Positions 1 through 37,149 of a stretch of DNA of 37,149 nt are shown here, in pieces (position 1 is the stretch's first letter; each line of letters begins with the position of its first letter). The stretch is from Candidatus Krumholzibacteriota bacterium. Its GTDB lineage: Bacteria > Krumholzibacteriota > Krumholzibacteriia > Krumholzibacteriales > Krumholzibacteriaceae. The position numbers and the translations under genes were made by a program. Location: positions 1 to 37,149 of the forward strand of contig JAFGPI010000223.1 of assembly GCA_016926065.1 (NCBI GenBank). Reading direction: 5' to 3'. A model generated the notes under the pieces. The model was not told where the DNA came from and made no database searches. It saw only the letters and a list, made by a program, of their open reading frames with translations.

Positions 1-2037
1 AATCCGCCCCGTCTCTTTCGCCGCCTGAGCCTGGCGGCGGCCGTCCTGTTGCCCCTGACCGTCATGGCGATCCGTCTGGCCCGGGGCGTGCTGGCCGATC
101 CGCCCGGCGAGATGCCTCCCTTCGTTCCAGCGGCTATTTTCTCCCTGCTGGTGCTGGCTCCTTTCGGCTTCATTTACGGTAATATCTACAATCAGGCCAG
201 CGTCCTCTTCCAGGAGTCCCGGGGGAGAATAAGGGGGAGCATCACCAGGATTTACGTTCTGGAGTCAGTCGGCTCGCTGGCGGGAGCGCTGGTTTTTTCC
301 TTCCTCCTGCTGAGATTCCTGCCCCAGCTGCAGGCGGCCTTGGTACTGGCCCTGTTTTTTATTTCCCTCTCCCTGTGGCCCTCGAGATGGAACGGAAAGC
401 TGGTCTTCTCCCTGGTTCTCCTGTCCGCGGCCTGGATAGCGGTGGGGGGCTACGGCTCCCGGCTGGACGAGAGGACCATCCAAGCCGTTTTCCCCGGTTA
501 CCGGCTGCGCGCTTTCCTCTCCTCAAAATACGGGGAGCTGGTGGCGGTTTCCCAGGAAGAGACCATTTCCTACTTCTCCGGGGGTTCCCGGCTTTTTTCC
601 GATCCGGAGCCGGAAAGGATCGAGGAAACCATTCATCTCCCCCTGTTGATCCATCCCCACCCCCGGGAAATAATGCTTATCGGTTGCGGGCTGGGCGGGG
701 GCTGGGAAGAGGCCCTGAAACATCCCTCAGTGACCACCATCGATTGCGTGGAGCTGGATGGCGCCCTGATCGATCTGACCCGGCGAATGGACAAGGAAAT
801 ACCGCGGGGGGAGGGAACAAGGAAGATCTCCGGTCCGGAGCGCGGGCGCTCCGCCCGGGTCAGTTTTCATGCCGTCGACGGGCGTTTCTTCCTGGCCCGG
901 CCGGAGAGGGATTACGACGTGATCATCGTGCACGCACCCGTCCCGCTCAACCTGCAATGGAACCGCTACTTCACCAGGGAATTTTTCGAACTGGCCTCCC
1001 GGGCGCTTTCGCCGGGGGGAATCCTGGCCATCAGCCATCCCTCCGCGGAGAACTTTCTTTTCCGGGAACAGGCGGAGGTGCTGCGGATAATCCAGCTCAC
1101 CCTGGAATCGGTGTTTGCGAAAGTGCTGATCCTTCCCGGAACCACGGCTTATTTTATCGCCGGAGATACCGTGTATCCCCCCTCTTCCATTCTGGAGCAG
1201 GTGACCCTCCGTGCTCTGGAGACCAACTTCATGAATGAAAACTACCTCCCCTACAGGATCTCATCCTCCCGCATCGATTTTTTAAGGGAAAGCCTCTCCC
1301 GCGGCGAAGATCTCAGCCCCAACACCGACGGCCGGCCGGCGCTGACTTTTTACGAACAGCTGCTGGAGGGAAAGAGAACCGGCTGGGGATTTATTCATAT
1401 ATTCGGCCGCCTGCGCAGGATATCCCCTTTCCTGATTTCACTGGTACCGCTGGTGGCCGTAATCTCGCTCCTCCTTCTGACCCCCCGCCGGGCGGTCGCC
1501 AAAGCGGCCGTTTTCTCGGTGGGTATGGGCAGCATCCTTTTTCAGCTCACCTTGCTGCTGACCTACCAGACATTTTGCGGATTACTCTACTATTCCCTGG
1601 TCCTGCTGACCGCGATTTTCATGGCTGGAGCGGCCGCCGGCGCCGCTTTCCGGTTTCCCGCCGAGGGCCGCCGTTCCAGTCTCCTGGGAACGCTTCACCG
1701 GCTCTTTATGATAGTGGTCCTAACCTTTCCCGCCTGGCTGTGGTGGGTGCAAAAACCGGGATTCAGCGTTCTTCTAGCCACGGCCGGATTCATGAGCTAT
1801 TCCCTGCTGGGCGGCCTGCTCACCGGAGCCTATTACCGGACGGTGGTGCATTCCGCCTTCCGCACCGACGGAAAAACCGTGCCGGCGGTATTCTACGCCT
1901 GGGATCTATTCGGTGCCTGCGGGGGAGGATTGCTGGGTGGATTTATACTTTTTCCGCTGGCGGGAATCAGCGGAGTTATCCTTTTCCTGGCTTTTTTTCA
2001 CCTGGTAGCGGGCACGGTGATAGGCCGCCGCTTATAG
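1..2037 (+). CDS. Membrane-embedded spermidine-synthase-like protein (5' end outside window)
   Basis: The reading frame is open to base 1 with no stop, so the true start lies upstream; the ORF-track start at 49 (TTG) is only an internal codon. The protein begins with hydrophobic segments, followed by a soluble Rossmann methyltransferase/aminopropyltransferase-like domain. That domain has a SAM-pocket glycine loop (GCGLGGG), an acidic strand end (VELD) and a later DVIIVHAP strand. About five or six more membrane segments follow to the C-terminus. This layout matches the fused MFS/spermidine-synthase-like membrane proteins common in environmental bacteria. The glycine loop differs from the GGGDG loop of true spermidine synthases, so a polyamine product is not assured. 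It converges on the next gene with a 10-bp gap, which holds no terminator. Confidence 0.8.
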   Translation, partial: NPPRLFRRLSLAAAVLLPLTVMAIRLARGVLADPPGEMPPFVPAAIFSLLVLAPFGFIYGNIYNQASVLFQESRGRIRGSITRIYVLESVGSLAGALVFSFLLLRFLPQLQAALVLALFFISLSLWPSRWNGKLVFSLVLLSAAWIAVGGYGSRLDERTIQAVFPGYRLRAFLSSKYGELVAVSQEETISYFSGGSRLFSDPEPERIEETIHLPLLIHPHPREIMLIGCGLGGGWEEALKHPSVTTIDCVELDGALIDLTRRMDKEIPRGEGTRKISGPERGRSARVSFHAVDGRFFLARPERDYDVIIVHAPVPLNLQWNRYFTREFFELASRALSPGGILAISHPSAENFLFREQAEVLRIIQLTLESVFAKVLILPGTTAYFIAGDTVYPPSSILEQVTLRALETNFMNENYLPYRISSSRIDFLRESLSRGEDLSPNTDGRPALTFYEQLLEGKRTGWGFIHIFGRLRRISPFLISLVPLVAVISLLLLTPRRAVAKAAVFSVGMGSILFQLTLLLTYQTFCGLLYYSLVLLTAIFMAGAAAGAAFRFPAEGRRSSLLGTLHRLFMIVVLTFPAWLWWVQKPGFSVLLATAGFMSYSLLGGLLTGAYYRTVVHSAFRTDGKTVPAVFYAWDLFGACGGGLLGGFILFPLAGISGVILFLAFFHLVAGTVIGRRL

Positions 2038-2047
2038 GATATCGCGT

Positions 2048-3616
2048 TCAGCGCAATCCCATCTCCTTTTCGGAAAAGATGCGGGCGGAAAATATCTCGA
2101 TCATGGTTCCCGGCTTTTTCCAGGCGCCTTGATCCAGCCCGGCCTTCAAACAGGTATGCCTGAGAAAGGTGTCGCGGTCCCATCCCTGCTCGGTGGCGAC
2201 CTGGGGAAGGAGCAGCCCCCGGTTGCGTCCCCGGGTAATGATAATTCCATGCTTACCGACTTCTATTTCCGCTATATCCTCGATGCGTACTATGGGAGAG
2301 AGGACCGATATTTCGATCTCTATATCATCCAGCTCTCCCGCTTGAACCGGGGGGAACCGGTAATCGTCGAAGGCCGCCGAGGATGCCATGTCGGTGATGG
2401 TTTCCAGCAACGGCTTGAAGGCGTCGATATAGCCAATGCATCCGCGCAGGTTTCCCTTTTTCTTCAAGGTGACGAAAGCTCCGCGTTTTTCTTTTAAAAC
2501 CGGTGAAGGAGGAGGATCGATTTTCAGATCGCTGTCCTCGAGCCTGGATTCAATCACCCGCCGCGCCAGCTTGAGGAGAAAAAGCTTGTCTTTCCGGGAT
2601 AGATCACCGGCCTGACCGGTGGGGGCGGCGCTCCCTTCATCTTTTTCCCTGTTTTGCTTCCGCCCGTTTTCCCCCGCGCCGGATACTTCCCTGGCGAATA
2701 CCGCCGAAACGTATCCCACCACGTTGTTGAGATCTCCGGAAATATGGCCCGAATCGGCGTACTTAAGCACCCGGCAGGAGTTGGCTCCCAGCTCTCTGGC
2801 GGCTATCATGGCCGCGGCGGTGGGACCTCCTCCACAGGCTTCGGTTTTTTTGGACGCCAGGGCGTCCAGCAGGGACCGGGGATCGAACTTCTTCAACCGG
2901 TCTATAAAGACTCCATCCAACGCCTCCGCTTCCGCGCGACGGTGAAAATGGGAGAGATCGGTACTGGCGACGATCAGGGCTCGGTGCTCCCGGAGCGCCT
3001 CGCCCAGCGCCCTTCCCAGCTCCTCGATGGAGGCGGATGATTGATCACCCATTACTATGGCCACCAACTTGAAATCGCCCAGGGCGACCTGGAGAAAAGG
3101 AAGCTGCACTTCCAGGGAATGTTCGCCCCTCCCGGAACGGGATAGCTCGTGCCCTTTCATGCTCAGCGCCACCTTATCACTGTTCGCGCATATCCGCGAG
3201 GAAAGCTCCCGGTCCACCGGGATGTCTCCCAGGGGAGTCCGGTAATAGTCTCCGGGGAATACGGCGCTGAAGGGGAAATAATCGACATGACAGGGAGCAA
3301 TTACCACTACCGATTCGAATTGCCCGGTTCTTAGCAGGCTGTAACCGTGAGCGGCCACCTGGCCGGAGTAATAGTACCCGGCGTGGGGCGAAACCAGGGC
3401 CACCACCTCTCCCGCTATTGCCGGGGGAGAAGAGTTGCGCAGATAACCTTCGATTTCCTCTCTCAACTCGTCCGCGGATCCGGTGTAAAATTGGCCGGCC
3501 ACGGCCGGTGTGCGGATTGTTTCTTCCATGATTATCCCTTTCCTGCCGGATAGGTCCGGGGGCCAGGCTAAAACGGCTATAAGCAAGCCGGTCGTGAAGG
3601 CGACGAACGGTCTCAT
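2048..3616 (-). CDS. Memo-AMMECR1 fusion protein (AmmeMemoRadiSam system A+B)
   Basis: The 522-residue protein joins two families. Residues about 30-310 are Memo-like (TPAVAGQFY near the start, SPHAGYYYSG, then APCHVDYF and ADSGH). Residues about 340-515 are AMMECR1-like (GAFVTLKKKGNLRGCIGY). A charged linker separates them. These domains commonly co-occur with a radical SAM enzyme in the AmmeMemoRadiSam system, whose substrate is unknown to me. The chosen ATG overlaps the upstream radical SAM stop codon as ATGA, which favours translational coupling. It adds a hydrophobic 20-residue N-terminus that could be a signal peptide or anchor. An internal ATG at 3529, with AAAGGGA seven bases upstream, would give a leaderless cytoplasmic form starting MEETIRTP. 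The sequence alone does not decide between them. Confidence 0.9.
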   Translation of the reverse strand: MRPFVAFTTGLLIAVLAWPPDLSGRKGIIMEETIRTPAVAGQFYTGSADELREEIEGYLRNSSPPAIAGEVVALVSPHAGYYYSGQVAAHGYSLLRTGQFESVVVIAPCHVDYFPFSAVFPGDYYRTPLGDIPVDRELSSRICANSDKVALSMKGHELSRSGRGEHSLEVQLPFLQVALGDFKLVAIVMGDQSSASIEELGRALGEALREHRALIVASTDLSHFHRRAEAEALDGVFIDRLKKFDPRSLLDALASKKTEACGGGPTAAAMIAARELGANSCRVLKYADSGHISGDLNNVVGYVSAVFAREVSGAGENGRKQNREKDEGSAAPTGQAGDLSRKDKLFLLKLARRVIESRLEDSDLKIDPPPSPVLKEKRGAFVTLKKKGNLRGCIGYIDAFKPLLETITDMASSAAFDDYRFPPVQAGELDDIEIEISVLSPIVRIEDIAEIEVGKHGIIITRGRNRGLLLPQVATEQGWDRDTFLRHTCLKAGLDQGAWKKPGTMIEIFSARIFSEKEMGLR

Positions 3617-4779
3617 GATTTATCCTCTCCCCACAATCCGGGAATAGGTTTTCCACAGAACCGGCAATTCCCGTTGCTGATATCGATCTTTTCTATCCGG
3701 TATCCGTTTCTCGATATTACCTTTTTTTCACAGAAGGGGCAATAGGTACTCTCCGCCCGGTGAGGGGGTATGTTTCCCAGGTACACGTAGCGCATACCTT
3801 CCTGGCGGCATATCTCCCAGGCCTGTTCCAGGGTGGACAGGGGGGTGGGGGGAAGGTTGTTCAAGCGGTACTGGGGATAGAAACGGGAAAAATGCACCGG
3901 AACATCCGGTCCCAGGTTCCGGAACAGCCAGCGGGACATCTCCCGCAGCCGGTCGGGTTGATCGTTGAGGGTAGGGATCATGAGATATACGATTTCCAGC
4001 CACACTCCGGACTGCTTGATTCTTACCAATGAATCCAGCACCGGCTGCAGGCGGGCTCCGCAAATCTTCTGATAATAAGTATCGTCGTAGGCCTTGAGAT
4101 CTATCTTGATCGCGTCCACCAACCGGCACAGATCGGATAAAGGTTTCTCGGCATAATACCCGTTGGTCACCACCACGCTGCGGATACCCTGCGCTTTCGC
4201 CAGCCGGGCGATAGCGGCCATGTATTCGAAAAATACCACCGGTTCGCCGTAGGTATAGGCAATGGAAAGGGCCTGGCGGTCCCGGGCGATCTTTACCACC
4301 TCCGCCGGTTCCTGATAGCGGATATCGGCATCCTCCGGCCGGGACTGGGAAATCTGCCAGTTCTGGCAAAACCGGCAGGTCATGTTGCATCCCACCGTGG
4401 AAAGGGAAAGCGAGGACGTTCCCGGCAAAACATGGAAGAACGGTTTTTTCTCGATCGGGTCCAAATGGATCGAACAGGGGTAGCCGTATACCAGGGAATA
4501 TAAGATGCCGCCGCGGTTCTCCCTATTTCCGCAGATTCCCCGTTCCCCCCGGGGAATAACACAACCGTGGGGACAGAGGAGGCATTGGACCGTCTGGTCC
4601 TCCAATTTCCGGTAATAGGAGGCTTCCTGGGAGTGGTCCTCATCTCCGAGGGAGGGGGAAGCAATCCCCAGGGCGCAGGTCAGGAAGGCGGCTGATCCGG
4701 TGATGAAGGAGCGCCGACTCATCTCGCCGCCGGGGGAAGGGATTTCCCGGAGCAGGTTGGGTTCGAGTTTTTCTACCAA
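3613..4779 (-). CDS. AmmeMemoRadiSam system radical SAM enzyme with Tat-like leader
   Basis: This is a radical SAM protein related to pyruvate-formate-lyase-activating enzymes. The [4Fe-4S] ligands are CNMTCRFC (CX3CX2C, about residues 131-138). An N-terminal CLLCPHGC-GICG cysteine cluster precedes it, and two CXXC pairs near the C-terminus (CPFC, CRFCG) suggest an extra zinc or iron site. The N-terminus carries SRRSFITG followed by a hydrophobic stretch, which resembles a twin-arginine signal. I chose the TTG at 4779 because AGGGGGTGA lies eight bases upstream. The ORF-track start (TTG at 4830) would place that ribosome site inside the gene, and ATG 4722 is another option. The gene is coupled to the Memo-AMMECR1 gene by a 4-base overlap. 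Family assignment is firm; export is an inference. Confidence 0.88.
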   Translation of the reverse strand: MVEKLEPNLLREIPSPGGEMSRRSFITGSAAFLTCALGIASPSLGDEDHSQEASYYRKLEDQTVQCLLCPHGCVIPRGERGICGNRENRGGILYSLVYGYPCSIHLDPIEKKPFFHVLPGTSSLSLSTVGCNMTCRFCQNWQISQSRPEDADIRYQEPAEVVKIARDRQALSIAYTYGEPVVFFEYMAAIARLAKAQGIRSVVVTNGYYAEKPLSDLCRLVDAIKIDLKAYDDTYYQKICGARLQPVLDSLVRIKQSGVWLEIVYLMIPTLNDQPDRLREMSRWLFRNLGPDVPVHFSRFYPQYRLNNLPPTPLSTLEQAWEICRQEGMRYVYLGNIPPHRAESTYCPFCEKKVISRNGYRIEKIDISNGNCRFCGKPIPGLWGEDKS

Positions 4780-4800
4780 TATCGTTTCACCCCCTAGCTG
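4780..4800 (-). promoter_or_regulatory. Ribosome binding site deciding the radical SAM start
   Basis: On the minus strand CTAGGGGGTGAAACGATA precedes the TTG at 4779. The AGGGGGTGA core is an SD-like sequence at a spacing of eight. A weak minus-strand -35/-10 pair (TTGAAA, then TATATC about 15 bases on) lies just upstream and would place the transcript start near base 4796, excluding the longer ORF start. Confidence 0.45.
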
Positions 4801-4830
4801 AAAGATATATGAATATCGGATAACTTTCAA

Positions 4831-4856
4831 GGCAGGTGAAATCTTTTCACCCTGCC
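4831..4856. repeat. Inverted repeat in divergent promoter region
   Basis: GGCAGGTGAAA and TTTCACC-C-TGCC form an 11-bp inverted repeat with one extra C and a TCT centre. It lies between the minus-strand radical SAM gene and the plus-strand SGNH promoter. No T-run follows on either strand, so an operator is more likely than a terminator. The binding protein is unknown. Confidence 0.5.
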
Positions 4857-4920
4857 GGGAGGGGGTCCGGTCCGGAGGGGTGCCTCAAGAATGGTGTGCG
4901 AATTCGATTAAGGTTTTTCG

Positions 4921-4942
4921 CTCCCCCGGCGTTCCGGGGGAG
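4921..4942. repeat. Perfect 9-bp inverted repeat upstream of SGNH promoter
   Basis: CTCCCCCGG-cgtt-CCGGGGGAG is a perfect 9-bp inverted repeat with a 4-base centre, ending six bases before the -35 box at 4949. A T-run lies on its 5' side only, so it is not a terminator for plus-strand transcription. It could be an operator or simply a GC-rich palindrome. Confidence 0.5.
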
Positions 4943-4948
4943 GGGCGG

Positions 4949-4977
4949 TTGACTTCGCGGGGGGATTGTGCTAAACT
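4949..4977 (+). promoter_or_regulatory. Sigma70-type promoter for the SGNH hydrolase genes
   Basis: TTGACT and TAAACT are separated by exactly 17 bases, matching 5/6 and 4/6 of the consensus hexamers. A transcript starting near 4984 would have a leader of about 270 nt before the first gene. That leader (4984-5253) holds short hairpins such as TTGCC-gcgaaa-GGCAA but no terminator, tRNA or recognisable riboswitch. The small ORFs there (for example 4880-5233) have no protein-like character. Confidence 0.6.
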
Positions 4978-5253
4978 AAGCGGCGCAAGGGCTAAGGCAA
5001 CCTATACCTGCTTGATTACACCCGGTGAGCGCTTGATCAACCGGCATGGTGGAGCACCGCGGCGAGAGGGACCGCGCGCGTGGTATTTCACTCATCCGGA
5101 CTTTCGACCCCCTTTGCCGCGAAAGGCAAGGAGAGATGCGGCCGGCTACTCTCGGGGGTACGAGTACAGGACCCGGGCCGATTTTATCCGCAGTGCGTCC
5201 TGCGGCATGATCTTACCGCGAGCGACAGGTTAAGGAACGGAAAGCAGGCAGAG

Positions 5254-6678
5254 ATGGTATCTCCTATCAAACGGCATCCAAAGACGACCCTGGTCCTTTT
5301 CAACTTGGGACTGCTGGTGCTGCTGCTGGTCCTCATCGAAGCGGTCCTGAAGATTTGCGCGCCTTTCAATATTCCCGTCATCGGGCACCAGGACTCCGCC
5401 AACGCCGACAGGTACGGTTGGGGTTACTCTCCCCACGAACAGATCACCCTGTTGGATCCGGATACCGGGAGACGCTTCGCAAGTCCCGCCAATAACCATG
5501 GCTGGAGGGACCGGGACAGGCAGTACGCTAACCTTAAACAGGCCTACCGGATTCTGGTACTGGGAGATTCCAATACTTTCGGGGCGGTGGTCCCGGCCGA
5601 TAAAATGTACACCCGGTTGGTGGAGAAGAAGTTGCTGGAAAACGGGTATAACGCCGAGGTGATCAACATATCCTACGGCGGCTGGGGCACCGACCAAGAG
5701 CTGGAAGCCTTGATCCGGGAGGGGCTGAGCTACAAGCCCAACTTGATCATAGTGCAGTTTTGCGCCAACGACCTGGAGGACAACGCCTATTTTGAATATG
5801 CCTCCCGGGGATATCAGCGGTGGGCAAATCATCTGGACTGGAAGCCGTTTTATTACGCACTCGATTCCCTCGGGTGCCTGCATAGATGCGTGAATCCCTA
5901 TTTCAACCACCAATACCGGCGCTACCGGAAATTCACCAAAAAAATCATCTCGCATTCGGAAATGCTCAAGCGCCTGTACGCGGTTTACCTGCACTGCAAA
6001 TTCAGGAATGCGCTCCACCCCGACCAGGAATACGCCTCGGATGAGGGGCCGGATCACCAGCGTTACCGCATTACACGGAATCAACTTTTACAGTTGCAGG
6101 CCGCCATCGGCCTGGAAAAGGATTCAGGGCTCTACCGGTATCTGGAGCACCGCCTGGGCCAGCGATTAGGTTACCGGGAGCTGTGCCGGGCCGTTGAATC
6201 TTCCGTGTATTGCGACATGCGAAGCGTCCTTTTAAAGATACTGGAAGAGAGATGGTTTCATGATTACTGGTCGCCCGACGATTACCTGCCCCTGCGCTTC
6301 GATGCGCAATCATACGAATGGAACCTGTATATATCGTTGATGCAGGAGATGAAAAAGCGGTGCGCGGCGAACGACGCGAAGCTGGCGGTTCTGCCCGAGA
6401 ACGAGGAAGGCCACTACCGATGGGATCTGGCCTGGCACCGCATCAGCGGAGACAGCCAGTCCCGGGAGAACTACTGGAGTCTGAACCGGGAAATCCGAAA
6501 GTCACTGCGGAAGCTGGGGATAGATGTCATAGAAAACACCCAACCCTATACCCGGGCGCATAACGATCCCCATCCCAACACCGAGGGGAACGAAGCGATG
6601 GCGGAAGATCTGTGGAAGTACCTGATGCGGTACCGCAAACACGAGTTGGACATACACAAGAAACTGGCCCAGGGTTAA
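5254..6678 (+). CDS. Membrane-anchored SGNH/GDSL hydrolase 1
   Basis: This SGNH-fold esterase/acetylhydrolase-like protein has 474 residues. The family motifs are in order: GDSN with candidate nucleophile Ser106, GGWGT with Gly143, AND with Asn172, and DPH near the end with Asp438 and His440. A single hydrophobic segment (residues about 11-32) should anchor it in the inner membrane with the domain outside. I preferred the ATG at 5254 to the ORF-track start at 5080. The upstream extension has no protein-like features, and the anchor then sits at the N-terminus. The region between motif III and the catalytic Asp/His is unusually long. A related gene follows 6 bp downstream. The substrate is unknown; deacylation or acylation of surface glycans is plausible given the genome context. 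Confidence 0.82.
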   Translation: MVSPIKRHPKTTLVLFNLGLLVLLLVLIEAVLKICAPFNIPVIGHQDSANADRYGWGYSPHEQITLLDPDTGRRFASPANNHGWRDRDRQYANLKQAYRILVLGDSNTFGAVVPADKMYTRLVEKKLLENGYNAEVINISYGGWGTDQELEALIREGLSYKPNLIIVQFCANDLEDNAYFEYASRGYQRWANHLDWKPFYYALDSLGCLHRCVNPYFNHQYRRYRKFTKKIISHSEMLKRLYAVYLHCKFRNALHPDQEYASDEGPDHQRYRITRNQLLQLQAAIGLEKDSGLYRYLEHRLGQRLGYRELCRAVESSVYCDMRSVLLKILEERWFHDYWSPDDYLPLRFDAQSYEWNLYISLMQEMKKRCAANDAKLAVLPENEEGHYRWDLAWHRISGDSQSRENYWSLNREIRKSLRKLGIDVIENTQPYTRAHNDPHPNTEGNEAMAEDLWKYLMRYRKHELDIHKKLAQG

Positions 6679-6684
6679 TATTCC

Positions 6685-7713
6685 ATGTTCAAAATAAGAA
6701 TAAACCTCTTGATTCTGGCGACTTCCATAATAGTCGGCCTGGTGTTGGCGGAAACGGCTTTCAGGCTATTCATAGAACAGGAAAGAAAAAGGTTGGCCGT
6801 ATACGACAAGGACCTAGGCTGGCGGGGAAAACCTCATGGGAAAGGGGTATATATCCGTAAGTCGGATAATATCCGGGTGGAATATAAATACAACCGGTAC
6901 GGTTACCGGGATGAGGATTTTTCTCCCGCTCCCAGTGTTTATACCCGGATAGTGCTGGTCGGCGATTCGTTCGTGGAGGGCTTGGAAGTCGCCTACCGAA
7001 AAACCTTCCACCGCAGGCTGGAAGACCATCTGTACCGGGAATATCCCGATCAATTCGAAGTGATCAGCTTGGCGTCCCAAGGTTATTCCACCGCCCAGGA
7101 ATTAGCCGCCCTGAAAAAGTTATGGACGGTTGTGAAACCGGATATCGCAATCTTATGTTTTTATACCGGAAATGATTTTTCCGAAAATTTGAGAAGCCGG
7201 TTTATAGCTTTGGATGGGGAGGGAAAAATCCAATTCCGCGTCAATACCGACTCCTGGGTGAAAGTTCGCTATTGCGGATTAAAAAGATGGGCCTATGAAA
7301 ACATTCACTTGATATTTTTCTTGAAAAATCTTATGAATTCTTCCCTGCGTATGAACATCGCCGATACGGGCAAAAGGACGATGTCAACTTCACCGGAACG
7401 CAGAAATAACGTAACCCGGCAGCTGCTTTTCGCGGCGGCGGAAGAGGCGGGAAGGCGGGGAGCCCGCTGGGCGGTGGTGATTATTCCCAGCAAATATGAG
7501 CTGATGAAAGCGGACTCCAGCCTGGCAGCCTATGTGGCGGAAACCTGCGAAATTCAAAATGTGCCCTACTTGAACCTGTTCAGCATCATGAGCCGGGACT
7601 GTTATTATGGACGGGACGCGCATTTGAACGACCGGGGCCATCAGGTGCTGGAAGAAGAGATATACGAATTTATCGATACAGAGATGAAAGGGAGGAGCCA
7701 TGACGAAAGGTGA
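6685..7713 (+). CDS. Membrane-anchored SGNH/GDSL hydrolase 2
   Basis: A second SGNH-fold protein of 342 residues. It has an N-terminal membrane anchor (residues about 8-22), then GDSF with Ser95, SQGYS with Gly133, GND with Asn163, and DAHLND with Asp311 and His313. All four blocks are present, so it should be catalytically competent. It starts 6 bp after hydrolase 1 and is probably co-transcribed from the promoter at 4949. The two proteins share layout but differ in length by about 130 residues, so they look like diverged paralogues rather than a recent duplication. The substrate cannot be read from the sequence. Confidence 0.82.
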   Translation: MFKIRINLLILATSIIVGLVLAETAFRLFIEQERKRLAVYDKDLGWRGKPHGKGVYIRKSDNIRVEYKYNRYGYRDEDFSPAPSVYTRIVLVGDSFVEGLEVAYRKTFHRRLEDHLYREYPDQFEVISLASQGYSTAQELAALKKLWTVVKPDIAILCFYTGNDFSENLRSRFIALDGEGKIQFRVNTDSWVKVRYCGLKRWAYENIHLIFFLKNLMNSSLRMNIADTGKRTMSTSPERRNNVTRQLLFAAAEEAGRRGARWAVVIIPSKYELMKADSSLAAYVAETCEIQNVPYLNLFSIMSRDCYYGRDAHLNDRGHQVLEEEIYEFIDTEMKGRSHDER

Positions 7714-8122
7714 AAATAGGGAAGCGGGGAGAGGGAAGGGAAGCAATCGGCTCGATCATGAACCGCCCCCGGCCATCGCGTTACGGGGTTGGCGTTATCA
7801 TCATCTGGGAATTCCCACCGCTATCCCCCGGCCGGATGAATCGTATATCGAGGAGCTGAAGTTGTACGTTTCCGGTTTTGATCGCAGTCCTTACGGAATC
7901 GAATGGATGCGGTTCGACGCCGATTGCCCTGTATCCGAACTGATAAAGACTGTTCCCCATATAGCCTTCCAGGTGGAAGATCTGGATGCGGCCCTGCGCG
8001 GCAAGGAAGTGCTTTCCCCGCCCAGCTCGCCTTCACCCGGAGTGAGGGTGGCCATGATCGTGGATAATGGAGCGCCCATAGAGATTATGGAATTTGATAA
8101 AGACCTTACCGCCGGTGAATGA
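7700..8122 (+). CDS. VOC (glyoxalase/bleomycin-resistance fold) family protein
   Basis: The 140-residue protein has the pattern of a vicinal-oxygen-chelate fold. A first strand reads WRYHHLGIPT. VPHIAFQVEDLDAAL, typical of the second module, follows, and a closing strand is PIEIMEFD. Residues 1-25 are charged and probably disordered. The start ATG overlaps the end of SGNH hydrolase 2 by 14 nt and is preceded by GGGAGGAG. Overlap and spacing make it the third gene of the SGNH operon. One histidine pair (HH) and the terminal Glu could be metal ligands, but the reaction is unknown. It converges on the DUF4340 gene. Confidence 0.7.
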   Translation: MTKGENREAGRGKGSNRLDHEPPPAIALRGWRYHHLGIPTAIPRPDESYIEELKLYVSGFDRSPYGIEWMRFDADCPVSELIKTVPHIAFQVEDLDAALRGKEVLSPPSSPSPGVRVAMIVDNGAPIEIMEFDKDLTAGE

Positions 8123-8133
8123 TGGAGATACGG

Positions 8134-8170
8134 CGGTCGCCGGTTCCTGGAAGGGCGCTCGCGGCGACCG
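8134..8170. repeat. Inverted repeat between convergent genes (possible bidirectional transcription stop)
   Basis: CGGTCGCCG and CGGCGACCG are a perfect 9-bp inverted repeat with a 19-base centre, placed between the ends of the convergent VOC and DUF4340 genes. No T-run follows on either strand, so intrinsic termination is doubtful; it is the only strong hairpin in the gap. Confidence 0.4.
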
Positions 8171-8201
8171 GGAGGCCGGACCGGGCAAGAAGATGTATCA
8201 A

Positions 8202-9539
8202 TCATCCGGAGGAGCCGATGAGGGAAAAGATATGAAATATCTCGCTTAACATGTCGGCGGTGACCTCTCCGGCGGTCCGCAGCTCGAGGGAGGAGGCCAC
8301 CACCCCTCCGTCCGCTGTTCTCTTGAAGGTGATGGCGTCCAGCAGTTCACCGGATTCTTTTTTCAACGTCAAGCGCAGATCGTAATTCTCGAACCTCCGG
8401 TCGGGATAGGTGTCCGGCCGGGAAATCAATCGATTGTATTTCAGTCCTCGCAACAGCCGCAGCAGGTCATTGACCTGATAGGTGCTGAGCTCGGGGTCGC
8501 GGGGATCACCCGACTTCCAGGTTTTATCCAGCAGGGTCAGGTGCAGGGTGGTGTCGGCGCTCTGATAATCGATTTGTGACACTTCGCCCGGCCTGAATAG
8601 GGAGATGCTCCTCTGTTCGATATCCTTGATGGTCCAGTTGAAAATCTCCTGGAATTCGGCCTTGATCGACATCACGTGGTCGATGCCGGTGCGGGTGACG
8701 TAAACGAAATTATTGTCCACCCGTCCGAAAGAGATGAGGATCTTATCGGTGACCGTGATGATGGTCAATTCACGCCGGGGACGGCCGAGGCCGTAATCCC
8801 CGGCCTGGTCTGTATATTGCTCTGAAAATCTGTAGACGATCGCATCCACCAGGGCGGTCAGATACTTTTCGATCAACAATTTGTCGGCCAGGAAGCCATT
8901 CCCGGTGGTTATCCATTCCACCCCGTCCCAACCCAGGCTCACTTCCAGCCGGGGCCTGGATATCCTCAGCTCCTTTATCAACCTGGTGTCTATCCGGAGA
9001 AAGTTCTTGTCCCGCATATGGTAGAGACTCTTATTCATCATATTCCGGGTCATCTCCCGGGACACCAGCACCTCCCGGGAACTGCCCAGGCGGATGTAAC
9101 AATTATCCCCTACCGGAGTTTTATCGCCTATGTAGAGGGTGTCCACCCGGCCGCGGGTCCCGTTGTAGATTATCAGTCCGGCGAAGGGATCTTGCAGGCC
9201 AAAATCGGCCAAGCTTTTCACGTCCACGTCCGGAATGGGAGTGGTTTTCTTGCCGGGAAGGATCTGGGTCAGGAAGGCGTCTATGGTGGGAGATGAACCG
9301 GCGGTGACGGTGGGGAAGGTGATAAGCCAGCCTTCACCCTGGCGGCGCCAGTGGATCACATCTCCCTGGGGATTGGTGAAAACGACGCTATCCACCTCCG
9401 CGGGTCCATAGGGAAGAACCTGACGGGAGGCTACCCTCTGCCATTGCTGGTGACGCAGTTGTTTCTGGTCGAAGAGAAAGAAATAGGATATGATTATGGC
9501 CAGCAGCAATACCAGAAATACCGTGCTTCTGAATTTCAT
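8202..9539 (-). CDS. DUF4340 domain-containing protein of a Gld-type ABC cluster
   Basis: The 445-residue protein has an N-terminal membrane segment (residues about 5-24). It then reads as repeated beta-rich DUF4340-type modules (GLQDPFAGLIIYNG, DTLYIGDKTPVGDNCYIRLG, RDKNFLRID). It is the last gene of the minus-strand cluster GldA-GldF-GldG-DUF4340 and starts 11 nt after the GldG-like stop. DUF4340 proteins frequently sit beside GldG-like proteins. They are thought to be periplasmic partners of the ABC complex, but their biochemical role is not known. Nothing looks truncated. Confidence 0.85.
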   Translation of the reverse strand: MKFRSTVFLVLLLAIIISYFFLFDQKQLRHQQWQRVASRQVLPYGPAEVDSVVFTNPQGDVIHWRRQGEGWLITFPTVTAGSSPTIDAFLTQILPGKKTTPIPDVDVKSLADFGLQDPFAGLIIYNGTRGRVDTLYIGDKTPVGDNCYIRLGSSREVLVSREMTRNMMNKSLYHMRDKNFLRIDTRLIKELRISRPRLEVSLGWDGVEWITTGNGFLADKLLIEKYLTALVDAIVYRFSEQYTDQAGDYGLGRPRRELTIITVTDKILISFGRVDNNFVYVTRTGIDHVMSIKAEFQEIFNWTIKDIEQRSISLFRPGEVSQIDYQSADTTLHLTLLDKTWKSGDPRDPELSTYQVNDLLRLLRGLKYNRLISRPDTYPDRRFENYDLRLTLKKESGELLDAITFKRTADGGVVASSLELRTAGEVTADMLSEIFHIFSLIGSSG

Positions 9540-9550
9540 CAGCTACTCCC

Positions 9551-11164
9551 CTAGCCCGCCCGGCGCCGGCTGACGATCACCAGCATGCCGACCAGCCCCA
9601 CCAGCGCGGGAAGCCCCACCACCGGCAGCCAGAAGACCACCCTTCCCTGCTCGGAGGATAAGACCACGGGCTGGGTAAAATCGTCCTTGGGACGGATGGA
9701 GATCAAATCTTCCGCTTCGGCCAGCCAGTTGAAGGTATTCAGGATCAAATCCCGGTTGCCGGAGAGCCGGAAATTGCTGTTGGAGGAAAAATCGCTATCG
9801 CCGAAAACCACCAGTCGGGACCGGGCGGGGGAGGAGGCGGGGGAGAAATCCGCGGGAGACGCGTCCTCCTCCGTTCCGGAATCCGCTCCCTTCCCGTCAC
9901 TCCCGGTGGCGGAGAGGGTCAGGGTGAGTTCCGCGGCGGCGGCCACGTCGATCGGTCCGGGAATATCCTGGTCCGGATTGAATTGGGTGCTGCCCGCCAG
10001 CAGGGTGTCGATATTGGTTTCCGCGTAGGCGCTTTTATCGGTTTTGCAGATAATGGAAACGCTGACGTCTCGGGGAATCTCGGCTAGGGCGGTTACGGAA
10101 CGGGCCTGCGGGAAAAAGGAAAATTGCCTGAAACCCTCGGTTATGGGATGTTGGCCGTAGCGGTTGATCACCGGCGTCAACAAGTTGCCGGCCAGCACCT
10201 TTCCGGCCCGATCCACCACCACGTTGCGGCCCAGATCGATGCCGTAGGCGGCCGCGATTCCGGACAACATCTCGGTTTCGGTTATGGGGTCGAGGAGAAA
10301 AAGCCCTTTGCCGCCACGGGTTAGATAATCGAGGACGGAGTTTTGCTCCTTTTTCAGAAGCTCCCGCCGGGGACCGGCGATTACCAGGATATCGCAGTCC
10401 TCCGGGATCTTCTCCTCGCGGATGATAAGGAGCTCACGCACCAAGAAGTTCTCCTGCTCCAGAGCTTCGCGCAGGGCCTTGTATTCACCGGGAGCGGGAT
10501 CGTTCATCCCCTTCTCGCCGTGTCCGGTGGAGAAGTATATAGTTTTTTGATGGCTGCTGATTACCCGCAGAATGCTGTTGGTCAAATCCCCCTCGGTGAG
10601 ACCCTTCAGCTCCTCCTTCGAGTCCGCGGTTTCCACGAAGGTGGTCCCGAATTTCTTCAGAGCGTAACGCCGGGCGGTGACCGGATCCTTGTCCGGATCG
10701 ATAAAGGTATAGATAATCCGGGGACTTATATTGCGATAGGCCCGCAGTAGATCTTCCAGCACGATTTTATCCTCGGATGTTTCCTTGAAGAAACAGGTGA
10801 AATAGATATCTTTCTCCAATCCCCGTAGCACCTTCTCCGTTTGGGGAGAGAGGGAGAACCTCCGGTTCCGGGTGGTGTCGATCCTCAGGTTGTGGCGGAG
10901 AGAGAGGGCCTGAATGAATATCACGATGGCGGCGAAGACGAGGATCGATATTCCGGTACTGATTCCATACCGGGCCGATCGGCTCAGGCTGGAGGAAGGA
11001 TCACGGCGCCGCCCCAGGAAGAGGGAGGTCACGGTGAGGATCAAGCCGGCGAGCAGAGGCAGGAAGGCCAGAAATCCGCTGGAATAGAGAATGCCGTAAC
11101 CCACCCCGCCGGCCACTATCAATATTAAACCCACCGGACCGATCAATTTCTTCAGCCACTCCAT
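9551..11164 (-). CDS. GldG-family ABC transporter auxiliary protein
   Basis: The protein has 537 residues. Three N-terminal membrane segments are followed by the typical GldG junction (LRIDTTRNRRFSLSPQTEKVL). A large periplasmic domain with IYFSTGHGEKG and ILVIAGPRRELL comes next, and a final membrane helix ends in a basic tail (VSRRRAG). The GldG/IFT52-like domain is found in ABC complexes such as the gliding-motility Gld system, but is much more widespread than gliding. An acidic, Ser/Ala-rich insert (about residues 415-440) precedes a conserved VFGDSDF motif. It begins 1 nt after the permease gene ends, so they form one operon. It may help handle a periplasmic or outer-membrane substrate; the substrate is unknown. 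Confidence 0.87.
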   Translation of the reverse strand: MEWLKKLIGPVGLILIVAGGVGYGILYSSGFLAFLPLLAGLILTVTSLFLGRRRDPSSSLSRSARYGISTGISILVFAAIVIFIQALSLRHNLRIDTTRNRRFSLSPQTEKVLRGLEKDIYFTCFFKETSEDKIVLEDLLRAYRNISPRIIYTFIDPDKDPVTARRYALKKFGTTFVETADSKEELKGLTEGDLTNSILRVISSHQKTIYFSTGHGEKGMNDPAPGEYKALREALEQENFLVRELLIIREEKIPEDCDILVIAGPRRELLKKEQNSVLDYLTRGGKGLFLLDPITETEMLSGIAAAYGIDLGRNVVVDRAGKVLAGNLLTPVINRYGQHPITEGFRQFSFFPQARSVTALAEIPRDVSVSIICKTDKSAYAETNIDTLLAGSTQFNPDQDIPGPIDVAAAAELTLTLSATGSDGKGADSGTEEDASPADFSPASSPARSRLVVFGDSDFSSNSNFRLSGNRDLILNTFNWLAEAEDLISIRPKDDFTQPVVLSSEQGRVVFWLPVVGLPALVGLVGMLVIVSRRRAG

Positions 11165-11165
11165 C

Positions 11166-11936
11166 TTAATTCCTCCAGCGGGTTGATTCCAACGATCTCA
11201 AGGTAAGGAAAATGAAGAAAATGGTGAGCAGCAGGTAATAGGTGATATCCTGCGTATCGATAACCCCCTTGGAAAATGAATCAAAATGTATGAGCAGGGA
11301 GAACTGGGCCAGTATGGTGGAGGTGGTGTTACCCACGAAAGGCGCGGCCCAACCGATAACCAAGAAAAACAGAGAGAGGCCAAAGGTGGCCACCCCGGCC
11401 ACCAATTGGTTGCTGGTGAGGGAAGAAAAAAATAGGCCCATGGAGATAAACGAGCACCCCATGAGGAAAAGTCCCAGATAACAGGAGAGGATGGGCGGGA
11501 TCTCCGGTTCGGAGTAGATCATCAGGATAACGGGATAGAGAAAAGTGCCGCTAAGCATTATCAGGTAAACGGTGAGGGCGGAGAGAAACTTCCCGGTCAC
11601 CGCGGTGATATCCGGCACCGGATAGGTAAGGAGTAACTCAAAAGTGCCCAACTTTTTCTCTTCAGCCAGTAGCCGCATGGTCAGCAGGGGAAGCAGGAGC
11701 AGCAGGATGATGCTGATGTTACCCATCAGGGGGCGGATCACCCCGTCGATCAGGTTGAGGTTTCCGCTGAAGGTATTGTTCTGAATGGACTGCAGGGATA
11801 TGAGATTGTAGTATCTGAATATACTGAAGAAGAAATACCCGGAGAGAATCAAAAATATGGAAATGGTCACGTAGGCGGTCACCGATTGAAAATAGTACAT
11901 TAATTCCCTTCGGTAGATGGCCGCGAATTTCCTCAT
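11166..11936 (-). CDS. ABC-2 type permease, GldF-like
   Basis: The 256-residue integral membrane protein has about six hydrophobic segments and the ABC-2 pattern. It starts FAAIYRRELMYYFQSVTAYV, followed by a periplasmic loop. Then comes AEEKKLGTFELLLTYPV, the conserved coupling segment of this permease class. Its ATG overlaps the ATPase stop codon by 4 nt (ATGA), and the GldG-like gene starts 1 nt after its stop. It should form the membrane channel of the GldA-like ATPase. There is no evidence for gliding genes elsewhere in the window, so a general export or envelope role is more cautious than motility. Confidence 0.88.
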   Translation of the reverse strand: MRKFAAIYRRELMYYFQSVTAYVTISIFLILSGYFFFSIFRYYNLISLQSIQNNTFSGNLNLIDGVIRPLMGNISIILLLLLPLLTMRLLAEEKKLGTFELLLTYPVPDITAVTGKFLSALTVYLIMLSGTFLYPVILMIYSEPEIPPILSCYLGLFLMGCSFISMGLFFSSLTSNQLVAGVATFGLSLFFLVIGWAAPFVGNTTSTILAQFSLLIHFDSFSKGVIDTQDITYYLLLTIFFIFLTLRSLESTRWRN

Positions 11937-12886
11937 CGGTTCACCTCCTCCGTCACCAGTTTGATAAAGATATCCTCCAGGGAGAGTTCTTCGTGGAATA
12001 TCTCCAGCAGGGGAAAGCCTTCTTTCACCAGTTTACCGGCGATACCCTCGCGGAGATCCCGGTCGGGACGGGATTCCACCTGCAGAACCAGGGTGTCGGC
12101 CTGGGCGGGGGAGCTTTTCTCCTTCACCATCAGCACGCCCTCCATCTCCAGGAGGGCCTCCCGGGCACCCCTGGATCTATCCGAGCGCCGGAGGGTAATC
12201 CTGGTCACGGATACCTGCTTAAGCCTGGCCCGCAGCTTATCGGGCGTGTCCACCGCCACCAGTTCACCCTGGTTCATGATAATAATCCGGTCGCATACCT
12301 GGCTTACCTCGGGGAGTATGTGGCTGCTCAGGATCACGGTGCGGTCCCGGCCCAGGTTCTTGATCATGGTTCTGATATCTATGATCTGCCGGGGATCCAG
12401 CCCCAGGGTCGGTTCGTCCAGGATAAGCAATTCGGGATCGCTGATGATGGCCTGGGCGATTCCCACCCGCTGCTGGTAGCCCTTGGATAGTTTGCCGATG
12501 GAGCGCCGGTGAACCTCCTCCAGGCCGCATTGTTCGATAACGCGTCCCAGGGCCGGCTTGACGCGGGGGGGAGCCATCCCCTTTACGCTGGCCACGAAGC
12601 GTAGATATTCATCCACCCTCATTTCCTGGTAGAGCGGAGTTTTTTCGGGAAGGTACCCGATCCTCTTGCGCACTTCCATGGGATCGTTCAATATGTCGAA
12701 ACCGAATATGGTGGCCGTGCCCGAGGAGGGGGGCAGGTAGCAGGTCAGCATTTTCATGGTGGTAGTCTTTCCCGCTCCGTTGGGTCCCAGAAATCCCAGG
12801 ACTTCCCCCTTTTCCACCTCCAGGCTCAGATCGTACACGGCCCGGGTCGTTCCATAGTATTTGGAAAGGTTCTTGATCTGAATCAA
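11933..12886 (-). CDS. ABC transporter ATP-binding protein, GldA-like
   Basis: The 317-residue ATPase has all ABC motifs: Walker A GPNGAGKTT, a LSKGYQQR signature, Walker B LLILDEPT, and an H-loop ILSSH. A C-terminal extension of about 90 residues follows, as usual for GldA/CcmA-type ABC-2 ATPases. It is the first gene of the minus-strand cluster and is preceded by an extended -10 promoter (12926-12934). Together with the GldF-like permease, GldG-like and DUF4340 proteins, it forms one export complex. Assignment as the energising subunit is firm; the substrate is unknown. Confidence 0.92.
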   Translation of the reverse strand: MIQIKNLSKYYGTTRAVYDLSLEVEKGEVLGFLGPNGAGKTTTMKMLTCYLPPSSGTATIFGFDILNDPMEVRKRIGYLPEKTPLYQEMRVDEYLRFVASVKGMAPPRVKPALGRVIEQCGLEEVHRRSIGKLSKGYQQRVGIAQAIISDPELLILDEPTLGLDPRQIIDIRTMIKNLGRDRTVILSSHILPEVSQVCDRIIIMNQGELVAVDTPDKLRARLKQVSVTRITLRRSDRSRGAREALLEMEGVLMVKEKSSPAQADTLVLQVESRPDRDLREGIAGKLVKEGFPLLEIFHEELSLEDIFIKLVTEEVNR

Positions 12887-12925
12887 AGATTACCTCCGGC
12901 CAGCGGCGCCTCGATATTCCTCTGG

Positions 12926-12934
12926 ATTATACCA
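12926..12934 (-). promoter_or_regulatory. Extended -10 promoter for the Gld-type operon
   Basis: On the minus strand TGGTATAAT is a perfect -10 box with the TGn extension. It lies about 40 bases before the GldA-like start. The -35 region (around CATACA) is weak, as expected for extended -10 promoters. The rest of this divergent gap (12935-13096) is AT-rich and holds no other clear signal. Confidence 0.5.
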
Positions 12935-13096
12935 AGGTTAAAATGTTATGTATGTAAACTAAGTGCTTTATCGAATGGAGTCAATCAGCTATTGTAAGAA
13001 AAAATGGAATTTCGCGCGATTTGTGGAACAAAAGGGAGGGAGAGAACGTAAAGACAAGATGAGAATGGTTTTATCCAAGACAGGAAAGGATTTCAT

Positions 13097-13573
13097 ATGC
13101 TGAGGAAAGGTTGCGTCTTGCTGGTGCTTTTTTTGCTCTTATCCCCTTCCGCTCGGGCCGCGGAAGCGGAAGACATCATCTACTCGGTCCTTTTCCCCGG
13201 ATGGGGGCAGTTGAGAAGCGGGCGGTACACGCGGGGAACGCTGCTGATGGGAGCCGAAATAGTGACCCTGGCCGGTTTGATGATAGTGAATATCCAGTAT
13301 GACCGGGCGGTCGAAGGTTACGATAACGCCAAGTTGATGTACGACAATGCCACCTATATCGGGGACGCCCATTATCACTACGATATGATGCTGGAAAAGT
13401 ACGATTCCGCGGAGAATTACCATAAATACCGCAATATGATGCTGGGCGCGGCGGCCGGCGTCTGGGTGATCGGCGTGGCGGATATGATCTGGGGAAAGGA
13501 TGCCGCCGATCCACCCCTTACCCTCGAGGTGAGGAATAACGGATTCATGATTTCAAAATCGTTCTCTTTCTAG
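13097..13573 (+). CDS. Small exported membrane protein (DUF5683-like)
   Basis: The 158-residue protein begins with a Sec signal peptide (hydrophobic LLVLFLLLSPSARA, probable cleavage after AEA or ARA). The mature part has SVLFPGWGQLRSGRYTRG, a motif shared by DUF5683-type proteins, then two hydrophobic segments around a Tyr/Asp/Asn-rich middle. The start has AAGGA seven bases upstream. The next gene starts 14 nt after its stop, so the two are probably co-transcribed. Function is unknown; the family match rests on the PGWGQ-type motif only. Confidence 0.65.
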   Translation: MLRKGCVLLVLFLLLSPSARAAEAEDIIYSVLFPGWGQLRSGRYTRGTLLMGAEIVTLAGLMIVNIQYDRAVEGYDNAKLMYDNATYIGDAHYHYDMMLEKYDSAENYHKYRNMMLGAAAGVWVIGVADMIWGKDAADPPLTLEVRNNGFMISKSFSF

Positions 13574-13587
13574 GACAGGAGATAACC

Positions 13588-13977
13588 ATGAAGCGTATTG
13601 CAGTGCTGGGATTGATTATTTCAACGGTTTTTACGATCGCGTGCAGCAACGAGCACGGAGATTCGCCCACCGCCTTCAAATATGATCCTCCGGCCTCCCC
13701 CACGGACCTGACGGCCACCGACGGGGTGGGAGAGATCGATCTGCAGTGGAACTACCCGCCCTCCCTGATGGGTGAAATCTCCGGATTCATAGTCTATTAC
13801 CACGTGGCGATGTATGGCATATTAGAACCAATTGATACAGTAGAGAATGTTACATCGTTCAAAGATGAGAATCTCCCCTATAATTACAGATTTTGCTACC
13901 TGGTCTCCGCCCTCGACACCAGCGGATTGGAGGGATGGAGAATGGGACCGGTTTGCGGGAATTCCTTGAGCCCCTGA
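13588..13977 (+). CDS. Lipoprotein with a fibronectin type III-like domain
   Basis: The 129-residue protein has a lipoprotein signal peptide ending in FTIACS, with Cys19 as the lipidation site. The mature part reads as one fibronectin type III-like beta sandwich. PASPTDLTATDGVGEIDLQW is a typical first strand pair, and a later FCYLVSALDTSGLEG matches the closing strands. It is preceded by AGGAG at six bases and follows the DUF5683-like gene by 14 nt. Likely a surface-facing or outer-membrane lipoprotein that binds a partner; no enzyme motif is seen. Confidence 0.75.
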   Translation: MKRIAVLGLIISTVFTIACSNEHGDSPTAFKYDPPASPTDLTATDGVGEIDLQWNYPPSLMGEISGFIVYYHVAMYGILEPIDTVENVTSFKDENLPYNYRFCYLVSALDTSGLEGWRMGPVCGNSLSP

Positions 13978-14077
13978 TGTAATTCCAGTTGATCATTTCG
14001 GTTAAGCTCTTGCTCCGGCACGTACTCCGGATATGGCACGAAATGTGCTATCATCCGCTATGAACGGAGGGATGAGT

Positions 14078-14638
14078 ATGTCCACTTTAAAACCGGGCCC
14101 TAAAGATTCCGAATCTTTCAATCCCTGGCACGAGGAGCTGCTGGATTCGAAAAAACCGGAAACTTACGCGGTCATCCTGGAAGGATTGAAAAACAATATA
14201 GAGACCAACGAAGCTTTCACTATAAAGTTTTCCCTCCTCATCCGGGAACCGGTAAACAAGATCCGGCATATGACCAGGAACATTCCCGCCACGATCTGGA
14301 AGGGGAAGCGCAGAAAAAAGGCCCTGGCCATCTTGGCCTTGGTGGAAGAGGCGGGGGGAAAGGCAAGGATAGAGATAAGCCGGAGGGAAGAAGAAAAAAG
14401 CGCCGTTAAAAAACCAGACCTGGGGACGGCGGTACAGGCCGTGTGCGTCAAGTGCGGATTTCCGATAAAAGAGGATGATCTTTTCTGCAAATTCTGCCTC
14501 ACCCCGCTTAAAGAAAAAGCCAAAAATGATGTCAAGATCAATATCACCAAAATCGCCCCCGCCATTCCACCCCAGAGGTTGATCATCTATGTATTGATCA
14601 TTCTGGGTGCCTTTATATTCGCTTTAATCAGTAAATAA
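14078..14638 (+). CDS. Zinc-ribbon, tail-anchored protein with an L7/L12-CTD-like domain
   Basis: I chose the ATG at 14078 because GGAGGG lies six bases upstream; the ORF-track start at 14033 has no ribosome site. The 186-residue protein has three parts. Residues about 30-110 resemble the ribosomal protein L7/L12 C-terminal fold in pattern (VILEGLK..., a basic KIRHMTRNIP loop, then ALAILALVEEAGGKARIEI). A zinc ribbon follows (CVKCGFPIKEDDLFCKFC, CX2CX10CX2C). A single hydrophobic helix at the extreme C-terminus (LIIYVLIILGAFIFAL) would make it tail-anchored. I do not recognise a named family. The gene is monocistronic and converges on the DUF72 gene. The L7/L12 resemblance is by eye and should be tested with a profile search. 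Confidence 0.65.
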   Translation: MSTLKPGPKDSESFNPWHEELLDSKKPETYAVILEGLKNNIETNEAFTIKFSLLIREPVNKIRHMTRNIPATIWKGKRRKKALAILALVEEAGGKARIEISRREEEKSAVKKPDLGTAVQAVCVKCGFPIKEDDLFCKFCLTPLKEKAKNDVKINITKIAPAIPPQRLIIYVLIILGAFIFALISK

Positions 14639-14734
14639 TTCGCTCCGGGCTCGCCGCTTTCACCATCCGGGCGCTCCCGCCCCGGGCCGGCCGTTACCAG
14701 AGCCTTTAGCAGAGCCGGATCAAATAAATATCAT

Positions 14735-15640
14735 CTACTCCAGGTCGAGTTCGAAGGGATCAGTGACGGTGATCTCTTTCAGCACCGGATAGGCCTGCAG
14801 CAACTGCGGGGGGATCTCCTGGGGGCGGTTTAACAGCCTCGCTTTGAGCTGTAGGGCGTTCACCAGGGCCTGCCCTCGGAAATGATTGTTGGTTATAATA
14901 AACAGGTTCTTGGCCGAGGAGAGCAGCATCCGGGCCCGTTGCTCCCACTCGGTGATCTCATCCCGGTTATAGAGATAATCATAGCGGGCGTCCCGGCCGG
15001 CGTCTTGGTTAAACCAGTTTTTTTTGTTGCGTCCGTGCAGGCGGATATATCCCATTTCCCGGTTGGTAAGGTGCTGGGAAGGTCCCACCGAATCGCCTAT
15101 CCGCGGTTGATCGATGTTGCAGAGGGAAAGCCCGCAGTCGCCGAGCAAGCAGAGGGTGGCATCTTCCTCCCAGGAACCGTGCCGCAACTCCACCGCGGTG
15201 GGAAAATCTTGAAAGAAAGCTCCCAGGTTCCGGATCAATTCTCTATTTTCCGGCTGATTGCGGAACGACCAGGGAAACTGCAGCAGGAAAGCCCCTACCA
15301 GATCTTTCTCCCATAGCGGATCAAAGCTGTGTATGAACCTTTTCACCTCCGCTTCCGGACAGATGCGCTGGTGGGTGAAGCGTTGCAGCACCTTGACCGT
15401 TAGCTTGAAGCCGGTGCGGGAGGCGAGCCGCCTCGCCCAGCTGGCGGTTAATTTCTCGCTGGGGGTGCGGTAAAAGGAACTGTTCAATTCCACGCAGTTA
15501 AAAAATCGAGCGATATAGAGAAGCCGGTCGATCATCCCGGTCCGGGGGTAGACCGGTCCGATCCAGTCCGGATAGGACCAACCGGCCGGACCGACGTACA
15601 GTACTGCGGGGGGGCGGGAAAGGGTATTAACTTTTTCCAT
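14735..15640 (-). CDS. DUF72 domain-containing protein (YecE family)
   Basis: The 301-residue protein matches the DUF72/YecE family, a TIM-barrel of unknown reaction. It has the opening VGPAGWSYPDW, then VELNSSFYRTPSE, FKLTVKVLQRFTH, LLQFPWSF and YIRLHGRNK in order. Length and order are usual for the family. It is a single minus-strand gene between the zinc-ribbon gene and the GT-C gene. GGAGG stands one base before the chosen ATG, which is tight, but no better start is visible. The substrate is unknown. Confidence 0.88.
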   Translation of the reverse strand: MEKVNTLSRPPAVLYVGPAGWSYPDWIGPVYPRTGMIDRLLYIARFFNCVELNSSFYRTPSEKLTASWARRLASRTGFKLTVKVLQRFTHQRICPEAEVKRFIHSFDPLWEKDLVGAFLLQFPWSFRNQPENRELIRNLGAFFQDFPTAVELRHGSWEEDATLCLLGDCGLSLCNIDQPRIGDSVGPSQHLTNREMGYIRLHGRNKKNWFNQDAGRDARYDYLYNRDEITEWEQRARMLLSSAKNLFIITNNHFRGQALVNALQLKARLLNRPQEIPPQLLQAYPVLKEITVTDPFELDLE

Positions 15641-15712
15641 GCCTCCAGTATTATCGGCGTTCCGACGGATTTCAACTGGAAAATAACTCCGCCTTGATGT
15701 ATAAATGGAAAG

Positions 15713-17230
15713 ATGAAAAGTATTTGGAGTGAAAAACGGGAAACGGTCCTATTGTACGGGATAATCCTCCTGGCCGTATTCCTGCGGTTCTACCGCCTGG
15801 GATATCAATCCCTCTGGTATGACGAGACGCTCAGCATCGGCACCTATTCCTCTCCCGGCGGGGGAATTTCATACTGGTACAAGTTGCTCTGGGACGTGCA
15901 TGGACCGCTTTACTCGCTGATCATGCATTTCTGGAGTAAAATCGGATCGAGCGACGCCTGGCTGAGAACTCCCAGCGCCATCGCCGGCGTGCTGGCGGTT
16001 TATTTCATGTACCGTTGGATAGTCCTGGTGGCCGATGGAAAAACCGCCCTCTGGGGAGCGCTCCTACTGGCCCTCAGCCCCTTCAACCTCTATTATTCCC
16101 AGGAGATTAGATTCTACTCTCTCCTGACCCTGTTTATCATAATTTCGCTTTTTACCTTCCAGCGGTTTTTGCTCCGTCCCTCGCGGGGATCGGGCGTATC
16201 CCTGGGACTGGTGATGGGATTATCCGCCCTGGCCCACTTCATGTCGCTGTTCCTGCTGGCCGGACTCTTTTTCTATCTTCTCTTCACCGGCCGGCTAAGA
16301 GGCAAGATAGTAAAATACGGGGCGCTGGCCGCCGTCATAGCCTTTATTATCGTTTCTCCCTGGCTGTACCGGGAGTACTATTTCCTCACCACCATAAAGA
16401 TAGTAAATATATCCACCCTTGCCCCGGAAGAGAAACTGTCCGGCGAAAACACCCTTAATACCTGGGCTTATCCCTATATTTTATACGCTTTTTCGACCGG
16501 CTTCTCTTTCGGTCCCGATTTGCGGGAACTGCACCTGGCGCATTCCGGTCTGAACCTTATCCAGCGGCACGGCTTGGTTTTATTGTTTTCGGTACTTCTT
16601 TTCGGAGGAATGCTGGTAAGAGGCATAATCCGATCGGCCCGGGAACGGCTGCTGTCCCTTTTTCTCTTCATTTCGCTGGTGACGATTGTGCTGACCACCA
16701 TCACCGCCATGCTCAATATCAAGGTTTTCAATGTCCGCTACCAGATGTGCATCTTTCCGGTTTTTTTGACCATCCTGGCCCTGGGAATATCCAAAGGCCG
16801 ATTCGTGGGTATGGCTTTGGCCCTATTGGCGTGTGCCGTGATGCTCCTCGCGGACTGGAACTATTTCAGGGATCCCCGCTACGCCAGGGATGACTTCCGA
16901 AGCGCGGCAAAGATTATAGGCGAGGAGGAAGGCGAGCGCGACCTGATACTGGTAACCGGATTCGAGGATATCTTCAATTATTACTACCGGGGAAATAATA
17001 AAAGAGTGGCCAGCTATTTCGGATCGAACATGGAAGAAGAGGAAATTGAGAAACTCATAGCTTCCTGGCAAATGGAATACAACCGGATATGGTACCTGCG
17101 ATGCCGGCATTGGGCGCACGATCCCCAGGATAAGTTCCTGCATTTGCTCGAGCATAATCTGAAGATGATCCAAGCGCATCAGCTCCCCGGCATCAGATTG
17201 ATGCTATTCGAGCCGGCGGTGAGCAGGTAG
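15713..17230 (+). CDS. GT-C fold glycosyltransferase (GT39/ArnT-like)
   Basis: The 505-residue polytopic membrane protein has about ten hydrophobic segments. The hallmark is in the first periplasmic loop: YRLGYQSLWYDETLS, where the DE pair matches the catalytic acidic motif of GT-C enzymes such as GT39 mannosyltransferases and ArnT. A large soluble C-terminal part follows (about residues 385-505). Such enzymes move sugar from a polyprenyl-phosphate carrier to an acceptor on the outer face of the inner membrane. Acceptor and sugar are unknown. A TATAAA at 15700-15705 lies eight bases before the start, too close for a normal leader, so promoter placement is uncertain. A short GC-rich inverted repeat (17236-17269) without a T-run follows the stop. 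Confidence 0.82.
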   Translation: MKSIWSEKRETVLLYGIILLAVFLRFYRLGYQSLWYDETLSIGTYSSPGGGISYWYKLLWDVHGPLYSLIMHFWSKIGSSDAWLRTPSAIAGVLAVYFMYRWIVLVADGKTALWGALLLALSPFNLYYSQEIRFYSLLTLFIIISLFTFQRFLLRPSRGSGVSLGLVMGLSALAHFMSLFLLAGLFFYLLFTGRLRGKIVKYGALAAVIAFIIVSPWLYREYYFLTTIKIVNISTLAPEEKLSGENTLNTWAYPYILYAFSTGFSFGPDLRELHLAHSGLNLIQRHGLVLLFSVLLFGGMLVRGIIRSARERLLSLFLFISLVTIVLTTITAMLNIKVFNVRYQMCIFPVFLTILALGISKGRFVGMALALLACAVMLLADWNYFRDPRYARDDFRSAAKIIGEEEGERDLILVTGFEDIFNYYYRGNNKRVASYFGSNMEEEEIEKLIASWQMEYNRIWYLRCRHWAHDPQDKFLHLLEHNLKMIQAHQLPGIRLMLFEPAVSR

Positions 17231-17351
17231 GCGGGGGGGAAGGGAAAGATAAGGCAAAACATCTTCCCCGCACCTTAATCCACATTATCATGCAATTTGC
17301 GTAATATGATGCATTAAAATATCATACACCTACAATTAGTTATTCGCCAGG
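17231..17351. other. Intergenic gap without recognisable gene
   Basis: This stretch after the GT-C gene holds a weak 7-bp inverted repeat (GGGGAAG/CTTCCCC, 17236-17269) without a T-run. It is then AT-rich up to the promoter at 17352. I see no small gene in it. Confidence 0.5.
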
Positions 17352-17380
17352 TTGACACGTCTAGTGATTTCGGATATAAT
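17352..17380 (+). promoter_or_regulatory. Perfect consensus sigma70 promoter
   Basis: TTGACA and TATAAT are separated by exactly 17 bases, the best promoter in the window. Transcription should start near 17387 and run into the structured leader and terminator at 17456-17489, upstream of the BamE-like lipoprotein. Confidence 0.8.
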
Positions 17381-17386
17381 ATTAAT

Positions 17387-17489
17387 GCAGGGTTGATTGA
17401 CATGGGCCCGTCCCATGACGATTCTTCAACCGCGCGGCAGATCAATAGAGAATGAATCGCCATGGGGACCGGAAACCATGGCGATTTTT
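17387..17489 (+). ncRNA. Structured leader RNA or attenuator upstream of lipoprotein gene
   Basis: About 100 nt from the predicted transcript start to the terminator. Hairpin P1 is GGTTGA (17391) with TCAACC (17426), enclosing CATGGG-CCCGT-CCCATG (17401-17417). Alternatively CCATGACGATTC (17413-17424) can pair with GAATCGCCATGG (17454-17465). That 12-bp helix has one A-C mismatch and would break both the inner hairpin and the terminator stem. The arrangement of anti-antiterminator, antiterminator and terminator is that of a riboswitch or protein-dependent attenuator. I recognise no known riboswitch class. A stand-alone small RNA is the alternative. Pairings were made by eye. Confidence 0.6.
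17456..17489 (+). terminator. Intrinsic terminator in leader
   Basis: ATCGCCATGG and CCATGGCGAT form a perfect 10-bp stem with a 10-base loop, followed by TTTTT (17485-17489). It lies about 60 bases before the lipoprotein start, so read-through is needed for that gene's expression from the promoter at 17352. Confidence 0.8.
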
Positions 17490-17493
17490 GTGA

Positions 17494-17531
17494 GGAACAA
17501 AAGGCCGGCCGATACCCGGTACACTTGTTCC
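17494..17531 (+). repeat. Inverted repeat just upstream of lipoprotein ribosome site
   Basis: GGAACAA (17494-17500) and TTGTTCC (17525-17531) form a perfect 7-bp stem around a GC-rich loop containing GGCCGGCC. It ends six bases before the SD GGGGAGG (17538-17544). It may stabilise the mRNA 5' end after terminator read-through or act as a second control point. Confidence 0.4.
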
Positions 17532-17550
17532 GGAAAAGGGGAGGAAGTGT

Positions 17551-17997
17551 ATGCGTAAAATCATCATTTCCTGTGCTGTTTTACTGTTTCTTCTAAATCT
17601 CGGTTGCTCTCGGGTTTCCATGGTGGAGAGAGAAAGCTTTCAGGCACCGGAAGCCCGGGAAGCGTACGTCAAGTCCCACCCGGACGGGGCGTATTGCCAG
17701 CATATCTGCAACGGGGAAATCGTCCGGGGAATGAACGGGCACGAGGTTCTCGCTTCCTGGGGATTACCCAATCTGTACCTGGTATCGGACAAGAAACCCG
17801 AAGAATATTGGGTTTATTACACCGCCGATATCAACGCCAACGCCATGCTGATCTACACCCTTACCTTCAACGATATGGATCAGCTGCATGATTGGGACAT
17901 CGACATCAAAAGGTTTGTCAACCAGGGCTTTGCCATGGAACCATCGAAGATATTGTCGAGCCTGAAGGAAGAAAGTTCCATTTCCCGCAAGCGCTAA
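17551..17997 (+). CDS. Small lipoprotein, BamE/SmpA-like
   Basis: The 148-residue protein has a lipoprotein signal peptide with lipobox LNLGC (Cys19). The mature part contains GEIVRGMNGHEVLASWGLPN, the helix-turn pattern of BamE/OmlA-type lipoproteins, followed by a strand EEYWVYY. That suggests a BamE-like fold attached to the outer or inner membrane. True BamE membership is not certain, since the family signature is short. The start has GGGGAGG six bases upstream. It appears monocistronic; lon has its own promoter at 18093. Its leader carries a strong promoter and terminator (see 17352-17489), so expression is probably conditional. Confidence 0.7.
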   Translation: MRKIIISCAVLLFLLNLGCSRVSMVERESFQAPEAREAYVKSHPDGAYCQHICNGEIVRGMNGHEVLASWGLPNLYLVSDKKPEEYWVYYTADINANAMLIYTLTFNDMDQLHDWDIDIKRFVNQGFAMEPSKILSSLKEESSISRKR

Positions 17998-18295
17998 CGG
18001 TTGTTGAACGAGCGCCCGGACGGCACTTCTAATTATTACTCGGCTCCAGGGGGGTAGGGCGTCGCCCTCCTATATCCATCGCACTTTTCAAATTGACTTA
18101 TAAGCCATCCTTCTCTATGCTGGTTAGCGGAGTTTGATATATTCAGACCGCGGTGTATCCCGCCCCGGTAAGGGGACCGTTAATCATAAGTATGGCTGCG
18201 CATTCGGGTGGACGGACTCGACCGGCGGCAAAGTTATTATCGGTTGACAGAAAGATATAAATAAAATTCTCTTTTCGGGCCGGAAAGGTTGAGGG
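17998..18295. other. Intergenic region upstream of lon
   Basis: The gap holds a short palindrome AGGGCG-T-CGCCCT near 18050, the promoter at 18093-18121, a small hairpin CCCC-ggta-GGGG near 18165, and a TTGACA at about 18244 without a good -10 partner. No coding potential was seen beyond a 22-codon ORF without a ribosome site. Confidence 0.5.
18093..18121 (+). promoter_or_regulatory. lon: Sigma70-type promoter for lon
   Basis: TTGACT and TATGCT are separated by 17 bases, giving a leader of about 170 nt before the lon ATG. I found no CIRCE element or clear sigma32-type box, so heat-shock control is not shown by the sequence. Confidence 0.5.
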
Positions 18296-20677
18296 ATGGT
18301 CGCCATCAAGGATAATCACGAGCTGTTGAAGAGAATCAAAAATGAACTGGCGGTAATTCCGATAAACGACGGCGTGGTATTTCCTTACATGCTGGTACCT
18401 CTGGTGCTGACCGATCCCAGCCTGATCCGCTTGGTGGAAGAGGTCCTGGAGGGAGAAAGGATAGTGGGGGTGTTCACTCAGATCGACCAGCAGGTGGCCA
18501 CTCCCGGAACGGAGGATCTCTATCCGGTCGGTTGCGCCATGCTGATACAGAAAATGGCCCGTTTCCCGGATAACCAGATACGCATTATCGGCCAGGGGCT
18601 GTCCCGCATCGGCATCAACTATTTTCTTTCCACCGAGCCCTACCTGCGGGCCAGCATAGAAATTATGGAGGAGCCGGAACGGCAGGACGACCGGGTCAAA
18701 GCACTGCTGCAGAATGTCGCCTCACTCTTCGTCAAGCTGGTCGATAAATCGGAGAGTTACCCCGAAGATTTGAAAAACGTAGTCTCGGATATCAAGAATC
18801 CCGGCCGCCTGGCCGACCTGCTGGCCTCCAATATAGACATGAACATTCCGGAACGCCAGTCCGCCCTGGAACTGCTCGATCCCGTCGAGAGACTGACCTA
18901 CGTCTACGAATTTCTCAACAATGAGCTGGAAATAGCCCGAATCGGGGAGAAGATACGCCGCGACGTGCACCAGGAAATGGACAAGGAACAAAAGGAGTAC
19001 TATCTGCGGCAGCAGATAAAAGCCATACAGAGGGAACTGGGCGACGGCGACTCCGAGGTGGAACTGGACGATCTGAAAGAGAAGATCGATGAGATCACCA
19101 TGCCCGATTATGTGCGCAAAACCGCCCTCAAGGAATGGAACCGTCTCGCCCGCATGTCCTCCGGCTCGGCTGAATATACGGTGACCAGGACCTATATCGA
19201 CTGGATTCTCGATCTTCCCTGGGAATACTCGACCGGGGATATCCTGGAGATGGACAAGGCAAAGAATGTTCTGAACCGGGAGCATTACGATCTGGAACAG
19301 GTAAAGGAGAGGATACTGGAATTCCTGTCGGTCAAGAAATTGAGAAAAGATACCAAAGGTTCCATCCTCTGTTTCACGGGACCTCCGGGTACCGGAAAAA
19401 CTTCGCTGGGGAAAAGCATCGCCTCGGCCCTGGGACGGCAGTTTGTGCGTATCTCCCTGGGGGGGATCAAGGATGAAGCGGAAATCCGTGGGCATCGGCG
19501 CACCTACATAGGAGCCTTGCCGGGGAGGATTATCCAGGGGATAAGGAGCGCGGGCACCAACAATCCGGTATTCATGCTGGATGAAATAGACAAGCTGGGA
19601 AACAGCTTCCAGGGCGATCCCTCGGCGGCCCTGCTGGAGGTGCTGGATCCAGAGCAGAATCACTCCTTCGAGGATCACTACCTCAATTTGCCCTTTGATC
19701 TCTCCCGGGTGATGTTCATAACCACCGCCAATATCCGGGAAAGCATACCCCCGCCTCTCTTGGACCGCATGGAGGTGCTGGAAATCCCCGGGTACATTAC
19801 CGATGAAAAAATCCAGATCGCCCGAAGGTTCCTGGTGCCCCGGCAATTGCGGGAAAACGGGATCAGTGAAAAGAAACTGGAAATAACCGAGGATGCCATC
19901 CAGGCCATAATAGACCGTTACACCCGCGAAGCCGGCGTCCGGAATCTGGAAAGGAAGATCGCCACCATCGCGCGAAAGGTGGCCAAGAAACTGGTGGAGG
20001 GTAAAAAGGGTCCATTCCGCGTATCTTCCCGGAACCTTAAAAGCTATCTGGGAACGAAAGATTTTCCCGACCAGGAGATGTTATCCCGTCCGGAAATAGG
20101 GGTTTCCACCGGAATGGCCAAAACTTCCTCCGGGGGAGTGATCCTGTTCGTGGAAGCCCTGGCCATGAAAGGGCGGGGAACGGTGAAGCTTACCGGTCAC
20201 CTGGGAGAGGTGATGAAGGAATCGGCTGAAGCGGCGGTGAGTTTTGTCCGGTCGCATTATTTCGATCAGCTGTGGGAGAAAAATTTCTTTGAAAATAACG
20301 ATATCCACCTGCATATTCCCGCAGGGGCCGTTCCCAAGGACGGACCCAGTGCCGGTATCGCCATCATTGCCTCCCTGGCTTCCCTGGCCATGCATAGAGA
20401 GGTAAGGAACGATCTGGCCATGACCGGGGAAATCACGTTGACCGGCAAGGTGCTTCCGGTGGGAGCGGTCAAAGAAAAGGTGATCGCCGCCCACCGGGCG
20501 GGGATCCGGGAAGTCATCCTGCCCGCGCCCAACCGTAAGGATCTGGAAGATATTCCTCCGGTCATCACAAAGGAAATGCGCTTCCGGTTCATAGAGAATG
20601 TGGAAGAGGGTATCTCCCTCGCCTTGATCCAGGAGGTTAAGAGGGAAAGGCCCAAGGCAGAAAGTAAATCGCCATGA
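18296..20677 (+). CDS. lon: ATP-dependent Lon protease
   Basis: At 793 residues it has full Lon length and domain order. The N-terminal substrate-binding domain (about 15-210) is followed by a coiled linker (about 215-260). The AAA+ module has Walker A GPPGTGKT (362-369) and Walker B VFMLDEIDK. The C-terminal peptidase has the catalytic dyad Ser685 in DGPSAG and Lys728 in VKEK. It degrades misfolded and regulatory proteins in the cytoplasm. The start has AAAGG seven bases upstream. Its stop overlaps the next gene, a GT9 glycosyltransferase, as ATGA, so lon is the first gene of a surface-glycan cluster. That neighbourhood is unusual for lon and may couple protein quality control to envelope assembly. 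No motif is missing. Confidence 0.97.
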   Translation: MVAIKDNHELLKRIKNELAVIPINDGVVFPYMLVPLVLTDPSLIRLVEEVLEGERIVGVFTQIDQQVATPGTEDLYPVGCAMLIQKMARFPDNQIRIIGQGLSRIGINYFLSTEPYLRASIEIMEEPERQDDRVKALLQNVASLFVKLVDKSESYPEDLKNVVSDIKNPGRLADLLASNIDMNIPERQSALELLDPVERLTYVYEFLNNELEIARIGEKIRRDVHQEMDKEQKEYYLRQQIKAIQRELGDGDSEVELDDLKEKIDEITMPDYVRKTALKEWNRLARMSSGSAEYTVTRTYIDWILDLPWEYSTGDILEMDKAKNVLNREHYDLEQVKERILEFLSVKKLRKDTKGSILCFTGPPGTGKTSLGKSIASALGRQFVRISLGGIKDEAEIRGHRRTYIGALPGRIIQGIRSAGTNNPVFMLDEIDKLGNSFQGDPSAALLEVLDPEQNHSFEDHYLNLPFDLSRVMFITTANIRESIPPPLLDRMEVLEIPGYITDEKIQIARRFLVPRQLRENGISEKKLEITEDAIQAIIDRYTREAGVRNLERKIATIARKVAKKLVEGKKGPFRVSSRNLKSYLGTKDFPDQEMLSRPEIGVSTGMAKTSSGGVILFVEALAMKGRGTVKLTGHLGEVMKESAEAAVSFVRSHYFDQLWEKNFFENNDIHLHIPAGAVPKDGPSAGIAIIASLASLAMHREVRNDLAMTGEITLTGKVLPVGAVKEKVIAAHRAGIREVILPAPNRKDLEDIPPVITKEMRFRFIENVEEGISLALIQEVKRERPKAESKSP

Positions 20678-21765
20678 CGGTATCAGGCAGTGATAAGAGT
20701 TTCAAATCCAAGTTACTCTCCACCTTCGTGGGAAGGATGAGAAAGGACAGGCAATTTTCCCTGCCCGGAGATATAACCGATTCCCGGCGGATCCTTTTCG
20801 TTGATTCCGGCGATGAGACCGATTTGCTTTTTGCCACCCCGGTTATCAACTGGTTTCACGACCAGTATCCACACATTAAGTCGACCTTGCTGGTGATCGG
20901 CAAGGATGCCGAGATCGCCAAAAGCATCCTCAAAATAAATACCCTCATAACCTATGAAAAAAAGCAAATGAAGCTATTCAAAGCCGATTATCTCGCCCTG
21001 GTGCGCAAGCTGAAGGGCCAGAAGATCGATACGCTGTTCCTGCTCAGCCCCCGCATGTCGTTGGAAAGACAGGTCCTGGCCCTGGCCTGCGGAGCCGTGA
21101 CCAGAATAGGATTTTCTCATCCCGGTTCCTTCCCCTTCATCAATTGCGAGATAAAAACCCGGGAGGGAAGATACGAGGGAGACCGGATGTTCGGACTGCT
21201 GGATTGCTTGGGCTTGAGGGGAGCGGGAATCAAACGGCGAATCCAGATTCCCGAATCCGACAGCCTGCACTCGCGCCAGCTCATCCATTTCAGAAAGCCG
21301 GAAAAGGGCAGAATCACCGTGGGAATAGATCCCGGCCGCAGCAAGAGCAGGCACAACGTGATACCCGAAATACTGGCCTATCTGGCCAACAACCTGGCCG
21401 GGCGGAGGAAAGTGAAGTTTTTAATACTGACCAATCCCTGGGACGAAAAGTTGATCAATAAATTTTCACTGGATCTGAAAAGTGAAATCATCGATCTGAT
21501 CCCCACGAATCCGGGAGAAACATTATCCTTGCTGGCGCAATGCGATCTTTTCCTTTCCGGCAACACCAATCTGTTTCATTTCGCTGTGGCCCTGAATGTT
21601 CCCACCGTGGGAATATTCACCAAATACGACGGCAGGGAGTGGATTCCCGATCATATTGCTAACGTCAAGATATTCAAGGGCACCAAAGGGGAAAGGCTGT
21701 CCCTGGGCAACTTCTTCACCCTGGTCGATGAGGTCCTGGCGGTGAGGGATAAAGTTCCCCTGTGA
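20674..21765 (+). CDS. GT9 family glycosyltransferase (heptosyltransferase-like)
   Basis: The 363-residue protein is a GT-B fold GT9-type enzyme. The N-terminal Rossmann half has ILFVDSGDETDLLFATPVI, where the usual GD motif is changed. The C-terminal half has LFLSGNTNLFHFAVALNVPTVGIF, the donor-binding signature in which GNDSG is replaced by GNTNL. It probably adds heptose or a related sugar to lipid A core or another lipid-linked glycan, but the altered motifs make the donor uncertain. It overlaps the lon stop by 4 nt. The flippase gene follows 29 nt downstream. Confidence 0.82.
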   Translation: MTVSGSDKSFKSKLLSTFVGRMRKDRQFSLPGDITDSRRILFVDSGDETDLLFATPVINWFHDQYPHIKSTLLVIGKDAEIAKSILKINTLITYEKKQMKLFKADYLALVRKLKGQKIDTLFLLSPRMSLERQVLALACGAVTRIGFSHPGSFPFINCEIKTREGRYEGDRMFGLLDCLGLRGAGIKRRIQIPESDSLHSRQLIHFRKPEKGRITVGIDPGRSKSRHNVIPEILAYLANNLAGRRKVKFLILTNPWDEKLINKFSLDLKSEIIDLIPTNPGETLSLLAQCDLFLSGNTNLFHFAVALNVPTVGIFTKYDGREWIPDHIANVKIFKGTKGERLSLGNFFTLVDEVLAVRDKVPL

Positions 21766-21794
21766 CGAGTTATTCCGGGAAGGTGTAATTACCG

Positions 21795-23651
21795 ATGCGC
21801 GATCGAGAAGCGGGCAGGATATATCTGAGATTGCTGAAATACCTTTTTCCTCACTGGAAGAACGCGATTATCCTTTTTGTCGCCACCACCATATTCGCTT
21901 CTCTGAGCGGAGTATCCCTGACCCTCATTCCTCCCTTTCTGAACATACTGTTCCGCTCCGAAAAGGCCACCGTGACCGCGGCGGCGGACCGGCAGGAAGA
22001 ATCGGTGCTGATTCCCGAAGCGATGGAGGAGCGGATCGATGATTTGAAATCCAGGTTCAAGAGCCTTATTTACGCGGGGAGCCCGGTGGAGAGGCTGGCC
22101 CGCTTCTGCGTGATATTCTTCCTGCTGATGTTCATCAAGAATATCTTCGGATACCTCAGTACCTACCTGACCATATATTTGGAGCAATCGATCCTGGCAA
22201 AAATCAGGAACGAGCTGTACGGAAAAATTCAGTTGCTTCCCCTGAGCTTTTTCGACCGGCAGAAAACCGGACACCTCATCTCCCGTATTACCAATGACGT
22301 GACCAGCCTACGCGGAGCAGTGGTGGGCAGCCTGGCCAGTATCGTGCGCAACAGCCTGATGACCCTGATCGCCATCACCATCATTTTTTACACTTCCTGG
22401 AAGTTGTCGCTCCTGACCATTATGCTGGTTCCCCTGAACATATTCCTGATATCTCTGATCAGCCGCAAGCTCCGAAAGGGAAGCATGCGGGCCCAGGAGA
22501 GGATGGCCGATATCACTTCCGTGCTGCAGGAAACTATTTCCGGAGTGAGGGTGGTAAAGGCTTTCGGTATGGAAGCCTTCGAGAAAAACAAGTTCGGCCG
22601 TTTCAACACCCGCTATTTCAGGGAGTTCATAAAAATGAGACGTTTCGCCGAACTGGCTTCTCCCACCAGCGAGACCCTGGGAATCCTGGCCAGCGTGATA
22701 ATACTCTGGTACGGGGGCAAGCTGGTTATCTCCAACCATCTGGATCCGGCCAACCTAATGATGTTTATCGGAGCGATGCTGTGGGTGGTCACTCCGATCA
22801 AGAACCTGAGCAAATTGAACAACGTGGTGCAGGAGGCCTTGGCCTGCGGGCACAGGATATTCCAAATACTGGACATCCCCACCGAAGCGGAACGTTCGGG
22901 GGAAATCGAGATCGATGCGCTTAGCGAAACCATAACTTTTGACCGGGTCTGTTTCAGCTACGAAAACGATATCCCCGTCCTGGTGGACGTCAGTCTGACC
23001 GTAAAACGGGGCGAAGTGGTCGCCCTGGTGGGACCCAGCGGTGCCGGAAAATCGACCCTGGCGGATCTCCTGCCCCGCTTCTACTCTCCCCGGTCGGGAA
23101 AGATATATATCGACGGCCGGGACATAGCCACCCTTAAACTTTCTTCGCTGCGGGACTTGATGGGTATCGTCACGCAGGAAACCATCCTCTTCAACGATAC
23201 GGTTTTCAACAATATAGCCTACGGCCGGGAGGAGTGTCCGGAGGAACAGGTGGTGCAGGCGGCCCGGGCCGCCAACGCCCATGAATTCATTACTTCGCTG
23301 GTGGATGGATACCATACGGTGATCGGGGACCGCGGCGTCCAGTTGTCGGGAGGACAGCGGCAGCGCCTCGCCATCGCCCGGGCGCTGTTGAAGAATCCGC
23401 AAATATTGATCCTGGACGAGGCCACCAGCTCCCTGGACGTGGAGAGCGAAGCCCTGGTGCAACAGGCCATCGACCGCCTGGTGCAGGGGCGGACCACCCT
23501 GGTGATCGCGCACCGGCTATCCACCATAAAAAACGCCGATACTATCGTCGTGGTCGAGAACGGGCGGATCCGGCAAATGGGCACGCATGAGGAGTTGATA
23601 GGTGAGGAAGGGATCTATCAAAAACTCTACCAGCTACAAATCAGGGTATGA
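21795..23651 (+). CDS. msbA: MsbA-type lipid exporter ABC transporter
   Basis: The 618-residue half-transporter has six membrane segments in the first 340 residues. An ATPase domain follows with Walker A GPSGAGKST (413-421), signature LSGGQRQR and Walker B ILILDEATSS. Length, order and setting among core-sugar transferases fit MsbA, which flips lipid A-core across the inner membrane. A related lipid-linked oligosaccharide flippase is the alternative. An insert between the first two membrane segments (about residues 55-100) is somewhat long. Its last 50 nt overlap the next gene. Confidence 0.85.
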   Translation: MRDREAGRIYLRLLKYLFPHWKNAIILFVATTIFASLSGVSLTLIPPFLNILFRSEKATVTAAADRQEESVLIPEAMEERIDDLKSRFKSLIYAGSPVERLARFCVIFFLLMFIKNIFGYLSTYLTIYLEQSILAKIRNELYGKIQLLPLSFFDRQKTGHLISRITNDVTSLRGAVVGSLASIVRNSLMTLIAITIIFYTSWKLSLLTIMLVPLNIFLISLISRKLRKGSMRAQERMADITSVLQETISGVRVVKAFGMEAFEKNKFGRFNTRYFREFIKMRRFAELASPTSETLGILASVIILWYGGKLVISNHLDPANLMMFIGAMLWVVTPIKNLSKLNNVVQEALACGHRIFQILDIPTEAERSGEIEIDALSETITFDRVCFSYENDIPVLVDVSLTVKRGEVVALVGPSGAGKSTLADLLPRFYSPRSGKIYIDGRDIATLKLSSLRDLMGIVTQETILFNDTVFNNIAYGREECPEEQVVQAARAANAHEFITSLVDGYHTVIGDRGVQLSGGQRQRLAIARALLKNPQILILDEATSSLDVESEALVQQAIDRLVQGRTTLVIAHRLSTIKNADTIVVVENGRIRQMGTHEELIGEEGIYQKLYQLQIRV

Positions 23652-24654
23652 TGAATTTCTGGTTCTGGCTCCCAACTGGCTGGGGGACGTCGTGATGGCA
23701 ACCCCCTTCCTTTCGGCGTTGCGAGATGCCTACCCGGAAAATAAAATCACCGTGTTTTGCCGGGGATACGTTTCCGCGCTGCTGTCGCGAAACCCCTTTT
23801 TCGATCGCCTGGTGAGCGGGGGAAAGAGGGGTGGATTTCTCCAGGACCTGGCCCTGCTGGGAAGGAGCCGCCCCCTCCGGAGGTATAAAGCTTGTTTTAT
23901 CCTGCCTCCCTCCCTGTCCTCGGCCCTGAAAGCGGTATTTTCGGGCGCGCGGGACCGGGTGGGATACGCCACCGACAACCGAAAGATTTTTCTTACCCAT
24001 TCCCTGAGCGCTTCCCTGTTGAAAAAAGACCACCTCTCGCGCAGTTACAAGCGCCTGTTGGATAATTACCGGGGGAGGGATGCGGAGGGGGAACTATCCG
24101 CGCCGGTGGTCGTCCCGCCGGCAGGCTGGGCCGAAACGGTCCGGGAAATGGTGGGAAGGGAGGATTATCTGGTGTTGGCCCCGGGCGCCACTTACGGATC
24201 GGCCAAAAGATGGCCCGCCGAGCGTTACGGAGCACTGTCCCGCCGCCTGAAAGAAAGGACCGGTTGGCGGGTGGTGATGACAGGATCGGAGGGAGAAAGA
24301 GATACCCTGGCCGCAATAGACTCACCGGCGGAAAACGATTCGCTTAACCTGGCCGGGAAATGCGACCTATCCCAATTGATCTCGATTCTCCGGGGAGCGA
24401 AAATCGTAATCGGGAACGATAGCGGGCCGGTGCATATAGCCGCCGCCCTGGGAATACCGACCCTGGCCATATTCGGTTCCACCAATCCCGCCTGGACCGC
24501 GCCCCGGGGGGAAAAAGTGGAAATCATGAAAAAAGATGTCGAATGCGCTCCCTGCTTCAAGCGGGAGTGTCCGGATGGCAGCGCCCGGTGCCTGCTGGAT
24601 ATCGAGGTGGAGGAAGTGTACCGGAGCGCGCTGCGTCTGGGCGGCTGCGCTTGA
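23602..24654 (+). CDS. waaF: Lipopolysaccharide heptosyltransferase II-like GT9 enzyme
   Basis: The 350-residue GT-B enzyme has LVLAPNWLGDVVMATPFLSAL at the start and GNDSGPVHIAAALGIPTLAIFGSTNP in the C-terminal half. A cysteine-bearing tail follows (CAPCFKRECPDG). All are typical of heptosyltransferase II. I kept the GTG at 23602, inside the msbA end, because AGGAG lies seven bases before it; no later ATG/GTG/TTG comes before the conserved first strand. The 50-nt overlap suggests translational coupling with msbA. Adding the second heptose of the LPS inner core is the family role; the exact acceptor is inferred. Confidence 0.85.
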   Translation: MRKGSIKNSTSYKSGYDEFLVLAPNWLGDVVMATPFLSALRDAYPENKITVFCRGYVSALLSRNPFFDRLVSGGKRGGFLQDLALLGRSRPLRRYKACFILPPSLSSALKAVFSGARDRVGYATDNRKIFLTHSLSASLLKKDHLSRSYKRLLDNYRGRDAEGELSAPVVVPPAGWAETVREMVGREDYLVLAPGATYGSAKRWPAERYGALSRRLKERTGWRVVMTGSEGERDTLAAIDSPAENDSLNLAGKCDLSQLISILRGAKIVIGNDSGPVHIAAALGIPTLAIFGSTNPAWTAPRGEKVEIMKKDVECAPCFKRECPDGSARCLLDIEVEEVYRSALRLGGCA

Positions 24655-24725
24655 TTTCACCCGGCGCGGCATTCAGGTAATAGGGGAGCGCCTCCCGCCG
24701 CCCAAATGAAAGGGGCCCGGAAGAA

Positions 24726-25763
24726 ATGATAATCGGAGCCATCCTTCCCCATCTGCTTCTTTTCGGCGGAGTGCGCCGTTACCTGGAACTGGGAAATCAA
24801 TTCGTGGGACGAGGGCATGAATTCATCATCTATACCCCGGCGGGGCGGACCTGCGAATGGCAGAAATTCGACGGCCGGATCGCGACCCTGGACGATCTGG
24901 ACAATTCGTTCCTGGATGTGATTATAACCGGATCTCCCGAATACACGGGATACCTGGAGAATAGCGCGGCCCGCCTAAAGATTTTCTACCTGCAGCTGGA
25001 GGACCTCGCCCGCGAAAGAGAGATCGTGAACTCGGGTAAATACCGGGTGATGGTCAACTCCTCGGGATTGCTGAGCAGGGTGCGCGAACGCTACGGCCGG
25101 GAACCTCTGCCGGGGATAGGAGGAATCAATCCGCGGTTGTTCCATCCTCTTGACGGCGAGGATGAGGCGGCCGCCGGGAGCGGGAGAGGCGCGGAAACAC
25201 CCTTCCGGATCATGTGCTACGGAAGGCTATCCCGGCCCCGCAAGGGCACCCGTTTCGTCATCCAGGCGGCCCGCTGGATGTACAACCATGGCTTTGATGT
25301 GGAACTTGATTTATTCGATTCGCGGGTATCGGAACGGGACGATCCCCGCCGGGGATTCGCTCCCGGCCTGCCGTTCCGTTATTATCTCGATTTGCCGCAG
25401 GACCGGATGGCGGCCATGTATGGCGCCGCATCCGTGTTCGTTTCGGTGGAACGGCGGGCCGGGTGGGCCAACACCGCGGCGGAAGCGGCGGCCTGCGGCC
25501 TACCGCTGGTCTGCACCGGGAGCGGCACCACCGACTTCGCCATCCCCGACCGGAGCGCGCTGGTACTGCGCACGCGGAATTCGTACGGAATAAGAAAGGC
25601 CTTGATCAAATTGTACCGGGATCCTGCACTGGCCGCGCGGCTGGGAGGAGAAGCCCGGAAGAGGATACTGGATTTTACTTGGGAAAAGGTAGCCGGGCGG
25701 ATGGAGGAAACCTTCCACCGGCTGTTGCGGGAAGAAGAAAGTGCCGGCGCGGACTCAAGGTGA
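24726..25763 (+). CDS. GT4 family glycosyltransferase
   Basis: The 345-residue GT-B glycosyltransferase has GGVRRYLELGNQFVGRGHE near the start. MCYGRLSRPRKGTRFVIQAA marks the beginning of the donor half, and EAAACGLPLVCTGSGTTDF is the EX7E-like donor site. An irregular central stretch (about 140-160, Glu/Asp/Ala/Gly-rich) joins the halves. It should transfer an activated sugar to a lipid-linked or core glycan; the donor is unknown. It lies in the plus-strand glycan cluster 71 bases after waaF, so it is probably in the same transcript. Confidence 0.85.
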   Translation: MIIGAILPHLLLFGGVRRYLELGNQFVGRGHEFIIYTPAGRTCEWQKFDGRIATLDDLDNSFLDVIITGSPEYTGYLENSAARLKIFYLQLEDLAREREIVNSGKYRVMVNSSGLLSRVRERYGREPLPGIGGINPRLFHPLDGEDEAAAGSGRGAETPFRIMCYGRLSRPRKGTRFVIQAARWMYNHGFDVELDLFDSRVSERDDPRRGFAPGLPFRYYLDLPQDRMAAMYGAASVFVSVERRAGWANTAAEAAACGLPLVCTGSGTTDFAIPDRSALVLRTRNSYGIRKALIKLYRDPALAARLGGEARKRILDFTWEKVAGRMEETFHRLLREEESAGADSR

Positions 25764-25808
25764 TTCAAGCCTTTCCGCCGTCCACCCCTTGTCCCGGGGA
25801 GGAGCAAA

Positions 25809-26855
25809 GTGGACCTGGCCAAAGTGGCCCGCCGGAAAAGCCGGCCGTTAAGAATCTTGGTGACCCGTCTCCGTTTCCTGGGTGATGTCATTATCTCCAC
25901 CCCGGTACTTTCCGCACTCCGTAAAAGGTATCCGGAGGCCGGAATATTTTATCTGGTGGAGAGAGAATATTCCCCCGTGCTGCAAGGCAATCCCCATCTG
26001 CAAGGAATCCTGGAATTGGACCGGGGACCGGCTTCATTCGTAAAAATGGTCGGACGGATAAGAAAATTGAAGTTCGTGGCCGCCCTGGATCTTTTCTACA
26101 ATCCCCGCAGCGCCAATCTCCTTTTCCTTTCCGGTATTCCGGTTCGGGCCGGGGGAAGCAGAAAGTGGAGAAGAAGACTTTATACCGATATCTACCACGT
26201 TCCGCCGTCCCTAAAAAGCGCCGTGGAGCACCATCTTTACTCTCTGCGGTTATTTGATTGCCCGCCGGCGGAAGCACTCCCCCGCGTCTACCTCGACCGC
26301 GAGGAAAGCGAGAACGGCCGGGAGCTGATCAAAAGAACCATCCGGGACCGGGGCGAGGGACGGCCGGTGATAGCCCTCTTTCCCGGAGGCACCTGGCAGG
26401 CTAAAAGATGGCCAACCGAGTCCTTTTCCCGTCTCTCCGTCATGCTCAGAGACCGCTTCGACGCCCGCGTGCTGGTTATTACCGGACCGGGGGAGGATGC
26501 ACTGGTGAACCAGGTAATACCCCCGGGGGAAAGAGACATTTACGCTTTACCGGTGCTGCCCTTGAGGGTGGTGGCCTCTATTCTGAATAACGTACAGGCG
26601 GTGATCGCCAACGATGGAGGAATCATGCACCTGGCCGTGTCCCTGCGGATTCCCACCATAGCCATCTTCGGTCCCACGGAGCCTGAGATCTGGTTTCCCT
26701 ACGAGAAGGGCGGACCTTTCCGGGTGCTGACCCGGAATGAAAAATGCGCTCCCTGTCATCTTCATTATTGTGAAGACCGCGGATGTCTTGCTAAGATTCA
26801 ACCCGAGAGCGTAATAAAGATCCTGCGGGAAGTAATGCAGGGGAGGGAAGCTTAA
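25809..26855 (+). CDS. GT9 family glycosyltransferase (heptosyltransferase-like)
   Basis: The 348-residue GT9 enzyme starts at GTG with GGGGAGGAG upstream. It has ILVTRLRFLGDVIISTPVLSAL, then LFPGGTWQAKRWP. The donor signature is ANDGGIMHLAVSLRIPTIAIFGPTEP. The C-terminal CAPCHLHYCEDRGCL is the cysteine-rich tail shared with heptosyltransferases. It is the third GT9 enzyme in the cluster, so each may add a different sugar to the core. WaaC- or WaaQ-type assignment cannot be made from motifs. It lies 45 nt after the GT4 gene. A short hairpin (26865-26883) follows the gene. Confidence 0.86.
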   Translation: MDLAKVARRKSRPLRILVTRLRFLGDVIISTPVLSALRKRYPEAGIFYLVEREYSPVLQGNPHLQGILELDRGPASFVKMVGRIRKLKFVAALDLFYNPRSANLLFLSGIPVRAGGSRKWRRRLYTDIYHVPPSLKSAVEHHLYSLRLFDCPPAEALPRVYLDREESENGRELIKRTIRDRGEGRPVIALFPGGTWQAKRWPTESFSRLSVMLRDRFDARVLVITGPGEDALVNQVIPPGERDIYALPVLPLRVVASILNNVQAVIANDGGIMHLAVSLRIPTIAIFGPTEPEIWFPYEKGGPFRVLTRNEKCAPCHLHYCEDRGCLAKIQPESVIKILREVMQGREA

Positions 26856-26864
26856 TCACGGGAA

Positions 26865-26883
26865 TTCCCGGTTTCTCCGGGAA
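26865..26883. repeat. Hairpin-forming inverted repeat between glycosyltransferase genes
   Basis: TTCCCGG-tttct-CCGGGAA is a perfect 7-bp inverted repeat in the 69-base gap between the GT9 and GT2 genes. AAATATT rather than a T-run follows, so it is more likely an mRNA processing or stabilising hairpin than a terminator. Confidence 0.4.
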
Positions 26884-26924
26884 ATATTCCGCCCCGGCCT
26901 ACCGGGACCGGAAGGATAGCAGGC

Positions 26925-27707
26925 ATGGTGAACGGATCGGATGGTCTTTCGCGTCTTTCCCTGATCGTCATCACTCTGAACGAGGAGGATCATATCGGGA
27001 AATGTCTCGATAGCGTAAGGGGGGCCGGCGAAGTTATCGTGGTGGATTCGTTCAGCGATGACCGCACGGTGGAGATCGCGCGGGACCGCGGAGCCCGGGT
27101 CTATCAACGGGAGTTCATATCGAACGCCGACCAGAAAAACTGGGCCATAGATAAAGCCGCTAAGGACTGGCTGCTTATCCTGGACGCGGACGAATCCCTT
27201 TCCCTCGGACTGCTGGCGGAGATTCGGTCGGTCCTGGATAATCCCGGAGCGGAGGGATACTGGCTGCGGCGCCGCAGCCGCTTCCTGGGCAGGCAGATCA
27301 AGCACTGCGGTTGGGACCGGGACTACGTGTTGAGGCTTTTCCGGAAGGGAGCGGGACTATACATCTCCCGGGCCGTGCATGAAAAACTGGTGCTCCAGGG
27401 GAACGCCCGGTACCTGCGGGAACCTTTAGATCATTGTCCCTACCGGGATATAGAAGATTATATCGATCGCATGAAGAGTTACAGCCTCCGGGGGGCTCAG
27501 GAACTGCATAAAAAACGGAAAAGGTGGTTTCCCGGAATAATCACCCATCCCTCCGCCCGCTTTTTTAGGATGTATCTTCTACAACTGGGATTTCTCGACG
27601 GATTGGCTGGTTTGATGCTGTGCTCCATGGCCGCGGCCGGAGTGTTCTTCAAGTACGCCTTTCTCCGGGAGATCTATTTCCGGGGGACGGAAAGCGCGGA
27701 TGAATAA
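26925..27707 (+). CDS. GT2 glycosyltransferase, WaaE/KdtX-like
   Basis: The 260-residue GT-A fold enzyme has LIVITLNEEDHIGKCLDSV at the start and VVDSFSDDRTVEIARDRGA. ILDADES is the DXD-like metal site, and the later RLFRKG is typical of the WaaE/KdtX subgroup. That subgroup adds glucose to LPS inner-core heptose. Two hydrophobic C-terminal segments (about 210-250) suggest membrane association. The start is supported by GGAAGGA about eight bases upstream. It overlaps the next GT4 gene by 8 nt. Core biosynthesis is the likely role, given neighbouring GT9 enzymes and MsbA. Confidence 0.85.
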   Translation: MVNGSDGLSRLSLIVITLNEEDHIGKCLDSVRGAGEVIVVDSFSDDRTVEIARDRGARVYQREFISNADQKNWAIDKAAKDWLLILDADESLSLGLLAEIRSVLDNPGAEGYWLRRRSRFLGRQIKHCGWDRDYVLRLFRKGAGLYISRAVHEKLVLQGNARYLREPLDHCPYRDIEDYIDRMKSYSLRGAQELHKKRKRWFPGIITHPSARFFRMYLLQLGFLDGLAGLMLCSMAAAGVFFKYAFLREIYFRGTESADE

Positions 27708-28797
27708 CCGGGCCGGGGATAAGCGGGCGGAAATCGTTTTTTTCGGCGGATTCGATCCCCACTACCCGAGGAACGCCATTCTCCGCAAGGGGATGACGCG
27801 GTGCGGGATGGCGGTGGAGGAATGCCGGGTCGGCCTCAAACGGAAGGTGACCACCCGTTATCCCGCCCTGCTGTGGAAATACCTGCGCCTGGCCGGCGGC
27901 AGGAAAATACTCTTCGTTCCCGATTTCCGGCATAAAGATGTGCCTCTGGCCTGGTCCCTGGCCCGGCTGGGTGGGCATAAGCTGATTTTCGATCCCCTGG
28001 TTTCGCGTTACGAAACCAGGGTTCTGGACCGCGGTGACATATCCGAGGGTACGCCGCAATCCTGGCACAACCGCAATCTCGACCGGTTATCAATGCGTCT
28101 TCCCGATCTGGTATTGGCCGATACCGATATTCACGCTTCCTACTATGCCCGGGAATTCGACCTGCCGGAAAATAAGCTCCGCACGCTCCGTATCGGATTC
28201 GACGATGACATATTCGGGGAAAGGCGCCTTCCCCCGGAAACCGGCACATTGAAGGTGCTTTTTTATGGATCATTCCTCCCCCTGCACGGCATCGATACGA
28301 TCGTCGATGCCGCCCGCCGGCTGCGGGGAGAGAGGATAAATTTCCGGATTTTTGGTTCCGGACAGACCTACCGGCAGGTCGAGGAGAGGGCGAAGGAGCT
28401 ATCCCCCAAACTACTATCCTTCCATCCCCCGATGGCTTACCGGGACCTCTCCCGCTTGATAGCGGAAGCGGACGTGGTGCTGGGGATATTCGGAACCACC
28501 CTCAAAACCCAGATGGTGATACCCAACAAGGTCTTCCAGGCGCTGGCGGTGGGACGGGCCTTGATCACCGCCGATTCTCCGGCCGTTAAAGAAATATTCC
28601 GGGATGGTGAACATCTCTTAACCGTTCCTCCCGGAGATCCCACTGCCCTGGCCGAAGCCCTGAGAATCCTCCGGGACGATGCCGAGCTGAGAAAAGGGCT
28701 GGCCCGGGAGGGAGGCGTATTGGTGCGTGAGGAATATAATCCCCGGCGGGTGGCCGAGCGGTTGATTGGTTTATTGAGGGAGTTCGATATCCGGTGA
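27700..28797 (+). CDS. GT4 family glycosyltransferase
   Basis: The 365-residue GT-B protein has a degenerate N-terminal half (FFGGFDPHYPRNAILRKGM). A clear GT4 donor half follows (VLFYGSFLPLHGIDTIVDAA, FRIFGSGQTYRQVEE, NKVFQALAVGRALITADSPAVKEIF). The last block replaces the usual EX7E acid pair with a KVFQALA pattern, as in some family 4 members. It starts inside the GT2 gene end (8-nt overlap), and the next gene overlaps by 4 nt, so translation is coupled. Donor and acceptor are unknown. Confidence 0.82.
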   Translation: MNNRAGDKRAEIVFFGGFDPHYPRNAILRKGMTRCGMAVEECRVGLKRKVTTRYPALLWKYLRLAGGRKILFVPDFRHKDVPLAWSLARLGGHKLIFDPLVSRYETRVLDRGDISEGTPQSWHNRNLDRLSMRLPDLVLADTDIHASYYAREFDLPENKLRTLRIGFDDDIFGERRLPPETGTLKVLFYGSFLPLHGIDTIVDAARRLRGERINFRIFGSGQTYRQVEERAKELSPKLLSFHPPMAYRDLSRLIAEADVVLGIFGTTLKTQMVIPNKVFQALAVGRALITADSPAVKEIFRDGEHLLTVPPGDPTALAEALRILRDDAELRKGLAREGGVLVREEYNPRRVAERLIGLLREFDIR

Positions 28798-29891
28798 AGG
28801 TGCTGCTGGTAAATAGCGAAAAAGGCATGCGGGGAGGCGAGAGGCAGACCCTGGAGCTGGCCTTCCGTCTGGCCGCCAAGGGCCACGAGGTGAGGTTGGC
28901 CGCGAGGGAAGGAGGACGGATAATCGCGGAGCTGGGGGACAGGCTGCCGCTCATCGGGCTCCCCTTTGAATCCTTGCCCCTTCGTACCCCCCGGCTGCTC
29001 GGACTCTACCTGAAAGACTGGAAGCCGGATATCGTTCACACCCAGACTTCCCGGGCGCATACCCATTGCTGGCTGGCGGCGAAGTTCCATAAAAATTTCC
29101 CCCCTCTGGTAGTGAGCAGGAGGGTGGCCTTCGAAGTTACCCCGGGGATAAGCTCATTTTTAAAATACCGTACCGGGGTGGCCCACTATATCCCGATATC
29201 CGAAGCCGCCGCTTCCGGGCTGTTGAAAAGAGGCATTCCCCGCCACATGATGACCATCATCCACAGCGGAGTGGATACGGTCAAATACCGTGACGCGACG
29301 CCGGATTCTGACCTACTGGCGGCTTGGAAGGGAGAGGGGAAAAAGATTATCGTCGGATCGGTGGCGGCCTACGAAAGGGAGAAGGGCCTGGACACCTTGA
29401 TCGAGGCCGCGGCGGCGGTTAAAGGCACGCCCGCTGAATGCCGCTTCGTAATACTGGGGGAAGGGAAACATGAAGGCGAACTGAGGAGGTTGATCCGGTC
29501 CCGCGGCCTGGAGAAGGACGTTCTACTGGCCAAAATCGACCGGGAACTGGAGAGAATGCTTCCCTGCTTTGATATATTCGTGCTGTCCTCCCTGCACGAA
29601 GGGCTTTCCACCGCCCTTATCGCCGCCCTGGCGGCGGGATTACCGGCCATAGCCAGTAATACGGGGGGGATTCCGGAGGTCCTGGGTAAGGATTCCGGTC
29701 TGCTGGTGGAAGCCGGAGAGGTATCGGATTTGGCAGGGGCCATACAAAAATTCGCCCTTTCCTCCTCGTTACGAGACTTGTACGCGGAAAAGGCCCGTTC
29801 CCGGGCCGCCCGGTTCGATATCAACGTCACGGTGGAGAAAACGCTGGCCGTCTATCAAGCAATCGAGCGGAGAGCGGGAGGGGAACGATAA
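28794..29891 (+). CDS. GT4 family glycosyltransferase
   Basis: The 365-residue GT4 enzyme has MRGGERQTLELAFRLAAKGHEV, then VVSRRVAFEV and IIVGSVAAYEREKGLDTLIEAA. FVILGEGKHEGELRRLI and the donor motif SSLHEGLSTALIAALAAGLPAIAS (EX7-type, with the second acid replaced) follow. The start is GTG, overlapping the previous stop as GTGA, with GGGAG ten bases upstream. It is the last gene of the lon-to-GT4 block; no terminator is visible after it. Confidence 0.85.
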   Translation: MKVLLVNSEKGMRGGERQTLELAFRLAAKGHEVRLAAREGGRIIAELGDRLPLIGLPFESLPLRTPRLLGLYLKDWKPDIVHTQTSRAHTHCWLAAKFHKNFPPLVVSRRVAFEVTPGISSFLKYRTGVAHYIPISEAAASGLLKRGIPRHMMTIIHSGVDTVKYRDATPDSDLLAAWKGEGKKIIVGSVAAYEREKGLDTLIEAAAAVKGTPAECRFVILGEGKHEGELRRLIRSRGLEKDVLLAKIDRELERMLPCFDIFVLSSLHEGLSTALIAALAAGLPAIASNTGGIPEVLGKDSGLLVEAGEVSDLAGAIQKFALSSSLRDLYAEKARSRAARFDINVTVEKTLAVYQAIERRAGGER

Positions 29892-30001
29892 CATTTTTTC
29901 GAAAATCAGCACGTCCCTTGCATAGTTACGTAATCAGAAAGGATACGCTGCCTCTAAACGACTTTAAAATAAACTTATAACTGGCAGCGATAAAAAGAAT
30001 T
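29892..30001. other. Gap between glycosyltransferase block and DUF3108 gene
   Basis: The gap is AT-rich with a possible but weak promoter (TTGCAT, 17 bases, GGATAC). There is no convincing terminator or small gene. Whether the next pair of genes has its own promoter is not settled. Confidence 0.35.
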
Positions 30002-30919
30002 ATGCTTTATAACGATGCGACGGTTAGATCCTTTTTACGGATCCTGGCCACTGTACTTATACTAACCTCGTTTGTCCAATATTTAGGTCAATACCCGGTG
30101 TGGGCCGGGGATTACGCAATCGCTCCGCAAGAAGAGGACAGCACCTCTCAAGAATACTCCTCCGGAATGGATAATCTCGAGGGCTTCAACATCGTTAATC
30201 TGTTCCCCACCGTGGTTCCCTTTGGAGAGGGCGAAAGGTTGCTCTTCGGCATCCAATACGGACTCATCCATGCCGGTGACGCCACCTTGGAAATACGCAA
30301 TATCGCCCTTATCGATAGTATGCCCTCCTATCATATCATTTCCAGGGCTCGAACCAACAAGGCCTTTGATTTGGTCTTCAAGGTCAGGGACCGCCACGAG
30401 TCTTTTATGGATTACGATGACCTCTATTCCCTGCGCTTCGAAAAGCACCTGCGGGAGGGTAAATTCAGGCGGGACGAAGAGGTGAACTTCGACCAGAACA
30501 ACCATTTGGCCATTTACCCGGATAAAACGGTTCCCATCCCACCCAATACCCAGGATTTCCTCAGCGCCCTGTACTATATGCGCACCATAAATATCGAACC
30601 CGGCCAGGCGGTGGCCATGGCGAATCACACCGGGGGCAAGAATTATCCGATCTACGTGAAAGTGTTAAGGAGAGAAAGGGTAAAGGTCCCCGCCGGGGAT
30701 TTTAATTGCCTGGTGATAGAGCCGGTGATGAAAACGACCAGCATATTCGAACAGAAGGGAAAGTTGACAATATGGCTTACCGATGATACGGTCAAGATGC
30801 CGGTGCTGATGCGCTCCAAGGTTATCGTCGGTTCGTTCGAAGCGGTGCTGAAGGAATACCGGTTGAGCACGGAAGAGCCTAGAACCCTGGATAGAAAAGG
30901 AATACCCGGAGATGGCTAG
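30002..30919 (+). CDS. DUF3108 domain-containing exported protein
   Basis: The 305-residue protein has a Sec signal peptide (hydrophobic ILATVLILTSFVQYLG, probable cleavage after VWA). A DUF3108-type beta-rich domain follows (FGEGERLLFGIQYGLIHAGDATLEI, YHIISRARTNKAF, VPAGDFNCLVIEP, KLTIWLTDD). DUF3108 proteins are periplasmic and often found near envelope genes; their function is unknown. The gene overlaps the start of the deoxyhypusine-synthase-like gene by 8 nt, so the two are translationally linked although one product is exported and the other lacks a signal. The start has a weak ribosome site. Confidence 0.82.
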   Translation: MLYNDATVRSFLRILATVLILTSFVQYLGQYPVWAGDYAIAPQEEDSTSQEYSSGMDNLEGFNIVNLFPTVVPFGEGERLLFGIQYGLIHAGDATLEIRNIALIDSMPSYHIISRARTNKAFDLVFKVRDRHESFMDYDDLYSLRFEKHLREGKFRRDEEVNFDQNNHLAIYPDKTVPIPPNTQDFLSALYYMRTINIEPGQAVAMANHTGGKNYPIYVKVLRRERVKVPAGDFNCLVIEPVMKTTSIFEQKGKLTIWLTDDTVKMPVLMRSKVIVGSFEAVLKEYRLSTEEPRTLDRKGIPGDG

Positions 30920-31859
30920 CGGTTACGAAGAGATGGACCTGTCGCGCGTCAGGACCGTATCGATCAAGGACCGGGAGAGCAAGGTCTCGATAGAGGACTA
31001 CGGCAAGCCGGTCGAGGGGGATGGATCGCTCCGGCTTTGGCTCGATTCCCTACCCGATCAGTTGGCCGTGAAGCGCTTCCGCACGCTGGTGGACCACCTC
31101 AGAAAAGCCCGCTCGGGCGAGGATCGCGAAATTATCTGGATGATCGGCGCGCACCTCATAAAATGCGGATTACCCCCCTATTTGATAGAATTGATGAAGA
31201 AAAAGTACATTACCGCCGTAGCCATGAATGGAGCCGCCGCCATTCACGATCTGGAGATATCCTTTTTCGGGAAAACTTCGGAAGACGTGGCGGCGACCCT
31301 GGAGCGGGGCCTGTTCGGATTCTCCGAGGAAACCGCCTTCCTGCTCTTCGAGGCGGCTGAGCGGGGGGAAAAGGATGGCCGGGGATTGGGAGAATCGATT
31401 GGCGGATTTATCGCCGACCAAAAAGCTCCCCACCGGGAGATGAGTATCCTGGCTTCCGCCTTCAGGCTGGAGCTGCCGGTTACCGTCCACATCGCCATCG
31501 GAACTGACGTCATAAATCAGCATCCCGGTTTTTGCGGACGGACCTGGGGGGACCTGTCCGCCCGCGATTTCCGGATCTTCTCCCGCAAGATCCTCAATCT
31601 GGGCCAGCACGGAGGGGTGGTGCTAAACGTCGGTTCGGCGGTTATCCTTCCGGAGGTGTTTTTGAAGGCCTTCAGCCTGGCCCGGAACCAGGGCGCCCCC
31701 TGCGATAGCATAACCACCTGCAATATGGATATGATACAACACTACCGTCCGGGAGAGAACGTTCTCCACCGGCCTGCCGCCTTCGGCGGATCCTCCCTCA
31801 GCCTGACGGGACATCACGAGATCATGATCCCGCTTCTCTATTCGGCTCTGAATTCCTGA
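30912..31859 (+). CDS. Deoxyhypusine-synthase-like protein of unknown function
   Basis: The 315-residue cytoplasmic protein resembles the DHS fold. GAHLIKCGLPPYLIELM followed by TAVAMNGAAAIHDLEISFFG parallels the SSGL-x-TTAGG-ED region of deoxyhypusine synthase. LPVTVHIAIGTDVINQHPG parallels its IPVFSPALTDGS segment, and GGVVLNVGSAVILPEVFLKA its GGGV-KHH-AN segment. At the C-terminus the region aligned with the catalytic lysine loop (WGKI in eukaryotes) reads FGGSSLSLTGHHEIM, without lysine. Bacteria lack eIF5A, so a true hypusine role is unlikely. An NAD-dependent or polyamine-related reaction is possible. Alignment is by eye; family-level confidence is moderate. Confidence 0.65.
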   Translation: MASGYEEMDLSRVRTVSIKDRESKVSIEDYGKPVEGDGSLRLWLDSLPDQLAVKRFRTLVDHLRKARSGEDREIIWMIGAHLIKCGLPPYLIELMKKKYITAVAMNGAAAIHDLEISFFGKTSEDVAATLERGLFGFSEETAFLLFEAAERGEKDGRGLGESIGGFIADQKAPHREMSILASAFRLELPVTVHIAIGTDVINQHPGFCGRTWGDLSARDFRIFSRKILNLGQHGGVVLNVGSAVILPEVFLKAFSLARNQGAPCDSITTCNMDMIQHYRPGENVLHRPAAFGGSSLSLTGHHEIMIPLLYSALNS

Positions 31860-31891
31860 CCGCGGCCGGGGAGGGAGAGTCAGATTAATGG

Positions 31892-31921
31892 TTGACAGTT
31901 GAATGCTATTTATGGTAAAAT
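31892..31921 (+). promoter_or_regulatory. Sigma70-type promoter of the exopolysaccharide operon
   Basis: TTGACA (perfect -35) and TAAAAT (5/6 of the -10) are separated by 18 bases. Transcription would start near 31928 and pass through the leader to the terminator at 32040. Confidence 0.7.
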
Positions 31922-31927
31922 TCCCAT

Positions 31928-32071
31928 AGAATCAAGGAGGTTTCTATAAGTTACGTTTGCTATAGACATTCGCTTCAGTGCGGTTTTTGAGCTAGTAAAG
32001 TTGTCTGTTATGTGGCAAGCGTTTTGCTTTATATCAATACCCAGGCTGAAGTGATCGGTCTGGGTTTTTTT
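31928..32071 (+). ncRNA. Exopolysaccharide operon leader with attenuator
   Basis: The leader is about 145 nt and contains hairpin TCTATA/TATAGA (31943-31966). CGCTTCAGT (31971-31979) can pair with GCTGAAGTG (32045-32053), nine pairs with two wobbles, mutually exclusive with the terminator. No known riboswitch class was recognised. AAGGAGG (31934-31940) is a strong SD with no ATG/GTG/TTG at proper spacing. Leader control of polysaccharide operons by antitermination is known in other bacteria (EAR, LoaP, RfaH/ops), but no such element is recognised here. Confidence 0.55.
32040..32071 (+). terminator. Intrinsic terminator just before the sugar transferase
   Basis: CCCAGGCTGA and TCGGTCTGGG form a 10-bp stem (two G-U pairs) with an AGTGA loop, followed by seven T's (32065-32071). 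The operon's first ribosome site GGAGGAG begins at 32074, so this terminator must be read through for expression. Confidence 0.85.
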
Positions 32072-32083
32072 GTGGAGGAGAAG

Positions 32084-32776
32084 ATGACTGGATACCCCGA
32101 ACTTAAAGAAGCACTCCTTGTTCCGGAAGATATTCCCTCCGACAAAGTGAACGACTCTGACATTTCAGAGCGGGGAATGTACATCTTGCTGAAGAGGGTA
32201 ACGGACCTGGTCTTTACATCGCTGATCCTGTTGCTGTTTCTTCCTTTGATCCCCGTCATCGTGATCCTCATCAAACTCGATTCCCCCGGGCCAGTCCTGT
32301 TCAAGCAGAAAAGGGTGGGCCGCAACGGAATCGAATTTGATTTTTACAAGTTCCGCTCCATGTACGAGGGAGCGGAAAATATTATCGGGACGCTGCGCCC
32401 CCTCAGCAAGGGAAATGGTCCCATTTTCAAGCTTAAGGAGGACCCCCGGGTAACACGCGTCGGTTGTTTCCTCCGCCGCTCCAGCCTGGATGAATTACCC
32501 CAACTTCTAAATGTGCTGAAAGGAGACATGAGCCTGGTCGGACCCCGTCCGAATCTACCCTCAGAAGTAGCGCACTACCTTCCGTGGCATAGGAAACGAT
32601 TGGATGTAACTCCTGGTATTACTTGCTTTTGGCAAATTGCCGGCAGAAGCCATATAGGATTTCAGGAGTGGATGAGATTGGATCTTGAATATATCCGGAA
32701 GAGAAGTTTGATCACGGATCTCAAGATTATGATTCAAACTATTCCAGCGGTAATTGCCAGGAAGGGCGCATATTAA
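32084..32776 (+). CDS. Polyprenyl-phosphate sugar-1-phosphate transferase (exopolysaccharide initiation)
   Basis: The bacterial sugar transferase starts at ATG 32084 with GGAGGAG upstream. The ORF-track start at 32012 lies inside the terminator and is not used. The N-terminal membrane helix ([19 protein letters not shown]) is followed by the catalytic core: [23 protein letters not shown], then [32 protein letters not shown] and [16 protein letters not shown]. It is shorter than WbaP, lacking the first membrane bundle. It transfers a sugar-1-phosphate to undecaprenyl phosphate on the inner face, the first step of repeat-unit synthesis. It is the first gene of the exopolysaccharide operon. Confidence 0.92.
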
Positions 32777-32808
32777 CGTTCTGGCATATATCTTGCCATA
32801 AATCTTGT

Positions 32809-32837
32809 TTGACATATAATTTCTAAAAGGTTAAATT
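32809..32837 (+). promoter_or_regulatory. Internal promoter ahead of export lipoprotein
   Basis: TTGACA (perfect) and TAAATT are separated by 17 bases between the sugar transferase and the Wza-like gene. It could drive the downstream genes independently of the attenuated leader. The transcript start would be near 32844. Confidence 0.5.
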
Positions 32838-32876
32838 TTCGCCTACTTAGACCGATTTCACAGCCGGGGAGGCAGT

Positions 32877-33689
32877 CTGGAAAAAATTTTTTCGGAGGTT
32901 GGTAAGATTATTTCGAGGACAATACTTTCCGCGTGGCTGATTTTGGGGCTTCTCTGTGCGGGATGCGGAAGCGGTAACAAACTAATTGACAACAGAAACG
33001 GCGAGGTTGAGGTCAGCCGGTTGGTGCCGGGAGATATTCCCTCATCCTGCGCTCCGGAGGACTATGCCCTGGGTTACGGGGACGAACTGGATATCGTTTT
33101 CTTGTTCAATCCGGAGATTTCCCGGAAAGGGATCAAGGTCAGACCGGACGGCAAGATTTCCTATCCTTACGTGGGAGAGGTGGAAGTGGATGGCTTGACG
33201 GCCACCGCCCTGGATAATTTATTGACAGAGAAATTCTCGGAAATCATACGCGAGCCGGAGATCTCGGTGATAGTGCAGGAATTCCAACCGCAACAGGTAT
33301 ATGTCCTGGGCGAGGTAATGGCCCCGGGGGGATATGATTTTAACCGCGGCTTGACCTTGGTACAGTCTTTGACCCTGGCCCGGGGGCTGCAAAAGACCGC
33401 CAGTAAAAACAACGTAGTGGTGGTCAGGCGCACCAGCCCGGATCGTATCGTGGGGCTGGAGGTCAACATAGACAACATCCTCAAGCACAACCAATACGAA
33501 CTGGATATCCCCCTGGAACCTTACGATATTGTATATGTGCCCAAATCCAGGCTGGCCAGCACCCAGCAGTTCGTGGAGTCCATGTACTCCATCCTGTACA
33601 AGCCGATGGATATGTATCTAAAGACCTGGCAGATGCTGAACGCGAAAGTCCTTTTCGAGTATTATCAAGTTATGATAGAGAACCGATAG
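32877..33689 (+). CDS. Wza-like polysaccharide export lipoprotein with non-canonical start
   Basis: This outer-membrane polysaccharide export protein has YALGYGDELDIVFLFNPEIS, the export-domain signature. YVLGEVMAPGGYDF starts an SLBB domain, and a C-terminal amphipathic tail follows. A canonical caller would start at TTG 32943 (MGLLCAGC), which leaves no room for the lipoprotein signal although LLCAGC is a good lipobox. Translating upstream gives LEKIFSEVGKIISRTILSAW ahead of it, a fitting signal peptide. The first candidate is CTG 32877, with GGGGAGG four bases upstream; ATT 32907 with GGAGG is a second. No ATG/GTG/TTG occurs in the open frame before 32943. The start is therefore inferred; the family is firm. 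Confidence 0.85.
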   Translation: MEKIFSEVGKIISRTILSAWLILGLLCAGCGSGNKLIDNRNGEVEVSRLVPGDIPSSCAPEDYALGYGDELDIVFLFNPEISRKGIKVRPDGKISYPYVGEVEVDGLTATALDNLLTEKFSEIIREPEISVIVQEFQPQQVYVLGEVMAPGGYDFNRGLTLVQSLTLARGLQKTASKNNVVVVRRTSPDRIVGLEVNIDNILKHNQYELDIPLEPYDIVYVPKSRLASTQQFVESMYSILYKPMDMYLKTWQMLNAKVLFEYYQVMIENR

Positions 33690-33694
33690 CTGAT

Positions 33695-35059
33695 ATGGAA
33701 ACAACAACCACTACCACCAGAGAGACCACCATAAAAGATTTTCTGGAAGTGATCTTCCGCAGAAAGTGGATCGTGGTGGGCATGGTTTCCGTATCCACCA
33801 TCATAGTCCTCTACCTCAACCTGCGGGAACCGGCGGTCTACGAGGCTTCCGGCCGGGTATTGGTTAAACGGGGGGAGGCCATAGGTGTTTTCAGCAATTA
33901 CGTGCGAACCCTTAGCTGGGAGGAGGAAATAGCCTCCCAGATCGAGATGATAAAATCCCAGATCGTGATCGGACGGGCCCAGGAACTGATCGGCGAATAC
34001 CTGCCGGCGGAATTCGAGACGGAAGAAAGAATTAATCCCGGGCGCGTCAGTTCCGGCGTCATTACCACCTCCAACGTTTTGTACATCGCCTATACCGGCA
34101 GGAATCCGGTTTTCTGCGAAGCGGCGGTAAACGCTATCATCCATGCCTACAAGGAGTATTACCAGCGCACCCGCACACCGCCCGAGATGGAGGATTTCTT
34201 TTCCCATGAGATAGTCACCTACAAGGAGGAGATGGAATACTGGAGAAACCTAAAATCACGGTTGGAAAAGGAGTGGGGAATAGTGGATATCGACGTGCAG
34301 AGAAAAAGCACCCTGCTCCGCTTGGATAAATATCAAAACGATCTGGATGAAATCTCCACCAGCATGAGTGAGATAGAAGCGGTGATCATCGATCTGGAAA
34401 AGGCCCTGGAACTCAATCCCGACGAGCAGTTCGCCCTGATCACCAACCATTTTCAATTCGGAGGCAAAAAAACGGTTATCGACAATCTCAAGGAGAACTT
34501 AACCACCCTAGAGATGGAGGAATCGGAAATGTCCGCCAGTTTTACCGACGACTACCCGGAATTGGTCAAGGTGAGAAGGCAGAAAGAGGATATTTACCGG
34601 AAACTCGACCAGGAGATACGATCGATAATCACCATGAAGAGGTCCACCTACAATATTTTGAATAACAAATCTCAGGTAATAGCCGATATCATGAGACAGA
34701 TAGAGGAGGACCTGGATAAATTTCCGCAGAGAGAAATCGAGCTCAACCGCATCGCCGCGGCGCTCGCCCGGGTCGAATCCGGATACGATAACCTGATTGA
34801 ACAGCAGATGAACTCGCGGATAACCACTGCCAGCAACCCGGAGTGGACGGTTACGATATTGTCCCAGGCTTCACCAGCCTATCAGAAAAGAACCCGGGAC
34901 TACGTCAGGATTGCACTGGGCCCTCTGTTCAGCTTGATCGTATCCCTGGGATTCGCTTTTTTTATGGATAACCTCGATCATTCGATAAAGAATGTCAGCG
35001 AGGCGGAGGACGCGCTGGGATTCAGGGTGCTGGCCAGTTTCCCGGAAGCCAAGAGATAG
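33695..35059 (+). CDS. Wzz-type polysaccharide chain-length regulator
   Basis: The 454-residue inner-membrane protein has an N-terminal Wzz segment (TIKDFLEVIFRRKWIVVGMV) with the first membrane helix. A long periplasmic stretch rich in coiled coil follows (about 150-360), including RESG-like VLVKRGEAIG. The second helix near the end is YVRIALGPLFSLIVSLGFAFF. A proline-lacking C-terminus (FPEAKR) follows instead of a kinase domain. In the XrtA-associated systems a separate BY-kinase follows, as here. It sets glycan chain length with the export lipoprotein and kinase. It starts 5 nt after the export gene. Confidence 0.9.
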   Translation: METTTTTTRETTIKDFLEVIFRRKWIVVGMVSVSTIIVLYLNLREPAVYEASGRVLVKRGEAIGVFSNYVRTLSWEEEIASQIEMIKSQIVIGRAQELIGEYLPAEFETEERINPGRVSSGVITTSNVLYIAYTGRNPVFCEAAVNAIIHAYKEYYQRTRTPPEMEDFFSHEIVTYKEEMEYWRNLKSRLEKEWGIVDIDVQRKSTLLRLDKYQNDLDEISTSMSEIEAVIIDLEKALELNPDEQFALITNHFQFGGKKTVIDNLKENLTTLEMEESEMSASFTDDYPELVKVRRQKEDIYRKLDQEIRSIITMKRSTYNILNNKSQVIADIMRQIEEDLDKFPQREIELNRIAAALARVESGYDNLIEQQMNSRITTASNPEWTVTILSQASPAYQKRTRDYVRIALGPLFSLIVSLGFAFFMDNLDHSIKNVSEAEDALGFRVLASFPEAKR

Positions 35060-35067
35060 TACGAATC

Positions 35068-35886
35068 ATGTATGAGGAATATTACAGTTTCAAGGAATTA
35101 CCCTTCAACGTCACTCCCGATCCGCGGTTCCTGTACCGCAGCCGCAGCCACCGGGACGCTTTGGCGTACATAACCTACGGTATATTCCAGAAGAAGGGAT
35201 TTATCGCCGTGACGGGCGAGGTGGGAGTGGGAAAAACCACCGTGGTAAACGCCTTCATCGATCTCTTTCAACCGTCCCTGGAGACGGCTTTCGTCTTTAC
35301 CACCAAATTCCCCTTCGATCAGCTTCTCTACCTGGTATGCAACGATTTCGGACTGGAAGTAGAGGGAATGAATAAAGTGCAAATGCTCATGGCGCTAAAC
35401 AAATTTCTCATCTCCCAATACGAAAAAAACCGCAATACCGTTCTCATCATCGATGAAGCCCAAAACCTCTCTCCGGAGGTGCTGGAGGAACTCAGAATGC
35501 TGTCCAACCTGGAGACCAGGGACAGAAAACTCATCCAGATTATGCTGGTGGGACAGCCCGAGCTGGAAAAGATGCTGAACTTGAACGAAATGCGGCAGCT
35601 GCGGCAGCGTATACCGGGCATTTGCCACATACCGATACTGAACCGCGACGACGTGGAGAAATATATTCAATTCCGGATCAAGGTGGCAAGTGTCAACGGT
35701 CAAGGGCCGGCTTTCACGTCCGAGGCCATAAATGAAGTATTTCATTACTCCGGAGGCACACCCCGATTGATCAACATCCTCTGTGACCGGGTGTTATTGC
35801 TGGGATACGTGATGAACGTGCACAATTTCGACAGCCGGATCGTGCGGGAGGGGATTAGAGAATTAGAAAGCAAGGAAATCACTTGA
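35068..35886 (+). CDS. ExeA/GspA-like AAA ATPase (XrtA-associated ATPase)
   Basis: The 272-residue ATPase has MYEEYYSFKELPFNVTPDPRF at the start, a family hallmark. Walker A is GEVGVGKTT (50-58) and Walker B is VLIIDEAQNLS. A sensor stretch LVGQPELEKMLN and the C-terminal HYSGGTPRLINILCDRVLLLGY are also typical. This family is a fixed part of XrtA/EPS loci, where it lies between Wzz and the BY-kinase. Its exact role is not known; it may drive assembly of the secretion machinery. It is 8 nt after the Wzz stop and probably cytoplasmic. Confidence 0.9.
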   Translation: MYEEYYSFKELPFNVTPDPRFLYRSRSHRDALAYITYGIFQKKGFIAVTGEVGVGKTTVVNAFIDLFQPSLETAFVFTTKFPFDQLLYLVCNDFGLEVEGMNKVQMLMALNKFLISQYEKNRNTVLIIDEAQNLSPEVLEELRMLSNLETRDRKLIQIMLVGQPELEKMLNLNEMRQLRQRIPGICHIPILNRDDVEKYIQFRIKVASVNGQGPAFTSEAINEVFHYSGGTPRLINILCDRVLLLGYVMNVHNFDSRIVREGIRELESKEIT

Positions 35887-35957
35887 TCGATCGGGGCGGA
35901 GTCTCGATTGGATGACTGGTTGTGGTTTTAATACTTTCCGAAACCGGGAGAAATCGG

Positions 35958-36728
35958 GTGAGCAAGATATACGATGCCCTGAGAAAAGCGGAGCAGAGCA
36001 AGAAGAAAATAGGCGGCAAACCGAAAGGAAACCGCCGGATTCCGGTCAAATCGATATCCGCGGGCCGCGCGGGGACTTTCTTGCAGAATATGGATGATGA
36101 TTTCCGCCGTTCCCTCCGGAACCTGAGAAATTCGATAGATACACAGATAAAAAACGAAGACTCACGGGTGATCATGTTTACCAGCTCGGTCAAGGGAGAG
36201 GGCAAGACCACCATCACCGCCTTCCTGGCCCGTGTCATCGCCCTAGGGGAGACGGACAAGGTATTGCTGATTGATTGCGCCGTGGACAATCCGGAACTGC
36301 ATAAGCTCTTCGGAGTGGATAACGAAAAAGGAATCATCGAATATCTTTCGGGAAGAGCTAAGCTGGAAGATATAATCCACACCATCGACGAGAACGTTAT
36401 GGATTTAATCACCAGCGGTCAAAGGGATAGCTCGGATGTCACCCAGCCGCTTTTCAATTCCGCCCTGATGGCCAACCTGATCCGGGAGGTGTCCCAGTAT
36501 TACGATTACGTGCTGATCGATACTTCGGCCGCCCTGGAAGCCGCGGAAACGCCCATAATCGGTTCCTACGCGGAAGGCACGGTCATAATCATTCAGGCTG
36601 GGAAAACCAAACGAGAAGTGATAAAGCGAGCCATCATGCTCATAGAGAAGCACAAAGGCACCTTCCTGGGTACGGTTCTTAACCGTAAGAAGTACTATAT
36701 TCCCGAATTTATCTACAAGCGGGTATAA
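35958..36728 (+). CDS. BY-kinase-like polysaccharide regulator (CpsD/CapB family)
   Basis: I chose GTG 35958, since VSKIYDALRKAEQ matches the usual start of XrtA-associated kinases and GGGAG lies seven bases upstream. The ORF-track start at 35922 adds an irregular extension. The 256-residue P-loop protein has Walker A SSVKGEGKTT (76-85) and the ending LNRKKYYIPEFIYKRV. The Walker A' block reads DCAVDNP (106-112), where the family usually has DADLRNP, so an Asp and an Arg are replaced. Tyrosines at the C-terminus are few. It probably pairs with Wzz to control polymerisation, but kinase strength is uncertain. Confidence 0.85.
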   Translation: MSKIYDALRKAEQSKKKIGGKPKGNRRIPVKSISAGRAGTFLQNMDDDFRRSLRNLRNSIDTQIKNEDSRVIMFTSSVKGEGKTTITAFLARVIALGETDKVLLIDCAVDNPELHKLFGVDNEKGIIEYLSGRAKLEDIIHTIDENVMDLITSGQRDSSDVTQPLFNSALMANLIREVSQYYDYVLIDTSAALEAAETPIIGSYAEGTVIIIQAGKTKREVIKRAIMLIEKHKGTFLGTVLNRKKYYIPEFIYKRV

Positions 36729-36730
36729 GG

Positions 36731-37149
36731 TTGGATAATCATAACCACAGCATCGACCCGTGTGATAACCACGGGTTTTTTCATCTTCATAAAGGCATCC
36801 TATCCACCCCCGATTCCTCCCGGACGCAGAAGTGGTGGGAAGATTTCTTGTGCCGCAGCTCCGCTCTTATTTACCACCGGGTGGGGGAGGAAAACATAAA
36901 AGGCATATTCCTGTGCGGCAGTTTCGCCCGGGGGGAGGGGAGCCTGGCGGAGGTGGGCGGATGTCCCGCCTTTCTTTCCGATATAGATCTGGTCCTGGTG
37001 CTAAACAATCCCGAGGCCCACCGGATATATTGGGCCCGGCGAACCGAATTGGGGGCCGCCTGCGAAAGCCTGCTGCCCGGGGCAACGTTTATCGGGCATC
37101 CGGAGGTGGGGATTCTTCTTTACCGCGAACTTTCCACCCTGCCCGCCTC
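36731..37149 (+). CDS. Nucleotidyltransferase-fold protein (3' end outside window)
   Basis: This frame is not in the ORF track because it runs off the window. From TTG 36731 it encodes 139 residues so far. The DNA polymerase beta-like nucleotidyltransferase motif is GSFARGEG (63-70), followed by SDIDLVLVL with metal ligands Asp84 and Asp86. The frame is open upstream to 36689, and no ATG or GTG is available before the motif, so TTG is the probable start; the SD (GGG, seven bases upstream) is weak. It begins 2 nt after the BY-kinase stop, so it belongs to the exopolysaccharide operon. The role is unknown; the acceptor could be a sugar, protein or small molecule. Confidence 0.65.
   Translation, partial: MDNHNHSIDPCDNHGFFHLHKGILSTPDSSRTQKWWEDFLCRSSALIYHRVGEENIKGIFLCGSFARGEGSLAEVGGCPAFLSDIDLVLVLNNPEAHRIYWARRTELGAACESLLPGATFIGHPEVGILLYRELSTLPA

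Follow-up and report, generated by a model that had tools for sequence, protein, structure and literature searches.

The leader that precedes a small lipoprotein gene in Candidatus Krumholzibacteriota is perhaps best read as a cis-acting transcription attenuator controlled by ribosomes, similar in principle to that of the E. coli pyrBI operon, a reading to which we assign a probability of about 0.5 on the strength of sequence comparison and analogy. The initial annotation had suggested a riboswitch or attenuator. The attenuator half of that suggestion is supported, with promoter, leader and terminator preceding orthologs of the gene class-wide, whereas the riboswitch half is not supported, with neither an Rfam match nor an aptamer-like core. 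The element is real, conserved and very probably a transcription attenuator; on present evidence it is not a riboswitch.

The window, meaning the whole stretch of 37,149 nucleotides that was analysed, is a contig of a 3.0 Mb Krumholzibacteriota MAG, and the named relatives recovered by the alignment search are mostly Candidatus Krumholzibacteriota. The gene order throughout the family is a PMT_2 glycosyltransferase gene, the lipoprotein gene and lon. The features of the locus are as follows.

17352 to 17380, forward strand: sigma-70-type promoter TTGACA-17-TATAAT, a 12/12 match to the consensus, with 10-12/12 matches at the same place in the 15 family leaders.
17391 to 17431, forward strand: 5' hairpin with an outer GGTTGA/TCAACC helix, an inner CATGGG/CCCATG helix and a bulge on the 3' side; relatives have the same architecture with covarying pairs.
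17402 to 17455, forward strand: possible 17-codon frame from ATG 17402, its stop touching the 5' arm of the terminator, as read directly from the sequence.
17415 to 17558, forward strand: leader ORF of 47 codons, homologous in position to the GTG/TTG start of relatives.
17454 to 17489, forward strand: intrinsic terminator hairpin and T run, z -4.8 against shuffles.
17540 to 17544, forward strand: Shine-Dalgarno (SD) sequence GGAGG of the lipoprotein gene, 6 nt upstream of its ATG, as seen in the sequence.
17551 to 17997, forward strand: lipoprotein gene encoding 148 aa with an OsmE/BamE-type fold, assigned from orthologs and a fold match.

Orthologs of the lipoprotein were found in 17/20 genomes of the family and 30/80 of the phylum; a single-sequence protein search of the genome contigs returned none, and it was the alignment-based search that recovered them. 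The AlphaFold model has a core pLDDT of about 90, and its best PDB fold matches are OsmE (4dm5, E 2e-3, probability 1.0) and BamE (8bvq_E, E 3e-2, probability 0.98). The earlier description of the protein as BamE-like is therefore right at the level of fold and not at that of sequence, since neither the Pfam nor the PDB profile for BamE/OsmE (SmpA/OmlA) gave a match. Tandem lipoprotein genes occur at L063 and L064, in two genomes of family f8, and one genome (G019) carries a further lipoprotein copy (L022) without such a leader.

Two other promoters drew attention. The lon promoter (18083-18125), located in the gap 17997-18296, has an extended motif, ACTTTTCAAATTGACTT...TATGCT, and copies resembling CTTTTTCAAATTGACTT, longer than an ordinary -35 box, lie upstream of lon in 12 other family loci. 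The promoter check of the window's own genome covered exact-consensus promoters only. Separately, at L085 (G000:C188, near 10300-10433, minus strand), a consensus promoter is followed by a transcript folding as one long rod of about -50 kcal/mol, which closes with a GC-rich stem and a T run and has no Rfam match; it resembles an independent RNA, possibly of the 6S type.

The promoter and terminator reported for the lipoprotein leader are both present. TTGACA (17352-17357) and TATAAT (17375-17380) are separated by a 17-nt spacer, and transcription would start near 17387. In the terminator, GAATCGCCATGG (17454-17465) pairs with CCATGGCGATTT (17476-17487) over 12 pairs, one of them G-U, rather than the 10 originally counted, and the five T's occupy 17485-17489. 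This hairpin is far more stable than its shuffled counterparts, and leader and terminator taken together give z -2.5. A simple terminator scan missed it because its 10-nt loop exceeds the limit of 8 nt set in that scan.

The order promoter, leader, terminator, SD and lipoprotein recurs in 15 genomes of the family, including one (L075) whose contig breaks within the lipoprotein gene, and in 5 genomes from another, distant family in the class. The usual layout comprises a TTGACA/TATAxT promoter, a leader of about 60-90 nt, an intrinsic terminator, a further 35-70 nt, an SD and the lipoprotein gene. In 20/20 leaders a terminator-type hairpin sits at the same relative place, ahead of the T tract, and exceeds shuffled sequence in stability, with z from -2.1 to -5.7. 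A clear T-run terminator was found neither at L014 nor at four loci of family f2. Three leaders of that sister family (L055, L056 and L057), which lack the T-run terminator, share GGAAA(T/C)AACTCC and a small hairpin, CCTC...GAGG, just before the SD, an arrangement whose sequence suggests control at translation instead.

What points to ribosomes is a leader reading frame that the initial annotation did not include. In the family, a GGAGG or GGGGG lies 16-24 nt from a GNAGG that is conserved close to where the transcript begins. In nearly all leaders that carry it, GTG or TTG comes exactly 6 nt further on, or ATG 5 nt further on; the exception is L012, for which a GTG was chosen as start and not the nearer TTG. 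This spacing is that of the lipoprotein gene itself (GGAGG-6-ATG). The frame so defined has no stop before the T run ends in 12/16 leaders, as opposed to 4/16 and 5/16 for the other two frames, and the shuffled expectation is 7.5 ± 1.8, with 12 reached in 11/1000 shuffles. Stop codons number 4 in 358 codons of the leader frame against 15/352 and 13/346 in the others. In 18/18 leaders the frame stops past the terminator arm or at most 12 nt short of it; shuffles give 14.2 ± 1.7 and attain 18 in 11/1000. Downstream of the terminator this depletion is not seen, with about 6/254 codons, obtained by difference, against 10/254 and 7/256. The sequences tested are those that had suggested a leader ORF, so these p values lack independence and the tests count as moderate evidence. 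In several leaders the frame ends at or next to the start of the lipoprotein gene, forming an ATGA overlap in L008 and L013, reaching 8 nt inside in L005 and stopping just before it in L016 and L018.

The encoded peptides, by contrast with the frame, do not appear to matter. They have no Pfam match, and among the relatives compared they are not conserved and share no run of codons. In the one close pair available (L015/L075), the peptide changes faster than constraint would predict, with pN 0.29 and pS 0.18, and the RNA differs at 12 of 78 positions up to the terminator against 25 of 66 after it. A functional leader peptide was rejected for want of a Pfam match and of purifying selection in this pair, and an amino-acid attenuator for want of a common codon run, together with pN exceeding pS. 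Since the peptide shows no constraint in this pair and the RNA is better preserved before the end of the terminator than after it, translation rather than its product is the likely function of the leader frame.

Most relatives carry a leader ORF with a ribosome-binding site overlapping the terminator; the window keeps the ORF and has lost the SD. GGGCCC stands in its place, the homologous ATG (17415) still opens the 47-codon frame through the terminator, and this frame runs 8 nt into the lipoprotein gene. A second ATG (17402) has a weak AGGG 9 nt upstream, and its frame ends at the terminator arm.

In the proposed ribosome-controlled attenuator, RNA polymerase would start at about 17387, make the 5' hairpin and by default stop at the terminator ending at 17489. 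A ribosome that initiates in the leader and follows closely would occupy the 5' arm of the terminator, so that polymerase would read through into the lipoprotein gene. The signal would be the act of translation, the peptide being irrelevant. We infer translation of the leader frame, a role for the 5' hairpin in governing either access to the SD or pausing of the polymerase and, with less certainty, a window copy that still responds to ribosomes without its SD; in several relatives the leader start and SD lie partly within the hairpin. The alternative that survives best, although we consider it rather unlikely, is an unregulated partial terminator that imposes a fixed cut in lipoprotein expression, with the SD and leader ORF having no regulatory role. 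It would accommodate the weak T tails of L006, L007 and L010, the SD-less window copy and the fact that the signal is not known, but it would not lead one to expect exact SD-start spacing maintained through GTG/TTG/ATG variation, or stop depletion confined to the stretch up to the terminator.

About as unlikely is an independent small RNA gene, some 100 nt long, with the lipoprotein gene served by its own or an upstream promoter. Promoter and terminator do form a self-contained unit, and the strict synteny of its neighbours could hold such a unit in place; because PMT_2, lipoprotein and Lon are kept together throughout the family, co-location alone is weak proof of cis action. Against a separate gene stand several observations. 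Among the 15 family leaders, consensus matches reach 10-12/12 for the promoter ahead of the terminator and at best 0-7/12 from terminator to gene, so the gene should need read-through; promoters of the distant family match less well, and at L035 a 9/12 match lies downstream of the terminator. The leader is kept at the L037/L062 locus, where the upstream neighbour differs. Leader sequences diverge freely outside the promoter, the SD-start and the hairpins. L017 has neither leader nor terminator, and its promoter stands directly upstream of the gene. Taken together, sequence comparison makes it highly probable that the lipoprotein gene normally lies behind a cis attenuator.

The remaining question is whether RNA folding alone could control termination, with CCATGACGATTC acting as an anti-terminator on the terminator arm, switched by ligand, protein or temperature. 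The reported CATGGG/CCCATG hairpin exists (17401-17406 with 17412-17417), inside GGTTGA (17391-17396) and TCAACC (17426-17431). Seven relatives aligned without gaps support this interrupted hairpin, with 81 percent of cells paired, 6 pairs changed on both sides and a covariation score of 0.273 against 0.179 ± 0.040 in shuffles; its values were reached by 3 to 22 of 500 shuffles, pair types excepted. It is clearly stable in part of the family only, and its loops and bulges vary among relatives. A covariance model (R1) built from five relatives recovered two held-out copies, from G016 and G018, both lying at this locus. It did not detect the window copy, where the same hairpin layout has a different sequence. 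R1 found at most one good match per genome and no convincing copies at other loci, so the leader is not a dispersed RNA family. A similarity search with the leader DNA matched, within its genus, only the window itself.

The alternative pairing claimed for the window can also form, 17413-17424 joining 17454-17465 in 11 of 12 pairs at -14.7 kcal/mol, and is moderately unusual against dinucleotide-shuffled leaders (p 0.027). Besides this pairing and the covarying hairpin, control by folding alone could draw on L016, whose pairing is unusually good (p 0.01), but through the other hairpin strand. Over 20 leaders, however, anti-terminator complementarity is no better than in shuffles (mean z -0.04), so the three-helix switch first envisaged does not generalise, and the competing helix does not belong to the conserved mechanism. 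The leader matched no known class in Rfam scans at gathering and relaxed thresholds, the initial annotation having likewise been unable to assign it to a riboswitch class, no aptamer-like element was seen in the leaders compared, and no unpaired nucleotides are conserved among them except an SD sequence. A riboswitch was rejected because this conserved unpaired core is lacking, and the literature yielded no papers joining Krumholzibacteria with riboswitches. Control by folding alone, with no conserved loop or junction beyond the SD, is by a small margin the least probable of the three alternatives.

A wider reading of the ribosome-controlled attenuator can be offered tentatively, and we think it rather doubtful as a whole. 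A class-wide Krumholzibacteriota attenuator may read translation capacity itself, through initiation and ribosome-polymerase coupling and with no peptide or metabolite, to set the output of an outer-envelope lipoprotein, while termination within the frame would yield short mRNAs without a stop codon. If the ribosome-controlled attenuator itself is right, the pyrBI principle, in which a ribosome keeps open a terminator within a disposable reading frame, would be at work in a very different and uncultured phylum, where it would serve an envelope protein and not a biosynthetic operon, as one conserved single-copy switch whose input would be translation capacity or polymerase pausing.

Several known systems offer points of comparison. 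Amino-acid operon attenuators, such as that of M. tuberculosis ilvB1 (PMC13236596), likewise place a translated short ORF and a terminator in the 5' leader. The leaders described here differ in having no regulatory codon run, conserved peptide or conserved anti-terminator, and their logic would be opposite, with translation favouring read-through. Transcription-terminating riboswitches share the succession of 5' structured RNA and intrinsic terminator and differ in the conserved aptamer core, Rfam match and conserved competing helix that are lacking here. In the E. coli ampC attenuator, ribosomes initiating on the leader hinder the terminator, and a very short leader frame suffices. The very short frames of L006, L007 and L012 resemble this arrangement, whereas most frames in Krumholzibacteriota leaders run through the terminator.

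More generally, terminators in E. coli are repressed by a ribosome positioned on or close to them, and those lying in the first 100 bp of coding sequence mostly still function under translation unless ribosome and polymerase are synchronised by pausing (PMC4824070). The pyrBI terminator is kept from forming by coupling across pyrL (PMC5021804). The present leaders differ from pyrBI in gene class, in the lack of an identified UTP-sensitive U-rich pause region, in the start and SD that lie partly in a hairpin in several relatives and in the SD-less window copy. The likeness to pyrBI lies in a terminator placed inside a leader ORF whose length is comparable, 135 bp for pyrL and 47 codons for the window, and in an advancing ribosome that prevents termination in pyrBI (PMC5021804, PMC4824070), as it is proposed to do here.
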